Positions 1-64,000 of a stretch of 64,000 nucleotides of DNA are shown piece by piece (positions within the stretch are counted from its first letter, which is position 1; each line of letters begins with the position of its first letter). The notes beneath the pieces were generated by a model. The model saw only the letters and a program-made list of their open reading frames with translations, was not told the origin of the DNA and searched no databases. The stretch comes from an uncultured Cellulophaga sp. (GTDB taxonomy: Bacteria; Bacteroidota; Bacteroidia; Flavobacteriales; Flavobacteriaceae). Location of the stretch: NCBI GenBank assembly GCA_947492955.1, contig CANLOV010000009.1, positions 124,001 to 188,000 of the forward strand, read 5' to 3'. The translations under genes and the position numbers were made by a program.

Positions 1-393
1 TCACCAAAAACCATTACCAATGTTATAGATGTTGATGGTTTAACTAACGGAAAAGCCTATAGTTTTAAGTTATTTGCTTTAAATGATAAAGGAATAAGTA
101 AACCTTCGGAAACAAAGCAAGTAACACCAAATAGTAAACCATTACCACCCATAATTTGGGATGCATTTATAGCAGATAATAAATTGGTTATTGGATACTC
201 AAGTGATTTTGAAGATGAGGATTATACAGTAGTCTATGGTACATCTAAAGATAATTTAGATAAACATTTTACATCTAACGTTAGAGGTATGATGTCTATT
301 GATTTAAATGATGAAAACGATATTTATTTTAAAATAAAGAGGGTTTCTAATACTAAAGAAAGCAATTGGTCTCAAATTATAAAAGTTAACTAA
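1..393 (+). CDS. C-terminal part of a fibronectin type III protein (5' truncated by window)
   Basis: Frame 1 is open from the first base and gives about 130 residues with no start visible, so this is the tail of a longer protein. Two beta-sandwich modules can be read: one ending in a typical FN3 pattern (DGLTNGKAYSFKLFALND, then a linker) and a second from about residue 47 to the end. Such FN3 tails commonly close secreted glycoside hydrolases and binding proteins in Bacteroidota polysaccharide loci. Its stop overlaps the start of the GH16 gene by one base (TAATG), so they are co-transcribed. The catalytic part, if any, lies left of the window and its function cannot be stated. Confidence 0.75.
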   Translation, partial: SPKTITNVIDVDGLTNGKAYSFKLFALNDKGISKPSETKQVTPNSKPLPPIIWDAFIADNKLVIGYSSDFEDEDYTVVYGTSKDNLDKHFTSNVRGMMSIDLNDENDIYFKIKRVSNTKESNWSQIIKVN

Positions 394-1688
394 TGAATAA
401 AATAAATATCCATTTTGTTATCATATTTTTTTCAGTGTTATCATCATTGTACGCACAGAATTCGGAAAAGAATCAGACATCTATTTTAGAGAATTATGAG
501 CAATTAGATTTTAGTAATTGGAAACTAATATGGCAAGACGAATTTGATTATTCGGATAAAGAATTAGATAAAAAATGGATTTCGCAAAATGGCCCAACAG
601 AACACGTTTTGGTAGCTTGCAGTCGTTGGAGAGAAAATGCTGTTGTACAAAACGGTATTCTGGAACTTGTTATAAAAAAAGAAACAAGAGGAGGGCAGGA
701 TTGGACGGCAGGTAATGTTTGGACAAAGAAAACATTTGATTATGGATACTTTGAGGCTAGGTATAAGTATGCAGCTGCACCCGCAACTAATAACTCCTTT
801 TGGTTATGGCCCAAATTTAAACTAGCTAAAGGAGAAAAGGCTTGTGAAGTCGATATTAATGAAGGGCACTTTCCTAGTATCATAAATACGAATGTACATA
901 ACTGGACAGATTTTGATACAGCTCCTAATGGGAGAAAAACACATTCGAGTAATCAGCTACATCATACACTCACCGCAGAGCCATTACATGAAGTAGAGTT
1001 GAAAGAAGTAGTAAAAGCCAAAAAAATTAGACTAATTTCATCAACACCCAAATCAATTCAAATAAGCGAATTACGCATTTTTGGAACATCAATCAAGAAC
1101 TTTCCAAATAGCAATAAGCCATTACCAGAACATATCGAAAATTTAGTGGCTAGTAATGATGTTACCATTACGACAAACGGAAATAATTCCAATGCTTTAA
1201 AATCAGAACCCGGTTTTGTAGCAGATAATCGTTTAGATACCAGATGGGTATCGAGAAACTCTGGAGATAAGTGGATAGAATTTGAATGGGATGCAGATAA
1301 AGAAATAAAAAGCATTCAGTTTATAAATGGTTGGCTGCAAAATGATGGCATGTCAAGAAACCTTATAACAGATTATAAAATACAAGTGTTCGAAAATAAC
1401 ATTTGGAAAACAATTCATGAGTACAATTTATCTGAAACATCAAACTTCGGAGAAGAATATCATACCTATGGCTTAGAGTGGGATGAAGATTATTTTAAAT
1501 TCTATTTTGATGGTAAGCTATATTATACAATGCGCAATACGGTTTGTTTTAGCGAAACTAATATCTTGTTTAGTTTGGCAATTTTAAAAAACAATTATTC
1601 TGGCCCTATTGCAGATGATTTAGATGGAAAAAGCATGAAAATAGATTATGTAAGATATTATAATCGAAAAAGTGGAACAACAAACTAA
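393..1688 (+). CDS. Secreted GH16 family endo-hydrolase with an inserted, apparently permuted discoidin-like domain
   Basis: A signal peptide (residues 1-21, ending LYAQ) precedes a GH16 jelly-roll beginning near WQDEFD at 48-53. The GH16 catalytic motif ExDxxE is present as E152, D154, E157. At about 192-347 the fold is interrupted by a block resembling F5/8 type C (discoidin/CBM32-like) sequence, after which GH16 resumes with EEYHTYGLEW at 354-363. Within the insert, the part resembling a discoidin C-terminus (199-232) comes before the part resembling its N-terminus (247-345). GH16 enzymes cleave beta-1,3 or beta-1,4 galactans and glucans; the neighbouring GH117 and GH2 genes favour a galactan such as agar, porphyran or carrageenan. 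Exact specificity is not readable. The stop of the upstream gene overlaps the start. Confidence 0.85.
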   Translation: MNKINIHFVIIFFSVLSSLYAQNSEKNQTSILENYEQLDFSNWKLIWQDEFDYSDKELDKKWISQNGPTEHVLVACSRWRENAVVQNGILELVIKKETRGGQDWTAGNVWTKKTFDYGYFEARYKYAAAPATNNSFWLWPKFKLAKGEKACEVDINEGHFPSIINTNVHNWTDFDTAPNGRKTHSSNQLHHTLTAEPLHEVELKEVVKAKKIRLISSTPKSIQISELRIFGTSIKNFPNSNKPLPEHIENLVASNDVTITTNGNNSNALKSEPGFVADNRLDTRWVSRNSGDKWIEFEWDADKEIKSIQFINGWLQNDGMSRNLITDYKIQVFENNIWKTIHEYNLSETSNFGEEYHTYGLEWDEDYFKFYFDGKLYYTMRNTVCFSETNILFSLAILKNNYSGPIADDLDGKSMKIDYVRYYNRKSGTTN

Positions 1689-1694
1689 ATACGA

Positions 1695-2834
1695 ATGAAA
1701 ATTATGCGTAAACTTTCATTATCACTTCTTTTAGTAACTGTATTAATAGCTTGTTCTAATAAAAGGAACAAAAAAGAAGCGTTGAATACTATAAAAGAAG
1801 AAGTTATAGACTATCAGATTGAATTGGGTAAAGTAACACCGCAATCCGTTTTTGCAAATGATTCTTTAAGTATTTGGGGAGGTTCTCTAGTTAAAGGGGA
1901 AGATGATAAGTACCATATGTTTTATTCCGTTTGGCCCAAAAAACTGGGTTGGGAATGGGTTAATTATTCCATTATTTCACACGCTGTTTCAGACTCACCA
2001 TTTGGACCTTTTAAACATAAAAAAGATGTTTTACCAGACCGAGGTCTAGAATTTTGGGATGGTTCTACAACGCATAACCCAACAGTACACAAATTTAACG
2101 ACAAATATTACCTGTATTATATGGGGAATTTTGGCGATAAGAAAATTGTGAGTACACCAGGGAAAGCTAAAATAAATTGGGAGCATAGAAATAACCAGCG
2201 CATTGGTGTAGCTGTTGCAGATAACCCCAACGGACCATGGAAACGTTTTGATAAACCTGTACTAGATATTACTGTAAATGATTCGCTAGCTCATGATGCA
2301 TTAATGACCTCTAATCCATCTGTATGTCAAATGGCAGATGGTAAAATATTAATGGTTTATAAAGCCGTTGGAAAAAAGTTTAAACTACCTGCAGGTGGTC
2401 CCGTTGTACATAGGGTTGCCATTGCAGAGTCACCAGCAGGCCCATTTAAAAAATATCCAGAACCAATTTTTACTTTTGAAGGAGAGACATTTCCTGCAGA
2501 AGACCCATACATCTGGTACCAAGATGGAAAATATAGAGCCATAGTAAAACGTATGAATCATGAAGGGAAAAGTAGAGTGTTTTCATTAGTACACTACGAT
2601 TCCGAAGATGGTATTAATTGGAACCAAGCTAAACATTTTGAAGTATCTGATAGAACAGTAATGTTTACAGATGGTAGGAAAATTAAATTTGACCATCTAG
2701 AACGCCCGCAAGTATTTATGGAGGGTGGTGAGCCAGTAGCGCTTTTGTGTGCAGCAGATACTATAGATGCGTATAATATTCGCCATTCATTTAATATCCA
2801 AATACCATTGAAAATTACTAAATATAAAAACTGA
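1695..2834 (+). CDS. Lipoprotein five-bladed beta-propeller glycoside hydrolase, GH43-like
   Basis: A lipoprotein signal with lipobox LIAC (Cys20) anchors this 379-residue protein. The repeated pattern of an acidic or Asn-Pro turn followed by a hydrophobic strand and a DGKYY-type turn (THNPTV, TSNPSV, AEDPYIW, LERPQV) is that of the GH43/GH117/GH130 clan of five-bladed propellers. The AEDP and LERP segments are candidates for the catalytic acids. I cannot assign a CAZy family with certainty. It lies 6 bp after the GH16 gene and 4 bp before the GH2 gene, so it probably acts at the outer membrane or in the periplasm on the oligosaccharides GH16 releases. Two in-frame ATGs (1695 and 1704) are possible starts; both keep the signal peptide. 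Confidence 0.75.
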   Translation: MKIMRKLSLSLLLVTVLIACSNKRNKKEALNTIKEEVIDYQIELGKVTPQSVFANDSLSIWGGSLVKGEDDKYHMFYSVWPKKLGWEWVNYSIISHAVSDSPFGPFKHKKDVLPDRGLEFWDGSTTHNPTVHKFNDKYYLYYMGNFGDKKIVSTPGKAKINWEHRNNQRIGVAVADNPNGPWKRFDKPVLDITVNDSLAHDALMTSNPSVCQMADGKILMVYKAVGKKFKLPAGGPVVHRVAIAESPAGPFKKYPEPIFTFEGETFPAEDPYIWYQDGKYRAIVKRMNHEGKSRVFSLVHYDSEDGINWNQAKHFEVSDRTVMFTDGRKIKFDHLERPQVFMEGGEPVALLCAADTIDAYNIRHSFNIQIPLKITKYKN

Positions 2835-2838
2835 GAAC

Positions 2839-4590
2839 ATGAAAAAAATAGTTTATTTATTCATTTTTGTAGTGGCACTGTACAGCTGTAATAAAGAGGA
2901 GCAACCACAAGAACTAAAACCAGTTTCATTGAATGGTAACTGGCAATTTTTAGCTTCCAATTCAATTAATGAAGAGGAGCTTTTTAAAGCATCATATAAC
3001 CAATGGGATACCTTGCAAGTGCCGGGGAATTGGGATACCCGTGAGCGTTATTCAGAATATGTTGGAAAAGGATATTATCAAAAAACATTCAGCCTACCAA
3101 AAAACTGGAAAGCTAAACAAGTGAGATTAAAATTTGATGCTGTTTATGAAACTACTAAAGTTTGGTTAAATGGAGAATTATTGGGAGACCATATTGGGGG
3201 CTACACACCATTTGAGTTTAATATTACCGATAAAGTTGATTTTAATAAAGAAAACTCTGTTGTAGTTATGGCAGACAATACCTATAAACGTGGTGCTTGG
3301 TGGGCATGGGGAGGTATTAGTAGAGATGTAACTCTGATGGCTAATGATGATGTAAGATTAGTTTATCAACATATTACTTCGGTTCCAGATTTTGAAAAAC
3401 AAACCGTAGATTTTACAATTAAATATAAAGTTGAAAACAATGGAAGTACATCTGCTTCAGCTAAAATATATGCTCATATTGAAGGGATTCATAAAGATTC
3501 TCTGTCTTTAACCGTTGAAAAAGCATCAACGGCTGTCTCGTATTTAAAATTTAAAAAACCACTTTCAGATGTAAAATTATGGCATTTTAATGCACCTAAT
3601 CTTTATCAATTGAATAGTACAATTTCTATTCATACGAATGAAGTTGATACAGCTTCAGATAAATTCGGAATTAGAAAATTTGAAGTTCGTGGAGAGCAAT
3701 TCTTTCTAAATAATGAGGCTGTAAGAATGAACGGAATTAATCGTGTGCACGACCATCCAGTTTATGGCAATACAGAACCAGATGAATTGGTGTTAAAAGA
3801 CATGTTAGATATTAAATCTTTAGGCTGTAATTTTTCACGCTTAATGCATGCGCCACTCTCAAAAAACCTATTAAAAGTGTGTGATAGTATTGGCTTTTTA
3901 TTAGTAGAAGAAATTCCCGTTTGGGGAGATGATGACCCACAAACGTTTCCTGATAACCCTCTAACTAAAAAATGGATGAAAGAAATGATAGAACGTGATT
4001 ATAATCACCCATCTGTGGTTGCTTGGAGCGTGGGTAATGAGTTACGAGAGAATGATTCAATTGCAGCAACATGGCCAGAAAAAAAGATGACCAAAAATCA
4101 ATACGATTATGCAAACTCCATGTTAGATTATGTTGCGGAATTGGATTCTTCAAGATTAAAAACATACGTTACTATTACCACGTACAGAAAAGGCGAAATA
4201 GGAAGTGAACCCTATGAAAAAGTAGATTTTATATCAATGAATTCCTATGGAAGTGCAGTAGAGCTTACTAAAATAACCCATGATAAATTTCCAGGAAAGC
4301 CAATTTTTATCTCTGAAATTGGTATTGGGCAAATTGGACCTGCACCCAAAGGAAAACTACAAGATGAGCTTGTTGGATATTTAAAAAAACTAAAAGATTT
4401 ACCATATGTAACCGGTATCTCTGTTTGGAGCTACAATGATTATCGTAGTAACTATCGTGGTACACCAGAATCTGGATTTAGAGAATGGGGAATAGTAGAT
4501 GAGAAACGTAATAAAAAAGAAGCCTATAATCAGCTAAAAGAAATATATGATTATTGGAGTATAAGAGAATTAAGTAAGAATGATTTATAA
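2839..4590 (+). CDS. GH2 family exo-glycosidase lipoprotein (beta-galactosidase-like)
   Basis: Residues 1-17 form a lipoprotein signal (LYSC, Cys17). The GH2 order follows: a sugar-binding jelly roll (about 28-170, with VPGNWD and WLNGELLGDHIGGYTPF), an Ig-like domain (175-275) and a TIM barrel from about 283. The acid/base is E401 in WSVGNE and the nucleophile is E493 in PIFISEIG. At 583 residues it lacks the extra C-terminal domains of LacZ and has only the three-domain core. GH2 covers beta-galactosidases, glucuronidases and mannosidases; in this context removal of terminal beta-galactose from galactan oligosaccharides is the likeliest role, but that is inference. It ends the first tight gene group; 194 bp separate it from the aldolase gene. 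Confidence 0.88.
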   Translation: MKKIVYLFIFVVALYSCNKEEQPQELKPVSLNGNWQFLASNSINEEELFKASYNQWDTLQVPGNWDTRERYSEYVGKGYYQKTFSLPKNWKAKQVRLKFDAVYETTKVWLNGELLGDHIGGYTPFEFNITDKVDFNKENSVVVMADNTYKRGAWWAWGGISRDVTLMANDDVRLVYQHITSVPDFEKQTVDFTIKYKVENNGSTSASAKIYAHIEGIHKDSLSLTVEKASTAVSYLKFKKPLSDVKLWHFNAPNLYQLNSTISIHTNEVDTASDKFGIRKFEVRGEQFFLNNEAVRMNGINRVHDHPVYGNTEPDELVLKDMLDIKSLGCNFSRLMHAPLSKNLLKVCDSIGFLLVEEIPVWGDDDPQTFPDNPLTKKWMKEMIERDYNHPSVVAWSVGNELRENDSIAATWPEKKMTKNQYDYANSMLDYVAELDSSRLKTYVTITTYRKGEIGSEPYEKVDFISMNSYGSAVELTKITHDKFPGKPIFISEIGIGQIGPAPKGKLQDELVGYLKKLKDLPYVTGISVWSYNDYRSNYRGTPESGFREWGIVDEKRNKKEAYNQLKEIYDYWSIRELSKNDL

Positions 4591-4784
4591 TAAATAGAAA
4601 AGCAAATTTTGTAAAAAGATTTATATACAATATTAATATTTTATGTTGGAGCAATTTTATGAATTATAGTAGTTCTTAAAATGAAACTAGTGATGATGAC
4701 CAACAAGTTATAGATAAAAAAAACTAACTAATAAAAGTGTAGGAGAATTGTTTTTCTACATGTGAATAAATTAAAATTTTAAAT
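4591..4784. other. Intergenic gap inside the polysaccharide locus
   Basis: This 194-bp AT-rich gap separates the extracytoplasmic hydrolase genes from the cytoplasmic catabolic genes. An imperfect inverted repeat (GTGTAG and CTACAT) lies around 4737-4762, just ahead of the aldolase start. No TAnnTTTG element and no strong terminator were seen, so whether a second promoter exists here is open. Confidence 0.35.
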
Positions 4785-5711
4785 ATGATAAAAATGGAGA
4801 CTAAACCCCAACTAAAAGGTATTTTGCCTGTTATACCTACACCTTTTAAGGAAGATATGTCGGTAGACAAGGCTTCCATAAAAAAAGTCACTTCATTTTG
4901 TATTGAGTCTGGTGCCAGTGCATTAGTATTTCCCGGTGTTGCGAGTGAGTACGATTTTCTGAGTTCAGCAGAACGATTAGAGTTGTTAGAAGCAATATAT
5001 GAAGTAAACCAGGGTAGATTGCCTATAATTTGCGGAGGAGGAAAAGGTAGCGCTGAAGAAATAGGAGAAAACATCCTAAAATCAGAAAAGTTTGGAGTAC
5101 ATGCCGTTATGGTACTCATTCCAAAGCAGTTTAAAGATGATATTGATGGAGCTACCAATTTTATGAAAACGGTATCTGAAATAGCACCAAATGTTGATGT
5201 AATTCTTCAAAATGCGCCATTTCCAATTGGAGCAGGGCTAGAGCCAGAGGCTATTTGTAAAATAGCACAAGAGGTAAAACAAATAAAATATGTAAAGGAA
5301 GAAACACTCCCTTCTGGTTCTAAGATTAGCAAGCTTATTAAAAACGCTCCATCGCACGTAATAGGAGTTATCGGGGGAGGCGGAGCCAGGTATGTTATTG
5401 ATGAAATGAATAGAGGTGCAGTTGCGGCTATGCCAGCTGCCGAAATCACTGATCTTCATGTAGCAATTTGGAATGCTCATAAAAACGGAGATATAGAAAC
5501 AGCTAGAACAATTTATAGAGACTCACTACCCTTACTTATAATACAAGCCGTTTATAGAATGCGTTTAACCAAATACGTATTTACGCTGAGAGGTATTTTT
5601 AAAAATTCAATAGTAAGAGCACCACTTCCAGAATTAGACGAATTAGATAAAAAAGAATTAAAGTATCAGATAGAAGTTCTTTCAAAATACTTTAAAAAAG
5701 AGCTAGTATAA
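4785..5711 (+). CDS. DHDPS/N-acetylneuraminate lyase family aldolase or dehydratase
   Basis: This is a 308-residue class I (Schiff-base) enzyme of the dihydrodipicolinate synthase family. The lysine is K171 in YVKEE. The family's GTTGE motif is replaced by GVASE (51-55), and the tyrosine of the usual YNxP motif is replaced by glutamine (Q142 in LQNAP), so it is not a DapA. Members with such changes include 2-keto-3-deoxy sugar acid aldolases and dehydratases. It is followed with a 1-bp overlap by the enolase-superfamily gene, so the pair probably acts in sequence: sugar acid dehydration or cycloisomerisation, then cleavage or dehydration of the 2-keto-3-deoxy acid. The substrate is inferred from context. 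A second in-frame ATG lies at 4794. Confidence 0.8.
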   Translation: MIKMETKPQLKGILPVIPTPFKEDMSVDKASIKKVTSFCIESGASALVFPGVASEYDFLSSAERLELLEAIYEVNQGRLPIICGGGKGSAEEIGENILKSEKFGVHAVMVLIPKQFKDDIDGATNFMKTVSEIAPNVDVILQNAPFPIGAGLEPEAICKIAQEVKQIKYVKEETLPSGSKISKLIKNAPSHVIGVIGGGGARYVIDEMNRGAVAAMPAAEITDLHVAIWNAHKNGDIETARTIYRDSLPLLIIQAVYRMRLTKYVFTLRGIFKNSIVRAPLPELDELDKKELKYQIEVLSKYFKKELV

Positions 5712-6874
5712 TGAACAAAATAAAAAAAGTAGAAGCTTTTACATTAACAATACCTAGAGACAAACCTTATTTAGGAGATGCTAAAAAAGGAGAAGAAGCA
5801 AATGAAAAAGGCTATTTTGTTCGTAGTGGTAATAAAACAGTATACGCTACTGTAGATAGAACGGTTATAGTAAGAATAGAAACGGACTCTGGAATAGTTG
5901 GTTGGGGAGAAACGTATGGTCTTATTGCTCCAGAAGCTACCATGGCGTTGATTAACGATTTTATGGCAGATTTTGTTGAGGGTAGAGACCCTTTTGATGT
6001 GTCTGTTATTTATGAAGACATCTATAATATGATGCGTTTTCGAAAATATAGTGGCGGTTATTATCATGATGCATTAGCAGCAATAGATATTGCACTTTGG
6101 GATATCTCAGGAAAAATGGCAGGACTACCTATCGCTAAGCTATTAGGAGGTCAAAGAAGAAAAGAAATTCCGGCTTATGTTTCGGGTTTACCAGAATCAA
6201 CATTAGAAAAAAGAGTAGAATTAGCAGTTTCATGGAAAGATAAAGGTTTTAACAGTTTTAAATTTGCTACGCCACAAGCAGGTGAGGATTTAAGCAAAGA
6301 AATGGAAACTTTAAGAAACGCATTGGGGGTTTCTACTAAAATTGCTTGTGATATGCATTGGAATCAAACTTCAGCAGAAGCAATAGCAAAAATCATTCAG
6401 ATGGAACCTTATAATCTATGGTTTGCAGAAGCTCCTACAGCTACCGAAGATATAAAAGGACTTTCCCACATAGCCCGCACCGTTAAAACTCCTATTGCTG
6501 TCGGGGAAGAATGGCGAACAGTATATGATGCAGAAGCTCGAATTAATGCAGAGGCTGTCCATATTGTTCAACCAGAAATGGGACATGTTGGTATTACACA
6601 ATTTATGAGAATAGGGTTAGCAGCTCAATTTCAAAATTTGAGTATAATACCTCACGCAACCATAGGTTCCGGTATATTTTTGGCCGCAAGTTTACAAGCC
6701 AGTTCTGCTTTAGAAGGCATAAAATCTCATGAGTATCAACATACTATATTTGATAGAAACCAACATTTAATAACTGAAGGCATAGAAGTAAAAAAAGGGA
6801 TGTATAATATTACCGACAAACCTGGTTTGGGTATAGAACCTACTCCATATACAATTTCGCAATTAAAAAAATAA
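5711..6874 (+). CDS. Mandelate racemase/enolase superfamily sugar-acid dehydratase or cycloisomerase
   Basis: At 387 residues it has the enolase-superfamily capping domain (to about 130) and barrel. Metal ligands D214 (CDMHW), E240 (WFAEAP) and E266 (VGEEW) are visible, as are K184 in the second-strand position and H315 in IPHATIGSG, the usual general base of the D-galactonate dehydratase-like groups. Known members in algal galactan pathways include 3,6-anhydrogalactonate cycloisomerase; others dehydrate galactonate or related acids. Sequence reading alone cannot choose among these. It overlaps the aldolase stop by one base and is 1 bp from the symporter, so the three genes form one cytoplasmic catabolic block. 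The aldose dehydrogenase expected upstream in such a pathway is absent from the window. Confidence 0.83.
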   Translation: MNKIKKVEAFTLTIPRDKPYLGDAKKGEEANEKGYFVRSGNKTVYATVDRTVIVRIETDSGIVGWGETYGLIAPEATMALINDFMADFVEGRDPFDVSVIYEDIYNMMRFRKYSGGYYHDALAAIDIALWDISGKMAGLPIAKLLGGQRRKEIPAYVSGLPESTLEKRVELAVSWKDKGFNSFKFATPQAGEDLSKEMETLRNALGVSTKIACDMHWNQTSAEAIAKIIQMEPYNLWFAEAPTATEDIKGLSHIARTVKTPIAVGEEWRTVYDAEARINAEAVHIVQPEMGHVGITQFMRIGLAAQFQNLSIIPHATIGSGIFLAASLQASSALEGIKSHEYQHTIFDRNQHLITEGIEVKKGMYNITDKPGLGIEPTPYTISQLKK

Positions 6875-6875
6875 C

Positions 6876-8597
6876 ATGGAAAAAGTAGACTACATTGTAA
6901 TTATATTATATGCTATTGGAATTGTTGCTGCAGGAATGATATTTTCTGGTAAAATGAAGAATTCTAAAGACATGTTTGCAGCTGGGGGTCAATCTCCTTG
7001 GTGGGTTTCGGGATTATCAGCTTTTATGACATGTTTTTCAGCAGGAACTTTTGTTATATGGGGAGGTATTGCATATAAATACGGTATAGTAGCTGTAGTT
7101 ATAAATATTTGTTATGGTGTAGCTGCTATGTTTGTAGGTAAATGGGTGGCAGGAAAGTGGCGAAAAGCAGGAGTTAATTCTGCTTCGGAATACTTGCAAA
7201 TTAGATATGGTTCATCTATAGTGCAATTTTACACTTGGTTAAAAGGGATAATGGTAATGTTTGTTACCGGTGGGTCTATTTACGCCTTATCTGTAATCGT
7301 ATCAGCATTAATGCCGTTACCAGAAGGACACTTATTGGTTGATCCAGCAACTGGATTTTTATCCATACCTATAACCTCTGTTATTATATGTATTATTGTT
7401 ATAATAATTGCTTTTTCTGGGGGCTTATGGGCTGTCTTAATGACCGATGTGTTACAATTTGTTATTTTAACGGTTTCCGTTGTATTTGTAATTCCTTTAA
7501 TAATAACTAAAGCTGGTGGTATTGATAACTTTATAAATAATGCACCTTCTGAATTCTTTTCTCCTGTTACTAGTGAATATAGTTGGTGGTTTATGATAGG
7601 ATGGGCAACAATTAACTTTGTATCCTTAGGAGGCGAATGGGCCTTTGTTCAAAGATATGTATGCGTGCCAAAATCCAAAGATGCCAAAAAAGTAGCATAT
7701 TTAATTGGAGTATTATATTTAGTTAGTCCGCTTTTTTGGATGATTCCTCCATTAATTTATAGAACAATTGAGGCTAATGTTAATCCAGAACAAGCATATA
7801 TTTTAGCTTGTAAAGAGGTTCTTCCATTAGGAATGATAGGATTAATGATTGCTGCAATGTCATCTGCAACTGCTAGTATGGCTACTACAAGATTAAATGT
7901 ATTTGCAGGAGCGTTTACTGAATTTTACAAAAGAGTAGTCCGAACTGTAAATGAAACCCAATTAGTATTTGTAGGGAGACTCATAACAATAGTATTAGGT
8001 CTAATAATTATAGCTGGAGCACTATTAATTCCTCAATATGGTTATACTTCTTTTATTATTGATATTAATACTCTTTTATACATTCCATTAGTCCTACCTA
8101 CTATTTGGGGCTTATTTTCTAAAAAAATTAAACTTTGGGGTGTATGGTTTACTACTGTATTTGGATTTGTGTCTGCTTACGTACTTAAATTTATGCTAGC
8201 CAATGAAGGCTATTTAACCAATGTTGATTTATTTAACCCATTAGTCGTATGGATTTCTGAAAATAGTCGTATTGCAGATATGATTTCTGGAGTTATTGGT
8301 CCATTTACAATATTGTTACTATTCGAATTTTTTAGTAAAAAAGAAGACCCTAAATGGAAAGAAGTTATGGAGTTAAGACAAACGTTTGAAAAAGAAAAAC
8401 CCCTTTCAGCATCGTTGATGCCTTTAAAGATGCTGTATATAACCATATCTATTATTGCTGTTGCTATAGCTTTATTAGCTTTAATAAATGTTGAGCATAT
8501 GCAGATTATGTTTTCTTTTTCAATTGCCTTAGCAATAATTGCGTACTTAGCTTATAGATATTTAAAAAATGCTAAGAATAAAATAAGAGTACAATAA
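6876..8597 (+). CDS. Sodium:solute symporter (SSS family)
   Basis: A 573-residue inner-membrane protein with about 13-14 hydrophobic segments. It opens with MEKVDYIVIILYAIGI and the SSS-type segment SKDMFAAGGQSPWWVSG (30-46), followed by the conserved helix-rich core with LMTDVLQF near 189 and IAAMSSATASMATTRLN around 327-343. SSS transporters couple sodium entry to sugar, sugar acid or osmolyte uptake, which suits a marine bacterium. Lying between the enolase-family and GH117 genes, it probably imports the monosaccharide or small oligosaccharide released in the periplasm. It is 1 bp after the previous gene and 12 bp before the next. Confidence 0.88.
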   Translation: MEKVDYIVIILYAIGIVAAGMIFSGKMKNSKDMFAAGGQSPWWVSGLSAFMTCFSAGTFVIWGGIAYKYGIVAVVINICYGVAAMFVGKWVAGKWRKAGVNSASEYLQIRYGSSIVQFYTWLKGIMVMFVTGGSIYALSVIVSALMPLPEGHLLVDPATGFLSIPITSVIICIIVIIIAFSGGLWAVLMTDVLQFVILTVSVVFVIPLIITKAGGIDNFINNAPSEFFSPVTSEYSWWFMIGWATINFVSLGGEWAFVQRYVCVPKSKDAKKVAYLIGVLYLVSPLFWMIPPLIYRTIEANVNPEQAYILACKEVLPLGMIGLMIAAMSSATASMATTRLNVFAGAFTEFYKRVVRTVNETQLVFVGRLITIVLGLIIIAGALLIPQYGYTSFIIDINTLLYIPLVLPTIWGLFSKKIKLWGVWFTTVFGFVSAYVLKFMLANEGYLTNVDLFNPLVVWISENSRIADMISGVIGPFTILLLFEFFSKKEDPKWKEVMELRQTFEKEKPLSASLMPLKMLYITISIIAVAIALLALINVEHMQIMFSFSIALAIIAYLAYRYLKNAKNKIRVQ

Positions 8598-8609
8598 AAA
8601 ATATTAAGT

Positions 8610-9914
8610 ATGAAATTAACACAAGAAATTCAAAGAATTACAATGCTATCTTTATTATTTATTCTAGCTATTTCCTGTTCAGAAAGTAAACAGAAAACAG
8701 AACAAATAGCAGAAACAAAAGATAAAGGTGTTTTTCCTTTTAAAATGCCAACAGAAAAGCCAAATATTTTATTAAGCGCCTCTTCAGAACGTATGTTTGA
8801 TTATCCTACGCCTAGAGTACAGGATAATGAGCTTTTTTCTCAATTTAAATATACTCGTTTAAAAGGTTTCGATTATAGTAATGGTGATGGTACAGTTTCG
8901 CGTAGAGACCCATCACGACCAATTTTTGTAAACGGTAAATATTATGTTTGGTATACAAAGCGCCATACTAAAGTACCACCTATAGGGTGGAATCGTGCCG
9001 CAGAAGCTACAGATGAAATACCATCAACTGATTGGGATTTGTGCGATGTTTGGTATGCAACAAGCGAAGATGGTGTTACTTGGGAGGAACAAGGAGTAGC
9101 CATTTCTAGACCAGAAAAGCCAAATTCTGGTTGGCGTTCTGTAGCTACCCCAGACATATTAGTATGGAAAGGAAAATACTATTTGTATTATCAAGCATTT
9201 GATGAGCCTAGTGGTTTAAAAGGAGATTTATGCCCGGTATCTGTTTCTTATGCCGATTCTCCGGATGGTCCTTGGACACATGGCGGAGATAAGGTAATTC
9301 CTTTTGGAAAAGAAAACGAATGGGATCATAAAGCAACTCATGATCCACAGCCTATTGTTCACGACGGAAAAATTTATGTTTATTACAAAGCTGCCTATAA
9401 TAAGTGGCCAGATAATAGAAAAAACTATGCTGTAGGTCATGGTTTAGCTATTGCAGATGATCCTTTAGGTCCTTATGAAAAACATCCTTTAAATCCAGTA
9501 ATGCAATCTGGACATGAAACTACTTATTGGCCTTATAAAGGAGGAATAGCAACTTTAGCAATTAAAGACGGGAATGAGCGTGAAACCATACAGTATGCCG
9601 AAGACGGTGCTAATTTTAAAATAGCATCAAGTGTTTCTTTAACACCTACCGCAGCGGCGCCATTTGTAGCAGATGCATTTACAGATACCAAAGACGGTAG
9701 AGGATTTACTTGGGGCTTATCTCATTTTATAAATGCAGGAACTTCAAAAAAAGGATATTCTATTATTGCTCGTTTTGATTGCGACTTAAGTTTAGATTAT
9801 AACGAGCCTGCTTATAAAAACACAGGTGTTTGGCATAAACCAGAAGTGTATTTTGCACAAGGAGTAGGTAGTATTAATAAACATCCAGAAGGAAGGGCTA
9901 TTAAGAAGAAATAG
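8610..9914 (+). CDS. GH117 family lipoprotein (anhydrogalactosidase-type beta-propeller)
   Basis: A lipoprotein signal ends at Cys23 (LAISC). The 434-residue protein carries features I associate with GH117: RRDPS at 98-102 (candidate base D100), ATPDILVWKGKYYLYYQAF near 179-197, THDPQP at 243-248 and a GHETTYWPYKGG segment at 301-312 whose histidine and glutamate match the unusual His acid region reported for the family. GH117 enzymes release terminal 3,6-anhydro-L-galactose from agar-type oligosaccharides, though several clades have other or unknown activity. It ends the locus, directly before a 42-bp palindromic terminator. Assignment to the family is fairly firm; activity is inference. Confidence 0.82.
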   Translation: MKLTQEIQRITMLSLLFILAISCSESKQKTEQIAETKDKGVFPFKMPTEKPNILLSASSERMFDYPTPRVQDNELFSQFKYTRLKGFDYSNGDGTVSRRDPSRPIFVNGKYYVWYTKRHTKVPPIGWNRAAEATDEIPSTDWDLCDVWYATSEDGVTWEEQGVAISRPEKPNSGWRSVATPDILVWKGKYYLYYQAFDEPSGLKGDLCPVSVSYADSPDGPWTHGGDKVIPFGKENEWDHKATHDPQPIVHDGKIYVYYKAAYNKWPDNRKNYAVGHGLAIADDPLGPYEKHPLNPVMQSGHETTYWPYKGGIATLAIKDGNERETIQYAEDGANFKIASSVSLTPTAAAPFVADAFTDTKDGRGFTWGLSHFINAGTSKKGYSIIARFDCDLSLDYNEPAYKNTGVWHKPEVYFAQGVGSINKHPEGRAIKKK

Positions 9915-9946
9915 ATTTTTTCTATAGAAAAATCAAAATTTAATAC

Positions 9947-9988
9947 ATAAAAGCCATATTCTTAAAATTTTAAGAATATGGCTTTTAT
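9947..9988. terminator. 42-bp perfect palindrome ending the polysaccharide operon
   Basis: The two 21-base halves are exact reverse complements (centre between 9967 and 9968; arms contain AAAAGCCATATTCTTAAAA). It starts 33 bp after the GH117 stop, has a T-rich 3' arm in both orientations and can work as a bidirectional terminator. Confidence 0.85.
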
Positions 9989-10025
9989 ATCTAAAAGAAC
10001 TAGGTTTAGAATTTTAAATTACTTT

Positions 10026-10039
10026 AAGCAGTACTGCTT
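10026..10039. repeat. Isolated 14-bp perfect palindrome in the convergent gap
   Basis: AAGCAGTACTGCTT lies between the polysaccharide-operon terminator and the terminator of the tRNA gene on the opposite strand. It has no T-run, so it is not an obvious terminator; it could be an operator-like site or chance. Confidence 0.3.
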
Positions 10040-10071
10040 GGGGTTAATAGTATAAACATTTAAGCATAAAA

Positions 10072-10099
10072 AAAGCCTCTCAGTTTCCTGAAAGGCTTT
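10072..10099 (-). terminator. Terminator of the initiator tRNA transcript
   Basis: On the minus strand AAAGCCTTTCAG and CTGAGAGGCTTT form a stem with a GAAA-type loop, followed by a T-run (plus-strand A-run 10068-10074). It sits 8 bp past the tRNA 3' end. Confidence 0.8.
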
Positions 10100-10107
10100 A
10101 TATTTAG

Positions 10108-10180
<73 letters not shown>

Positions 10181-10253
10181 ATGTGGAATCCAAAATAATC
10201 AACTTAGTTTTTAAACTTTCAGTTCATAATGCTGACTGAATTATTTCGGACTG

Positions 10254-10284
10254 CAAATATACAACGGTTTTTTTGTTTCGCAAA
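10254..10284 (-). promoter_or_regulatory. Bacteroidota-type promoter of tRNA-fMet
   Basis: Read on the minus strand, TTTG (10284-10281) is followed after exactly 19 bp by TATATTTG (10261-10254), matching the Bacteroidota -33 and -7 consensus (TTTG and TAnnTTTG). The tRNA begins 74 bp downstream, implying a 5' leader that is processed off. Confidence 0.85.
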
Positions 10285-10364
10285 CAAAAACGATATAATT
10301 ATTTGGTTTATTAATTATAGTGTAAAAAATTAAAATCCATACCTTAGAGTTTTTATATAAAAAT

Positions 10365-11729
10365 ATGCAGCATATTAATGATTTTCTGTCCTCGGTATTA
10401 CCTTATACTGAGTGGCCTATGTTTCTTTTGTTAATTGGAGGGGGTCTTTTTTTGGTCTTTTATTCTAAATTTATTCCCTTTCGTTTTTTTGGACATGCAA
10501 TTGCAATTACCGCAGGTAAATATGATGATAAAACAGCAAAAGGAGATGTAAGTTCTTTTCAGGCGCTTTCTGCTGCGGTAGCAGCAACAGTTGGTTTAGG
10601 TAATATTTCGGGTGTAGCTATAGCTATTCATGATGGTGGGCCAGGGGTTGTTTTTTGGATATGGATAACTGCACTTTTAGGAATGGGAATAAAATTCTAC
10701 TCCTGTAGCTTATCTATAATGTATAGAGGAACAGATTCTGAAGGTAAATTACAAGGAGGTCCTATGTATTATATTGTAAAAGGGCTAGGAGAAAAATGGA
10801 AACCTTTAGCTATTTTCTTTTGTATTTGTGGTTTGTTTGGTTTCTTGGGAGTATTTACAGCAAATCAATTTACAGAAACATTTATGAGTGTTATAAAACC
10901 ATCAGAAACAATTTATGCACTAGAAACAGAGACTTGGAAATGGACAATAGGTATTGTTTTAGCACTAATAACTTCGTTTGTTGTTTTTGGTGGACTTACA
11001 AAAATAGCTAAAGTAGCATCTGCTGTAGTGCCATTTATGGTATTTGTGTATTTAGCAGCAGTTATTGTAGTTATGTTTTTAAATGCTAGTAAAGTAGTGC
11101 CATCTTTAAAATTAATATTTACCGAAGCTTGGAATTTTAAAACAGTAGTTACAGGTGGTTTTTGGGGATTAATTATTATCGGTGTACGCAGAGCTATGTT
11201 TTCTAATGAAGCGGGTTTGGGAAGTGCGCCCATGTATCATGGGCAATCCAAAACAGATAATCCCATAAAAGAAGGTTTGGTAGCAATGTTGGGACCTTTT
11301 ATAGATACAATTTTGGTGTGTACCTTTACTGCTATAGTTATTATTTTAAGTGGGGCTTATACAGAAGATATGAGTGGTATTGTAATGACATTAGAAGCTT
11401 TTAAGCGTACATTGTTTGGTTATGGAGACGATTTATTAATGCTAATAGTTACAGCTTTTGCCTTATCTACATTATTTACCTATTCTTATTATGGCGTAAA
11501 AAGCCTTTCTTTTTTAACCAATGCTAAGATTGGTAAATTATATAACATATACTTTGTTATTATGATTATTTTTGCAGCCGTAGCTTCTTTAGATTTGGTA
11601 AAAAACTTAATAGACCTCTCTTACGCTTTAATGGTGATTCCTAATATGATAGCAGTATTATTGTTAGCGCCTAAGGTTAATATTGCTACTAAAGAATATT
11701 TAAATAAATTAAAGAATGGCAGAGCATAA
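10365..11729 (+). CDS. Sodium:alanine symporter (AGCS family)
   Basis: A 454-residue inner-membrane protein with about 10-11 hydrophobic segments. The AGCS signature region is clear: SSFQALSAAVAATVGLGNISG (63-83) and the GGPMYY motif near residue 131, plus MFSNEAGLGSAPM near 277. AGCS members import alanine, glycine or related amino acids with sodium. The gene's last 14 bp overlap the start of era, so the two are translated from one message. The 185-bp gap to the divergent tRNA-fMet gene holds the tRNA promoter; I saw no consensus -7 element for this gene. Confidence 0.93.
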   Translation: MQHINDFLSSVLPYTEWPMFLLLIGGGLFLVFYSKFIPFRFFGHAIAITAGKYDDKTAKGDVSSFQALSAAVAATVGLGNISGVAIAIHDGGPGVVFWIWITALLGMGIKFYSCSLSIMYRGTDSEGKLQGGPMYYIVKGLGEKWKPLAIFFCICGLFGFLGVFTANQFTETFMSVIKPSETIYALETETWKWTIGIVLALITSFVVFGGLTKIAKVASAVVPFMVFVYLAAVIVVMFLNASKVVPSLKLIFTEAWNFKTVVTGGFWGLIIIGVRRAMFSNEAGLGSAPMYHGQSKTDNPIKEGLVAMLGPFIDTILVCTFTAIVIILSGAYTEDMSGIVMTLEAFKRTLFGYGDDLLMLIVTAFALSTLFTYSYYGVKSLSFLTNAKIGKLYNIYFVIMIIFAAVASLDLVKNLIDLSYALMVIPNMIAVLLLAPKVNIATKEYLNKLKNGRA

Positions 11730-12600
11730 AGCTGGTTTTGTAAATATTATAGGAAATCCTAATGTGGGTAAATCTACATTAATGAATGCTTTTGTAGGCG
11801 AAAAATTGTCTATTATAACATCTAAAGCGCAAACCACAAGACATCGTATTCTTGGTATTGTTAATGGAGACGATTTTCAGGTGATATTGTCAGATACACC
11901 AGGTATAATTAAACCTGCTTACGAGTTACAATCTTCTATGATGGATTTTGTAAAATCTGCTTTTGAAGATGCTGATGTGTTGTTGTACATGGTAGAAATA
12001 GGTGAGAAAGCCTTAAAAGACGAGCGTTTTTTTGAAAAAATAAAGAATAGCGAAATACCTGTTTTGTTGTTGTTAAATAAGATTGATGTTTCTGAACAAG
12101 AAATTTTAGAAGAACAAGTACAATATTGGCAAGAACAATTACCTACGGCAGAAATACATTTAATATCAGCATTACAAAATTTTAATGTTAAGGAAGTATT
12201 TTTAAGAATTATAGAGTTGTTACCGCAAGGTCCACCATATTATCCAAAAGACCAATTAACAGATAAGCCAGAACGTTTTTTTGTAAACGAAACTATTCGA
12301 GAAAAAATATTACAGCAGTATAAAAAAGAAATTCCATATTCTGTAGAGATAGATACCGAAGAGTTTTTCGAAGACGATGCTATTATTCGTATGCGTTCTG
12401 TAATTATGGTAGAAAGAGATTCGCAAAAAGGAATTATTATAGGTCATAAAGGAAGTGCATTAAAAAGAGTAGGAGTAGAAGCCAGAAAAGATTTAGAGAA
12501 GTTCTTTGCTAAACAAGTGCATTTAGAACTTTACGTTAAAGTAAATAAAAATTGGCGTTCTAATACCAATCAATTAAAACGATTTGGATATAATAATTAA
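11716..12600 (+). CDS. era: GTPase Era
   Basis: This 294-residue protein has a G domain with G1 GNPNVGKST (13-21), the switch region TTRHRILG, G3 DTPG and G4 NKID, followed by a C-terminal KH RNA-binding domain recognisable at IIGHKGSALKRVG. Era binds the 3' end of 16S rRNA and helps mature the 30S subunit. The ATG lies inside the end of the AGCS transporter gene. It is the same length as typical Era proteins and shows nothing abnormal. der lies 1.9 kb downstream. Confidence 0.97.
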   Translation: MAEHKAGFVNIIGNPNVGKSTLMNAFVGEKLSIITSKAQTTRHRILGIVNGDDFQVILSDTPGIIKPAYELQSSMMDFVKSAFEDADVLLYMVEIGEKALKDERFFEKIKNSEIPVLLLLNKIDVSEQEILEEQVQYWQEQLPTAEIHLISALQNFNVKEVFLRIIELLPQGPPYYPKDQLTDKPERFFVNETIREKILQQYKKEIPYSVEIDTEEFFEDDAIIRMRSVIMVERDSQKGIIIGHKGSALKRVGVEARKDLEKFFAKQVHLELYVKVNKNWRSNTNQLKRFGYNN

Positions 12601-12718
12601 TAGAGAAATCAAAAAGCTGTATCTTCTATAGTAGTACAAGTATATGCATTACTAAACCTTAAGGTTACATTAAAAGCCACTACTTAACAATAGTATAATA
12701 TAAGGCTACCACTAATTT

Positions 12719-12726
12719 TAAATTTG
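12719..12726 (+). promoter_or_regulatory. Candidate -7 element upstream of the beta-propeller lipoprotein gene
   Basis: TAAATTTG matches TAnnTTTG, 38 bp before the start codon. No TTG at the ideal -33 distance was found, so this is only a partial match. Confidence 0.4.
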
Positions 12727-12764
12727 AATTTCATTTTTGTAGTTAAATCAAATTAACACTAGAA

Positions 12765-14294
12765 ATGAAAAAAATAACAAAACTAACATTAGGATTTAGC
12801 GCATTAGTACTAGCCTTTTCTTGTAACGAATTAGATGATTTTATAGGTGACGGAGGAAAAGACACCCCAGTAGATGTATCTACTTTAACGTATAAAAAAA
12901 TTGGAACTTTCTCTAACGGAAATGGTTCAGGAGAAGAAGGTTTTGCAGAGATTAGTGCTTTTGATGCTAAAACCAATAAATTATTCATTGTAAACCCAGA
13001 AGAGCAAGAGATTTCTGTTTGGGATATTACAAACCCAGCAGTAGCAGTAAAAGGAAGCTCAATAGCATTAACAGGCACGCCTAATAGTGTGGCAGTAAAA
13101 GACGGGGTTTTAGCAGTAGCATTAGAAAATGAGAATAAACAAGCAAATGGTACTATTGTAACTTACAGTACAGATTCTCAAAATATAAAAAATACGTATA
13201 GCGCTGGTGCTTTGCCAGATATGGTAACTTTTAGTCCAGATGGTAAGTATATAATTTCTGCAAATGAAGGAGAGCCAAATGATGACTATACAGTAGATCC
13301 AGAAGGTTCTATAACTATTGTAGATTTAGCTAAGAATGAAACTAAAACAATAGGTTTTGAAGCTTTTGATGTAAATGCAATAGGAAACGATTTTAGAGTT
13401 TTTGGACCAGGAGCAACTTGCTCTCAAGATATAGAACCAGAATATATTGCAGTTTCCGAAGATAGTAAGTATGCATATGTAGCCTTACAAGAAAATAACG
13501 GAATGGCAATAGTAGACTTAAAAGCTGGAGTTGTTTCGGAATTAGTAGGTTTAGGAGTTAAAGATTATTCTTTAGCGCAAAATGCTATAGATGCTAGTAA
13601 TAAAGATGATATTTTAGGGAATTTTAAAACATGGCCAGTTTTAAGTTATTATATGCCAGATGCAATTACGTATGCAACTATTAATAATACAGGATATTTA
13701 ATTACGGCAAATGAAGGAGACGCTAGAGATTATGATGGGTATTCAGAAGAAGAGCGTGTAAAAGATTTAATTTTAAATACCACAGCTTTTCCAAATGCAG
13801 AAGAATTACAAAAGGATGAAAATTTAGGGAGATTAAAGACAACAACTGCAAATGGAGATATCGATAATGATGGAGATTTTGATGTAATATACGGTTATGG
13901 AGCTCGTTCATTCTCCATTTGGAATACCTCAGGAGCTTTAGTTTATGATAGTGGAAATAGAATAGGAAAAAAAACATTTGAGCTCAACCCATCGCAATTT
14001 AATTTAGAAGACAGTAGAAGTGATGATAAAGGAGCAGAGCCAGAAGCAGTAACAACACTTAAAGTAGGAGAGTCTACATTATTATTTGTTGGTTTAGAAA
14101 GAACAGGAGGAGCAATGGTTTATGATATATCTAACCCATTAGCACCCGTATTTTTAAAATGGTTGTTTGATGCTGATGATGTTGCACCAGAAGGTTTAAT
14201 AGCTATCCCAGCTAAAGAAAGTCCAACAGGAGAAAATTTAGTAGTTATAACAAATGAAGTTTCTAATACTGTTGCTATTTACGAAATAAAGTAA
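12765..14294 (+). CDS. Choice-of-anchor I-type beta-propeller lipoprotein
   Basis: A lipoprotein signal (LAFSC, Cys20) leads into a repetitive seven-bladed-type propeller of 509 residues. Recognisable blade segments are ISAFDAKTNKLFIVN, PDMVTFSPDGKYIISANEGEP, ITANEGDARDYDGY and the closing GLIAIPA...NTVAIYEIK. This pattern belongs to the choice-of-anchor I family, secreted proteins often mislabelled as alkaline phosphatase-like. Acidic loops (DIDNDGDFD near 364) look calcium-binding. Function is not established. The gene stands alone between era and der, with its own candidate promoter and a strong terminator. Confidence 0.8.
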   Translation: MKKITKLTLGFSALVLAFSCNELDDFIGDGGKDTPVDVSTLTYKKIGTFSNGNGSGEEGFAEISAFDAKTNKLFIVNPEEQEISVWDITNPAVAVKGSSIALTGTPNSVAVKDGVLAVALENENKQANGTIVTYSTDSQNIKNTYSAGALPDMVTFSPDGKYIISANEGEPNDDYTVDPEGSITIVDLAKNETKTIGFEAFDVNAIGNDFRVFGPGATCSQDIEPEYIAVSEDSKYAYVALQENNGMAIVDLKAGVVSELVGLGVKDYSLAQNAIDASNKDDILGNFKTWPVLSYYMPDAITYATINNTGYLITANEGDARDYDGYSEEERVKDLILNTTAFPNAEELQKDENLGRLKTTTANGDIDNDGDFDVIYGYGARSFSIWNTSGALVYDSGNRIGKKTFELNPSQFNLEDSRSDDKGAEPEAVTTLKVGESTLLFVGLERTGGAMVYDISNPLAPVFLKWLFDADDVAPEGLIAIPAKESPTGENLVVITNEVSNTVAIYEIK

Positions 14295-14317
14295 ATAATA
14301 CAATTTTTACTATTAAT

Positions 14318-14350
14318 CCTTTGAATTCTTATATAGAATTCAAAGGACTT
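14318..14350 (+). terminator. Terminator after the beta-propeller lipoprotein gene
   Basis: A 12-bp perfect stem (CCTTTGAATTCT with AGAATTCAAAGG, 14318-14346) and a 5-nt loop are followed by ACTTTTTG. Confidence 0.88.
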
Positions 14351-14444
14351 TTTGTTTTAGAGAAATATAAATTCAATAACATTAAATTTCAAGGATATAT
14401 CCATATGATATTCATAAACTTATCTTTTCTTAAGATATAAGTAG

Positions 14445-14452
14445 TACTTTTG
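14445..14452 (+). promoter_or_regulatory. Candidate -7 element of der
   Basis: TACTTTTG matches TAnnTTTG and lies 18 bp before the der start, implying a very short leader. No clear TTG occurs at the expected -33 distance. Confidence 0.45.
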
Positions 14453-14469
14453 TAGCCAAATTTTATTTT

Positions 14470-15777
14470 ATGAGTGCTATTGTTGCCGTGGTAGGAAGAC
14501 CTAATGTTGGTAAATCTACATTTTTTAATAGATTAATTCAGCGCAGAGAGGCCATTGTAGATGCAGTTAGTGGAGTAACCCGTGACCGTCATTATGGTAA
14601 AAGTGATTGGAACGGAAGAGAATTTTCATTAATTGATACTGGTGGATATGTAGTAGGTAGTGATGATGTTTTTGAGGCAGAAATAGATAAGCAAGTAGAA
14701 TTAGCTATTGATGAAGCAGATGCTATTATATTTATGGTAGATGTGGAGTCTGGTGTTACAGGTATGGATGAAGATGTAGCTAATCTTTTAAGACGAGTAA
14801 ATAAGCCTGTTCTTTTAGCAGTTAATAAAGTAGATAATGCAAAGCGTGCGGAAGATGCAGTAGAGTTTTATTCTTTAGGATTAGGAGAGTATTATACAAT
14901 TGCAAGTATTAATGGTAGTGGTACCGGAGAACTTTTAGATGAGTTAGTACGTGTATTACCAGAACATGTTGAAGAAGAAGAGAGCGATTTACCTCGTTTT
15001 GCTGTAGTGGGTAGACCTAACGCAGGAAAGTCTTCTTTTATAAATGCATTAATTGGAGAAGATAGGTATATTGTAACAGACATAGCAGGTACTACAAGAG
15101 ATAGTATAGATACAAAATATAACAGATTTGGTTTTGAGTTTAATTTAGTAGACACTGCTGGTATTCGTAGAAAAGCTAAAGTAAAAGAAGATTTAGAATT
15201 TTACTCTGTAATGCGTTCTGTAAGAGCTATAGAAAATAGCGATGTTTGCTTATTGGTTTTAGACGCCTCTAGAGGTTTTGATGGGCAAGTAGAGAATATA
15301 TTTTGGTTGGCCCAAAGAAACCACAAAGGAATTGTTATTCTTGTAAATAAGTGGGATTTAGTAGAGAATAAAGAAACCAATACTATAAAACATTACACCG
15401 ATAAAATAAAGAAAGCAATAGAGCCATTTACAGATGTGCCTATTATCTTTATATCTGTATTAAATAAACAACGAATTTTTAAAGCAATAGAAACAGCTGT
15501 TGAGGTATACAAAAATAGGAGTGCAAAAGTTCCTACTAGAAAGTTTAATGATGTTATGTTGCCCATTATAGAACAAAATTCACCTCCAGCCTATAAAGGG
15601 AAGTACGTAAAGATTAAATTCTGTACACAATTACCAACGCCATATCCGCAATTTGCATTTTTCTGTAATTTGCCTCAGTATGTAAGAGAACCGTATAAGC
15701 GATTTTTAGAAAATAAGTTAAGAGAAAATTTTAATTTTAACGGAGTGCCTATTTCTATATTTATGAGGAAAAAATAA
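14470..15777 (+). CDS. der: Ribosome-assembly GTPase Der (EngA)
   Basis: The protein (435 residues) has the diagnostic tandem G domains: the first with GRPNVGKST (9-17), DTGG and NKVD, the second with GRPNAGKSS near residue 180, DTAG and NKWD, then a C-terminal KH-like domain. Der is needed for 50S subunit maturation. The sequence is full length and intact. It is convergent with the sigma-factor gene, with only 8 bp between their stops. Confidence 0.97.
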
Positions 15778-15785
15778 TATAGGTT

Positions 15786-16379
15786 TTAAAAAGAAGTAAA
15801 GAATAAGGTAGCTATTACAATAATTTGCTCTTTAATTTTTCTCATAGCTAATCCCATATGAGCCTCTACGGTTTTTATGGATATTTCCATTTTTTCTGCC
15901 ACCTCTTTGTATTTTAAACCATCAATTTTGGTGAGTGTAAAAACTTCTTTGCATTTTTTTGGTAGCGTTTCCATAGCATTTTGTATTTGCTGTAATCTCT
16001 TTTCTGCTATGTTTTCTGTGTCTTCTTCCATAAAAACATCTAAAGCAGATATTTTTACGGAAGTAATATAATCTATTTTTTTTTGCTGTTTTTTATAAAC
16101 ATCCACAAATTCATTATAACAACATTTGTATAAATATGCTTTTAATGAAGTTTTAATATTTAATTTTTCTTTATTCTTCCAAATAGTAAAAATTACATTT
16201 TGAACAATATCTTCACTTAAGTCTTTATCATTGGTTAAGTTAAAAATATAAGAGCATAACTCGTTGTAGTACAGTGAGTATAGTTTTTTGTAAGCGGATT
16301 CATTGCCAGTTTTTAGCTTACTTACTTTAAGGTCTATATTTTTTTTAACTTCTTTCAGAAAAATGTTTTTAGATTTAAT
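15786..16379 (-). CDS. ECF RNA polymerase sigma factor (FecI-like) with no canonical start codon
   Basis: The minus-strand frame is open from the stop at 16382-16380 to 15786 and encodes a complete Bacteroidota-type ECF sigma factor. Region 2 reads NESAYKKLYSLYYNEL and EDIVQNVIFTIWKNK; region 4 reads LPKKCKEVFTLTKIDGLKYKEVAEKM; a hydrophobic tail (IIVIATLFF) follows, as is usual for the group. No ATG, GTG or TTG exists before residue GTG at 16106, which lies after region 2, so the start is either ATT (16379 or 16364) or lost by a 1-base frameshift: an ATG at 16386-16384 is followed two codons later by TAA, and skipping one T would join it to this frame. It faces away from the fecR-like gene it should pair with. 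Confidence 0.8.
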   Translation of the reverse strand: MKSKNIFLKEVKKNIDLKVSKLKTGNESAYKKLYSLYYNELCSYIFNLTNDKDLSEDIVQNVIFTIWKNKEKLNIKTSLKAYLYKCCYNEFVDVYKKQQKKIDYITSVKISALDVFMEEDTENIAEKRLQQIQNAMETLPKKCKEVFTLTKIDGLKYKEVAEKMEISIKTVEAHMGLAMRKIKEQIIVIATLFFTSF

Positions 16380-16473
16380 TTAACATGAAATTAGTTTTTT
16401 TTTAACAAAAACAACAAAAAACTAAGGGTAAAAAAGAAATTTAAAGTCATATAATAAAATAACCTTCTCTGAA

Positions 16474-17679
16474 ATGAATAAAAAGGATTTAGATATTCAA
16501 GAAATTGCGAAATTTTTAAACGGCAAAATGTCGTTAGAAGAAATGTCAGATTTTAAAGAGAAGTTAAAAAAAGAAGAGAATAAAAATTTAGTAGACCAGT
16601 TTATTGTTACTAATCATATTATAGATACAAACAAGGGACATTTTAATACAGATGAAGCTTTTGGGAAATTTGCTACAAAGACAAAAGAACAATCTAAGAA
16701 AAATAAGGTTTTCTTTTTAAAGAAAGGAAGGTCTTTATTAAAATATGCTGCATTATTATTAGGGCCAATAATTTTATTATATCTTTATAAGGACTACAAT
16801 TTAAGTAGTTCAATAATTACAAATAAAAATAATGCTATTACAATTAAAATGGGTGATGGTAGTGTTAATATTATTAATGAAAACGATTCGCAGACTATAA
16901 TAGATAGTGAAACAGGTAATGTTGTAGGTGTTCAGAATAAATCGCAATTACTATATAATAGTTCTGTAAGTAAGCTAAAAAACAGTATCAGTGAAGTTGC
17001 AATGAATGTTATTACGGTACCAAGAGGTAAAAGATTTGAAGTTGTTTTGTCTGATGGTACGCATATAAATTTAAATTCTGAAACCATTATAAAATATCCT
17101 GTAGAATTTATTGAAGGAGAAGATAGGGTAGTAGAGTTAATAGGGGAAGCTTATTTTAAGGTAGCTAAAGATATAAAACATCCTTTTATAGTAAAAACAA
17201 AGGAGGTAAGAACTCAGGTGTTGGGAACAGAATTTAATGTATCTGCATATAGTAATGATACTTTTTCTAAAGTGGTGTTAATAGAAGGTTCTGTACTTGT
17301 CTCTGCCGAGGATAAACAATTAAATAATAGCGAAGGAGTTCTTTTAAAGCCAGGTAGAAAAGCAGTCTATTCTAAAATAGAAAAATCAATAGAGGAATCA
17401 GATGCACTAGTAATGAATCATATTGCTTGGGTTAATGGTGTATTACTTTTTGAGAATGAAAGTTTTGAAAATATATCAAAAAAGTTAGAACGGTTTTATA
17501 ATGTGGATATAAATAATAATTCTGAAGCTTTTAATAATGAAAATTTCACAGGGCAATTTGATGTAGAGACGATAGAGGAAGTTTTTAAAACTTTTAAAAA
17601 AAGTACCTCATTTGAATATAAAATAGAGAACAATAAAGTGAATATTAACCCGCTAAAATTAATAAAAGAAAAGGAATGA
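16474..17679 (+). CDS. FecR-type anti-sigma factor
   Basis: The 401-residue protein has a cytoplasmic N-terminal region (to about 85), one membrane segment (about 90-106, LLKYAALLLGPIILLYLY), a periplasmic FecR domain (about 190-275, from VPRGKRFEVVLSDGTHI to LIEGSV) and a C-terminal DUF4974-type domain (LFENESFENISKKLERFYNV). FecR proteins relay occupancy of a TonB-dependent transporter to an ECF sigma factor. Here the transporter with its STN signalling domain is directly downstream and the sigma factor is divergent, completing the three-part switch. The usual fecI-fecR co-linear order is broken. Confidence 0.9.
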   Translation: MNKKDLDIQEIAKFLNGKMSLEEMSDFKEKLKKEENKNLVDQFIVTNHIIDTNKGHFNTDEAFGKFATKTKEQSKKNKVFFLKKGRSLLKYAALLLGPIILLYLYKDYNLSSSIITNKNNAITIKMGDGSVNIINENDSQTIIDSETGNVVGVQNKSQLLYNSSVSKLKNSISEVAMNVITVPRGKRFEVVLSDGTHINLNSETIIKYPVEFIEGEDRVVELIGEAYFKVAKDIKHPFIVKTKEVRTQVLGTEFNVSAYSNDTFSKVVLIEGSVLVSAEDKQLNNSEGVLLKPGRKAVYSKIEKSIEESDALVMNHIAWVNGVLLFENESFENISKKLERFYNVDINNNSEAFNNENFTGQFDVETIEEVFKTFKKSTSFEYKIENNKVNINPLKLIKEKE

Positions 17680-17695
17680 AATAATTTAAAAAAAA

Positions 17696-17729
17696 GAAAT
17701 CAAGAGATGCTCCAACATCTCTCGATTTC
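17696..17729 (+). promoter_or_regulatory. Hairpin between fecR-like and susC-like genes
   Basis: GAAATC and GATTTC enclose AGAGATG and CATCTCT around a CTCCAA loop, a 14-bp stem with one A/C mismatch. No T-run follows, so it is more likely an mRNA processing or stabilising element than a terminator; it could set different transcript levels for the regulator and the transporter. Confidence 0.55.
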
Positions 17730-17777
17730 AGGAAATTAACTTTAAAAATGTGCAATCTTTAAAATCATGTTAAAAAT

Positions 17778-20700
17778 ATGAAAAAACCAGACAATAGTGG
17801 CTGCTCTTATGCCACTATATTAAAATTCGATTTAAAAATGAAACTAACTTTTCTTTTATTAGTTTTTTCCTTGTGTCGAATCAATGCAAGTATTTATTCT
17901 CAAAACACTAAAATTACATTAGATCTAAATAATGTTACTTATGAAGAGTTGTTTAAGGAGTTAAAGAAAGATACCGAGTATAAAATATTTTATAAGAATT
18001 CGGAAATTGATTACAAGAAGAAAGTATCTATTAATGTTGTTAAAAAACGTATGGAGTATATATTAGAAGTTCTTTTTAAGGACACTAATATAGATTATAC
18101 CATTTTAGGTAAGCAAGTTATACTTACTAGCAGTAATCTAAATAAAAATGTAAAAGAGGAACAAGATCAGTATCAATTAACGGGTACGGTATTAGATCAA
18201 GGTAATATACCTTTAATAGGAATGTCGATAATTAAAAAAGGAACATCGACTGGTGTTGTGACAGATTTTGATGGTAATTTTTCTATTCTAGTCTCCAAAG
18301 GAGATGTTTTAGTAATAAGTGGTTTAGGTTTTAAAACGCAAGAATATACTATCACAAATCAAAAACAATTAAAAATTATTTTAGAAGAAGACGTAGAGGC
18401 CTTGGACGAGGTGGTTGTTTCTGGTTATGATAAAACATCTAAAAGAATATTTACAGGAGCTAGTAGTTCTATAAAATCTAGTGAGTTAAAAATAGATGGT
18501 TTAGTAGATGTAGGTAGAATGTTAGAAGGTAAAGCGGCAGGTGTTAGTATACAAAATGTAACAGGAACATTTGGTGCAGCCCCTAAGATTACAATTCGTG
18601 GGGCATCTTCTGTATTTGGAGATACAAGACCTTTGTGGGTTATTGATGGAGTTATACAAGAAGATATTGTAGTAACAGATTTTGAATCATTAGTTTCGGG
18701 TAATGCCTCTTCATTATTAGGATCTACAATAGCTGGTATTAATGCAAACGATATAGATAAAATAGATGTACTTAAAGATGCCTCGGCAACATCTTTATAT
18801 GGAGCTCGTGCACTTAACGGAGTTATTGTAATAACTACTAAAAGTGGAAAAAGAGATACCAAATTAAAAGTTAATTATAGCTTAGAGCAAACAGTTAGAG
18901 ATACACCTAGGTATAGTAATTTTGATATTTTAAATTCTCAAGAAACAGTAAGTATTTTTAAGGAGATAGAATCTAAAGGATTTTTAGATTTTCCAGATGT
19001 GGCACAAAATAGAAATGGAGGTATTTATACCATACTTGCACAGCAATTAAATGCCTATGATACTTCTGGAGGAGCATACGGAGTTAGAAATACGCCAGAA
19101 GCAAGAAATCAATTTTTACAACAGTATGAGTTTGCGAATACGAATTGGTTTAAAGAATTGTTTAGACAATCCTTAACTCAAAATCATACGATAAGTTTTT
19201 CTGGAGGTGGGGCAGATAATAGTTTCTATGCCTCAATAGGTTTTTATAATGACCCAGGATGGACCGTGGCAGATAAAGTTTCTAGAATAACATCAAATAT
19301 AAAAAACACCTACAGTATATCTGATAAATTTAAATTAACATTATCTACTGTAGGATCTGTAAGAGAGCAAGATGCTCCTGGTACTTTTGATAGGGAGGTA
19401 GATAATTTTAGAGGAGGCGTAACTCGTGATTTTGATATTAATCCATTTGATTATGCACTATCAACGAATAGAACGTTAAGAGCTAGAGATAATTTTGGAA
19501 ACTTAGAATTTTATAGACGTAACTGGGCGCCTTTCAATATTTTTAATGAATTAGAGAATAATTATATAGATTTAAATGTTAAGGATATACGTTTTCAGAT
19601 AGAAGCAAATTATAAAATAAATAAAAAGTTAAGTTATGATTTTTTGGCATCTGCTAGGTATGTGGTGTCTAATAGAGAACATAATATAACTGAAGATTCA
19701 AATGTTGCTGCTGCTTATAGGTCTCAGGAAACAACAATAGTTAGAGATAATAATGTATTTCTTTATCAAGATCCAGATAATCCAACTGCGCCACCAGTTT
19801 CGGTATTGCCTAATGGGGGTATTTTTAGAAAAACAAATAACGATTTAACTAATTACTATTTTAGAAATAGTATAAGTTATAATAACACTTTTAATGATAA
19901 GCATGAGTTTAGCGGCTTATTAGGTCAAGAGGTTAGGTATATCAATCGTTCAGAAGATTTCTTTATAGGATATGGTTTGCAATATAATAGAGGGTCGGTA
20001 CCATTTACAAATCCAGGTATTATTGAAAAAACACTAGGAGAGCAAAATAATTATTTTGGTTTAGAAGATGAAAAAGAGCGTACAATAGGGCTTTTTTCTA
20101 AACTTACTTATGCTTTTGATAGCAAGTATGTTCTTTCATTAACAGGACGTTATGATGGATCTAATAGGCAAGGAAGAAGTAAGGCATCTAGGTGGCTGCC
20201 TACGGGGAGTATTAGTGGAAAATGGAATGTGATGAATGAAGACTTTATGAGAAATGTAGAAGTTATTAATAGTCTTAATTTTAGAGCTTCATATGGTCTT
20301 ACAGCAACAGCAGGACCAGCTACTAACTCTTTAGCAATATTTAGAAATGATGTAACTAACCGTTTGGCAATAGGTTCAAGAGAGCGATTTTTAAATGTAG
20401 AGGAATTACAGAATTCTGAATTAACATGGGAAAAACAATACGAAACAAATGTTGGTTTTGATATTGCTTTATATAATAATAAATTTCAGATAAGTGCAGA
20501 TGTTTATCAAAGAAAAGGATTTGATTTAATAGATTTTGTAAGAACTTCAGGAATAGGTGGAGAATTTAACAAGCAAGGGAATAATGCAGATTTAGATACT
20601 AAAGGTTTTGAGTTTTCATTTACTGTAACACCCATAAATACTGAAAATTTTAAATGGACAAGTACTTTAAATTTATCGGCATTAAAGCAAGAAATAACAG

Positions 20701-21464
20701 CATTAGAAAACAGGCCTAATGTTTTAGATTTAATAGATCAAACAGGAGGTAATGTTATTGGTTTTCCTAGGCAGTCTTTATTTTCAATAGAATTTACAGA
20801 GTTAGATGATCGTGGTTTACCACAATATGTTGTGCCAGATGATCCAAGTAATGTAAATAATAGTATCACTGGAGTAGATTTTCAAGATGTAGAGGATATT
20901 ACATCATACCTTAAGTATGAAGGGCCTGTTGAACCAACAAAAAATGCAGGGTTTTCTAATACATTAACATATAAAAATTGGAGTTTAAGTTTCTTAATTA
21001 CTGCTTCCGGAGGAAATAAAGTAAGGTTGGATCCTATTTTTAATAGTGAGTCTACAGATATTGATTTTACGGATTTAGATATATTCACAAGAGAATTAAC
21101 TAATAGGTGGATTAATCCAGGGGATGAGAATTTTACTAATGTTCCAGTAATACCTAGTGGTAGACTTATTAATGAAGTTCCTAATTTATTTAGAGCTTAT
21201 AATGCGTATAATTTTTCAAGTGAAAGAATTGCAGATGCCGATTTTATTCGAATGAAGAATATAAGTGTAGGGTATAAGTTTCCATCAAGTTTAACTAAAA
21301 ATTTAGGAATAAGTACATTAAGAATGCAGTTGTCTAGTACAAACCCATTTCTTATTTATTCGGACTCTAAACTAAATGGTCAAGACCCAGAATTTTTTAG
21401 GTCTGGTGGTGTTTCACAACCAATAACAAGACAATTTACATTATCACTTAATTTAGGATTTTAA
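17778..21464 (+). CDS. SusC/RagA-family TonB-dependent transporter with STN signalling domain
   Basis: The 1228-residue outer-membrane protein has a long signal region with a second possible start at MKLTFLLL (residue 21), an STN domain (about 45-110), a carboxypeptidase-regulatory-like beta-sandwich (QLTGTVLDQGNIPL to LEEDVEALDEVVVSGY, about 131-214), a plug (TIRGASSVFG, PLWVIDGV) and a C-terminal barrel ending in the aromatic FTLSLNLGF. The STN domain marks it as a signalling transporter controlling the FecR/ECF pair. SusD follows 11 bp downstream. The substrate is unknown: no carbohydrate-active enzymes are near, and the linked HExxH lipoprotein hints at a non-glycan nutrient. Confidence 0.94.
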   Translation: MKKPDNSGCSYATILKFDLKMKLTFLLLVFSLCRINASIYSQNTKITLDLNNVTYEELFKELKKDTEYKIFYKNSEIDYKKKVSINVVKKRMEYILEVLFKDTNIDYTILGKQVILTSSNLNKNVKEEQDQYQLTGTVLDQGNIPLIGMSIIKKGTSTGVVTDFDGNFSILVSKGDVLVISGLGFKTQEYTITNQKQLKIILEEDVEALDEVVVSGYDKTSKRIFTGASSSIKSSELKIDGLVDVGRMLEGKAAGVSIQNVTGTFGAAPKITIRGASSVFGDTRPLWVIDGVIQEDIVVTDFESLVSGNASSLLGSTIAGINANDIDKIDVLKDASATSLYGARALNGVIVITTKSGKRDTKLKVNYSLEQTVRDTPRYSNFDILNSQETVSIFKEIESKGFLDFPDVAQNRNGGIYTILAQQLNAYDTSGGAYGVRNTPEARNQFLQQYEFANTNWFKELFRQSLTQNHTISFSGGGADNSFYASIGFYNDPGWTVADKVSRITSNIKNTYSISDKFKLTLSTVGSVREQDAPGTFDREVDNFRGGVTRDFDINPFDYALSTNRTLRARDNFGNLEFYRRNWAPFNIFNELENNYIDLNVKDIRFQIEANYKINKKLSYDFLASARYVVSNREHNITEDSNVAAAYRSQETTIVRDNNVFLYQDPDNPTAPPVSVLPNGGIFRKTNNDLTNYYFRNSISYNNTFNDKHEFSGLLGQEVRYINRSEDFFIGYGLQYNRGSVPFTNPGIIEKTLGEQNNYFGLEDEKERTIGLFSKLTYAFDSKYVLSLTGRYDGSNRQGRSKASRWLPTGSISGKWNVMNEDFMRNVEVINSLNFRASYGLTATAGPATNSLAIFRNDVTNRLAIGSRERFLNVEELQNSELTWEKQYETNVGFDIALYNNKFQISADVYQRKGFDLIDFVRTSGIGGEFNKQGNNADLDTKGFEFSFTVTPINTENFKWTSTLNLSALKQEITALENRPNVLDLIDQTGGNVIGFPRQSLFSIEFTELDDRGLPQYVVPDDPSNVNNSITGVDFQDVEDITSYLKYEGPVEPTKNAGFSNTLTYKNWSLSFLITASGGNKVRLDPIFNSESTDIDFTDLDIFTRELTNRWINPGDENFTNVPVIPSGRLINEVPNLFRAYNAYNFSSERIADADFIRMKNISVGYKFPSSLTKNLGISTLRMQLSSTNPFLIYSDSKLNGQDPEFFRSGGVSQPITRQFTLSLNLGF

Positions 21465-21475
21465 ACTAGAAAACG

Positions 21476-22963
21476 ATGAAAAAAATATATAGCATAAAAA
21501 ATGTATTTCTTTTAGTATTTGCTACATCCTTAATTTTTGGATGTGATGATTATTTATCAGAAATACCAGACAATAGAACAGCTATTGATAGCGCTGAGAA
21601 AATATCAGAACTATTAGTTGTAGCGTACCCAGAAGCTAGTTATATGGACATGGCAGAAACCATGTCTGATAATGTTGGAGATAAAAACAGTCTGTTACCA
21701 TCAGAACTAAATAGTGCTAATTATTTATGGGGTGTAACGGATGTAGATAATTTGGATTATCCTGTAGATTATTGGAATGCTTGTTATAAGGCAATTGCAC
21801 AGGCAAATCAGGCACTTTTTTCTATCGAAGAATTAGAAGGAATAGAGGATTTAAATCCGCAAAAAGGAGAGGCATTATTAGCAAGAGCATATGCGCATTT
21901 TATGTTAGTTAATTTTTGGGCTAAACATTATGATCCTGCAACAGCGAGTACAGATTTAGGAATACCTTATGTTTTAGAACCTGAAACAGAATTTTTAGTA
22001 TCCTATACAAGAAATTCGGTGCAAGAGGTATATGATTTTATAGAGAAAGACATTATGGAAGGTTTGCCTCTAGTAACTAATGATTATCAAGAACCAAAAT
22101 TTCATTTTACACCAGCAGCTGCGAAAGCCTTTGCTGCGCGTTTTTATTTATATAAGGGTGATTGGGATAAGGTAATAGAATATAGCTCAGGTATATTATC
22201 AGCGAACCCGGCATCACAATTAAGAGATTATATTGGGGTTTATGATAATTTAGAATATTCGCAAAGAATAGCTTTATATGGTAGTGGTGATGATCCTGCT
22301 AACTTATTAACGGTATCGGCAAATTCATTACGAGCAAGATCTTTTGCATCTGATAATTACGGATTAAACTTTGAGAAGTCTAACGAATTATTTTTTAGTA
22401 ATAATTTATTAGGATTGTCATGGGTTTATGATGTTTTTGGAGGAGAAGGAGTAAATAATTTGCCAAAATTTGACGAATTTTTTCAAGTAACAAATGTTAG
22501 TGCGGGAATAGGGAATCCTTATGTTGGTATTGTGTTGTTTTCTATTGATGAGGTTTTATTAAATAGAGCAGAAGCATACGCTATGAGAGGAGATTTTGAT
22601 TTAGCTTTAGCGGACTTAACGTCTTTCTTATCGGTACGTTCTACCAATTACGATCCGGCTTTAAATGTGTTAACAGAAGGTTTAATTGTAGCTGCTTATC
22701 CAGAAATTTTAGGAGAGTATACCCCTTCTTATGGACTTACAAGTATTCAGGCGTCTTATGTAAAAGCAGTTGCAGAATTTAGGCGTAGAGAATCTTATCA
22801 TGAGGGCTTACGTTGGTTTGATGTTAGAAGGTTTGATTTAGAAGTAACACACACTTTTGTTAGTGGTGATCCTGATATTGTTTTAACTAAAGGAGATCTT
22901 AGAAGGCAATTACAAATACCGTCATTTGCTACAGCAAGAGGATTAGAAAAAAATCCTCGTTAG
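21476..22963 (+). CDS. SusD/RagB-family substrate-binding lipoprotein
   Basis: The lipoprotein signal ends at Cys23 (LIFGCDDYL), followed by the SusD-type tetratricopeptide-like core (YWNACYKAIAQANQAL, GEALLARAYAHFMLVN) and the C-terminal family features (VLLNRAEAYAMRGD, FRRRESYHEGLRWFDVRRF). It caps the SusC barrel and captures substrate at the cell surface. At 495 residues it is of usual length. It lies between the SusC gene and the HExxH lipoprotein gene in one operon. Confidence 0.93.
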   Translation: MKKIYSIKNVFLLVFATSLIFGCDDYLSEIPDNRTAIDSAEKISELLVVAYPEASYMDMAETMSDNVGDKNSLLPSELNSANYLWGVTDVDNLDYPVDYWNACYKAIAQANQALFSIEELEGIEDLNPQKGEALLARAYAHFMLVNFWAKHYDPATASTDLGIPYVLEPETEFLVSYTRNSVQEVYDFIEKDIMEGLPLVTNDYQEPKFHFTPAAAKAFAARFYLYKGDWDKVIEYSSGILSANPASQLRDYIGVYDNLEYSQRIALYGSGDDPANLLTVSANSLRARSFASDNYGLNFEKSNELFFSNNLLGLSWVYDVFGGEGVNNLPKFDEFFQVTNVSAGIGNPYVGIVLFSIDEVLLNRAEAYAMRGDFDLALADLTSFLSVRSTNYDPALNVLTEGLIVAAYPEILGEYTPSYGLTSIQASYVKAVAEFRRRESYHEGLRWFDVRRFDLEVTHTFVSGDPDIVLTKGDLRRQLQIPSFATARGLEKNPR

Positions 22964-22996
22964 ATATTGGAAATTAGTTTAATAAAAAATAAAGAC

Positions 22997-23857
22997 ATGA
23001 TAAAAATACAAAGAGCAATAAAAGCAGTTTTAGCTGTTATGCTATTAATCCTAATTGGTTCATGTGATGAAGATGGTTCTTTAGGAGAAAGTCAATTAAA
23101 TACAGAAACTCCAGATTTATCTGAGTTAGATAAATACATAAGATCAAATTATGTAGATACATATAATATAGATGTGTTGTATCAATGGAACGAAAATGTG
23201 GTAGATTACAATAGGTTTTTATTTCCACCTACTGAGGAGCAAGTGCAACCAGTATTAGAAGTGGTAAAGAAAATTTGGTTAGATTCTTATACTGAAATTG
23301 GTGGGGAAGATTTTGTGAAATTAGTGGCTCCTAGACAATTACTTTTAGTAGGAGGGAGAAACTTTAATAGATCAGGAACTATTTTATTAGGAATAGCAGA
23401 AGGTGGTAAGCGTATTACACTTTTTGAAACCGATTTAGTAGATGTTAAAGATAGAGGCAACATAACTAGATTTATTTCTACGATACAGCATGAGTATACG
23501 CATATCCTTAATCAAACAAAACCATTTGATGAACAAGGTTTTGGTAGAATAACACCAACAGAATATACGGCGCAATGGTTTAACACAAGTATTGCCGATG
23601 CTAGAGAGTTAGGTTTTGTTACAGATTATGCTAGAAATGATGTTGTGGAAGATTTTGCCGAAATGGTAAATATAATGCTTGTTAATTCTAATGAAGAATA
23701 TAATGCCATTGTAGATGCTATAGCAAATCCGCAAGCACGAGTAGATATAAGGGCAAAAGAAGCCATGGTAGTAGAGTATTTTGATACACAGTGGGGTATA
23801 GATTTTTATGAACTACAAGCTGTAACAGCAAGGAATACGCAAGAAGTAATTAATTAA
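22997..23857 (+). CDS. Zinc metallohydrolase lipoprotein linked to SusCD transport
   Basis: The ATG at 22997 gives a proper lipoprotein signal (LIGSC, Cys23); a TTG 30 bp upstream would add a non-signal tail and is rejected. The 286-residue protein has the zinc motif HEYTH (H165, E166, H169) with a downstream acidic segment, NDVVEDFAEM (214-223), as candidate third ligand. This matches the family of HExxH lipoproteins always found beside SusC/SusD pairs (substrate import-associated zinc metallohydrolase). It is thought to process the imported substrate at the surface; no member's substrate is known to me. Operon position supports a role with the transporter. Confidence 0.87.
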   Translation: MIKIQRAIKAVLAVMLLILIGSCDEDGSLGESQLNTETPDLSELDKYIRSNYVDTYNIDVLYQWNENVVDYNRFLFPPTEEQVQPVLEVVKKIWLDSYTEIGGEDFVKLVAPRQLLLVGGRNFNRSGTILLGIAEGGKRITLFETDLVDVKDRGNITRFISTIQHEYTHILNQTKPFDEQGFGRITPTEYTAQWFNTSIADARELGFVTDYARNDVVEDFAEMVNIMLVNSNEEYNAIVDAIANPQARVDIRAKEAMVVEYFDTQWGIDFYELQAVTARNTQEVIN

Positions 23858-23868
23858 TAAAAGCTATT

Positions 23869-25212
23869 ATGAAAGAAATAATAAATAAATATAAAATATT
23901 AGGATTTATATTACTCAGTGTATTATTTGTAGGCTGTAGTAGTGATGATACTTCAAGCGTTTTTGAAGAAACACCAACAGAAAGGATTAACTCTAGAATT
24001 AATGAATTAAGAACTTTATTAAAATCATCCGACACCGGTTGGAAAGCAGTCTATTTTACAGATAACACCCAATTAGGAGGGTTTACTTTTTTTTTCAACT
24101 TTATAGATGATAATAATGTTGTTATGTCATCAGATTTTGATGATGATACCTCTTTATTAACAAGTAAGTACGATATAGTTTTAGGATCTGCAGTAAAATT
24201 ATCATTTACAACAAAAAATGATATTCATAAATTATCTGATTCTGCTAATGCGCCAGATGCGAATTTAACTGGGCGTGGGTATTTAGGTGATTTTGAATTT
24301 TTATATTATGGAGTAGACGAGACTACAGGTGATATTATTTTTAGAACTAATAGAACACAACAAGAGTTGCGTTTTGTAAAGGCAACTACAGATGCGGTTA
24401 CAAGTATATCAGAAAGTTTAGTTATTCCAGAATTATTAAACGATCCAACAAAATCTGTATATCAGAATTTAGCAATAACTTCTGGGGGTGTAACAGAAAC
24501 TTTGGGAGGTACATATAATCCTGCAAGAAGGTTTTTTAGTGCTACAGGAATAAACCGTAGTATAGACTTTGGGATTGCATTTACCAGTACAGGGATTATT
24601 GTAAGCCCAGCAATAGAAGTAAACGGAAAACAAGCTAAAGAATTTGTGTATAATGCAACTACAGATGAATTTGTAGCTGATTTAGGAGATTCAGATTCAG
24701 TAGTAATTTCTTATGCAGATGCTCCACCTTTTTTAACTAATGATAATTTGGTAGTAGTACAAGCAGACAATGCTTATGGTTATATAGATGATTTTCTGTT
24801 TGAGGCGCCATCAACATCAACTAATTACAGGTTGTTAAGAGATGAGGTTAATAATGGTTTAAGTGCAGCTGGCTTTAGATTGCAGCGGGTTTCTTTCTTT
24901 TTTAGCATTGGAGGAGATGATACATTTAATGTAATACAATATAGATTGGAAAATATAGCAGATGGATCAACATTCAATATCAATCATTTTGTAACTTTTG
25001 AGAATGTAGATGGTAAGTTAATTTTAACTGATGATGGTTGGAGTGATCCAGGTTTAATTCCGTTTGTGGCAGCTATAGATAATGCGCTAACCAATCCTTC
25101 AGGTTTGTACGTAATGCAAGAAGATTTTAGAGTAAGGTTTACTAATACTATTTTTACTTTCACTAGTGCAGAGGATCCAAGTATAAGAATAACAACTTAC
25201 GCTTTTCAATAA
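23869..25212 (+). CDS. DUF4302-type lipoprotein
   Basis: A 447-residue lipoprotein (VGCSSDD, Cys23). After the signal comes the segment RINELRTLLKSSDTGWKAVYF, characteristic of DUF4302, a Bacteroidota family repeatedly found after SusCD and HExxH lipoprotein genes. The rest is beta-rich with many aromatic and acidic residues and no catalytic motif that I recognise. It closes the operon, 11 bp after the metallohydrolase, and a bidirectional terminator follows. A surface accessory subunit of the transporter is the natural guess. Confidence 0.8.
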   Translation: MKEIINKYKILGFILLSVLFVGCSSDDTSSVFEETPTERINSRINELRTLLKSSDTGWKAVYFTDNTQLGGFTFFFNFIDDNNVVMSSDFDDDTSLLTSKYDIVLGSAVKLSFTTKNDIHKLSDSANAPDANLTGRGYLGDFEFLYYGVDETTGDIIFRTNRTQQELRFVKATTDAVTSISESLVIPELLNDPTKSVYQNLAITSGGVTETLGGTYNPARRFFSATGINRSIDFGIAFTSTGIIVSPAIEVNGKQAKEFVYNATTDEFVADLGDSDSVVISYADAPPFLTNDNLVVVQADNAYGYIDDFLFEAPSTSTNYRLLRDEVNNGLSAAGFRLQRVSFFFSIGGDDTFNVIQYRLENIADGSTFNINHFVTFENVDGKLILTDDGWSDPGLIPFVAAIDNALTNPSGLYVMQEDFRVRFTNTIFTFTSAEDPSIRITTYAFQ

Positions 25213-25241
25213 ATACGGACTTTTTATAATTATTAAACATA

Positions 25242-25275
25242 AAAAAACGGTTAGAAAATTTTCTAACCGTTTTTT
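25242..25275. terminator. 34-bp perfect palindrome, bidirectional terminator
   Basis: AAAAAACGGTTAGAAAA and its exact reverse complement abut at 25258/25259. It separates the convergent DUF4302 and gltD genes and has a T-run on either strand. Confidence 0.9.
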
Positions 25276-25297
25276 GTATTTATTTTTTAATAGCTTC

Positions 25298-26761
25298 TTA
25301 TAGATTAGGTAAATCTCCTTCTACATTTTTAGATGGTAAATCAGATTTTCCCATTAAAAAGATATCTACCTGTCTTGCAGCTTCACGACCTTCAGAAATA
25401 GCCCAAACTATTAATGATTGTCCCCTACGCATATCACCAGCCGTAAATATATTAGGAACATTAGTTTGGTACTTGCCGTAGGTAGCTTTGTAGTTAGAAC
25501 GCGCATCTTGTTCTATGCCTAATTGCGTTGCTAAATAATTTTCTGGTCCTGTAAAACCTAAAGCTAATAATGCTAAATCGCATGCCCAAGTTTTTTCGGT
25601 ACCTTCAATTTCTATTAATTGCGGACGTTCGCCAGGAACCATTTTCCACTCTACATTAACTGTTTTTAAAGCCGTTAATTTTCCGTTTTTATCGGTAACA
25701 AATTCTTTAGTGTTTATAAGCCAGTTACGTTCAGCTCCTTCTTTGTGAGAAGAAGAAGTTTTTAACTGTAAAGGCCAATACGGCCATGGAGTTTTTGGAG
25801 AACGATGTCCTGGAGGTTTAGGCATAATCTCAAAATTAGTTACAGATTTTGCTCCATGTCTATTAGATGTTCCAATACAGTCAGATCCTGTATCACCACC
25901 ACCAATAACAATAACATCTTTATCTGTAGCTAAAACTTGGTCTTTTACTTCTTTTCCAAAAACAACTTTTGTTTGCTGTGTTAAAAAGTCCATTGCTTGT
26001 ACAACACCATCAGCATCAATACCTGGAGTAGGTAAAGAACGTCTTTCTGTTGCTCCACCAGCTAATACAATAGCGTCAAAAGCTTTTAATTCTTCTACAG
26101 ATACATTTTTACCAACATTAGCATTTACTTTAAAAGTAATACCTTCTGCTTCTAATATAGCTACTCTACGGTCTATAATCTCTTTCTCCATTTTAAAGTT
26201 AGGAATACCGTAACGTAACAATCCTCCAACTTCGTCATCTCTTTCAAAAACAGTTACTAAATGCCCTGCTCTATTTAATTGTTGCGCAGTAGCTAAACCA
26301 GCAGGTCCAGAACCTACAACGGCAACTGTTTTTCCTGTTCTTTTCTTAGGAGGCTGAGGTTTAATCCAACCTTCTGCAAAAGCACGTTCTACAATATTTT
26401 TTTCTATATTTTCAATAGAGATAGGGTCTTCTATAATTCCTAGTACGCAGGCTTGCTCACATGGCGCAGGACATAAACGTCCAGTAAACTCTGGGAAGTT
26501 ATTAGTAGAATGTAAAATTAAAGAAGCTTTTTGCCATTCTCCTTGGTGTACCATGTGATTAAAATCAGGAATTAAATTTCCTAATGGGCAACCACTATGG
26601 CAAAAAGGAATACCACAATCCATACAACGAGAACCTTGCTCTGTGATTTCTTTTTCACTTAAAGGTATCGTAAATTCTTTATAATCTTTAACACGCTTTT
26701 CAACAGCAGTGTATTTTTCGTCTTTTCTTTCGAATTCTTTAAATCCAGTTACTTTTCCCAT
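25298..26761 (-). CDS. gltD: Glutamate synthase small subunit
   Basis: The 487-residue protein has an N-terminal iron-sulfur domain with the cysteine series CMDCGIPFCHSGCPLGN and CPAPCEQAC, an FAD-binding GSGPAG motif (about 150-155), a NADPH-binding GGGDTG motif (about 289-294) and the closing TAGDMRRGQSL segment near 440. It passes electrons from NADPH to the large subunit for glutamate formation from glutamine and 2-oxoglutarate. Its ATG is 2 bp after the gltB stop, so the two are co-translated in the order gltB-gltD. Confidence 0.96.
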   Translation of the reverse strand: MGKVTGFKEFERKDEKYTAVEKRVKDYKEFTIPLSEKEITEQGSRCMDCGIPFCHSGCPLGNLIPDFNHMVHQGEWQKASLILHSTNNFPEFTGRLCPAPCEQACVLGIIEDPISIENIEKNIVERAFAEGWIKPQPPKKRTGKTVAVVGSGPAGLATAQQLNRAGHLVTVFERDDEVGGLLRYGIPNFKMEKEIIDRRVAILEAEGITFKVNANVGKNVSVEELKAFDAIVLAGGATERRSLPTPGIDADGVVQAMDFLTQQTKVVFGKEVKDQVLATDKDVIVIGGGDTGSDCIGTSNRHGAKSVTNFEIMPKPPGHRSPKTPWPYWPLQLKTSSSHKEGAERNWLINTKEFVTDKNGKLTALKTVNVEWKMVPGERPQLIEIEGTEKTWACDLALLALGFTGPENYLATQLGIEQDARSNYKATYGKYQTNVPNIFTAGDMRRGQSLIVWAISEGREAARQVDIFLMGKSDLPSKNVEGDLPNL

Positions 26762-26763
26762 AA

Positions 26764-29700
26764 TTACGATACTGTTAATTCTTCAACCATTGGTTCTTCA
26801 TTGGCAATGCGCTCTAAAGCTACTTTGTACTCTTTAGGCATTACTTTTACAAATTTAGCTAGGTTGTTTTCCCAATCTGCTAAAACTTCGGCACCTCTAT
26901 TACTATTGGTATATGCTACATGTTTTTGAATTAACCCTTTTAATTCAGCAGCATCTTCTGCTGTTATAGGGTCAAAATCTATAGTTTCTTCATTACATAA
27001 ACCATCTGTAAATTTTCCTGTTGTATTTAATACATAAGCATATCCACCACTCATACCTGCAGCAAAATTACGTCCTGTATCACCTAAAACAACAATTCTA
27101 CCACCCGTCATGTATTCACATCCGTGATCACCTAAGCCTTCTACTACAGCAGTAGCTCCAGAGTTACGTACTGCAAAACGTTCACCAGCAATACCATTAA
27201 TGTAGGCTTCACCTTTTACAGCTCCAAATAAACAAACATTACCTACAATAATATTGTGCTCAGCTATAAAGTCTGCATCAGCAGGTTTTTTAATAATTAA
27301 TTTACCTCCAGATAAACCTTTTCCTAAATAATCATTGGTGTTTCCTTCTACAGTATAGGTTATACCGCTTGCTCCAAACACTCCAAAACTTTGTCCGGCA
27401 GAACCTTTAAAGTTTAAGTTTAAAGTATCTTCTGGTAAACCTAAATGACCGTATATTTTAGATATTTCATTAGATACTATAGCACCTAAAGAACGGTTTG
27501 TATTTTGTATAGGGTAATTTAAATGTGTTACCTCTTTTCTAAAGATAGCAGCATGTGCATCTTTTAGAATTTGAAAATCGATTACATTATCTAAATTGTG
27601 ATCTTGCTTTTCGGTATTTTTTAAAGTAAAGTTATTGTATTCTGCTGGTTGATACAGAATAGCAGATAAATCTAAGCCTTTAGCTTTGTAATGCTTAATA
27701 GCCTTGTTTGCATTTATTTTTTGAGTCTGACCAATCATTTCATCCATAGTACGGAATCCTAATTCGGCCATAATTTCTCTTAATTCATTTGCTACGTAGT
27801 AAAAGAAGTTAATTACATGCTCAGGAGTACCTTTAAAGTTTTTACGCAACTCTTTATCTTGTGTTGCAATACCTACCGGACATGTGTTTAAATGACATTT
27901 ACGCATCATAATACATCCTGAGGCAACTAAAGGTGCTGTTGCAAAACCAAATTCTTCGGCTCCTAATAATGCAGCAATAGCAACATCTCGTCCTGTTTTT
28001 AACTGACCATCACACTCAACAACAATTCTAGATCTTAAGTTGTTTAATACTAGTGTTTGTTGTGCTTCTGCTAAACCAAGTTCCCATGGTAAACCAGCGT
28101 GCTTTAATGATGTTAATGGTGATGCTCCTGTACCTCCATCGTAACCAGAAATTAATACTACATCTGCTTTAGCTTTAGCTACACCAGCTGCAATTGTTCC
28201 TACGCCAACTTCTGATACTAATTTTACGTTAATTCTAGCTTCTCTATTCGCATTTTTTAAATCGTAGATTAGCTGTGCTAAATCTTCAATTGAGTAAATA
28301 TCGTGGTGAGGAGGAGGAGAAATTAAACCTACAAATGGTGTAGAGTTACGGGCATCAGCAATCCAAGGTAATACCTTAGTTCCTGGTAATTGACCACCCT
28401 CTCCTGGTTTAGCTCCTTGAGCCATTTTTATTTGAATCTCTTTTGCAGAACTTAGGTAATGAGAAGTTACTCCAAAACGACCCGAAGCTACCTGCTTAAT
28501 TGCAGAGTTTTTGTTGTCTCCATTAGCATCTGGCTGAAAACGTCTTCTGTCTTCACCACCTTCACCAGAGTTAGATTTTCCACCTAAACGGTTCATGGCA
28601 ATGGCTAAGTTTTCATGTGCTTCTCTAGATATAGATCCGTAAGACATAGCTCCTGTTTTAAATCGCTTAACGATTTCTGTCCATGGTTCTACTTCGTCTA
28701 ACGGAATTGGGTCTAAGTTGTTAAACTCAAACAAGCCACGAATCGTTAATAAGTTTTTAGATTGCTCATTAATAGCATTCTTATAAATATCATACGATTT
28801 TTGGTCGCTTAAACGAACTGCTTGCTGTAGTTTAGCTATGGTAGTAGGGTTAAATAAATGGCGTTCTCCATTACGTCTCCATCTATAATCGCCACCAATA
28901 TTTAATCCTAATCTTTTATCTATGTAAGTATCTGGATATGCGTACTTATATCTTTTGTTTATTTCTTTCTCAATTTCGTATAATCCTATACCTTCTATTC
29001 TAGAAGCTGTGTAAGGGAAATATTTGTTTACGAATTCTGAATTAAATCCTACGATTTCAAATATTTGAGAACCTCTGTATGAGTGTAAAGTAGAGATTCC
29101 AATTTTGTTCATTACTTTTAAGATACCTTTTCCAATAGCTTTGTTAAAGTTATCTACCGCTTTTTGTTCGTCTAACTCAATAAATCCTTCTTGTACTTGT
29201 AAACGGATAATTTCATTAACCATGTATGGGTTAATAGCAGATGCTCCGTAACCAAATAATGTTGCAAAGTGATGCGGTTCACGTGGTTCAGCAGATTCTA
29301 TTACAATATCAAAATATGAACGCTTACGTAAACGATTCATTTGGTGATGTACAAAAGAACAAGCTAATAGTGCAGGGATAGGAGCTAAACCTTTCTTAGC
29401 ACCTCTATCAGATAAAATAATGATATTAACTCCTTTGTCTAAAGACTTAGTTATTTCGGTAATGATATTGTCTAGAGCATCTTCTAAACCATTCATTCCC
29501 TTTTCTTTTTCATATAAAATTTCGATGGTATCTGCTTTAAAACCATCTACATTTATATTTCTAATTTTCTCTAAATCATTATTAGAGATAACTGGGTTTT
29601 GAATTCTTAATTTATGGCATTGGTCTGGAGTAATATCAAAAATATTTTTATCGTGACCTAAGGCTAAACTAATATCGGTAACCACTTCTTCTCGGATACC

Positions 29701-31275
29701 ATCTAAAGGAGGATTGGTTACCTGAGCAAATAATTGTTTGAAGTAGTTTGATATTAATTGAGGCCTGTCTGATAATACAGCTAAAGGAGTATCTATACCC
29801 ATAGATCCTAAAGCTTCTTTACCAACTACTGCCATTGGTACAATTACTTCCTGAATATCTTCAATAGTGTAATTGTATAAACGTTGTCTTGTTTTTAAAT
29901 CTAATGTTTCTATAGGACAAACTTCGTTTGTATTAGGAACATCTTTTAGTTGTAAGCTATTTTCTTTTAACCATTTTTTATAAGGTCTTTCAGAAACAAT
30001 CTTATTCTTTATTTCTTCATCGTCTATAATACGACCTTCGTTCATGTCTACCAAGAACATTTTACCTGGCTCTAAACGACCATGGCTTTCTATATCAGAA
30101 GGCTCAATATCAACTACACCTACTTCAGAAGACATAATTAACTTACCGCTCTTAGTTACGGTGTAACGAGAAGGTCTTAGTCCGTTACGATCTAATAAAG
30201 CACCTACATAATCACCATCTGTAAAAGGTACAGAAGCTGGGCCATCCCAAGGCTCCATAATGCAAGAGTTGTATTCGTAAAACGCTTTTCTGTCCTCAGA
30301 CATTGTAGCGTGTTTTTCCCATGCCTCAGGTATAGTCATCATCATTACCTCTGGTAATGAACGCCCTGTTAAAGTTAATAACTCAACAGACATATCCATA
30401 GAAGCAGAATCTGATTTTCCAGGTAATATAATAGGGAATAATTTTTCTATTTGGTCTCCAAAAATACCAGACTTCATGATTTCTTCACGAACACGCATTC
30501 TAGAAACATTACCTCTTAAAGTGTTAATTTCTCCATTCTGACATAAAAATCTAAATGGTTGTGCTAACTCCCAAGCTGGCATTGTATTTGTAGAAAAACG
30601 TTGGTGTACTAGCGCTAAACGCGTTACTAAATCTTTCTGTTGTAAATCTATAAAGTAAGGACCTATATCTTCTGGCATTATTATACCTTTATATATAAGT
30701 GTTGTGTTTGATAAACTTGGAATATAAAAATGATTTGCTTCTGACATTTTAGAATTACGGATGGTGTGTTCCGTAATTTTACGAGCAGCATATAATTTAG
30801 CTCTAAATGTATTTTCTTCTAAATCTCCTTGAGCAATAAATAGTTGTTCAATATTAGGTTCAGATGCTAATGCTATTTCTCCTAATTGAGATGAATCTAC
30901 AGGAACTGTTCTCCATCCCAGTATTGTTAAACCTTGATTAGTGATTTCTTTTTCTAACTCTGATTTGCAAAATTTATATTGGTTACTGTTTTTAGGTAAA
31001 AAAACCATACCTACAGCATATTTACGCTGTTCTGGAATTTCAAAATCACATACTCTTTTGAAGTAATCGTGAGGGATATCAATTAATAAACCAGCACCAT
31101 CTCCTGTTTTACCATCCGCACTAACACCACCACGGTGTTCTAATTTCACTAAAATCTCTAAAGCATCATGAATAATTTGGTTATTTTTTTCACCTTTAAG
31201 GTTACAAATAAAACCAGCTCCACAGTTTTCGTGTTCAAATTCCGGTAGGTATAAACCTTGCTCTTTCAATCTCAT
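26764..31275 (-). CDS. gltB: Glutamate synthase large subunit
   Basis: This 1503-residue subunit starts with a short propeptide ending before Cys18 (ENCGAGF), the N-terminal nucleophile of its glutamine amidotransferase domain (to about 430). The central domain, FMN-binding barrel and iron-sulfur cluster segment ([15 protein letters not shown]) follow, then the C-terminal beta-helix with [20 protein letters not shown]. It makes two glutamates from glutamine and 2-oxoglutarate with electrons from GltD. Full length; no defects seen. A TAAATTTG -7-like element lies about 110 bp upstream. Confidence 0.97.
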
Positions 31276-31592
31276 AAATTCATCAGTTTGTTCAAAAATA
31301 TCGTTTTAATTCTACCAAATAGACCTATTTAGAATAGAATTGCCAAAAAATCTAGCGTTAAGAATAAAACGTTAAAAAAAATGCAAATTTACGTGTTTAT
31401 ATTGTTAATTTTAAGATTATCTTAAAACAAAAGGGCTTTAAGTAGTGAAGCTTAACAAGTTGAGGGGTGTTTGTTAAATTTTTGCAATAGAATATCTGTA
31501 ACCCCTGTTTTTTAGAAAGATTTGGTGTGGTTTTTTTGAGGATTGAGAAAGTTACCCCCCTAAAAATTTAGGGGTGTTGGTTTGGTGTTTTT
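31276..31592. other. 317-bp gap between gltB and the acyl-CoA dehydrogenase gene
   Basis: Both flanking genes read leftward, so this holds the gltB upstream region and the end of the acyl-CoA dehydrogenase transcript. A minus-strand -7-like TAAATTTG is at 31391-31384 without a well-spaced TTG. A CCCC/GGGG hairpin lies at 31557-31574. I found no credible open frame in the rest. Confidence 0.5.
31557..31574 (-). terminator. Hairpin after the acyl-CoA dehydrogenase gene
   Basis: CCCCTAA and TTAGGGG form a 7-8 bp stem with a tiny A/T loop, 19 bp beyond the stop codon on the minus strand. The T-run after it is poor, so termination strength is uncertain. Confidence 0.5.
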
Positions 31593-32735
31593 TTAGTTTT
31601 TTAAAATTTTTCTGGAAATTACTATTTTTTGTATCTCTGAAGTGCCTTCGTAAATTTGGGTAATTTTTGCATCTCTCATAAAGCGTTCTACATGGTAATC
31701 TTTAACATAGCCATTACCGCCATGAATTTGTATGGCTTCTATACTTACATCCATAGCTACTTGCGATGCGTGTAATTTTGCTATGGCACTGGATAAATCA
31801 TAATTATTTCCTTGGTCTTTGTCCCAAGCTGCTTTGTATACCAAGTGCCTGGCTGCTTCAATTTGCGTATGCATGTCTGCTAGTTTAAATGCTATAGCTT
31901 GATGATTGCTTATTTCTGTTCCAAAAGCTTTACGTTGTTTAGAATATTTTAAAGCTAATTCGTATGCGCCAGCTGCAATACCTAAGGCTTGGGCAGCAAT
32001 ACCTATTCTGCCGCCAGCTAATGTTTTCATAGCAAATTTAAAGCCAAAGCCATCGTCTCCAATGCGGTTTTCTTTTGGGATTATAACATCGTTAAATAGT
32101 AATGAGTGTGTATCACTGGCACGTATTCCTAATTTATTTTCCTTAGGCCCAATTTCAAAACCAGGTATACCTTTTTCTACAATTACTACATTTATTCCTT
32201 TGTGTCCTTTTTCTTTATCAGTCTGCGCAATAACAAGATAAATATCTGCAGAATTTCCGTTGGTAATCCAATTTTTTGTGCCATTAACAATATAGTGGTC
32301 TCCTTTATCTATTGCTGTTGTTTTTTGGGAAGTTGCATCACTGCCAGCTTCTGGCTCAGAAAGACAAAAAGCACCTAGTTTTTTTCCTGAAGCTAAAGGT
32401 TTTAAATATTTTTCTTTTTGAGTTTCGGAACCATACATTTCTAAACCCCAACAAACCAGAGAATTGTTTACAGAAGCTATTACTGCAGCAGATGCATCTA
32501 TTTTAGAAAGCTCTTCTAAGGCAATTACATAGGATAATGTATCTAGGTCGCTACCATTGTATTTAGAGGATACCATCATCCCTAAAAAACCAAGATTTCC
32601 CATTTCTTTTATTAACTCTTTAGGGAATTGTTGTTTTTCGTCTCTTTCTATAACACCAGGTAATAGTTGATTTTGAGCAAAATCTTTTGCTGCTTCTTGT
32701 ATCATTAGTTGTTCTTCTGAAAGTGAGAAATCCAT
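31593..32735 (-). CDS. Acyl-CoA dehydrogenase
   Basis: This 380-residue flavoprotein has the family's helical N-terminus (MDFSLSEEQLMIQEAAKDFA), the FAD/substrate segment CLSEPEAGSD (about 133-142), the WITNG motif, and the catalytic glutamate in QIYEGTSEIQKIVISR near the C-terminus. It oxidises acyl-CoA to enoyl-CoA in fatty acid or branched-chain amino acid breakdown; short- or medium-chain specificity cannot be told. It appears to be monocistronic, flanked by 317 and 290 bp of non-coding DNA. Confidence 0.94.
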   Translation of the reverse strand: MDFSLSEEQLMIQEAAKDFAQNQLLPGVIERDEKQQFPKELIKEMGNLGFLGMMVSSKYNGSDLDTLSYVIALEELSKIDASAAVIASVNNSLVCWGLEMYGSETQKEKYLKPLASGKKLGAFCLSEPEAGSDATSQKTTAIDKGDHYIVNGTKNWITNGNSADIYLVIAQTDKEKGHKGINVVIVEKGIPGFEIGPKENKLGIRASDTHSLLFNDVIIPKENRIGDDGFGFKFAMKTLAGGRIGIAAQALGIAAGAYELALKYSKQRKAFGTEISNHQAIAFKLADMHTQIEAARHLVYKAAWDKDQGNNYDLSSAIAKLHASQVAMDVSIEAIQIHGGNGYVKDYHVERFMRDAKITQIYEGTSEIQKIVISRKILKN

Positions 32736-32868
32736 AGTTTTAGTCTTATTTTATATTTAACATGCTCTCTAAAGCTATTAAATTTTAATGATATTACTGT
32801 AAATTGATAAGTTTTTTAATAAAAGGTGCAAATCTGTGATACTCTGTGCTACTTTTTTATAAAAATTA

Positions 32869-32901
32869 TTGTATTTAATATATTGAAATAACATACATTT
32901 G
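32869..32901 (+). promoter_or_regulatory. Candidate promoter of nhaD
   Basis: TTG (32869-32871) is followed after 22 bp by TACATTTG (32894-32901), fitting TAnnTTTG. A second TACATTTG occurs at 32964-32971, closer to the start, without a spaced TTG; nhaD could have two start sites. Confidence 0.5.
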
Positions 32902-33025
32902 TGAAATTTAGTATGATTACGATTTTTTAACTAGTTAGAGTGGAAATTAAATATCCCAATTAGTACATTTGCTGAAAATGGATTAAAATAATAATAACCA
33001 ATTATAAAACTTAAAGGAGCAGAAT

Positions 33026-34426
33026 ATGGAAACTATCATGATTATTGTATTTGTTGTCGGCTATTTGGCAATAACACTTGAGCATAACCTAAAAATAGAT
33101 AAGCTTATCCCGGCTTTGGCGATGATGGCTATTTTATGGGCTTTTATGGCATTAAGTATAGATAGTTTTTCTACTTGGTTCGATTCTGCTAAGCATGCTT
33201 TAATGGATAATTTTGGTTTGCTAAATCATGAAGAAAAGCTGCATTTACTAGAAGAAACGTTGTTACATCACTTAGGTAAAACAGCAGAGATTTTAGTATT
33301 TCTTTTAGGGGCAATGACAATTGTAGAAATCATAGATTACTTTGATGGTTTTTCTACAATTAAAGGATTTATAAAGACAAAAAGTAAGAGTAAAATCTTA
33401 TGGATTTTTGCATTTTTAGCATTTATATTATCTGCTATTATAGATAACCTTACGGCAACAATAGTATTAATTTCTATACTTCAGAAAATAGTACATGACA
33501 GGGATGCGCGTTTATGGTATGCAGGTTTAATTATTGTAGCAGCAAATGCGGGTGGAGCATGGTCTCCAATAGGAGATGTAACTACTACAATGTTATGGAT
33601 TGGTAATAAAGTTAGTACTGGAAAATTAATATCTTATTTATTAATACCTTCTTTATTATGTATGTTAGTACCAACAATAATAGCTTCGTTTATGCCAGCT
33701 TTTAAAGGAGAAATAGCAGGAGAAGAAGAAGGAGAAGATAAACCAAAAAGTAAATTTGGACCAACAATGTTATACCTTGGATTAGGAGCTATCGTTTTTG
33801 TGCCAATATTTAAAACAGTAACACATTTACCTCCTTACGTAGGTATGATGCTTTCTTTGGCAGTAGTAGCCACATTTGCAGAAATATATAGTAGCTCTAA
33901 GTTTAACATTTCTCAGATAGATGGAGAAGAGGAGCATGCTTCAGCAGGTCACCATAGTCCAGTACACCATTCTTTATCTAAAATAGAATTGCCAAGTATA
34001 TTATTTTTCTTAGGAATATTAATGGCAGTTGCTGCATTAGAATCATTAGGTTTATTATTTGGTTTTGCAGATACATTAAAGCAGTCTATGCCAATGTTAG
34101 GAACAGAAATGGCTGGTACACAAGTATCAGATTTAGTAATTCTTTTACTAGGAGTAGGTTCTGCGGTTATAGATAATGTACCATTAGTAGCAGCGAGTTT
34201 AGGAATGTTCTCAGAAGATTTAGATAATCCGTTATGGCACTTTATAGCTTTCTCTGCAGGTACAGGTGGTAGTATGCTAATTATAGGTTCTGCAGCAGGT
34301 GTTGTTGCTATGGGAATGGAGAAAATAGATTTCTTTTGGTACTTTAAGAAAATAGCATGGTTAGCTTTAGTAGGATTTTTAGCTGGTGCTGTAGCATTTA
34401 TAATTATGAGAAATTTTGTATTGTAG
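33026..34426 (+). CDS. nhaD: Na+/H+ antiporter NhaD
   Basis: A 466-residue membrane protein with about 12-13 hydrophobic segments. The sequence begins with METIMIIVFVVGYLAITLEH and includes the NhaD-type segments AFILSAIIDNLTATIV (about 132-147), AANAGGAWSPIGDVTTTMLW (about 172-191) and VIDNVPLVAAS (about 386-396). NhaD is common in marine and halotolerant bacteria, exporting sodium in exchange for protons. A GGAG-like site (AAAGGAG) 10 bp ahead of the ATG is unusually strong for this genome. Confidence 0.95.
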   Translation: METIMIIVFVVGYLAITLEHNLKIDKLIPALAMMAILWAFMALSIDSFSTWFDSAKHALMDNFGLLNHEEKLHLLEETLLHHLGKTAEILVFLLGAMTIVEIIDYFDGFSTIKGFIKTKSKSKILWIFAFLAFILSAIIDNLTATIVLISILQKIVHDRDARLWYAGLIIVAANAGGAWSPIGDVTTTMLWIGNKVSTGKLISYLLIPSLLCMLVPTIIASFMPAFKGEIAGEEEGEDKPKSKFGPTMLYLGLGAIVFVPIFKTVTHLPPYVGMMLSLAVVATFAEIYSSSKFNISQIDGEEEHASAGHHSPVHHSLSKIELPSILFFLGILMAVAALESLGLLFGFADTLKQSMPMLGTEMAGTQVSDLVILLLGVGSAVIDNVPLVAASLGMFSEDLDNPLWHFIAFSAGTGGSMLIIGSAAGVVAMGMEKIDFFWYFKKIAWLALVGFLAGAVAFIIMRNFVL

Positions 34427-34481
34427 TATACTTTTATTTGTATATAAGCGTTAATAAAACAACTATAATTACACAAAATAT

Positions 34482-35174
34482 ATGTTATTGTTTCAGAACC
34501 TTGTTGAAGAAACTGGGGTAGGTGATGCTATACCAGAAGAAAAAACACTTTCAATAGTAGATTTAATAGTTAATGGTGGTACGGGTAGTATTGTAATTAT
34601 TGCCGTATTATTTGTAATGCTATTTGTAGCCTTATATATTTATTTTGAGCGCATATTTGCTATAAAAGCAGCTTCTAAGATTGATGATAATTTCATGAAT
34701 CAGATTAGAGATCACATTACCAACGGAAAATTAGAAGCAGCAAAAATATTATGTGCGCAAACAGATTCTCCTGTGGCAAGATTAACAGAGAAAGGAGTTT
34801 CTAGAATAGGAAAACCATTAGATGATATAAACACTGCAATAGAGAATGCAGGTACTCTAGAAGTTTATAAATTAGAGAAAAATGTGAGTATTTTGGCTAC
34901 TGTTGCAGGTGCTGCACCTATGATAGGCTTTTTAGGAACTGTAATTGGTATGATTTTAGCATTTCATGAAATGGCAAGTAGCGGTGGGCAAGCAGAAATG
35001 GGGTCATTAGCATCTGGTATTTATACTGCAATGACAACTACAGTTGCAGGATTAATAGTAGGTATTATTGCCTATATAGGATACAACCATTTGGTAAACA
35101 GAACAGATAAAGTAGTTCATAAAATGGAAGCCAATGCGGTAGATTTTCTAGACTTATTAAACGAACCTCTATAA
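34482..35174 (+). CDS. exbB: ExbB/TolQ-family proton channel subunit
   Basis: The 230-residue protein has three membrane segments (about 30-52, 140-165, 185-210) in the MotA/TolQ/ExbB pattern, with IGFLGTVIGMILAFHEMA at about 148-165 and TAMTTTVAGLIVGIIAYIGYN near 188-208. With ExbD it uses the proton gradient to energise TonB. It lies 55 bp after nhaD and opens a run ExbB-ExbD-TonB-FolC with gaps of 0-11 bp. ExbB rather than TolQ is favoured because a TonB-domain protein follows. Confidence 0.9.
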   Translation: MLLFQNLVEETGVGDAIPEEKTLSIVDLIVNGGTGSIVIIAVLFVMLFVALYIYFERIFAIKAASKIDDNFMNQIRDHITNGKLEAAKILCAQTDSPVARLTEKGVSRIGKPLDDINTAIENAGTLEVYKLEKNVSILATVAGAAPMIGFLGTVIGMILAFHEMASSGGQAEMGSLASGIYTAMTTTVAGLIVGIIAYIGYNHLVNRTDKVVHKMEANAVDFLDLLNEPL

Positions 35175-35183
35175 TTTTTTGTT

Positions 35184-35570
35184 ATGAAATTAAAAGGTAG
35201 AAATAAAGTAAGTCCAGACTTTAGCATGTCTTCTATGACAGATATTGTGTTCTTATTATTGGTTTTCTTTATGTTAACCTCTAATTCGCCAAACGCTCTA
35301 GATTTATTGTTGCCTAAGGCAAAAGGAAAATCTACCAATACACAAAATGTTTCGGTAAGCATAAATAAAAAGTTAGAATATTTTGTTAATAACGAGAGAA
35401 TTAACGGAGAATATATAGAAATTGAATTAAAAAAAGCACTACAAGGACAAGAGAAACCAACGATTATTCTAAGAGCAGAAGAAAGTGTTGCAATTAAAGA
35501 AGCAGTAAATGTAATGGATATTGCTAATAGGAATAATTATAAGGTTATTTTGGCAGTGCGACCTAATTAA
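35184..35570 (+). CDS. exbD: ExbD/TolR-family biopolymer transport protein
   Basis: At 128 residues it has the short cytoplasmic N-terminus, one membrane segment carrying the essential aspartate (MTDIVFLLLVFFML, D19) and a periplasmic domain ending KVILAVRP. It forms the proton channel with the preceding ExbB. The stop overlaps the next start by one base (TAATG). Confidence 0.92.
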   Translation: MKLKGRNKVSPDFSMSSMTDIVFLLLVFFMLTSNSPNALDLLLPKAKGKSTNTQNVSVSINKKLEYFVNNERINGEYIEIELKKALQGQEKPTIILRAEESVAIKEAVNVMDIANRNNYKVILAVRPN

Positions 35571-36451
35571 TGTCGTTTTTAAACACAAAACACAAAAAAA
35601 AGTCTTTTACACTTACTACTATATTGGTAAGTGCTTTACTCTTATTGCTTTTTTATATTGGGTTGACTTACATGGATCCGCCTGAGGAAAAAGGGATTGC
35701 AGTAAATTTTGGTACTACAGATTTTGGTAGTGGTAAAGTGCAACCAAAAGAAAAAATAAAATCTGAGCCTTATAAAAAACCAATAAAACCACCTGTAGAG
35801 CAGCAAGAGGTAAAAGAGGTGGTTCCAGAAAAATCTTCAGTAGATAATAAACCTTCAGAAAAAGTTTTAACACAAGAAAGTGAAGAGTCTATTCTTATAA
35901 AACAACAAAAAGAAGCGAAACGAAAAGCTGATGCTGAGGCTAAAAAAGCGAAGGCAGAAGCCGATAGGGTAGCAAAAGAAAAACAAGAAGCCCAAGAACG
36001 TTTAAGAAAAGAGAAAGAGGCTAAAAAGAAAAAGTTAGATCAACTTATGGGAGGCCTTAATAAGTCTGATGGTGAAGCTACAGGTGGAGAGGGAGACGAT
36101 AACAGAGCCGGAGATAAAGGAAAACCAGAAGGTAACCCGTATGCAACAAGTTATTATGGCAACTCGGGAGGAGGCTCAGGAGGATATGGACTAAATGGGC
36201 GCTCCTTGGTAAATAAAGGAAAAGTAGAACAAAACTGCAACCAAGAAGGCAGAGTAGTTGTAAAAATTATAGTAGATAGAAACGGTAAAGTTATTAGTGC
36301 TACACCTGGTGTAAAAGGAACTACCAATAGTGATCCTTGCTTATTAGAACCTGCTAAAAAAACAGCTTTTAAACACAAATGGAATTTAGATGGTAATGCA
36401 CCAAGTAAACAAGTAGGTTTTGTAGTTGTTAATTTTAAATTAGGCGAATAG
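35570..36451 (+). CDS. TonB-family energy transducer with TolA-like coiled coil
   Basis: The 293 residues comprise a cytoplasmic tip, one membrane segment (about 14-32), a proline- and lysine-rich stretch, a long Lys/Ala/Glu coiled coil (about 107-160, KQQKEAKRKADAEAKKAKA and beyond) more typical of TolA, a glycine-rich hinge (about 180-208) and a C-terminal TonB-like domain (about 212-293) with VVKIIVDRNGKVI. It should carry energy from ExbBD to outer-membrane receptors such as the SusC in this window; a Tol-Pal role is the alternative. Confidence 0.86.
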   Translation: MSFLNTKHKKKSFTLTTILVSALLLLLFYIGLTYMDPPEEKGIAVNFGTTDFGSGKVQPKEKIKSEPYKKPIKPPVEQQEVKEVVPEKSSVDNKPSEKVLTQESEESILIKQQKEAKRKADAEAKKAKAEADRVAKEKQEAQERLRKEKEAKKKKLDQLMGGLNKSDGEATGGEGDDNRAGDKGKPEGNPYATSYYGNSGGGSGGYGLNGRSLVNKGKVEQNCNQEGRVVVKIIVDRNGKVISATPGVKGTTNSDPCLLEPAKKTAFKHKWNLDGNAPSKQVGFVVVNFKLGE

Positions 36452-36462
36452 TACATTTAAAA

Positions 36463-37674
36463 ATGACGTACAAGGAAACTTTAGATTGGATGTTTACACA
36501 GCTTCCAATGTACCAAGAGAAAGGTAAAACAGCTTTTAGTGGAAAATTAGATACTATAAAAGCGCTTAGTCTACACCTAAATAGCCCTGAGAAAAAATTT
36601 AAAAGTATACATGTTGCTGGTACCAATGGAAAAGGGTCTAGTAGTCATATGCTGGCATCAATACTACAAGAAGCTGGTTATAAAGTAGGGTTGTATACTT
36701 CCCCTCATTTAAAAGACTTTAGAGAGCGTATAAAGATTAATGGAAAGCCAACAAGTAAAGAGTTTGTGGTTTCTTTCATAAAAGATAATAAAGCCTTTTT
36801 TAAAACTAATAAATTGTCTTTTTTTGAGATGACTGTTGGTATGGCATTTTTATACTTTGCCAAAGAGAAAGTAGATATAGCTATTATAGAAGTTGGTTTA
36901 GGAGGTAGATTAGATTCTACGAATGTTATAATGCCAGAAGTGTCCTTAATCACCAACATAGGATATGATCATACCGATATTTTAGGAGATACATTGCCAA
37001 AAATTGCTAGTGAAAAAGCAGGAATTATAAAAGAGGGGGTACCTGTAGTTATTAGCGAGTATCAAAAAGAAACAGAAGAGACTTTTATTTCTACAGCTAA
37101 AGACAGAAAATCTAAAATTGTATTTGCTAGTAAATCAAAAGATAAAGAATATAAAACGGACCTTTTGGGTGACTACCAAACTAAAAATATCAAAGGAGTT
37201 ATTGCAGCTATAAAAGAATTAAAAGATTTTAATGTAAATGATAATCATATAGAAAGAGGGCTTTTAAATGTAGTTGCTAATACAGGTTTGTTAGGAAGAT
37301 GGCAAAAATTACAAGATTATCCGGCTGTTATTTGCGATACAGCTCATAATAAAGAAGGTCTGTCGTTAGTTCTTAATCAAATAAAGCAACAGCAGTATAA
37401 TACTTTACATATTGTTTTAGGTGTGGTAAGTGATAAAAATTTAGACGAAATATTACCATTGTTTCCTAAAAATGCTATTTATTATTTCTGTTGCCCTAAA
37501 ATTTCTAGAGGTTTAAATGAAAAAGTTTTAATGGAGAAAGCTACTGCATTTAAATTGAAAGGTAATAGGTATGAATCTGTAAATAAAGCACTTAAAGTAG
37601 CTAAAGAATCTACTAGGAAAACAGATTTAATATATATTGGCGGTAGTACTTTTGTTGTAGCAGAAATAGTTTAG
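36463..37674 (+). CDS. folC: Folylpolyglutamate synthase/dihydrofolate synthase
   Basis: The P-loop GTNGKGSSS (near residue 53) and the following LYTSPHLKDFRERI segment identify FolC, an ATP-dependent ligase of the Mur ligase family. Also visible are EVGLGGRLDSTN (about 142-153) and ISNIGYDH-like TNIGYDHTDILG. It adds glutamate to dihydropteroate and to folates in the cytoplasm. The 403-residue length is normal. It is the last gene of the ExbB operon, an association found in many flavobacteria. Confidence 0.94.
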   Translation: MTYKETLDWMFTQLPMYQEKGKTAFSGKLDTIKALSLHLNSPEKKFKSIHVAGTNGKGSSSHMLASILQEAGYKVGLYTSPHLKDFRERIKINGKPTSKEFVVSFIKDNKAFFKTNKLSFFEMTVGMAFLYFAKEKVDIAIIEVGLGGRLDSTNVIMPEVSLITNIGYDHTDILGDTLPKIASEKAGIIKEGVPVVISEYQKETEETFISTAKDRKSKIVFASKSKDKEYKTDLLGDYQTKNIKGVIAAIKELKDFNVNDNHIERGLLNVVANTGLLGRWQKLQDYPAVICDTAHNKEGLSLVLNQIKQQQYNTLHIVLGVVSDKNLDEILPLFPKNAIYYFCCPKISRGLNEKVLMEKATAFKLKGNRYESVNKALKVAKESTRKTDLIYIGGSTFVVAEIV

Positions 37675-37692
37675 TTTTTTTATCATTTTTTC

Positions 37693-37723
37693 TTTGGTGA
37701 TACGAAAAACAGTCTTATATTTG
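37693..37723 (+). promoter_or_regulatory. Bacteroidota-type promoter of tRNA-Val
   Basis: TTTG (37693-37696) and TATATTTG (37716-37723) are separated by exactly 19 bp, identical in sequence and spacing to the initiator-tRNA promoter elsewhere in this window. The tRNA starts 43 bp downstream. Confidence 0.87.
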
Positions 37724-37765
37724 CACTCGCTTATCGGAATAGCGATAAAGTTATTTGTTGATTTA

Positions 37766-37840
37766 GGGCTCTTAGCTCAGTTGGTTTAGAGCACCTGCCT
37801 TACAAGCAGGGGGTCACTGGTTCGAATCCAGTAGGGCCCA
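37766..37840 (+). tRNA. tRNA-Val (anticodon TAC)
   Basis: The 75-nt sequence folds fully: acceptor GGGCTCT with AGGGCCC (one G-T wobble), D-arm with GG in the loop, anticodon stem CCTGC/GCAGG with loop CTTACAA (anticodon TAC), T-arm with TTCGAAT, discriminator A. CCA is not encoded. It has its own promoter and terminator. Confidence 0.96.
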
Positions 37841-37853
37841 CAGTAACAAAAGA

Positions 37854-37884
37854 AAAGCTTCACAGAAATGTGGAGCTTTTTTGT
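37854..37884 (+). terminator. Terminator of tRNA-Val
   Basis: AAAGCTTCACA and TGTGGAGCTTT pair (one wobble) around a GAAA tetraloop, followed by a T-run. Confidence 0.88.
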
Positions 37885-37918
37885 TTTCTAAAACAATTAT
37901 TTTCTTTTTTTATTTAAA

Positions 37919-37949
37919 AAGTGACTTTCCTAAAATATTTGTGTCTTAA
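37919..37949 (+). promoter_or_regulatory. Bipartite promoter-like motif, copy A (ECF type)
   Basis: AAGTGACTTT (37919-37928) then, after 12 bp, GTGTCTTAA (37941-37949). The same two blocks at the same spacing precede the downstream ECF sigma gene. The GTC in the second block resembles -10 elements of ECF-dependent promoters. It lies 21 bp before a 50-residue membrane protein gene. Confidence 0.65.
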
Positions 37950-37970
37950 TAAGTATAGAAGATAAAAACA

Positions 37971-38123
37971 ATGATAGACTTATTTATAATACAATTATTC
38001 TTAGTTATTAGTATATTAATATTTTTAGTAGCTATAGGAGTTATTCTCTTAATGTCATCACCCCTTGGAGAAAATAAAAAAGCAAGAGATTTTCGTAATA
38101 AAAAATATAATGGAGGTGTGTAA
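37971..38123 (+). CDS. Small single-span membrane protein (50 aa)
   Basis: ATG to TAA gives 50 residues: a hydrophobic segment from residue 3 to 29 (MIDLFIIQLFLV onward), then a short basic tail with ENKKARDFRNKK. I do not recognise a family. The frame is supported by the promoter-like motif 21 bp upstream that is shared with the ECF sigma gene, and by the terminator at 38236-38265 that could end its transcript. If the motif is an ECF promoter, this is a stress-induced small membrane protein; that is inference. Confidence 0.55.
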   Translation: MIDLFIIQLFLVISILIFLVAIGVILLMSSPLGENKKARDFRNKKYNGGV

Positions 38124-38265
38124 CTATTTAAACACTAATCGCACATTTTTCATTAATAGCCATCTGTTATAGATGGATAGTTCTGGGGAGCATGTGGTAG
38201 TGCTTCCTAAGGATTTGGTTTTTTTGGTTTGTTTTTAAGGCCTCCTATATAGGGGGCTTTATTTT
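38124..38265 (+). ncRNA. Structured region: 3' UTR or small RNA candidate
   Basis: Two clean hairpins occur in non-coding sequence: CCATCT/AGATGG at 38160-38176, and a 7-bp stem at 38186-38192 with 38201-38207 (GGGAGCA with TGCTTCC, one wobble). A terminator hairpin follows at 38236-38259. The order suggests either a structured 3' UTR of the 50-residue protein mRNA or a processed small RNA. No known RNA family was recognised. Confidence 0.45.
38236..38265 (+). terminator. Terminator before the ECF sigma gene
   Basis: AAGGCCTCCTA and TAGGGGGCTT pair with one bulge, followed by TATTTTTTT. Confidence 0.75.
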
Positions 38266-38335
38266 TTTAGTATAATAGCTTATTCACTTTTTTTAAGCGA
38301 GAAAATAATTTAATTCTATAACTTAGAGGTGTAGT

Positions 38336-38366
38336 AAGTGACTTTTTTTAAAAAACTGTGTCCTAA
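38336..38366 (+). promoter_or_regulatory. Bipartite promoter-like motif, copy B (probable autoregulation of the ECF sigma gene)
   Basis: AAGTGACTTT (38336-38345), 12 bp, GTGTCCTAA (38358-38366). It matches copy A at 37919 in both blocks (one T/C change) and in spacing, and lies 27 bp before the sigma-factor start. ECF factors commonly drive their own genes. Confidence 0.65.
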
Positions 38367-38393
38367 ACTAAATAAGGCACTAAATAAATAAAA

Positions 38394-38966
38394 TTGGGAG
38401 AAAATACTGTTTTTGAAGATTTACCAGATCAAGAACTTATTTATAAGATAGTTAAGGAAAAAAACACTATGCTATTTGAAATACTTTACGATAGGTATGC
38501 AAAAGTAGTATATAACAAGTGTTACAGTTTTTCTAAATCTGATAAAGAAGCAGAAGATCTAACACAAGATGTTTTTTTAATGTTATTTATAAAATTGGGG
38601 AGTTATAGCGGAAAGTCTAAATTTTCTAGCTGGTTGTATTCGTTTACCTATAATTTTTGTGTTAATTATGTTAATAGGAATAAAGAACGAAAAATTAAAG
38701 ATGCTTCGGCTCCAATAGAAGATAATGAGCATAAGTTAAAAATAGAAGTAGATGATGAAAGCATATACAGCATGCGATCAGATAAATTAAAAAAAGCATT
38801 AGAATTAATAGACCCTGAAGATAAAAAAATACTTTTATTAAAATATCAGGATGATGTTCCTATAAAAGAGCTAACAGAACTCTTAGGAATAGGAGAAAGT
38901 GCAGTAAAAATGAGATTAAAAAGAGCTAAAGCTCGTATAGTAGAAACGTATAATAAACTACCCTAG
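38394..38966 (+). CDS. ECF-type RNA polymerase sigma factor (TTG start)
   Basis: Of 190 residues, region 2 is at about 25-95 (LFEILYDRYAKVVYNKCY, AEDLTQDVFLMLFIKLG, FSSWLYSFTYNFCVNYVNR) and region 4 at about 138-185 (LIDPEDKKILLLKYQDDVPIKELTELLGIGESAVKMRLKRAKARI). The start is TTG at 38394: the next upstream in-frame codons include a stop and there is no ATG before residue 26. The three following genes are close together in the same direction, suggesting a sigma-led operon. No recognisable anti-sigma factor follows, but a 60-residue protein occupies that position. Confidence 0.88.
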   Translation: MGENTVFEDLPDQELIYKIVKEKNTMLFEILYDRYAKVVYNKCYSFSKSDKEAEDLTQDVFLMLFIKLGSYSGKSKFSSWLYSFTYNFCVNYVNRNKERKIKDASAPIEDNEHKLKIEVDDESIYSMRSDKLKKALELIDPEDKKILLLKYQDDVPIKELTELLGIGESAVKMRLKRAKARIVETYNKLP

Positions 38967-38968
38967 AT

Positions 38969-39151
38969 ATGTCAGACAACAATAAAAATCCATTTAAAGA
39001 AATGGAAGATTCATTGCGGGAAGTACCACCTCATATGAAAAAGAAAGTAATGAGCGATATTGCTAATGCAAAATTAGTAATGGATATGGCAACATTGTTT
39101 ACTTATAATTACACTTCTGCAATAGAAGGAATGTTTAAAACAAAATCATAA
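38969..39151 (+). CDS. Small cytoplasmic protein next to ECF sigma factor (60 aa)
   Basis: It begins 2 bp after the sigma stop and encodes MSDNNKNPFKEMEDSLREVP onward, a charged, helical, soluble-looking protein of 60 residues without a strong membrane span (a mildly hydrophobic stretch, KLVMDMATLFTY, at about 35-46). The N-terminal part, with VPPHMKKKVMSDI, resembles the start of Bacteroidota anti-sigma-like proteins, and it sits exactly where an anti-sigma gene is expected. That role is a guess from position. Confidence 0.65.
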   Translation: MSDNNKNPFKEMEDSLREVPPHMKKKVMSDIANAKLVMDMATLFTYNYTSAIEGMFKTKS

Positions 39152-39170
39152 GACTAATTAAGAGAATAAT

Positions 39171-39995
39171 ATGGAAATAATGAATAGTTTAGAGGAAGCT
39201 CTTTCGGGATCTTTAAAGTCAATTTTTGCAGATATAGCATCGGCATTCCCTAAAATTATTGGGGTAATGGTAATTCTTTTAATAGGTTGGATTATTCATA
39301 AAATAGTTAGGGCTATTTTAAAGAAGATATTTAAGGTTGTTAAAATAGAAAAAATATCAGAAAAAATAAATGAAGCCAAGCTTTTTGGAGATAGTGATGT
39401 AAAAGTTGATCTGTCTAAAATTTTATTAGGTTTTGTAAAAGGAGTATTGCTGTTAATGTTTGTTATAATAGCAGCAGATTTTATGGGCATGACTATCATT
39501 TCTACAGAAATAGCTAATTTACTAAGGTATCTTCCTGTATTATTGAGTGCAATGGCTATTTTTATGATAGGTCTTTACGGGGCTAAGCTAGTAAAGAAAG
39601 CTTTAGAACGTCTTTTTAATTCAATGGGTATAAGCGGAGCAAAAATTGTAAGTAGTATAGCTTCTACCATTATCGTTATTTTTGTAACTATCACAGCGCT
39701 AAATCACGCTAAAATAGATACTACAATTGTAACAAGTAATTTTACACTTGTTCTTGGAGCTTTTCTTTTAGCTTTTGCTATAGGTTTTGGACTGGGTTCT
39801 AGGCAAGTGGTAGATAAGTTATTAAAAACATTTTATGCGCGTAAAAACTATACAGTAGGCGATAAAATTAAGTTTAATGATATAGAAGGTACCGTTGAAA
39901 ATATAGATGCCATATTTGTTACTTTAAAAACAAAGAAGGGAAAGTTAGTAATTCCTATAGATGAGATTATAGAGCATAGAGTTGAAGTAGAATAG
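39171..39995 (+). CDS. Mechanosensitive ion channel (MscS family)
   Basis: The 274-residue protein has four to five membrane segments (about 25-45, 85-110, 122-142, 160-180, 192-215) and a final glycine/alanine-rich helix LGAFLLAFAIGFGLGSRQVV (about 198-217), then the MscS beta domain with YTVGDKIKFNDIEGTVENIDAIFVTLKTKKG. Such channels release solutes on hypo-osmotic shock. Its place in the sigma-factor operon, before an anion transporter, suggests an envelope or osmotic stress response. An alternative start is the ATG at 39180. Confidence 0.87.
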   Translation: MEIMNSLEEALSGSLKSIFADIASAFPKIIGVMVILLIGWIIHKIVRAILKKIFKVVKIEKISEKINEAKLFGDSDVKVDLSKILLGFVKGVLLLMFVIIAADFMGMTIISTEIANLLRYLPVLLSAMAIFMIGLYGAKLVKKALERLFNSMGISGAKIVSSIASTIIVIFVTITALNHAKIDTTIVTSNFTLVLGAFLLAFAIGFGLGSRQVVDKLLKTFYARKNYTVGDKIKFNDIEGTVENIDAIFVTLKTKKGKLVIPIDEIIEHRVEVE

Positions 39996-40051
39996 CTTAG
40001 ATTTTTAAGTTATTTTAAAAAAGCATAGTTTAGAGGAAATAAAATTTTCCT

Positions 40052-41482
40052 ATGAACAATAGTAAAAAAATAGGACTGATATTAGGTCCTATTTTATTTT
40101 TTGTAATACATAGTTTGCCGTTTTTTATTGTATCAGAAAAAGGAGATGCCGTTATAGCTATTGCTGTTTGGATGATTGTTTGGTGGATTACAGAAGCAGT
40201 ATCAATTGCAGTAACATCATTACTCCCTTTAGTTTTATTTCCTTTGTTAAAAATAATGCCAATAGCAGAAGTAGGGGCTAACTATGGCAGTCCTATTATC
40301 TTTTTGTTTTTTGGAGGCTTTGTAATGGCTTTGGCATTAGAGAAAGTAAACCTTCATAAGCGTATTGCATTAACCATTATTAAATATACAGGAACAACAC
40401 CTAATAAGATTATTCTTGGCTTTATGTTGGCTACAGCTTTTTTAAGTATGTGGATAAGTAATACTGCAAGTACAGTTGTAATGTTGCCAATAGCTATATC
40501 TGTAATTAAATTGTTGGTGAATGATGCTGATGGTTTTACAAAAAACGACCAAAATTTTGCAGTAAGTGTTATGTTAGGTATTGCATTTTCTGCTAATGCA
40601 GGAGGCATTGCAACAATAATAGGAACACCTCCAAATTCTGTATTAATAGGGCTATTAGAAAATGAATATCAAATTCAAATTTCTTTTTTTAAATGGATGA
40701 CAATTGGTTTGCCTTTTTCAATTATAATGGTAACTGTATGTTATTTAGTATTAGTAAAATGGATGTTTCCTAATAAGAACATTCAGTTTAGTGCATCAGG
40801 AGCTATTATAGCAACAGAATTAAATAAGCTTGGTAAAATCTCTGGAAAAGAAAAAATGGTCTTAATTGTATTTGCTATAACTGTTTTTTTATGGGTATTT
40901 AGAGCATTAATTAATGAGTTGTTTCCTAATGTGGCTTTATCGGATACTATTATAAGTATAATAGCAGCTATTTCTCTATTTGCAATTCCATTTAATATTA
41001 CCAAAGGAGATTTTATTCTAAAGTGGAAAGACACGGAGAAATTAGCATGGGGAATTCTTATTCTTTTTGGAGGGGGCTTGTCTTTAGCAAAAGGAATGTC
41101 TTCTAGCGGAATTGTTACTATCGTTACAGAAACTATTGCCACAGCAGAAATAAGTATGCTTGTTATGGGGGCTTTACTTATTGTATTAATGTTGTTTTTA
41201 ACAGAATTAATGAGCAACGTAGCTTTAGTGGCAGTTTTAGCGCCTGTTATAGCGGGTATAGCAATAGGATTGCAAATTCCGATACTATATTTATTAATAC
41301 CAGTAACTATGGCTAGTAGTTGTGCGTTTATGTTACCAATGGCAACACCACCCAATGCAATAGTATATGCAAGTGGCTATATAAAAGTAAACCAAATGGT
41401 AAGAATAGGGTTTATTTTAAATTTAATTGCAGTATTAATATTAATACTTGTATACCAATATATAATTCCATTATTATTTTAA
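40052..41482 (+). CDS. Sodium:anion symporter, SLC13/DASS family
   Basis: This 476-residue transporter has about 12 hydrophobic segments and the DASS features: an SNTAST motif (about 132-137) after TAFLSMW, a paired SNVALVAVLAP near 389-399, and ATIIGTPPNSVLIG near 189-202. Members carry dicarboxylates, citrate, sulfate or phosphate with sodium; the substrate cannot be read. It begins 56 bp after the MscS gene and probably ends the sigma-led operon, with a weak hairpin at 41486-41512. Confidence 0.9.
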   Translation: MNNSKKIGLILGPILFFVIHSLPFFIVSEKGDAVIAIAVWMIVWWITEAVSIAVTSLLPLVLFPLLKIMPIAEVGANYGSPIIFLFFGGFVMALALEKVNLHKRIALTIIKYTGTTPNKIILGFMLATAFLSMWISNTASTVVMLPIAISVIKLLVNDADGFTKNDQNFAVSVMLGIAFSANAGGIATIIGTPPNSVLIGLLENEYQIQISFFKWMTIGLPFSIIMVTVCYLVLVKWMFPNKNIQFSASGAIIATELNKLGKISGKEKMVLIVFAITVFLWVFRALINELFPNVALSDTIISIIAAISLFAIPFNITKGDFILKWKDTEKLAWGILILFGGGLSLAKGMSSSGIVTIVTETIATAEISMLVMGALLIVLMLFLTELMSNVALVAVLAPVIAGIAIGLQIPILYLLIPVTMASSCAFMLPMATPPNAIVYASGYIKVNQMVRIGFILNLIAVLILILVYQYIIPLLF

Positions 41483-41485
41483 AAA

Positions 41486-41512
41486 CAAAACCCCTATTTA
41501 ATAGAGGTTTTG
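41486..41512 (+). terminator. Weak hairpin after the anion symporter gene
   Basis: CAAAACC-C-CTA pairs with TAG-A-GGTTTTG with one mismatch. Only a short T-rich tail follows. Confidence 0.5.
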
Positions 41513-41758
41513 ATTTGACTAATTATAATAACACAATGTAAACAATATGTGTTTACTATTAAAGACGTATAAATATTGCTGTCGTTACATTTTATACCTA
41601 TTTTTTTTGTTTTTATATCAAAGTTTATTAAATTGTAGGAAAATACGTAACATCAGATTTGTTTGTTTTTACAACAAAAAATATTTGTTACACAACAAAC
41701 TCTTTGATGCAAGGTTAAAAAATAGTTAAATTTAGGTATAAATAAAACCCCCAATCTT
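41513..41758. other. AT-rich non-coding stretch
   Basis: A 60-codon plus-strand frame (41547-41729) is present, but it is rich in Tyr, Leu, Lys and Cys in the manner of translated AT-rich DNA and has no supporting signal. I see no other feature here. Confidence 0.4.
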
Positions 41759-41953
41759 ATGTCCTACAAATATCGAAGTCTACTATATTTTTCATGTTTT
41801 ATTATTTGCGCATTAGTGTATAATAATATAGAAAACAATACTGATTCAATGGTAGCATTAGAATCAGGAGATGTTAAAGAAATGCCTGTAAATGAATCTT
41901 TATCGGCAAGTAATAATTTTGAAGATGATGAAATAAATACAGAGTTCCCCTAA
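41759..41953 (+). CDS. Small exported protein (64 aa), unknown
   Basis: A 64-residue frame begins with a basic tip and hydrophobic stretch (LLYFSCFIICALVYN, 8-22), then an acidic, Asn/Ser/Glu-rich tail (DDEINTEFP at the end). It may be a signal peptide or anchor; the Cys in LYFSC could act as a lipobox. No family recognised. Support comes from a perfect terminator starting 28 bp after its stop and from 246 bp of non-coding DNA before it, which imply an independent transcript. Confidence 0.5.
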   Translation: MSYKYRSLLYFSCFIICALVYNNIENNTDSMVALESGDVKEMPVNESLSASNNFEDDEINTEFP

Positions 41954-41980
41954 TCTTATCTTTTAAATATAGAGTAAAAT

Positions 41981-42016
41981 AACCTCTACTATTTTTAATA
42001 GTAGAGGTTATTTTTT
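41981..42016 (+). terminator. Terminator after the 64-residue gene
   Basis: AACCTCTACTA and TAGTAGAGGTT form a perfect 11-bp stem (41981-42009) and are followed by ATTTTTTT. Confidence 0.9.
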
Positions 42017-42080
42017 TACCAGTATTTTAAACCAATTCCTTTATTTCTAGTCTTAAGAATATAATCATAAAATAAAAGAC

Positions 42081-42545
42081 ATGAAAAAAATAATTTTGAT
42101 ACTCTTGGTATTAGTAAGTTTTATAGGAGTTTCGCAAGAACATAAACCAACGAGAAAACAAGTTGTAGATATGACGCCAGAACAAATGGCAACATTAAAA
42201 ACAAAAAAAATGACATTGGCATTAGACTTAACAGATAAACAATATAATGATGTTTATACGGTAAATTTAGAGCATGCAAAAATAAGAAAGGCTAAAATGG
42301 CAGAACGTAAAGCAATAAGGGATAGTGGAGAAAAAGAAGAGCCTACAGCTGAATTATTATATGCGAGAAAAAACGAAAAATTAGATAACATGATTGCTCA
42401 TAAACGAAAGATGAAAAATATATTATCTGAAGAGCAATATAAAAAATGGGAAAAGATGCATCGTAGAAAAGGAATGCATCATAAAAGAGGAAATGATAAT
42501 AAAAAAAGAAAAATGCATTATAAAGAAAAGCACTTAGATGAGTAG
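42081..42545 (+). CDS. Small periplasmic basic protein (DUF4890/Spy-like)
   Basis: The signal peptide (1-18, SFIGVSQ) precedes a helical, strongly basic 136-residue mature protein. The segment VDMTPEQMATLKTKKMTLALDLTDKQ, the later LSEEQYKKWEKM and the His/Lys/Met-rich tail (MHHKRGND) resemble periplasmic Spy/CpxP-like and DUF4890 proteins, which bind unfolded proteins or metals. In this window it stands alone with a terminator. A GTCTTAA block about 30 bp upstream recalls the second half of the ECF-type motif near 37941, but the first half is not there. Confidence 0.75.
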   Translation: MKKIILILLVLVSFIGVSQEHKPTRKQVVDMTPEQMATLKTKKMTLALDLTDKQYNDVYTVNLEHAKIRKAKMAERKAIRDSGEKEEPTAELLYARKNEKLDNMIAHKRKMKNILSEEQYKKWEKMHRRKGMHHKRGNDNKKRKMHYKEKHLDE

Positions 42546-42575
42546 AGACTTATATTAGATTTTGTTACACTATTA

Positions 42576-42612
42576 AAAATAGCCATGTCATTTTAAGATA
42601 TGGCTATTTTTT
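42576..42612 (+). terminator. Terminator after the DUF4890-like gene
   Basis: AAAATAGCCAT and ATGGCTATTTT form an 11-bp stem with a 13-nt loop, with a trailing T-run. Confidence 0.87.
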
Positions 42613-42722
42613 ATGGTGTTGCTAATGGTGCTAATAGCAGAAGATTTTTCTTGTAATTAAAATATTATAAATTACTTGTGAGCTTGTTTACTGGTAGTTT
42701 ACTATTGTAAGTGTTAATAAGC

Positions 42723-42730
42723 TATATTTG
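42723..42730 (+). promoter_or_regulatory. Candidate -7 element of the molybdate operon
   Basis: TATATTTG matches TAnnTTTG, 34 bp before the modA start; the nearest upstream TTG is only 15 bp away, so the -33 element is uncertain. A mini-frame ATG (42750) encoding five residues ends in a TGA that overlaps the modA GTG. Confidence 0.5.
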
Positions 42731-42763
42731 GTTATTAGGCGCTAACAAAATGGTAAAAGAGAA

Positions 42764-43516
42764 GTGAAAAAAATAGTATTTATAATTAGTAGTTTATTAT
42801 TAGGGTGTAGCTCAAATACAAAAGAGAATACAATTATCATTGCAACTGCCGCAAACATGCAATTTGTAATGCCTATATTAGTTAAGCATTTTACAGCTAA
42901 AACAAATATAGCGTGTGAATTAGTTATAGGGTCTTCAGGGAAATTAACAGCGCAAATAAAAGAAGGGGCACCTTATGATGTATTTGTCGCTGCTAATATA
43001 AAATACCCAACAGAAATATATAATAGCGGACAAGCACTTACAAAGCCACAAGTGTATGGTTATGGTAAATTGGTACTATGGTCAATGATAGATACTATAG
43101 CGCCACAAATAGTAAATTTAAAAGCTGATTACATACAGCATATAGCCTTAGCAAATTCTAAAACAGCTCCTTATGGAGTAGCTGCGGTAGAAGTATTAAA
43201 AGCGTATAATTTGTATGGCGAATTAGAAGATAAATTAGTTTTTGGCGAGAGCATAGCGCAAACAAATCAGTTTATAAATTCAAAATCGGTAGAAGTGGGC
43301 TTTACAGCCATGTCTGTAGTATTATCTCCAAACATTAAAGGAAAAGGGAATTGGATAGCAATAGATGCAGCATTGCATAAGCCTATAAAACAAGGAGTTG
43401 TTTTAATTAAGCAAGAATCAAAAGATAATAAGCATGCACAAAAGTTTTATAATTTTCTTTTTTCTACAGAAGCAAAGAACATCTTAAAAAAATATGGATA
43501 TTTGGTAAATGAATAA
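42764..43516 (+). CDS. modA: Molybdate-binding lipoprotein ModA
   Basis: The 250-residue periplasmic binding protein begins with GTG and has a lipoprotein signal (LLLGCSS, Cys15). ModA features are ATAANMQFVMP (27-37, start of the anion site), IGSSGKLTAQIKEGAPYDVFVAAN (about 55-78) and APYGVAAVEVL near 131-141. It captures molybdate or tungstate for the ABC permease. It overlaps the next gene by 8 bp. Confidence 0.92.
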   Translation: MKKIVFIISSLLLGCSSNTKENTIIIATAANMQFVMPILVKHFTAKTNIACELVIGSSGKLTAQIKEGAPYDVFVAANIKYPTEIYNSGQALTKPQVYGYGKLVLWSMIDTIAPQIVNLKADYIQHIALANSKTAPYGVAAVEVLKAYNLYGELEDKLVFGESIAQTNQFINSKSVEVGFTAMSVVLSPNIKGKGNWIAIDAALHKPIKQGVVLIKQESKDNKHAQKFYNFLFSTEAKNILKKYGYLVNE

Positions 43517-43910
43517 TTTAAAAGGGAAAATTATAGCGCTTAATACTAACGGAAGTTTATCTTTAGTTACTATTAAAATTAATGATGATGTAACCTTTAA
43601 AGCTATTGTAATAGATACACCAGATACAGTTGCTTATTTAAAAAAAGATAACTTAATTAAGGTTTTATTTAAAGAAACAGAAGTTGTAATAGGAACTAAT
43701 ATAGACCATAAGATTAGTTTGCAGAATAGAATTAAGGGAACAATAAAAGAGATAAAGCAAGGTGTTTTACTAAGTAAAGTAGTAATAGCAACAGATGTAG
43801 GAGATATTGTTTCTGTAGTTAGTACAACTGCCATAAAAGAACTCTCTTTAGAAGAAACTAAAGAAGTGCAAGCAATGGTTAAATTAAATGAAATTATGAT
43901 TGCAGAATAA
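43509..43910 (+). CDS. Stand-alone molbindin with two TOBE/Mop domains
   Basis: At 133 residues it contains two Mop-like repeats: about 4-65 (LKGKIIALNTNGSLSLVTIKI) and about 70-130 (NRIKGTIKEIKQGVLLSKVVI). Molbindins bind molybdate in the cytoplasm and may buffer it or act in regulation. Here it sits between modA and modB, overlapping both (8 bp and 1 bp), a tight coupling that argues for a role in the same uptake system. No ModE-type DNA-binding domain is present. Confidence 0.87.
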   Translation: MNNLKGKIIALNTNGSLSLVTIKINDDVTFKAIVIDTPDTVAYLKKDNLIKVLFKETEVVIGTNIDHKISLQNRIKGTIKEIKQGVLLSKVVIATDVGDIVSVVSTTAIKELSLEETKEVQAMVKLNEIMIAE

Positions 43911-44581
43911 TGAACTGGGAACCTATTTTATTAACTTTTAAACTTGCTAGTATAACCACTCTTATACTGGTGTGTATAACAATTCCTTTGGCGCATTGGT
44001 TGGTACATACAAAAACAAAGCTTAAGCCAGTTATAGAAACCTTAGTGAGCATGCCGTTGGTATTACCACCTACAGTATTGGGGTTTTATTTTTTAATAGC
44101 ATTTAGCCCCGGTAATTTTTTTGGAAGTTGGTTAAATGAGTGGCTTGGAATTAAATTAGTATTTTCTTTTTCTGGGCTTATAATAGCATCGGTATTGTAC
44201 AGTTTACCATTTATGATGCACCCAATACAATCTGGTTTTGCAAGTTTGCCCAAGACACTTACCGAAGCGTCTTATGTAATGGGAAAATCAAAAACTACAA
44301 CACTTTTAAAAGTATTATTGCCCAATATAAAAACTTCTTTATTAACGGGGGTAGTACTCTCTTTTGCGCATACAGTAGGGGAGTTTGGTGTGGTGTTAAT
44401 GATTGGAGGTAATATTCCCGGAAAAACAAAAGTGGCATCTATAGCTATTTATGATGAGGTAGAAGCTTTAAATTATAGTGCGGCTAATTTTTATTCAGCA
44501 GTTTTATTTGTAATAACATTTTGTATTCTATTATTGGTTTATTTAGTTAATGGAGGGTATCTTAAAAAGTATTGGAAATGA
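43910..44581 (+). CDS. modB: Molybdate ABC transporter permease ModB
   Basis: The 223-residue inner-membrane protein has five hydrophobic segments and the ABC-permease coupling loop EASYVMGKSKTTTLLKVLLPNIK (about 122-144), plus the ModB-typical SMPLVLPPTVLGFYFL (about 47-62) and GEFGVVLMIGGNIPGKT. It forms the channel with ModC. ATG overlaps the previous stop (TAATG) and its own stop overlaps the ATG of modC (ATGA). Confidence 0.94.
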   Translation: MNWEPILLTFKLASITTLILVCITIPLAHWLVHTKTKLKPVIETLVSMPLVLPPTVLGFYFLIAFSPGNFFGSWLNEWLGIKLVFSFSGLIIASVLYSLPFMMHPIQSGFASLPKTLTEASYVMGKSKTTTLLKVLLPNIKTSLLTGVVLSFAHTVGEFGVVLMIGGNIPGKTKVASIAIYDEVEALNYSAANFYSAVLFVITFCILLLVYLVNGGYLKKYWK

Positions 44582-45450
44582 TTCAATTAAACCTAAATAA
44601 AGTATTAGATACTGCAGATGGTAAAATGAATCTAGCATTAGATATTGTTATAGCAGAAGGTGCTTTTGTAACTTTATATGGCGATTCTGGAGTAGGAAAA
44701 ACATCAACCTTAAGAATGCTATCAGGATTATTAAACCCCGATAGTGGAAATGTTGTTGTAAACGGAGAAACATGGTTTAATTCAGAAAAAAAAATAAATA
44801 AAAAACCTCAGTTTAGAAACATTGGCTATGTGTTCCAGGATTATGCACTTTTTCCTAATATGACAGTGCGTCAGAATCTTGAGTATGCCTCATCAAAAAA
44901 TAACTCCTCTAAAAAAATAGAAGCAATTATCGAAATTTTGGAGTTAGGTAAACTTCAAAGTAAAAAGCCAGAAACATTATCTGGCGGACAAAAACAACGC
45001 GTGGCTCTAGGCAGAGCCTTGGCCCAAAATCCTAAAATATTATTGTTAGATGAGCCACTTTCTGCACTAGATATTAAGGCCCGTCTAAAATTACAAGACT
45101 ATTTATTAAAGGTACATAGAGAGTTTAATTTAACAGCGATACTTATAAGTCATGATATTGGAGAAATTTTAAAACTATCAGATTATATATATGTATTGTC
45201 TTCTGGTAAGGTAATAAAAGAAGGGAACCCGCAAGATGTATTTGCAGCAAATAATATAAGTGGTAAATTTAAATTTGTTGGTGAAATACTAAAAATTGAA
45301 CCTCAGGATGTAGTTTATGTAGTAACGGTTCTAATACAAACCAATGTAGTAAAAATAATAGCACAAGAATCTGAAATAAAGGAAATGAATATAGGAGATA
45401 AAGTAATGGTAGCATCTAAAGCTTTTAATCCTGTTATTTTTAAAATATAA
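44578..45450 (+). CDS. modC: Molybdate ABC transporter ATP-binding protein ModC
   Basis: I chose the ATG at 44578, which overlaps the modB stop as ATGA, over an in-frame TTG 6 bp earlier. The 290-residue protein has Walker A GDSGVGKT (35-42), Q-loop FQDYALFPN, signature LSGGQKQR, Walker B ILLLDEP and the H-loop ISHDIGE, then a C-terminal TOBE-like region (about 225-290). It powers molybdate import. Last gene of the mod operon, though a lipoprotein gene starts only 6 bp later. Confidence 0.94.
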   Translation: MIQLNLNKVLDTADGKMNLALDIVIAEGAFVTLYGDSGVGKTSTLRMLSGLLNPDSGNVVVNGETWFNSEKKINKKPQFRNIGYVFQDYALFPNMTVRQNLEYASSKNNSSKKIEAIIEILELGKLQSKKPETLSGGQKQRVALGRALAQNPKILLLDEPLSALDIKARLKLQDYLLKVHREFNLTAILISHDIGEILKLSDYIYVLSSGKVIKEGNPQDVFAANNISGKFKFVGEILKIEPQDVVYVVTVLIQTNVVKIIAQESEIKEMNIGDKVMVASKAFNPVIFKI

Positions 45451-45456
45451 AGTAGA

Positions 45457-46653
45457 ATGAAAAATTATAGAACACAATTTTTATTATTTGCGGTTACTTT
45501 ACTATGGATTACGGGTTGTAATAAGATAAGTAATGAAAAAGGTACATTTGGTAGTGATCTTGCCTTGCTTAAAGAAAAATCGAACCCTATAATATTAGCC
45601 GATAATGATAAGCAAATTATTGTGTCAGCAGAATACCAAGGTAGGGTATTAACAAGTACTTCTAAAGGGTTAAAAGGCTTAAGTTACGGTTGGTTTAATA
45701 AAGACATCATAAATAGTGGAACTTCTAAAGAGAATATAAGTAAAATTGGTGGAGAATCTAGAATTTGGTTTGGACCAGATATAGGACCTAATTCTGTTTT
45801 TTTTGATCCTCTAAAATCAGAAGAAGAAAGAGAGATTGAAGCACAGAAAGATTTAAATACAGTGCCTTTTAAAATATTAGAAGAGACTAAAACATCTACA
45901 AAGTTTGGAGGGCAATTAAATTTAGAAAACCTAAAAGGATTTAAATTTAAGATTGATGTAACCCGCGATATAAGTTTGTTAAGTAATGAAGATATTAATG
46001 ATGCATTAAAATTTAAGTTGCCCAATACAGCTTCGGTAATAGGGTATAATGTAACTACAACAATGAAGAATATCGGTAGCAAAAATTGGTCTAAAGAATC
46101 AGGTTTATTGTCTGTTTGGGATTTAGGATGCTACCATCCAACACCAAAAACTAGAGTTATTATACCTACAAAAGGGGCGCTAGAAAAAGCAACGGTATAT
46201 TTTACAGAATTAGATAGCACTAGAATACAAATTAAAAATAATGTATTGTATTATAAAGCTGATGGTGCTTATTTAAATAAGATAGGATTAAAGCCAGCAT
46301 ACACTTTACCTTTTTTTGGGAGTTATTCTCCAGAATTAAATCTTTTAACGATTATAAAATTTACGTTTGATGGTGATACGTCTTATGTAAACTCTCACCC
46401 TGTAGACACAGAAAACCAATATGGAGGAGATGTAACTAATGTTTTTAATGATGGTGTTATAGGAGATATAGGTCCTTTTGGTCCTTTTTATGAGTTAGAA
46501 ACCTCTTCCAAAGCCAAAGAGTTAGTAGTGGGAGAAACTATTGCGCATTCGCAAGAGGTGTACCATGTAGAAGGAGCTAAAGAAACTCTAGACGGTGTAT
46601 TAAGGGCTATTTTTGGGGTTTCTATAGCTGATGTAGAAACCGCTTTGCCTTAG
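45457..46653 (+). CDS. Lipoprotein of unknown function (DUF6786-like)
   Basis: A lipoprotein signal (WITGCNK, Cys21) precedes a 378-residue beta-rich domain. Conserved-looking segments are GESRIWFGPDIGPNSVFFDP (about 100-119), SVWDLGCYHPTPKT (about 222-235) and GGDVTNVFNDG (about 328-338). The all-beta pattern recalls galactose-mutarotase-like sugar-binding folds, and I think it belongs to the Bacteroidota DUF6786 group, but I am not certain. Its 6-bp distance from modC suggests co-transcription, without clear functional connection. Confidence 0.7.
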   Translation: MKNYRTQFLLFAVTLLWITGCNKISNEKGTFGSDLALLKEKSNPIILADNDKQIIVSAEYQGRVLTSTSKGLKGLSYGWFNKDIINSGTSKENISKIGGESRIWFGPDIGPNSVFFDPLKSEEEREIEAQKDLNTVPFKILEETKTSTKFGGQLNLENLKGFKFKIDVTRDISLLSNEDINDALKFKLPNTASVIGYNVTTTMKNIGSKNWSKESGLLSVWDLGCYHPTPKTRVIIPTKGALEKATVYFTELDSTRIQIKNNVLYYKADGAYLNKIGLKPAYTLPFFGSYSPELNLLTIIKFTFDGDTSYVNSHPVDTENQYGGDVTNVFNDGVIGDIGPFGPFYELETSSKAKELVVGETIAHSQEVYHVEGAKETLDGVLRAIFGVSIADVETALP

Positions 46654-46656
46654 TAG

Positions 46657-47976
46657 TTATTCTTTAGTTAATTTAAAAACTCCGCCACCTTGCTCTAAGG
46701 TCATTTCATTATTTGTTGGGTCAAATTTTAGAACAATACCGACTTGGTCAAATTTAAATTCATCTTTATTGGTTGCTTCTAAGTTAAAAGATGGCTGACC
46801 AGTAGCTTGTGCAATTAAAATATTATTAGATTTAGTAATAGTAATTTTTAAAGGAAAACTAGGGCTAGCGTATGTGCCAAGATATTGGTCTAAGTCTTCT
46901 GAGCTTAGTACGTAAGTTTCAAATGTTGGTATGTCAAAATTTTTATTAAAAATAGTACTTAGTAATGCAATAGAAATTTTGTTATTATCATAATTTGTTC
47001 CGTTAGAAGTTAAGGCAAAAGCACATTTCTCTTTTGGAAAATACCCAAAAACAGACCTAAAACCATCTATACCTCCGGTGTGGCCATAAGAAAACATGTC
47101 ATGGAATGGTATTTTAAATAACCCCAAGCCATAATTGTCTTGTATAGTTGTCATTTTAGTTAAGCTTTCTTTGGAAATAATTTTGTGGTTAAATAAAGCT
47201 TCTGAAAATAGTAATAAATCACTTGGAGTAGAAACTATTCCGCCAGCACCTAAGGGAATAGAGGTGTCTGTTTCTGTTTGTTTTTCCCATTCTCTTAAAT
47301 AAACATAAGAATTAGATTCATTATTTGTTAAACTAATTTTGCTCCCTAAATAGGTGTTTTTTAAATTAAGAGGCTTTACGATTTGTTCGTTTAAAATATC
47401 GGAAAAAGGCTTCTTGTATATTTTTTCAAGAATATAAGATAAAAGCACATAGTTAGAGTTACTGTATGCTGCTTTTGAGTTTGGAGTAAAATCGCTATCA
47501 GCTTTAGCTATGATAGCTACCATTTCTTTTTCACTTTTAGCTGTAGTATTGTATTCGTAATAAGCTTTGTCGTTGGTGAAATTATAAATACCACTTCTGT
47601 GGTTTAATAAATTACTAATGGTAATAAGCTTACTGTTTTTTATACTAGGAAAATATTTTTCTATTGTTTGGTTTAAATCTATTTTCCCTTCTTCAGCAGC
47701 TTTTAAAATTAGGGTAGCAGTAAAAGTTTTAGAAATAGACCCAATTCTATATTTTGTGCTTTTATTAGGCTTTTTATTTGTGTTAATATCAGCAAATCCA
47801 ATTTGGTGAGTGTAAATTATTTTACCGTCTTTTAGTAAAGCAATACTACCCATAAACTTATTATTTAAATCTAAAGATTTAAAATAGTTATTCAGTTTTA
47901 GGGAATCAATACTCTGACTAAATCCAATTTGAATTGAAAGTAGTGCTATAACTAAAAATAAAAATCTTTTGTACAT
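46657..47976 (-). CDS. Secreted serine hydrolase, beta-lactamase class C/PBP4* family
   Basis: After a signal peptide (1-20) the 439-residue protein shows the SxxK motif as S80-I-S-K83 in YRIGSISKTFT, YSN in KAAYSNSNYVLL near 173-175 and HTGG in SYGHTGGIDGF near 303. These are the catalytic motifs of DD-peptidase-fold esterases and peptidases. A small C-terminal beta domain (about 345-439, lipocalin-like) follows. Substrate is unknown; a true beta-lactamase role is unlikely from sequence type alone. It converges on the lipoprotein gene with a 3-bp gap and no obvious terminator. Confidence 0.88.
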   Translation of the reverse strand: MYKRFLFLVIALLSIQIGFSQSIDSLKLNNYFKSLDLNNKFMGSIALLKDGKIIYTHQIGFADINTNKKPNKSTKYRIGSISKTFTATLILKAAEEGKIDLNQTIEKYFPSIKNSKLITISNLLNHRSGIYNFTNDKAYYEYNTTAKSEKEMVAIIAKADSDFTPNSKAAYSNSNYVLLSYILEKIYKKPFSDILNEQIVKPLNLKNTYLGSKISLTNNESNSYVYLREWEKQTETDTSIPLGAGGIVSTPSDLLLFSEALFNHKIISKESLTKMTTIQDNYGLGLFKIPFHDMFSYGHTGGIDGFRSVFGYFPKEKCAFALTSNGTNYDNNKISIALLSTIFNKNFDIPTFETYVLSSEDLDQYLGTYASPSFPLKITITKSNNILIAQATGQPSFNLEATNKDEFKFDQVGIVLKFDPTNNEMTLEQGGGVFKLTKE

Positions 47977-48112
47977 TTTAAAAAGTGTTTTTTGTTGCTA
48001 ATGTACAGTTAGTATCATAACAACATAAAATGTTACACTGTTTTAAAAAAGATTTAGGTTTTTATTGTTTAGCTTATGAAGAAATTGTGACAATATTATG
48101 CTTGCAGATACC

Positions 48113-48904
48113 TTACCAGCCACCAGAAGCACCGCCGCCGCCGAAGCCGCCGCCGCCGAAGCCACCACCAAATCCTCCGCCACTACTACCACCAAAACCA
48201 CCTCCAAAGCTTCCGCCTCCAGAGGAACGTCCCATATTACTTAAGATTATAATATCTCGTAAATCAAAACCAGAAGAACGTCTACCACCGTTTCCACCAC
48301 CATTACCTCTTTTTTTACTAGATAGAATAATGATAATAATTATAAAAATGATAAAAGGGAGTAGCGCTTGGAAAGGAAAACCCTGATTGTTGTTAAAAGT
48401 GCGTTCTTCTTTAAATTCGCCATTTAATACTTTAAAAATAGCAGTAGAGCCATCTTGTAAGCCTTGGTAAAAATTACCAGCTTTAAAGTGTGGAATTATT
48501 ACGGTTTGTATAATGCGCCTAGACATAGCATCTGTTAGGCTACCTTCTACACCATAACCTGTATTTATCGCTATTTTACGGTCGTCTTTAGCTAAAAGTA
48601 TAAGAACACCATTATCTTTTCCTTTTTGTCCAATGCCCCATTTTTGTCCCCATTGCGCACCCAAGTAATTAATATTTTCTCCTTGGGTAGATTTTATAAT
48701 TGCAATAACTATCTGAGTAGAAGTACTATCAGAATAACTAATAAGGTTGTACTCTAATGATTTTTTTTGAGAAGAATTTAATAAGTTAATATAATCATAT
48801 ACACTAGTTTCTTCTTTTGGCTTTTCAGGAATTTTATATTGTGCAATAGTAAAGCTAAAGCATAATAAGTGTAAAAGAAGAAAACTAACCTTTAGATATT
48901 TCAT
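48113..48904 (-). CDS. TPM-domain membrane protein with glycine-rich tail
   Basis: The 263 residues contain a signal peptide (1-21), a TPM domain (about 35-155; VYDYINLLNSSQKKSLE, QWGQKWGIGQKGKDNGVLILLAKDDRKIAINTGYGVEG), one membrane segment (about 178-195, LLPFIIFIIIIIIL) and a tail of roughly 45 residues made largely of GGG, GGF and SGG repeats ending GGW. TPM proteins are found beside LemA, as here, and are linked to envelope quality control or photosystem repair in other groups. Start overlaps the end of the next TPM gene by 20 bp. Confidence 0.9.
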   Translation of the reverse strand: MKYLKVSFLLLHLLCFSFTIAQYKIPEKPKEETSVYDYINLLNSSQKKSLEYNLISYSDSTSTQIVIAIIKSTQGENINYLGAQWGQKWGIGQKGKDNGVLILLAKDDRKIAINTGYGVEGSLTDAMSRRIIQTVIIPHFKAGNFYQGLQDGSTAIFKVLNGEFKEERTFNNNQGFPFQALLPFIIFIIIIIILSSKKRGNGGGNGGRRSSGFDLRDIIILSNMGRSSGGGSFGGGFGGSSGGGFGGGFGGGGFGGGGASGGW

Positions 48905-49322
48905 TGCTTAATTCATTTACATCTCCATGTTTCCATGGAAAATGACGTTCTAATTCTTCACCAGCTTTTAAAACACCGTTAATTATTCCTTGCTTAAAAT
49001 TCCCTTTTTTAAATTCAGCTTCTATGGCATCTTTGGTACTGTTCCAAAAATTATTAGGTACAACTTTATTGATACCAGTATCTCCATAGATTGTAAATTT
49101 ACGGTCCAATACAGCAACATAAATTAATACACCATTATCCTCTTTGGTGTTGTCCATTTTTAGATAATGAAATACTTCTTTAGCTCTGTCTAAGGAGCTT
49201 AAATTTGTTGTAGCTTCAATATGTACCCTTATTTCGCCAGAAGTATTTTTTTCAGCTTCAATAATAGCATTTACTACTTCTAGCTCTTCATCAGCTGTTA
49301 AAAAATCTTCTACTTTAGACAT
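48885..49322 (-). CDS. TPM-domain protein, soluble
   Basis: This 145-residue TPM protein lacks signal peptide and membrane span. It contains AEKNTSGEIRVHIEATTNL (about 24-42), the DNGVLIYVAVLDRKFTIYGDTGINKVV core (about 62-88) and a KHGDVNELSNEISKG end. It forms the middle of a LemA-TPM-TPM operon with the larger membrane TPM protein, overlapping it by 20 bp, and lies 6 bp after lemA. Confidence 0.87.
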   Translation of the reverse strand: MSKVEDFLTADEELEVVNAIIEAEKNTSGEIRVHIEATTNLSSLDRAKEVFHYLKMDNTKEDNGVLIYVAVLDRKFTIYGDTGINKVVPNNFWNSTKDAIEAEFKKGNFKQGIINGVLKAGEELERHFPWKHGDVNELSNEISKG

Positions 49323-49328
49323 GGGATT

Positions 49329-49952
49329 TTATTTAAAATCAAAATCAACGTCTGGTGCTTTTTCAGAACCTGCTTCTGATTTAAAATATGCTAATTCATC
49401 AAAATTTAACAAGCTAGCAAAAAAAGAACCAGGGAATTTTTTAATTAAAACATTATAGGGTTCTACAGTAGCATTAAAACGGTCTCTAGCAACATTAATT
49501 CTATTTTCTGTGCCTTCTAATTGCGATTGCAATTCTAAAAAATTCTGATTTGCTTTTAAATCAGGATAACGTTCTACAGTTACTAAAAGACTTTTTAAAG
49601 CTCCACTTAAACCACCCTGCACTTTGTTAAACTGTGCTAATTGTTCTGGAGTAATATTTGTTGGGTCTATAGAAACAGAAGTTGCTTTTGCACGAGCATC
49701 TATAACTGCTGTTAAAGTACCTTTTTCAAAATCTGCAGCACCTTGTACTGTTTTAACCAAATTTCCTATAAGATCATTTCTTCTTTGGTAGGCACTTTCT
49801 ACATTTGCCCACGTTTTGGTAGACTTTTCTTTAAGAGTTACAGCCTTATTATTAAAGTTAAATGCGTAGATTCCTCCGATTATAGCTAATAAAACTAGAG
49901 CTATAAGTGAAATTCCTAAGCAACCTAAGCTAGCAATGGCTCCTTTTTTCAT
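49329..49952 (-). CDS. LemA family protein
   Basis: At 207 residues it has an N-terminal membrane helix (about 9-30) and the LemA helical bundle with WANVESAYQRRNDLIGNLVKTVQG (about 48-71), LTVERYPDLKANQNFLELQSQLEGTENRINVARDRFNATVEPYN (about 120-163) and the closing FPGSFFASLLNF. LemA proteins are membrane-anchored helical bundles of unclear biochemical role that accompany TPM proteins. 25 bp separate it from the MerR gene upstream. Confidence 0.94.
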   Translation of the reverse strand: MKKGAIASLGCLGISLIALVLLAIIGGIYAFNFNNKAVTLKEKSTKTWANVESAYQRRNDLIGNLVKTVQGAADFEKGTLTAVIDARAKATSVSIDPTNITPEQLAQFNKVQGGLSGALKSLLVTVERYPDLKANQNFLELQSQLEGTENRINVARDRFNATVEPYNVLIKKFPGSFFASLLNFDELAYFKSEAGSEKAPDVDFDFK

Positions 49953-49977
49953 GATAAATTAATTTAGGTTAGTGTTG

Positions 49978-50307
49978 TTATAATTGACTCTTAATTTTTA
50001 AGAGCTCAGCTTTTACATTTTCTAGTTTTTGTATAATATCAAATTTAGAAAAAGATTTGTCTTTTCCTTCTTTTAAATGTGTTTTTGCTCCTTCTAAAGT
50101 AAAACCACGTTCTTTAACTAAATGGTAAATAAATTTAAGATTGGTAATATCCTCAGGCGTAAATTTTCTATTACCTTTTGCGTTTTTTTTAGGTTTTATA
50201 ACATCAAATTCTTTTTCCCAAAAACGTATTAAAGAGGTGTTTACGCCAAAAGCTTTGGCTACTTCGCCAATACCATAATATCTTTTTTCTGGGAGATTTA
50301 AATGCAT
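49978..50307 (-). CDS. MerR family transcriptional regulator
   Basis: The 109-residue protein contains the MerR winged helix (YYGIGEVAKAFGVNTSLIRFWEKEFDVIKPKKN, about 10-42; RKFTPEDITNLKFIYHLVKERGFTLEGAKTHL, about 47-78) and a short coiled coil to the end. It has no effector domain, as in the HTH-only MerR proteins of Bacteroidota. Its ATG overlaps the stop of the M23 gene (TAATG). Target genes are unknown; the downstream lemA operon is an obvious candidate. Confidence 0.88.
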   Translation of the reverse strand: MHLNLPEKRYYGIGEVAKAFGVNTSLIRFWEKEFDVIKPKKNAKGNRKFTPEDITNLKFIYHLVKERGFTLEGAKTHLKEGKDKSFSKFDIIQKLENVKAELLKIKSQL

Positions 50308-51284
50308 TAATCTAAAGATTGGTTTTCTTGTGAAGCATGCTTCAACATATTATTAAATTCGGTCTGAGATAAACTGCCGTAATAAAAATTAATAGGATTT
50401 ATACGTTCTCCATCTTTAAATACCTCATAATGTAAGTGTGGAGCTTCAGAACGCCCTGTGCTACCCACAAAACCTATAAGGTCTCCGCGTTTTACTTTTT
50501 GTCCTTTTTTAACATTGTACTCACTTAAATGGGCGTATAATGTTAAATAACCATAACCATGATCTACACGTATATGCTTACCGTAACCAGAAGAATTATT
50601 ATCTGCTCTTGTTATTTTTCCATCACCAGAAGCGTATACAGGACTTCCTCTAGGCGCGGTAAAATCCATTCCTCTGTGCATTTTTCGTGCTTTTGTAAAA
50701 GGATCAGAACGCCAGCCATAACCAGATGCCATTCTAGTTAAATCTTCGTTTCTAATAGGTTGTATAGCAGGGATAGCTAGTAATAGTTTTTCTTTTTCTG
50801 CGGCTAGCTTGGTAATTTCATCTAAAGATTTAGATTGTATTACCATTTGTTTTTGAATAATATCTAAACGCTTTGTAGCACCAATAATCATATCAGAATT
50901 ATTAAACCCTTCTAGTGATTTGTAGCGGTTTATACCTCCAAAACCAGCTCTGCGTTGTTCTTCAGGAATTGGATTTGCTTCAAAATATAAACGATAAATA
51001 TTATTATCTCTATCTTCTATATTGGTTAGTACTTGCTCCATTTGCTCCATTTTTTTATCTAATAGTTCAAACTGAAGCTCGTAATTTTTTAATTCTCGTT
51101 GTAGCGATAATTCTCTTGGAGTGTTTATAAATGAGGTGTTTAGCAATATGGTAAGCCCTAATAAACCAAATAATATAGACCCTAATATAAAAAAGAAAAG
51201 GTTTCTATATTTCTTAGATTTTTTGTTTTCAATCTCCCTATAAGAGAGCGTATCTGGATCGTAAAAATATTTTACTTTAGACAT
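50307..51284 (-). CDS. M23 family metallopeptidase (murein endopeptidase type)
   Basis: I place the start at 51284 (MSKVKYFYDPDTLSYRE), since homologues of this type begin so and the 49 extra upstream codons are unlike a leader. The 325-residue protein has one membrane segment (about 31-50), a coiled coil (about 60-85) and a C-terminal M23 domain with HRGMDF and HLHYEV zinc ligands. It should cleave peptidoglycan cross-bridges in the periplasm or regulate amidases. It is divergent from alaS; a minus-strand -7 element (TATATTTG) lies at 51336-51329. Confidence 0.9.
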   Translation of the reverse strand: MSKVKYFYDPDTLSYREIENKKSKKYRNLFFFILGSILFGLLGLTILLNTSFINTPRELSLQRELKNYELQFELLDKKMEQMEQVLTNIEDRDNNIYRLYFEANPIPEEQRRAGFGGINRYKSLEGFNNSDMIIGATKRLDIIQKQMVIQSKSLDEITKLAAEKEKLLLAIPAIQPIRNEDLTRMASGYGWRSDPFTKARKMHRGMDFTAPRGSPVYASGDGKITRADNNSSGYGKHIRVDHGYGYLTLYAHLSEYNVKKGQKVKRGDLIGFVGSTGRSEAPHLHYEVFKDGERINPINFYYGSLSQTEFNNMLKHASQENQSLD

Positions 51285-51328
51285 AAATGGATTTATCCTA
51301 TTTTTGTGCTTTTGTTTAGCAAACTTAA

Positions 51329-51336
51329 CAAATATA
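51329..51336 (-). promoter_or_regulatory. Candidate -7 element of the M23 gene
   Basis: TATATTTG on the minus strand, 45 bp before the chosen ATG at 51284. The upstream start at 51431 would lie before this element, which supports the shorter protein. No well-spaced TTG found. Confidence 0.5.
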
Positions 51337-51387
51337 AAAATTGTTTTGTATAAACACGTAAATTTATCAAAAGCATAGTCTTTTCTC

Positions 51388-54003
51388 ATGAAATCCCAAG
51401 AAGTAAGATCCCGTTTTTTAGATTTTTTCAAAGAAAAAAGTCACAAAGTAGTTCCATCGGCACCAATGGTGATTAAAGATGACCCAACTTTAATGTTTAC
51501 AAATGCTGGTATGAACCAGTTTAAAGAATTCTTTTTAGGAAATAGTGTTCCTAAAAATAAAAGAGTAGCCGATACGCAAAAATGTTTGCGTGTTAGTGGT
51601 AAACATAACGATTTGGAAGAAGTAGGAATGGATACCTACCACCATACCATGTTCGAAATGCTTGGAAATTGGAGCTTTGGAGATTATTTTAAAACAGAAG
51701 CTATACAATGGGCATGGGAGTTTTTAACTAAAGAGTTAAAAATAGATAAGGATAGTTTGTACGTATCTGTTTTTGAAGGTAGTGATGATGCCGATCAGTT
51801 AGAAAAAGATAATGAGGCATACGATTTATGGAAAGCTATTGTTCCAGAAGATCGCATTATCATGGGAAATAAGAAAGATAATTTTTGGGAAATGGGGGAT
51901 CAGGGTCCCTGTGGTCCTTGTTCAGAAATACATGTAGATATACGTTCTGCCGAAGAAAAAGCAAAAGTTTCTGGAGCATCTTTAGTAAATGAAGACCATC
52001 CGCAAGTTGTAGAGATTTGGAACTTGGTTTTTATGCAGTACAATCGTAAAGCTAATGGCGATTTAGAGCCATTACCAGCAAAGCATGTAGATACAGGAAT
52101 GGGATTTGAGCGTTTGTGTATGGTAATGCAAAACGTAAAATCTAATTACGATACAGATGTTTTTACGCCTATTATCCGTGAGATAGAAACTATAACAAAT
52201 AGTGAATACGAAAAAGATGAAAAAGTATCTATTGCAATTCGTGTAATTGCAGATCATATTAGAGCGGTGTCTTTTTCTATAGCAGATGGTCAGCTACCTA
52301 GTAATACAGGAGCAGGTTATGTAATTCGTAGAATTTTAAGAAGAGCTATACGTTACGGATTTACATTCCTAAATACCAAAGACGCATTTATGTATCGTTT
52401 GGTAAAGGTTCTAAGTGATACTATGGGAGCATCTTTTCCAGAGTTAAAAGAACAACGCCAATTAATAGAAAATGTAGTAAAAGAAGAAGAACAATCTTTC
52501 TTAAAAACCTTAGATCAAGGATTGGTGTTGTTAGATAGCGTTATTGCGAATGCTAAAGGAAAAGAAATAGCAGGAAGAAAAGCTTTTGAGTTATATGATA
52601 CTTTTGGTTTTCCTATAGATTTAACAGCATTAATATTAGGAGAACGCGGCTATACTTTAGATGAAAAAGGATTTGAGCTTGCTATGCAAGAACAAAAGAA
52701 CAGATCTAGATCTGCTTCTGAGGTTTCTAAAGAAGATTGGATTACAATTTCTAAGGATAGCGAACAAGAATTTGTTGGGTATGATGTGTTGGAAGCTAAT
52801 GTAAAATTGGTAAAATACAGAAAAGTAACTTCTAAAAAAGAAGGAGAGCAGTATCAATTGGTATTTAATTTAACTCCTTTTTATCCAGAAGGTGGAGGGC
52901 AAGTAGGAGATAAAGGGTATTTAGAAGCTGTTAATGGCGATGTAATTTACATTATAGATACTAAAAAAGAGAATAACGAAATTGTTCACTTTGCTAAAGA
53001 TTTGCCAAAGAATATAGAAGAAACATTTAAGGCAGTTGTAGATAAGAAGCAACGTTTCCGTAGTGCTTGTAATCATACAGCAACACACTTATTGCATCAG
53101 GCATTACGAGAGGTTTTAGGAACACATGTAGAACAAAAAGGTTCTGCGGTACATTCTAAATATTTACGTTTCGATTTTTCTCATTTTTCTAAGTTAACAG
53201 TAGACGAACTTAGAGCAGTAGAAAATTTTGTAAATGCACGTATAGAAGGGCAATTGCCATTAGAAGAATCTAGAAATATTCCTGTGCAAGAAGCTCTTGA
53301 TCAGGGTGCTATGGCATTATTTGGAGAAAAATACGGAGACACAGTACGTGCAATTCGTTTTGGACAATCTATAGAGCTTTGCGGAGGTACACATGTTAAA
53401 AATACAAGTGATATATGGCATTTTAAAATAAAAGCAGAAAGTGCTGTTGCAGCGGGTATACGTAGAATAGAGGCAATTACGTCTGATGGTGTAAAAGAAT
53501 TTTATTTAGAGAATAATAAAACTTTATTTGAGGTAAAAGACCTTTTAAACAATGCAAAAGATCCAGTAAAAGCAGTAGCTTCTTTACAGGAAGAAAACGC
53601 GAGCTTAAAGAAACAGATAGAAAGTTTATTAAAAGATAAAGCCAAAAATCTAAAAGGAGAACTAGCTAATGAATTAACAACGATTAACGGAGTTCAATTT
53701 TTAGCAAAAAAGGTAGATTTAGATGCTGCAGGTATAAAAGACCTTTGTTTTGAAATGGGAGCTAATAAGGATGATTTATTCTTGTTGTTTGCTACAGATC
53801 AAGGAGGTAAAGCGGTGCTGTCTTGTTATATATCTAAAGCACTTGTGGCTAATAAAAACTTAAATGCAGGAACTATAGTTCGTGAGTTAGGTAAGTATAT
53901 CCAAGGTGGTGGTGGTGGACAACCATTTTTTGCAACTGCAGGAGGTAAAAACCCTGCTGGTATAGCAGAAGCTTTGGAAAATGTAAAAGGATATTTGGAA
54001 TAA
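51388..54003 (+). CDS. alaS: Alanine-tRNA ligase
   Basis: A full-length 871-residue AlaRS: catalytic class II domain ([19 protein letters not shown] onward, with [17 protein letters not shown]), tRNA-recognition domain, editing domain with zinc motif HTATHLLH (about 566-573) and CGGTH (about 668-672), and the C-Ala domain with [13 protein letters not shown]. It charges tRNA-Ala and hydrolyses mischarged tRNA. A strong terminator follows. The 103-bp divergent gap to the M23 gene holds at least one promoter element. Confidence 0.97.
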
Positions 54004-54006
54004 TAA

Positions 54007-54040
54007 TAACCACTCCCTTTACTAAAAAAGGGAGTGGTTA
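54007..54040 (+). terminator. Terminator of alaS
   Basis: A 14-bp stem (TAACCACTCCCTTT and AAAGGGAGTGGTTA) with a 6-nt loop begins 4 bp after the stop. Confidence 0.87.
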
Positions 54041-54126
54041 TGATTTAAGTTATAGTACTGTGTTTTAATTTGATTACTAATATCATTTTTTAAATTTTAT
54101 AGTTTGTTGTAATACTTACTAAAGTG

Positions 54127-54576
54127 ATGGAGATAAAAAGAACTAATTCGGAGAGCGTAGATTTCAAAAATCTTGTGAAAGATTTAGATGCTTATTTAGC
54201 TGTTACGGATGGTGATGAACATTCTTTTTATTCACAATATAATAAGCTAGATAAAATAAAGCACGTTGTTGTTATTTATGAAGATAATGTTGCTTTAGGA
54301 TGTGGGGCAATAAAAGAATACGATGCTAATACTGTAGAAATAAAGCGTATGTATACTACTCCCAAAAGTAGAGGGAAAGGAGTAGCAACATTAATTTTAT
54401 CAGAATTAGAAAAATGGGCTGCTGAATTATTGTATAAAAAATGTATTTTAGAAACGGGTAATAAGCAGTTAGAAGCAATTGCATTGTATAAAAAGAATAA
54501 GTATACCATAATACCTAATTATGGACAATATATTGGTGTAGAAAACAGTTTTTGTTTTGAGAAAAAAGTAAGCTGA
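54127..54576 (+). CDS. GNAT family N-acetyltransferase
   Basis: The ATG at 54127 is chosen over a GTG one codon earlier. The 149-residue protein has the GNAT acetyl-CoA loop KRMYTTPKSRGKGVATLILSELEKWA (about 72-97), with the RGKGVA segment as the pyrophosphate loop, then LETGNKQLEAIALYKKNKY. Substrate unknown. It stands alone between alaS and a repeat-bearing intergenic region. Confidence 0.9.
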   Translation: MEIKRTNSESVDFKNLVKDLDAYLAVTDGDEHSFYSQYNKLDKIKHVVVIYEDNVALGCGAIKEYDANTVEIKRMYTTPKSRGKGVATLILSELEKWAAELLYKKCILETGNKQLEAIALYKKNKYTIIPNYGQYIGVENSFCFEKKVS

Positions 54577-54584
54577 AAAAAGCA

Positions 54585-54700
54585 TCAATTCGAGTGTTTT
54601 GTTACTGTAACCTCTCGATTATGTTTGAGATGACAGAAGACAAAATGTGTTGAGAATAGCTTTTTAAATCAAAACACTTCTTCCAAATTCGAGGTACTAG
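54585..54700. repeat. Degenerate intergenic repeat-like element
   Basis: TTCGAG (54589-54594) and CTCGA (54614-54618) form an imperfect inverted repeat, followed by TTTGAGATGACAGA, and another TTCGAGG near 54689. This resembles the intergenic TCGAG...CTCGA...GATGACAG repeats scattered in many flavobacterial genomes. With only one copy visible in the window, its repeat status is inference. Confidence 0.4.
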
Positions 54701-54748
54701 AATTGACGGTTTTTTGGTTGAAAAGAGGGCTAAATAAATAATATAAAG

Positions 54749-55693
54749 ATGAAACTACAAACCCAAGTGCCATTAAAACATGGAAATAATAAGGTGGACT
54801 ATACAAGTCAGTTGTTATTATTAGGTTCTTGTTTTGTAGAAAATATTGGAGAAAAATTAGCGTACTACAAATTTCAATCAGTTCAAAATCCATTCGGAAT
54901 TTTATTTCACCCTAAAGCAATAGAAACACTTGTTGCAAATGCTATAGAAAAGAAAAAATATACAGAAGAGGCTGTTTTCTTTTTAAACGAACGTTGGCAT
55001 TGTTTTGATGCTCATTCTAATTTAAGCGATGTTTCTAAAGAAAAACTATTACAAAAATTAAATAGCGAATTAGAAAGTACGTTAGAACAAATAACAAAGG
55101 CTACACATATTGTAATAACATTAGGCACAGCTTGGGTATACGAGTATATTAAAAAGGAAACTATAGTAGCTAATTGCCATAAAGTACCTCAGAAAGCATT
55201 TGTAAAGAAGCTTTTATCGGTAGATGAAGTTGTAGAGAGCTTAGAAAATAGTATAGCTAAAATACAAGCAATTAATCCTAATGTTCAATTTGTATGTACT
55301 GTTTCTCCAGTACGTCATTTAAAAGATGGTTTTGTAGAAAATCAGCAAAGCAAAGCGCATTTAATTACAGCCATACACCAACTAAAAGAAAAAAGTATGC
55401 TGTCTTATTTCCCTTCCTATGAAATTATGATGGATGAGCTTAGAGATTATCGTTTCTATGCAAATGATATGGTGCACCCTAATCAATTAGCGGTAGACTA
55501 TATATGGGAAAAATTTTCTAAAGTATGGGTTTCAGAAGAGGCTATAACTATTTTAGATAAAGTGGCTGCGGTACAAAGAGGTTTAAAGCATAAAGCATTT
55601 AACCCACTATCTAAAGAGCATCAGCAATTTTTAAGCAGTTTAGAAAAGAAAATTGTGTATCTTCAAAATCAATATCCATTTATGAAATTTTAA
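54749..55693 (+). CDS. GSCFA domain protein
   Basis: The family motif GSCFVENIG (27-35) is present, with FGILFHP (about 49-55), LGTAWVYE (about 130-137) and the late MVHPNQLAVDYIWEKF block (about 243-258). GSCFA proteins are SGNH-hydrolase-like and found across Bacteroidota; the Ser of the motif and the Asp/His of the DMVHP segment are the likely catalytic set. Substrate is unknown. 2 bp separate it from the next gene. Confidence 0.92.
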   Translation: MKLQTQVPLKHGNNKVDYTSQLLLLGSCFVENIGEKLAYYKFQSVQNPFGILFHPKAIETLVANAIEKKKYTEEAVFFLNERWHCFDAHSNLSDVSKEKLLQKLNSELESTLEQITKATHIVITLGTAWVYEYIKKETIVANCHKVPQKAFVKKLLSVDEVVESLENSIAKIQAINPNVQFVCTVSPVRHLKDGFVENQQSKAHLITAIHQLKEKSMLSYFPSYEIMMDELRDYRFYANDMVHPNQLAVDYIWEKFSKVWVSEEAITILDKVAAVQRGLKHKAFNPLSKEHQQFLSSLEKKIVYLQNQYPFMKF

Positions 55694-55694
55694 A

Positions 55695-56117
55695 ATGAAG
55701 GTATATAAGTCTAAAATTGGTTATGAAATTATAATTTTTATAGTAGCACAATCATTATTTTTTACAGGATATCATGTGTTTAACAATGAGGATATAAAAG
55801 AGATTTTGACCGTAAATGGTGTTTTTTTACTAGTGTTGTTTTTCTTTCTACACTTATCGTATAAAACAAAATATACCATTGTAGAAAATACATTAAAAGT
55901 GCAATGTGGTTTTTTCTATAAAAAAGAGTTTGATATAAATGCAATGAAATCTATTGCTAAATCTCGTGATATAACTTCAGCTCCTGCACCATCTTTAGAT
56001 AGAATAAAAATACGTTATAATAAATTTGATACTTTACTCTTGTCTCCAAAAGATAAAATAGGTTTTGCTAAAGAATTAGTAAGTGTAAATTCATCTATAG
56101 AAAATAAAATAGTATGA
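55695..56117 (+). CDS. Membrane protein with PH-like domain
   Basis: It is 140 residues long, with two membrane segments (about 10-26 and 38-55) followed by a short beta-rich domain (KYTIVENTLKVQCGFFYKKEFDINAMKSIAKSRD, about 58-91; PSLDRIKIRYNK) typical of bacterial PH-domain membrane proteins. Function unknown. The overlap of 4 bp with the DUF4230 gene shows one operon with the GSCFA gene. Confidence 0.8.
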   Translation: MKVYKSKIGYEIIIFIVAQSLFFTGYHVFNNEDIKEILTVNGVFLLVLFFFLHLSYKTKYTIVENTLKVQCGFFYKKEFDINAMKSIAKSRDITSAPAPSLDRIKIRYNKFDTLLLSPKDKIGFAKELVSVNSSIENKIV

Positions 56118-56740
56118 GGAAAGTACTAGTAGGGATTCTTATAGCGGCAGTATTTATTTTAAGTTATCATTCTTGTAATGAAGCAAAAAAAGAGAAAGAA
56201 ATACTAGAAGAAAGTTCAATGCTTATACAGCAACAAATAGCGAATGTTTCTAAATTAATAGTAACAGAAGGGCATTTTGCTGAGGTTTATAATTATAAAG
56301 ACTCGCAAGAAGTTTTAGGTAACTTGTTTACAGCAAATAAAAAGGCTTTGGTAGTTGTAAATGCAGAGGTTACTGTTGCTTATGATTTAAGTCAAATTAA
56401 TTTTAAGGTTAATGAGGAAACAAAAACATTATATATAACAAGTATTCCTGACCCCGAAATAAAAATTAATCCCGATTTTGAATATTATGATATTACATCG
56501 GATTATTTTAATCCTTTTAAACCAGAAGATTACAATAAGATAAAAAGGAATGTAAAAGCCTCATTACTTAAAAAAATTGAAGCATCAAGTTTAAAAAAGA
56601 ACGCTAGTAATAGATTAATTAGTGAGTTGTCTAAATTTTATGTGCTTACCAATTCTATGGGGTGGACCTTGGTTTACCAACAAGAAGCCGTTACTGCTTT
56701 AGAAGATTTTAATAAAACAATTCCTTTTATAAAAGAATAA
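56114..56740 (+). CDS. DUF4230 protein
   Basis: The 208-residue protein has an N-terminal hydrophobic anchor (1-18) and a mature domain with KLIVTEGHFAEVYNYKD (about 51-67), VNAEVTVAYDLSQINFKV (about 82-99) and the PDPEIKINPDFEYYD motif (about 111-125) that identify DUF4230. Role unknown. It is the last gene of the GSCFA-PH-DUF4230 group and carries a terminator. Confidence 0.88.
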   Translation: MRKVLVGILIAAVFILSYHSCNEAKKEKEILEESSMLIQQQIANVSKLIVTEGHFAEVYNYKDSQEVLGNLFTANKKALVVVNAEVTVAYDLSQINFKVNEETKTLYITSIPDPEIKINPDFEYYDITSDYFNPFKPEDYNKIKRNVKASLLKKIEASSLKKNASNRLISELSKFYVLTNSMGWTLVYQQEAVTALEDFNKTIPFIKE

Positions 56741-56763
56741 AACCGCTACTAAGAGCGGTTTTA
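56737..56763. terminator. Bidirectional terminator between convergent DUF4230 and DUF4136 genes
   Basis: TAAAACCGCT and AGCGGTTTTA form a 10-bp stem with a 7-nt loop that overlaps the DUF4230 stop codon. Confidence 0.82.
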
Positions 56764-56769
56764 TTGGTA

Positions 56770-57342
56770 TTATTTTGCAGCTACAATAGCTGTTGGTTTA
56801 GGAGGGTAAGCTTGCATAATTTCAGAAACAAACTTTCTTATGCGCTCTTCCTTCTTTTCTATATTTTTAGTATTTGTAATGGTTCCAACTCCTTTTCCTT
56901 GCCAAACTAATTGCTTGCTCTGGGTATCTATTACATCTACATACAAAGAACCTTCGGTACGGGTACTTACGGTATTTCCGCCAATACCACCGCCCCAAAA
57001 CCATGGGTTCCACCCCCAGCCAAAGCCGCCACCGCCCCAGAAGTTGTTATTGTAAATATCTACTTGTTCTCTTTCTTTGGTAAAAATACTCACTAAAATA
57101 TCTGGAGTGCTAGATTTAGAAAAACCTTTAGCTGTCATTTCAGCATCAATGGCTCTTAATATTCTTTTTTTGTCTAAATCAGATATTTGAGCTTTATCTA
57201 TACCACTTTTATAATAAGCATATGTTTTGTAAGTATTAAAATTAGCTTCCTTATCGTAATCAGACAATACTCTTACAGAAGTACACGAACTTAATAGTAA
57301 AATGGCAATCACAGGAATTGCTAGTAATTTTAAATTTTTCAT
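56770..57342 (-). CDS. DUF4136 lipoprotein
   Basis: The 190-residue lipoprotein (LLSSCTSV, Cys20) opens with the family's VRVLSDYDKEANFNTYKTYAYY and ends with YVDVIDTQSKQLVWQGKGVG...EERIRKFVSEIMQAYPP. A Gly/Trp-rich loop (NNFWGGGGFGWGWNPWFWGG, about 98-117) is expanded. DUF4136 proteins are outer-membrane lipoproteins of unknown role in Bacteroidota and Proteobacteria. A second member lies at the right edge of the window. Confidence 0.9.
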   Translation of the reverse strand: MKNLKLLAIPVIAILLLSSCTSVRVLSDYDKEANFNTYKTYAYYKSGIDKAQISDLDKKRILRAIDAEMTAKGFSKSSTPDILVSIFTKEREQVDIYNNNFWGGGGFGWGWNPWFWGGGIGGNTVSTRTEGSLYVDVIDTQSKQLVWQGKGVGTITNTKNIEKKEERIRKFVSEIMQAYPPKPTAIVAAK

Positions 57343-57522
57343 AACAATTTATTTATAGGGTTAAAAACAGTCTGCTTTGTACTAATAAAATCTCAAAAAT
57401 CATGCCGAAATACTCTAAAGTATTTGGTTTGTAGTAGTTTATGTAATTGTGGTCTTTTATAAGGTTTGTATAAAGATAGAGTTAAATAACAGTATTGATT
57501 TAAAAGGTTTTATAAAAACACT
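57343..57522. other. Non-coding stretch before the DUF4136 gene
   Basis: It holds the DUF4136 upstream region and a hairpin AAATACT-CTAA-AGTATTT at 57408-57425. No credible frame was found in this part. Confidence 0.4.
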
Positions 57523-57675
57523 TTAATTGGTTTTTTGGTTAAAACCATAAGGACAATGCTTACAACCATTTTCGCAGCAATATCCTCTTTTTAAGTGATA
57601 TTGTTTTGTAAAAACTCTATATCCGTTTTCAGACCAGTAAAAATCACCATCTTCGATAGGAATTATTTTTTTCAT
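57523..57675 (-). CDS. Small cysteine-rich protein (DUF5522-like, 50 aa)
   Basis: Minus-strand ATG (57675) to TAA gives 50 residues. The second half reads YHLKRGYCCENGCKHCPYG, a CC-x3-C-x2-C arrangement that is the hallmark of DUF5522, a tiny conserved protein of Bacteroidota; GDFYWSENGYRVFT precedes it. The four cysteines and the histidine suggest metal or cluster binding. Function unknown. It is easily missed because of size. Confidence 0.85.
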   Translation of the reverse strand: MKKIIPIEDGDFYWSENGYRVFTKQYHLKRGYCCENGCKHCPYGFNQKTN

Positions 57676-57853
57676 TTTTTTTAAGGAGCTCAGTATTAAT
57701 TTTATAAGATGTAAAAATAGATGAATTATGTTAATAAGTGTGTGGCTATGATTTAGTATTGCCTATATGTACTGATAAAATTAAAATTTATTCCGTTTAT
57801 CGTTTTTGTTAGTAATAAAACTAAGATATAATATATAAAAGCGTTTTTACAAT

Positions 57854-57861
57854 TATCTTTG
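57854..57861 (+). promoter_or_regulatory. Candidate -7 element before the HExxH membrane protein
   Basis: TATCTTTG fits TAnnTTTG, 26 bp before the ATG; no spaced TTG seen. Confidence 0.35.
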
Positions 57862-57886
57862 GTAAGGTTGTTGTTTACCATTATAT

Positions 57887-58210
57887 ATGATATTAGTATT
57901 CAAACATTTTTTTTATAAGAATTACGTAGGTTTATCTTTATGGCCTTTTATTATTCTTAAAAACACATCACTTAAAGAGGATTCGGTTTTAATTAATCAC
58001 GAAAGAATTCACTTAAAGCAACAATTAGAATTATTTATTATTCCCTTTTATGTACTCTATTTAATAGAATGGCTTGTTAGAAGTTTATTGTATTTAGATA
58101 CTTACAAAGCATATCAAAATATAAGTTTTGAGAGAGAAGCATATCAAAATGAAGATGATATGGATTATGTAAATAAAAGAACGGTTTTCAGCTTTATTAA
58201 ATATCTTTGA
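57887..58210 (+). CDS. Small membrane protein with HExxH motif
   Basis: In 107 residues it has a hydrophobic start (about 14-24, GLSLWPFIIL), the motif HERIHLKQQ (38-46) with H38, E39 and H42, a membrane span (about 47-68, LELFIIPFYVLYLIEWLVRSLL) and an acidic tail with SFEREAYQNEDD (about 79-90). The HExxH plus downstream glutamate pattern resembles a minimal M48/M56-type zinc protease, and such proteins recur in flavobacteria. Whether it is an active peptidase is not known. It lies 17 bp before the PLP-enzyme gene. Confidence 0.72.
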   Translation: MILVFKHFFYKNYVGLSLWPFIILKNTSLKEDSVLINHERIHLKQQLELFIIPFYVLYLIEWLVRSLLYLDTYKAYQNISFEREAYQNEDDMDYVNKRTVFSFIKYL

Positions 58211-58227
58211 AGCAGAACTAAGAATAA

Positions 58228-59133
58228 GTGAATACCTTAAACCAGGAAGTAAATCTTGCTATTTTAAAAGAAAAAAAAATAACTCTTCATATAAAAAGGG
58301 AAGATAAAATACACCCTTTTATTTCTGGGAATAAATACAGAAAATTAAAATACAACCTTTTAGAAGCAAAGCAAAAAGGGTTTAAAACACTATTAACCTT
58401 CGGAGGGGCTTATTCTAACCATATTGCGGCAACAGCTTACGCAGGTAAAGAATATGGGTTTAATACTATTGGAGTTATAAGAGGAGAAGAAATTTTTGAT
58501 AAATGGGATAAAAACCCAACACTCTCTTTTGCAAATACTAATGGTATGCAATTTAAATTTGTTTCTAGAGCTCTTTATAAGGAAAAAGAAAAGGTTTTGT
58601 TCCTTAACGAGTTACAGAAAGAGTATGGAGATTGTTACATAATTCCCGAAGGAGGAGCTAATCTTTTAGGAGTAAAAGGATGCCAAGAAATACTAACAGA
58701 AAAAGATAGCGCTTATAATGTAATAAGTTCGTGTGTGGGTACAGGAGGCACTATTTCTGGTATTATTAATGGTTCAAAATCAAATCAAAAAATTTTAGGG
58801 TTTACGGCTTTAAAAGGAGAATTTCTAAAAGATGAAATTCGTAAATTTGCTACGAAAGAAAATTGGGATTTAGAAACTAATTATCATTTTGGAGGTTACG
58901 GAAAAGTAACACCAGAGTTAGTAGCATTTATAAATGATTTTAAATTAAAAACAACAATTCCTTTGGATCCTATTTACACAGGAAAAATGTTGTACGGAAT
59001 TTTAGATTTAATAGCTAAAGATTATTTTGAGCCCAATACAAAAATACTGGCAGTGCATACAGGCGGCTTACAAGGTATTGCTGGAATAAATAATATTTTA
59101 AAGAAAAAAAAATTACCACTAATAAGTATATGA
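58228..59133 (+). CDS. PLP-dependent ACC deaminase/D-cysteine desulfhydrase family enzyme
   Basis: The 301-residue fold-type II enzyme begins with GTG. The PLP lysine is K36 in ISGNKYRKL, followed by FGGAYSNHIAATA (about 53-65) and the phosphate-binding SSCVGTGGTISG (about 170-181). The family deaminates 1-aminocyclopropane-1-carboxylate or D-cysteine; bacterial members without a rhizosphere life are more likely D-cysteine desulfhydrases. It overlaps the next gene by 4 bp (ATGA). Confidence 0.87.
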   Translation: MNTLNQEVNLAILKEKKITLHIKREDKIHPFISGNKYRKLKYNLLEAKQKGFKTLLTFGGAYSNHIAATAYAGKEYGFNTIGVIRGEEIFDKWDKNPTLSFANTNGMQFKFVSRALYKEKEKVLFLNELQKEYGDCYIIPEGGANLLGVKGCQEILTEKDSAYNVISSCVGTGGTISGIINGSKSNQKILGFTALKGEFLKDEIRKFATKENWDLETNYHFGGYGKVTPELVAFINDFKLKTTIPLDPIYTGKMLYGILDLIAKDYFEPNTKILAVHTGGLQGIAGINNILKKKKLPLISI

Positions 59134-59963
59134 GATATTTTCTGGGAATAATAGCATTAATTCTTTTAATAAGTTGTGGCGCTAAAAAAAGGACTGTAAT
59201 AACGAAACAAAAAAAGACAGTTACAACAACTAAAACAAAGCCTTACGGAGAAGCAACAAACGCAGATAAAGGCCTATATCCTATGCCTATAGATAATGGG
59301 GAGTTTAAAAAGTTTCCAATAAGTTCTGTTGAGGATTATATAGGTAATTTTACAGAAATTGCTCAATTCGAGATGAAAGCCTATGGCATACCAGCGAGTA
59401 TAACTTTAGCGCAAGGAATTTTAGAAAGTGGATCTGGTAGAAGTGAGTTAACATTAAAAAGTAACAATCATTTTGGTATCAAATGCCATAAAGGTTGGGA
59501 AGGAGATGTAACGTACCATGATGATGATGAAAAAGGGGAGTGTTTTAGAAAATACAATCACCCTATGTATTCTTTTAGAGATCATAGTATCTTTTTGTCT
59601 TCTAGAGCACGATATTCTTTTTTGTTTGATATAAAACCAGGGCATTATAAAAAATGGGCTCATGGTTTACGTACAGCAGGCTATGCTACGGATAAACGTT
59701 ATCCGCAAAAATTAATTTCTTTAATAGAAAAGTACAAGCTCTATTTGTATGATAAAGCAGTTATAAAATTAGGACACGCCCCCGAAAAGGCTCCTAAAAA
59801 ATATAATTATCAGGTACATGTGGTAAATAAAGGAGATACGCTGTACTCTATTTCAAGAAAATATTTTGTGTCTGTGCCAGAATTAATGAAAATGAATCAA
59901 TTAAAAGATAGCAATCTTGCTATTGGTCAACAACTTATTATAAAATCAGAAAAAGCTAATTAA
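59130..59963 (+). CDS. Glucosaminidase-LysM lipoprotein
   Basis: A 277-residue lipoprotein (LLISCGAK, Cys16) with a glucosaminidase (GH73-type) domain (about 60-205; ITLAQGILESGSGRSELTLKSNNHFGIKCHKGW, with E97-area glutamate as catalytic acid) and one C-terminal LysM (about 226-275; VHVVNKGDTLYSISRKYF). It should cleave N-acetylglucosamine linkages in peptidoglycan during growth or division. It is 3 bp from hemL. Confidence 0.92.
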   Translation: MRYFLGIIALILLISCGAKKRTVITKQKKTVTTTKTKPYGEATNADKGLYPMPIDNGEFKKFPISSVEDYIGNFTEIAQFEMKAYGIPASITLAQGILESGSGRSELTLKSNNHFGIKCHKGWEGDVTYHDDDEKGECFRKYNHPMYSFRDHSIFLSSRARYSFLFDIKPGHYKKWAHGLRTAGYATDKRYPQKLISLIEKYKLYLYDKAVIKLGHAPEKAPKKYNYQVHVVNKGDTLYSISRKYFVSVPELMKMNQLKDSNLAIGQQLIIKSEKAN

Positions 59964-59966
59964 TCT

Positions 59967-61247
59967 ATGATTTACAAAAGAAGTAGTACTCTTTTTAATG
60001 AAGCAAAACAATATATTCCTGGAGGTGTAAATTCGCCAGTAAGAGCATTTAATGCAGTAGGAGGCACTCCTATTTTCGTAAAAGAAGCCAAGGGAGCTTA
60101 TTTGTATGATGAAGATGGTAATAAACTTATAGATTACATAGCATCTTGGGGGCCACTAATTTTGGGTCATGCACACGAACCAGTAATAAACGCTGTTATA
60201 GAAAAAGCAAAGAAGGGAACTTCTTTTGGAATGCCAACTGAGATAGAAACCGAATTGGCAAAATTAGCAGTGTCTATGGTACCCAATATAGATAAAATTC
60301 GTTTTGTTAATAGTGGTACAGAAGCATGTATGAGTGCTGTTCGTTTGGCTAGAGGGTATACAGGGAAAGACAAAATAATAAAATTTGCAGGTTGTTATCA
60401 TGGCCACTCCGATTCTTTTTTAATACAAGCGGGTAGTGGTGCTGTTACTTTTGGAAGCCCAAATAGCCCCGGAGTAACTCAAGGTACAGCTAAAGATACA
60501 TTGCTGGCTAATTATAACGATTTAAAAAGTGTGGAAGCATTAGTAGCTGCTAATAAAAATGAAATAGCGGCTATAATTATAGAACCTATAGCTGGTAATA
60601 TGGGTTGTATAATACCTTCGGAAGATTTTATAAAAGGCCTAAGAGAATTATGTACTCAACATGGAATTTTGTTAATTTTTGATGAGGTAATGACTGGCTT
60701 TAGATTAGCAAAAGGAGGCGCACAAGAAGTATTAGGTATAGATGCCGATATTGTTACGTTTGGTAAAGTTATAGGCGGAGGTTTACCTGTAGGAGCTTTT
60801 GCTGCTAGAAAGGAAATTATGGGGTATTTGGCACCAGAAGGCCCCGTATACCAGGCAGGTACATTAAGCGGTAATCCATTGGCAATGAGTGCAGGTTTAG
60901 CAATGTTAACAGAGCTTAATAATAATCCAGATATATTTAGAAGTCTTGCAGATAAAACAGCTTACTTACACAAGGGTTTAGATGCTGTTTTAGCAGCAAA
61001 GAACATACCGTACCAAATTAATAGGTTTGGAAGTATGATTTCTGTGCATTTTACTGATGAGCCAGTAGTAGATTTTACCTCTTCTGCAAAAGGAAATAAT
61101 GAAACTTTTAAAAAGTATTTTCATGGTATGTTGGCAAAAGGTATTTATTTGCCGCCGAGTGCTTTTGAAAGTTATTTTTTAAATGATGCTATATCTTATG
61201 ACGATTTAGATGCTACAATTAAGGCATTAAAAGAATTAGAGTTGTAA
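59967..61247 (+). CDS. hemL: Glutamate-1-semialdehyde 2,1-aminomutase
   Basis: The 426-residue PLP enzyme carries the HemL marker segments [10 protein letters not shown] (19-28), [30 protein letters not shown] (about 110-127), the PLP aspartate segment [10 protein letters not shown] and the lysine in [13 protein letters not shown] (about 263-275). It makes 5-aminolevulinate for tetrapyrrole synthesis. Length is standard. A 46-bp palindromic terminator follows. Confidence 0.97.
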
Positions 61248-61264
61248 ACTCTTTTTAATATAAT

Positions 61265-61311
61265 AAAAAACCTCAGTGTAAAGCAATATTGCTTTACACT
61301 GAGGTTTTTTT
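61265..61311. terminator. 46-bp perfect palindrome after hemL
   Basis: AAAAAACCTCAG... and its exact reverse complement meet in AATATT at 61285-61290; T-run on both strands. It is the longest perfect palindrome in the window. Confidence 0.92.
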
Positions 61312-61396
61312 GTAACGAATTAAAAATTAGATAATTACGTATTTTTTGCTGCTTTTTTTGTAAATTAATAAACAATTAACTTAAAAACAGCGAATT

Positions 61397-61771
61397 ATGA
61401 ATTCAAAAGTATTTTTAGTTCTAAGGATAATCTTTGGGTTATTCCTTTTGGTATTTGGTTTTAATAAGTTTTTCCATTACATGGAATTTGGTAAAATGTC
61501 TGAAGCGGCTATGAATTATTTTTCGGCGCTTATGAGTACAAAAACGCTCACGATTGTTGCATTAGTAGAAATTTTAGCAGGTATTTCTCTTTTAATAAAT
61601 AAGTTTGGGGCTTTAATGATGATTGTTTTACTTATTATTTCGGTAAATGCAATTTTATTTCATGCCTTTTTAGAGCCAGGTTCTATATCTGGGGCACTTA
61701 TTTTATTATTTTTAAATGTAGTTATGCTATTTGCTTATAAGCAGCGTTATCATGGCATTCTAAGACCTTAG
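61397..61771 (+). CDS. DoxX family membrane protein
   Basis: The 124-residue protein has four hydrophobic segments (about 5-24, 47-67, 71-91, 98-116) and begins with the DoxX-like LRIIFGLFLLVFGFNKFFH. DoxX-type proteins are small quinone-linked or unknown-function membrane proteins; this short form is common in Bacteroidota. Monocistronic by its flanking gaps. Confidence 0.85.
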   Translation: MNSKVFLVLRIIFGLFLLVFGFNKFFHYMEFGKMSEAAMNYFSALMSTKTLTIVALVEILAGISLLINKFGALMMIVLLIISVNAILFHAFLEPGSISGALILLFLNVVMLFAYKQRYHGILRP

Positions 61772-61906
61772 ATTTATCTTAAATATTTGTAAATACCATT
61801 TCAAGTTTTAAAAGAGGTGGTATTTTTTTGTGCTTATTCTATTGAGTTATTTTTATAGCTTAAAGACAATTAGTATTTAATTAAAAGGTATTGTTTATTT
61901 GCATAA

Positions 61907-61914
61907 TAGATTTG
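61907..61914 (+). promoter_or_regulatory. Candidate -7 element that decides the start of the methyltransferase gene
   Basis: TAGATTTG fits TAnnTTTG. Transcription would begin after the earlier in-frame TTGs at 61891 and 61912, leaving the TTG at 61936 as the plausible start. Confidence 0.45.
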
Positions 61915-61935
61915 TACCTTAAAATAAGAATCCAT

Positions 61936-63150
61936 TTGATAAAACTACCTAGTAATAATACATCCAAAGTTGCAATAAAATTAAAGCCACTAGCAGAAAC
62001 CTTGGTTAAGAAAGGACATCCGTGGGTTTTTGAAAATAGTATTGTTAAACAAAATAAAGAAGGTAAGTCTGGAGATTTGGCGGTTATTTTTGATAGTAAA
62101 AAGAATAAGTTTTTGGCTTGTGGTTTTTATGATCCCTATTCGCCCATTCGCATAAAAATTTTACAAGCAAATAATCCTGTAGTAATTAATAAAGAATGGT
62201 TTTCTAATAAAATAGAGCAAGCCTATAACAAACGTATTTCGTTATTACAGACTAATACCAATAGCTATAGGTTAATTTATGGTGAAAATGATGGTTTACC
62301 ATCTTTGATAGCAGATGTTTACGATAAAGTTTTAGTAGTTAAGCTATATGCTTCTTTTTGGTTTTATTACTTAAAGGATATACTACCACTCTTAATAAGT
62401 ATTAGTAAAGCAGAAACTACAGTCCTGAGACTTAGTAGAAATGTGCAAAAAGAGAAAAATGAATTTAATTTTACTGATGGACAGGTTATAGATGGAGAAT
62501 TAAAGAATGAGGTTGTTATTTTTAAAGAACATGGTATTAATTTTTCTGCTAATGTAATTCATGGGCATAAAACAGGTTATTTTTTAGATCATAGGGCAAA
62601 TAGGAAAAAGGTGGGTGAAATAGCAAAAGGGAAAACAGTGTTAGATGTTTTTTCTTATGCAGGAGGTTTTTCTGTGCATGCTTTAGCAGGTGGAGCTAAA
62701 GAAGTAACAAGTTTAGATATTAGTAAACCAGCATTAGAAATAGCAAAAAGTAATGCAAAGTTAAATAAGTATACAGGGAAACATTTAACAATTGCAGGCG
62801 ATGCTTTTGTTGCACTAAATAAATTAGCAGAGGAAAAAACAACATATGATATTGTTGTAATAGATCCACCATCTTTTGCAAAGAGTGCTTCTGAAGTAGA
62901 TAGGGCATTAGCTTCCTATAAAAAGTTAACAACTCTTGGTTTAAAATTGGTGAGTAAGAACGGCATTTTGGTGCTAGCATCTTGTAGTTCTAGAGTAACA
63001 TCCGAACTGTTTTTTAATTTGGTAGAAAAAACACTTTTAAAAAATAATATAAAATATAAGATTCTTAAAAAGACGTTACACGATACAGATCATCCAATTT
63101 CTTTTAAGGAAGGAGCGTATTTAAAATGTATTTATTTGGAAATGATATAG
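61936..63150 (+). CDS. Class I SAM-dependent rRNA methyltransferase, RlmI/RlmK type
   Basis: From TTG 61936 the protein has 404 residues: an N-terminal PUA domain (about 10-85, with KKGHPWVFENSI), an EEHAD-like middle domain (FKEHGINFSANVIHGHKTGYFLDHRANRK) and a Rossmann methyltransferase domain with VLDVFSYAGGFSVHALAGGA, the SAM aspartate in SLDISKPAL, and the NPPF-like motif DPPSFAK. Relatives methylate C5 of a 23S rRNA cytosine. No ATG is available in the N-terminal region; the start choice also rests on the -7 element nearby. Confidence 0.86.
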   Translation: MIKLPSNNTSKVAIKLKPLAETLVKKGHPWVFENSIVKQNKEGKSGDLAVIFDSKKNKFLACGFYDPYSPIRIKILQANNPVVINKEWFSNKIEQAYNKRISLLQTNTNSYRLIYGENDGLPSLIADVYDKVLVVKLYASFWFYYLKDILPLLISISKAETTVLRLSRNVQKEKNEFNFTDGQVIDGELKNEVVIFKEHGINFSANVIHGHKTGYFLDHRANRKKVGEIAKGKTVLDVFSYAGGFSVHALAGGAKEVTSLDISKPALEIAKSNAKLNKYTGKHLTIAGDAFVALNKLAEEKTTYDIVVIDPPSFAKSASEVDRALASYKKLTTLGLKLVSKNGILVLASCSSRVTSELFFNLVEKTLLKNNIKYKILKKTLHDTDHPISFKEGAYLKCIYLEMI

Positions 63151-63235
63151 TTAAATTTTACATTATTCTAGGTATTATAAATTATATTTATAGTTTTTTT
63201 CTTACTTTTTAAAGATGTATAAACTTATTTTTTGT

Positions 63236-63243
63236 ATTTTTGA
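63236..63243 (+). promoter_or_regulatory. Candidate -7 element of the BLUF gene
   Basis: TATTTTTG fits TAnnTTTG, 40 bp before the ATG. The -33 element is unclear. Confidence 0.4.
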
Positions 63244-63283
63244 TTAATCCCCCTTATAGTGTTCATGTATAAAAAAAGTAAGT

Positions 63284-63721
63284 ATGTATTCTTTAGTATA
63301 CCGATCTACGTTATGTAGTGACTTTAGTATGGGGTCTTTTGTAGAGATGCTTTACAAGGCAAGAGAGTTTAATGCAGCAAATAATATAACGGGGTGTTTA
63401 TTGCACCATCAGGGTAAAATTGTGCAATTATTGGAAGGAAATAAGAAAGAAGTGAAATCTTTATTTGAGAGAATAAAAAAGGATACTAGGCATAAAAATG
63501 TTCTGCTATTAACTACAGAAGAAACTTTTTTTAGAATTTTTGGAGATTGGAGTATGATTTATGAGGATGTTGATAAGACCAATCATAGTTCTAAAAAAAG
63601 AGAACTATTTGAAAACATTTATCATTCCTCAAGGTCTATTTACTTGCCTAGTACATCTAAACTTACACTTTGGTCAGAAGTTAATTTAATGTTAGATGAG
63701 ACTGTAGTTGAGTTAAATTAA
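63284..63721 (+). CDS. BLUF-domain blue-light photoreceptor
   Basis: The 145 residues are one BLUF domain plus a short C-terminal extension. The flavin-switch residues align without gaps to the classic BLUF set: Y6, N30, Q48 and W89-S-M91 have the same mutual spacing as Y21, N45, Q63 and W104/M106 of AppA. NITGCLLHHQGKIVQLLEG (34-52) and FGDWSM (86-91) are typical. With no effector domain it must signal by protein contact. No partner is adjacent: the upstream gene is an rRNA methyltransferase and the downstream one, on the other strand, a DUF4136-like protein. Confidence 0.93.
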   Translation: MYSLVYRSTLCSDFSMGSFVEMLYKAREFNAANNITGCLLHHQGKIVQLLEGNKKEVKSLFERIKKDTRHKNVLLLTTEETFFRIFGDWSMIYEDVDKTNHSSKKRELFENIYHSSRSIYLPSTSKLTLWSEVNLMLDETVVELN

Positions 63722-63739
63722 AACAGTCTATATTGAATT

Positions 63740-64000
63740 TATTTTTCAGGAGGATATTTAGCTAAAACTTTAATTGCTATTTGTAGTAATTTTTGCTCTT
63801 TAATTTCTGGTGATGCATTTTCTTTTAAGGAGCTTTCACTAATAGCATTCCAAAATAAAGCATCTTTTTCTCGGTCAACAAAATCAAAACTAATTTCTCT
63901 TTCTATACTAGGTTTTCCAACGGGAATGCCAATGGATAAACCACCACCGATAGATCCATTACCACCGCCAACACCTATGTTTGTATTGCTATTTTGAGAC
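63740..64000 (-). CDS. C-terminal part of a DUF4136-like protein (5' truncated by window)
   Basis: Read from the right edge, the minus strand gives about 86 residues with no start: a Gly-rich segment (GVGGGNGSIGGGLSIGIPVG), then EISFDFVDREKDALFWNAIS and a helical end (KLLQIAIKVLAKYPPEK). This matches the C-terminal half of DUF4136 lipoproteins, as in the complete member at 56770. The reading of the last 13 codons depends on one base near 63780; if it is absent the frame would end there at TAG. The lipoprotein signal lies outside the window. Confidence 0.65.

Follow-up and report, generated by a model that had tools for sequence, protein, structure and literature searches.

A GH16 enzyme whose catalytic fold appears to contain a circularly permuted discoidin-like domain

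The GH16 gene, its insert and its neighbors

The window, i.e. the whole stretch of 64,000 nucleotides that was analyzed, carries on its forward strand a single open reading frame of 431 amino acids plus stop codon (393-1688), delimited by Pfam and the list of open reading frames. By its sequence the product belongs to family GH16 and is predicted to be an active GH16 enzyme. A signal-like segment was read by eye at its N terminus (residues ~1-21), and the protein is probably secreted. The Pfam GH16 profile (PF00722) scores 48.9 bits against a cut-off of 22 and does so as two separate stretches; likewise, in a phmmer search against the PDB, GH16 chains among the matches listed align at residues ~41-174 and then at ~350-425. 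The first part of the GH16 fold (residues ~40-189; 510-959, forward strand), delimited by PDB matches, alignment and predicted model, contains the sequence E152-V-D154-I-N-E157 (846-863, forward strand). E-x-D-x-x-E is the GH16 catalytic motif, and its acids E152, D154 and E157 are identical in 22/22 aligned rows. The last part (residues ~350-425; 1440-1667, forward strand) starts at HTYGLEW and is defined by the same three sources and Pfam. A Foldseek search with the predicted model recovered the beta-jelly-roll fold of GH16, the best 50 rows being laminarinases, glucanases, carrageenases, porphyranases and similar enzymes.

The two GH16 parts are separated by an insert of ~150 residues (~194-347; 972-1433, forward strand), which was delimited by alignment and is missing from one relative described below. 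Three segments, all on the forward strand, can be distinguished in it. Residues 196-232 (978-1088), with R213, correspond to the C-terminal end of a canonical F5/8C domain according to profile and rotation tests. Residues 233-246 (1089-1130) form a linker that, according to the rotation test, fuses the former C and N ends. Residues 247-345 (1131-1427), with W285, N312-G313-W314 and W338, correspond to the N-terminal part of the canonical domain, as indicated by Pfam, profile and a conserved residue triad. A preliminary description of this DNA had proposed a GH16 fold interrupted at about residues 191-348, in which the C-terminal-like piece (199-232) precedes the N-terminal-like one (247-345). 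The split Pfam match and the insert at 194-347 bear out the interruption, and the order of the pieces (~196-232, then ~247-345) is as it had been written.

Comparison of the window gene with its homologue L004 gave a dN/dS of 0.087 in the GH16 part and of 0.087 in the insert, which indicates purifying selection on both; when more distant members are compared, change is faster in the insert than in the rest of the protein. GH16 laminarinases, kappa-carrageenases and porphyranases (6jh5, 7ww4, 5ocr, 4awd) are among the top matches of the whole protein in Foldseek and phmmer, but most of these chains are listed with ~214-310 residues and are, judged by length and not chain by chain, too short for such an insert.

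On the forward strand the gene is followed by a remote GH117-like enzyme assigned by Pfam to the GH43 fold family (1695-2834), by a beta-galactosidase- or glucuronidase-like GH2 enzyme that lies below the curated NCBIfam cut-offs (2839-4590), and by a GH117 enzyme (8610-9914). Relatives of the GH117-like and the GH117 enzyme were found in 16 and 13 of 17 other loci, respectively, a comparison in which the loci differ in length and some absences may reflect truncation; the locus of a 725-residue protein from genome G268 (L170) is the sole one of the 17 without either GH117-type neighbor. Upstream genes are read from sequence and order as SusC-, SusD- and SSS-transporter-like, together with an FAD oxidoreductase and a GH2 enzyme with Fn3. 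The best PDB match of the window GH117 enzyme, 4u6b (770 bits), carries no name beyond conserved hypothetical lipoprotein, and 3p2n (217 bits) is named 3,6-anhydro-alpha-L-galactosidase. Because GH117-type PDB chains bear this name, the substrate is likely an agar-like galactan of red algae. The window also encodes an enolase-superfamily enzyme (5711-6874) with 533 bits to 2ppg and 4h1z, which are named putative isomerase or enolase; as it lies inside a GH117 locus, it might serve the metabolism of anhydrogalactonate or galactonate.

Distribution of the insert and a relative without it

Among genome contigs, 18 loci were retrieved, of which nine (L001-L009) encode full-length proteins with the insert and nine (L010-L018) are partial matches to the query; the latter were not counted as family members, and L010 and L012 served as outgroup. 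With E below 1e-100, matches were seen in 4/100 genomes of relatives, 7/397 of the family, 1/395 of the phylum and 2/395 of the order, samples that overlap and each include the window's own genome. Within two genera, such matches were present in 3/6 genomes of one and 3/12 of the other. The survey of GH16 homologues suggested in the preliminary description yielded 22 different insert-bearing sequences and one relative without the insert. All 22 fall in Flavobacteriaceae in the genomes sampled. Repeats of the window or L006 copies (L019, L020, L049, L050 and similar) were dropped, and L143 and L144 were omitted from the tree, as the L004 and L007 proteins occur in them unchanged. A search of 299 genomes of the family, with up to 12 candidates scored per genome, gave no full-length match to the insert profile outside GH16; all 11 such matches were known GH16 copies.

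The same insert, at the same place and with the same order of pieces, is found in 21/21 insert-bearing rows of alignment A2, which contains one further row without insert, and in the additional sequence L141. An assembly artefact is ruled out by the identical build in several separate assemblies, and this repetition makes the order more than chance. Two further copies were noted. A decayed third copy with frame breaks (L075, G019:C12:156739-157503) was kept out of alignments and tree. L073 (G268 C30), with 725 amino acids, is an insert-bearing GH16 protein with a long C-terminal extension, the end of which resembles by eye a type IX secretion sorting domain.

On contig C1 of genome G303, two GH16 genes of this kind lie next to each other, and only one of them has the insert. 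The insert-less gene (L054:672-1454, reverse strand) encodes 261 amino acids and gives a single uninterrupted GH16 match of 67.9 bits; both the first and the second insert piece are missing. Since this relative does without it, the insert is not needed for the GH16 frame. A tree was calculated on GH16 columns only, with 41 rows comprising 22 with insert, one without and 18 hand-picked outgroup rows, to which a long stem of 1.31 changes per column leads from the window group. The insert-less row nests among insert-bearing rows (supports 94/98 and 93/92, slightly short of the tool's mark of 95), and its closest kin in the tree are insert-bearing copies of other genomes (L053, L021, L055), not the adjacent G303 paralogue. 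The first reading of this tree as a clean secondary loss was weakened by a constraint test, in which the 22 insert-bearing rows as one clade were not rejected (p-AU 0.119). The insert-less copy probably arose by loss, which from these sequences is better supported than early branching but not established.

Evidence for circular permutation

In native order, the window protein matches PF22633 (NedA-like F5/8C) at residues 278-350, between the two GH16 stretches, with 22.0 bits and under the cut-off of 27.8. PF00754 is not listed for the window insert in native order, nor after rejoining of its pieces, and the insert was not reported in a PF00754 profile search of the window's own genome at E 0.001. 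In this order it lies below the curated F5/8C-type cut-offs of Pfam and NCBIfam, and some relatives pass that of PF00754 (L008 with 29.3 and G034 with 37.2 bits; cut-off 28.2). Native-order membership of another family was considered and rejected, as beyond PF22633 the insert gave only weak discoidin-type matches (PF25302, NF047619).

When the second piece of the window insert was moved ahead of the first, the PF22633 score rose from 21.8 to 29.4 bits, over the cut-off and spanning profile positions 3-91 of 91. Rejoining of the L008 insert raised PF00754 from 29.3 bits (profile 2-82 of 127) to 40.6 bits (2-117), and the L073 insert, for which PF00754 had not been listed, reached 34.6 bits (1-114). 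The Pfam score increased in all three members tried; for reference, a canonical domain in a neighbor gene of L002 scores 51.6 bits. The search with a rearranged insert, advised in the preliminary description, hence brought PF22633 (window) and PF00754 (L008, L073) over their cut-offs, but not PF00754 on the window insert itself.

A profile was made from 31 canonical domains, and 21 inserts were scored against it in all their rotations. In 20/21, the start of the best rotation lies 46-72 residues from the beginning of the insert, that is, in the linker or up to ~13 residues beyond it. With the exception of L055, the best-rotated inserts (20/21) reach profile position 134-135 of 136, whereas the native order ends at 81-96. 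As a control, 27/31 canonical domains came within 1 bit of their native order and the remaining four shifted by 2 to 6 residues, a lenient control since these domains trained the profile. Random shuffles of the first piece attained the real gain in 0/500 cases for the window and in at most 25/500 in 17/21 members; the gain was weak in the other four, L005, the first L021 copy, L053 and L055 (26 to 49 of 500).

The reverse comparison gave a similar picture. A profile built from 21 natural inserts and run against the frames of the gathered loci matches 21 frames outside GH16, 18 of them in swapped order, i.e. with the second profile half ahead of the first (E 0.001). An example is the neighbor enzyme of L002, with 24.1 and then 16.5 bits. 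The three exceptions are L163 and L094, with a single match, and L122, with two copies of the second half. In 8/18 frames the second match is below 5 bits (-1.3 to 4.8), and the sample includes close kin (L001/L002 and L158-L165), many loci chosen for matching PF00754 or the insert profile, and matches from 10/31 loci of the PF00754 canonical set. In the PDB chain 4a42, insert-profile positions 66-164 align at 23-112 and positions 26-45 at 130-148, the latter with 0.9 bits only. Relative to the canonical fold, the pieces of the insert are swapped.

In a passage on discoidin domains, two tryptophans sandwiching an arginine are described as holding the fold (PMC2789033). The corresponding residues of the insert, W285, W338 and R213, are invariant in 21/21 inserts, with the arginine preceding both tryptophans along the chain. 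In the 31 canonical domains, the W285 column is tryptophan in 30, the W338 column tryptophan in 23 and the R213 column arginine or lysine in 30. CBM32 or F5/8 type C domains (2jd9 YeCBM32, 4a42; PF00754, PF22633) share sequence pieces and triad residues with the insert, but have the pieces in opposite order and are appended, whereas the window domain is inserted.

AlphaFold predictions gave a pLDDT of 80.0 and a pTM of 0.76 for the full-length window protein, and 87.5 and 0.84 for the insert alone, in which the blocks holding the first piece are at pLDDT 89-97. The structure prediction called for in the preliminary description was in its favor, as the insert is modelled confidently as one domain. 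In the full-length model, it is located one hairpin beyond the strand that follows the catalytic strand, ahead of HTYGLEW; the place on the rim of the active-site cleft that the preliminary description had given it is putative. A Foldseek search of the insert against the PDB retrieved nothing at or below E 0.001, and the top row, a human thiol dioxygenase (E 0.0054, TMq 0.17), was taken as noise; Foldseek aligns sequentially, and poor performance with a permuted fold is to be expected in such a search. Against viral models it returned five matches at E 0.001, with TMq 0.56-0.63 and 143-158 alignment columns (gaps included) of the 166-residue query. Two of the five have names: an F5/8-type protein of a Bordetella phage and an F5/8C protein of a Bathycoccus virus. 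Because a sequential aligner covers these models in the insert's own order, the same permuted order is suggested there.

Sequence comparison and predicted structure support the insert being a permuted variant of the F5/8C (discoidin, CBM32-like) domain and not a standard member. The inserted and circularly permuted domain of the preliminary description is backed by these data and by the uninterrupted GH16 match of the insert-less relative. The reading we favor, with a probability of roughly 0.9, is a GH16 enzyme with a circularly permuted discoidin domain set in the loop before the HTYGLEW strand, presumably secreted and probably an endo-galactanase from a locus for red-algal galactan.

Possible function and origin of the permuted domain

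In the proposed arrangement, the old ends of the F5/8C domain would be fused by the short linker, and the new ends would lie between the W338-bearing strand and the strand before R213; they would therefore emerge side by side and could be accommodated in a surface loop of the GH16 fold. Attached at two points, the insert would likely be more rigid than a domain on a tether. F5/8C domains of glycosidases often bind glycans, and by analogy the insert may bind sugar at the cleft. It could hold a galactan chain beside the cleft and so widen substrate contacts past the catalytic subsites, in the manner suggested by MtGlu5 and by GH16-linked F5/8C domains. A candidate sugar contact is N312-G313-W314, kept in 21, 21 and 20 of 21 inserts. 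A structural spacer or dimerization domain that binds no sugar is possible but less likely: the intact GH16 frame of the insert-less relative would fit such a role, whereas the conserved putative contact and the glycan binding common among glycosidase-borne F5/8C domains argue against it. One such case is a GH16-linked domain, reported in a passage of PMC2789033 to bind polysaccharides and to raise GH16 activity. As relatives with and without insert exist, adjacent to each other in G303, the effect of an inserted CBM is directly testable.

Paenibacillus LamA combines GH16 and F5/8C like the window enzyme, but with the F5/8C domain at the C terminus (PMC2789033), and GH16_8 enzymes are described simply as linked to CBM32 (PMC6827312). 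Appended CBM32-like modules had been taken as the norm in the preliminary description. For CBMs as such this holds less generally, as the passages available describe a CBM29-like domain inserted in the catalytic domain of the GH5 enzyme MtGlu5, where it works in synergy with that domain (PMC9063844), a CBM4 inserted in the catalytic domain of the GH148 enzyme EngU (PMC5725463), and inserted CBMs in some xylanases (one passage; PMC9063844 / PMC5725463). MtGlu5 and EngU resemble the window enzyme in this respect, but are TIM barrels with other CBM families, and the passages on them mention no permutation. Circular permutation in a glycosidase is described for MalS (GH13_19), where, according to the passage, the C-domain is split around A-B-A with no inserted CBM (PMC10223318). 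A CBM in GH16 that is both inserted and permuted was not found in literature searches of open PMC papers. The enzyme shows how a binding module may be built into a catalytic fold instead of being appended to it.

The insert could be the phase-shifted unit remaining from a tandem F5/8C pair trimmed at both outer ends, since loss of both outer ends from such a pair would give exactly the insert's order. Tandem pairs are present in the family (L122; several frames with two matches). In addition, the neighbor enzyme at L002:5466-7787, and likewise that of L001, was observed to combine a cellulase-type Pfam CelD_N match with a canonical N-terminal F5/8C domain; the latter matches the GH16 insert in two swapped pieces better than any other frame does and is a possible source of the module.

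Permuted F5/8C domains seem to exist in phage proteins too. A 198-residue structural protein of Roseovarius sp. 217 phage 1 (P0002, L148:15744-16337) ranked 8 in Foldseek against the insert (E 0.0018) and reads with the F5/8C C-terminal strand motif first and the N-terminal part second. Pfam detects the second part only (profile 3-99 at residues 63-157), and ten phage records match P0002, three of them from its own species group, several aligning from 1-12 to 141-171 in its own order. The rotation test on P0002 gave no real gain (33.2 vs 32.8 bits); its permutation is read from the sequence, the Pfam coverage, the alignment of the phage relatives and Foldseek. A second phage frame, orf76 of Sulfitobacter phage EE36phi1 (L150:18719-21001), has the same permuted reading, again with Pfam seeing the second part only. 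Acquisition of the GH16 insert in already permuted form from a phage-type F5/8C domain, instead of permutation within the bacterial line, is nevertheless unlikely. The phage and algal-virus models do match the insert in its own order, but the window insert has no PHROGs match at E 10 and one poor tblastn phage match (E 5). Among the bacterial loci and two phage records compared, the best non-GH16 sequence matches belong to canonical domains from the window's own bacterial family. The cut in the phage proteins, judged by eye, is one strand later than that of the insert, which suggests separate permutation events. Two broken halves, with the first piece a remnant of F5/8C or GH16 and the second a truncated F5/8C domain, would account for native-order Pfam matches confined to the second piece, but are very hard to reconcile with the insert-only pTM of 0.84 and the confidently modelled first piece, with R213, W285 and W338 aligning with the canonical triad and being invariant together, and with the joint absence of both pieces from the insert-less relative.

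Returning to permutation in the bacterial line, a broader proposal is advanced only tentatively. Circular permutation may have let a discoidin domain pass from a terminus into a catalytic fold, its ends meeting at the loop to make an insertable cassette that, in a new GH16 subfamily, would here form one side of a shared substrate groove; with the phage permutation separate, the fold might be unusually prone to such events. Family searches that assume linear order under-call the permuted domain, and as the window insert lies under the curated cut-offs in native order, other permuted modules may be missed. The phage F5/8C domains of L148 and L150 possibly represent a widespread permuted discoidin type in phages that is without a name yet.
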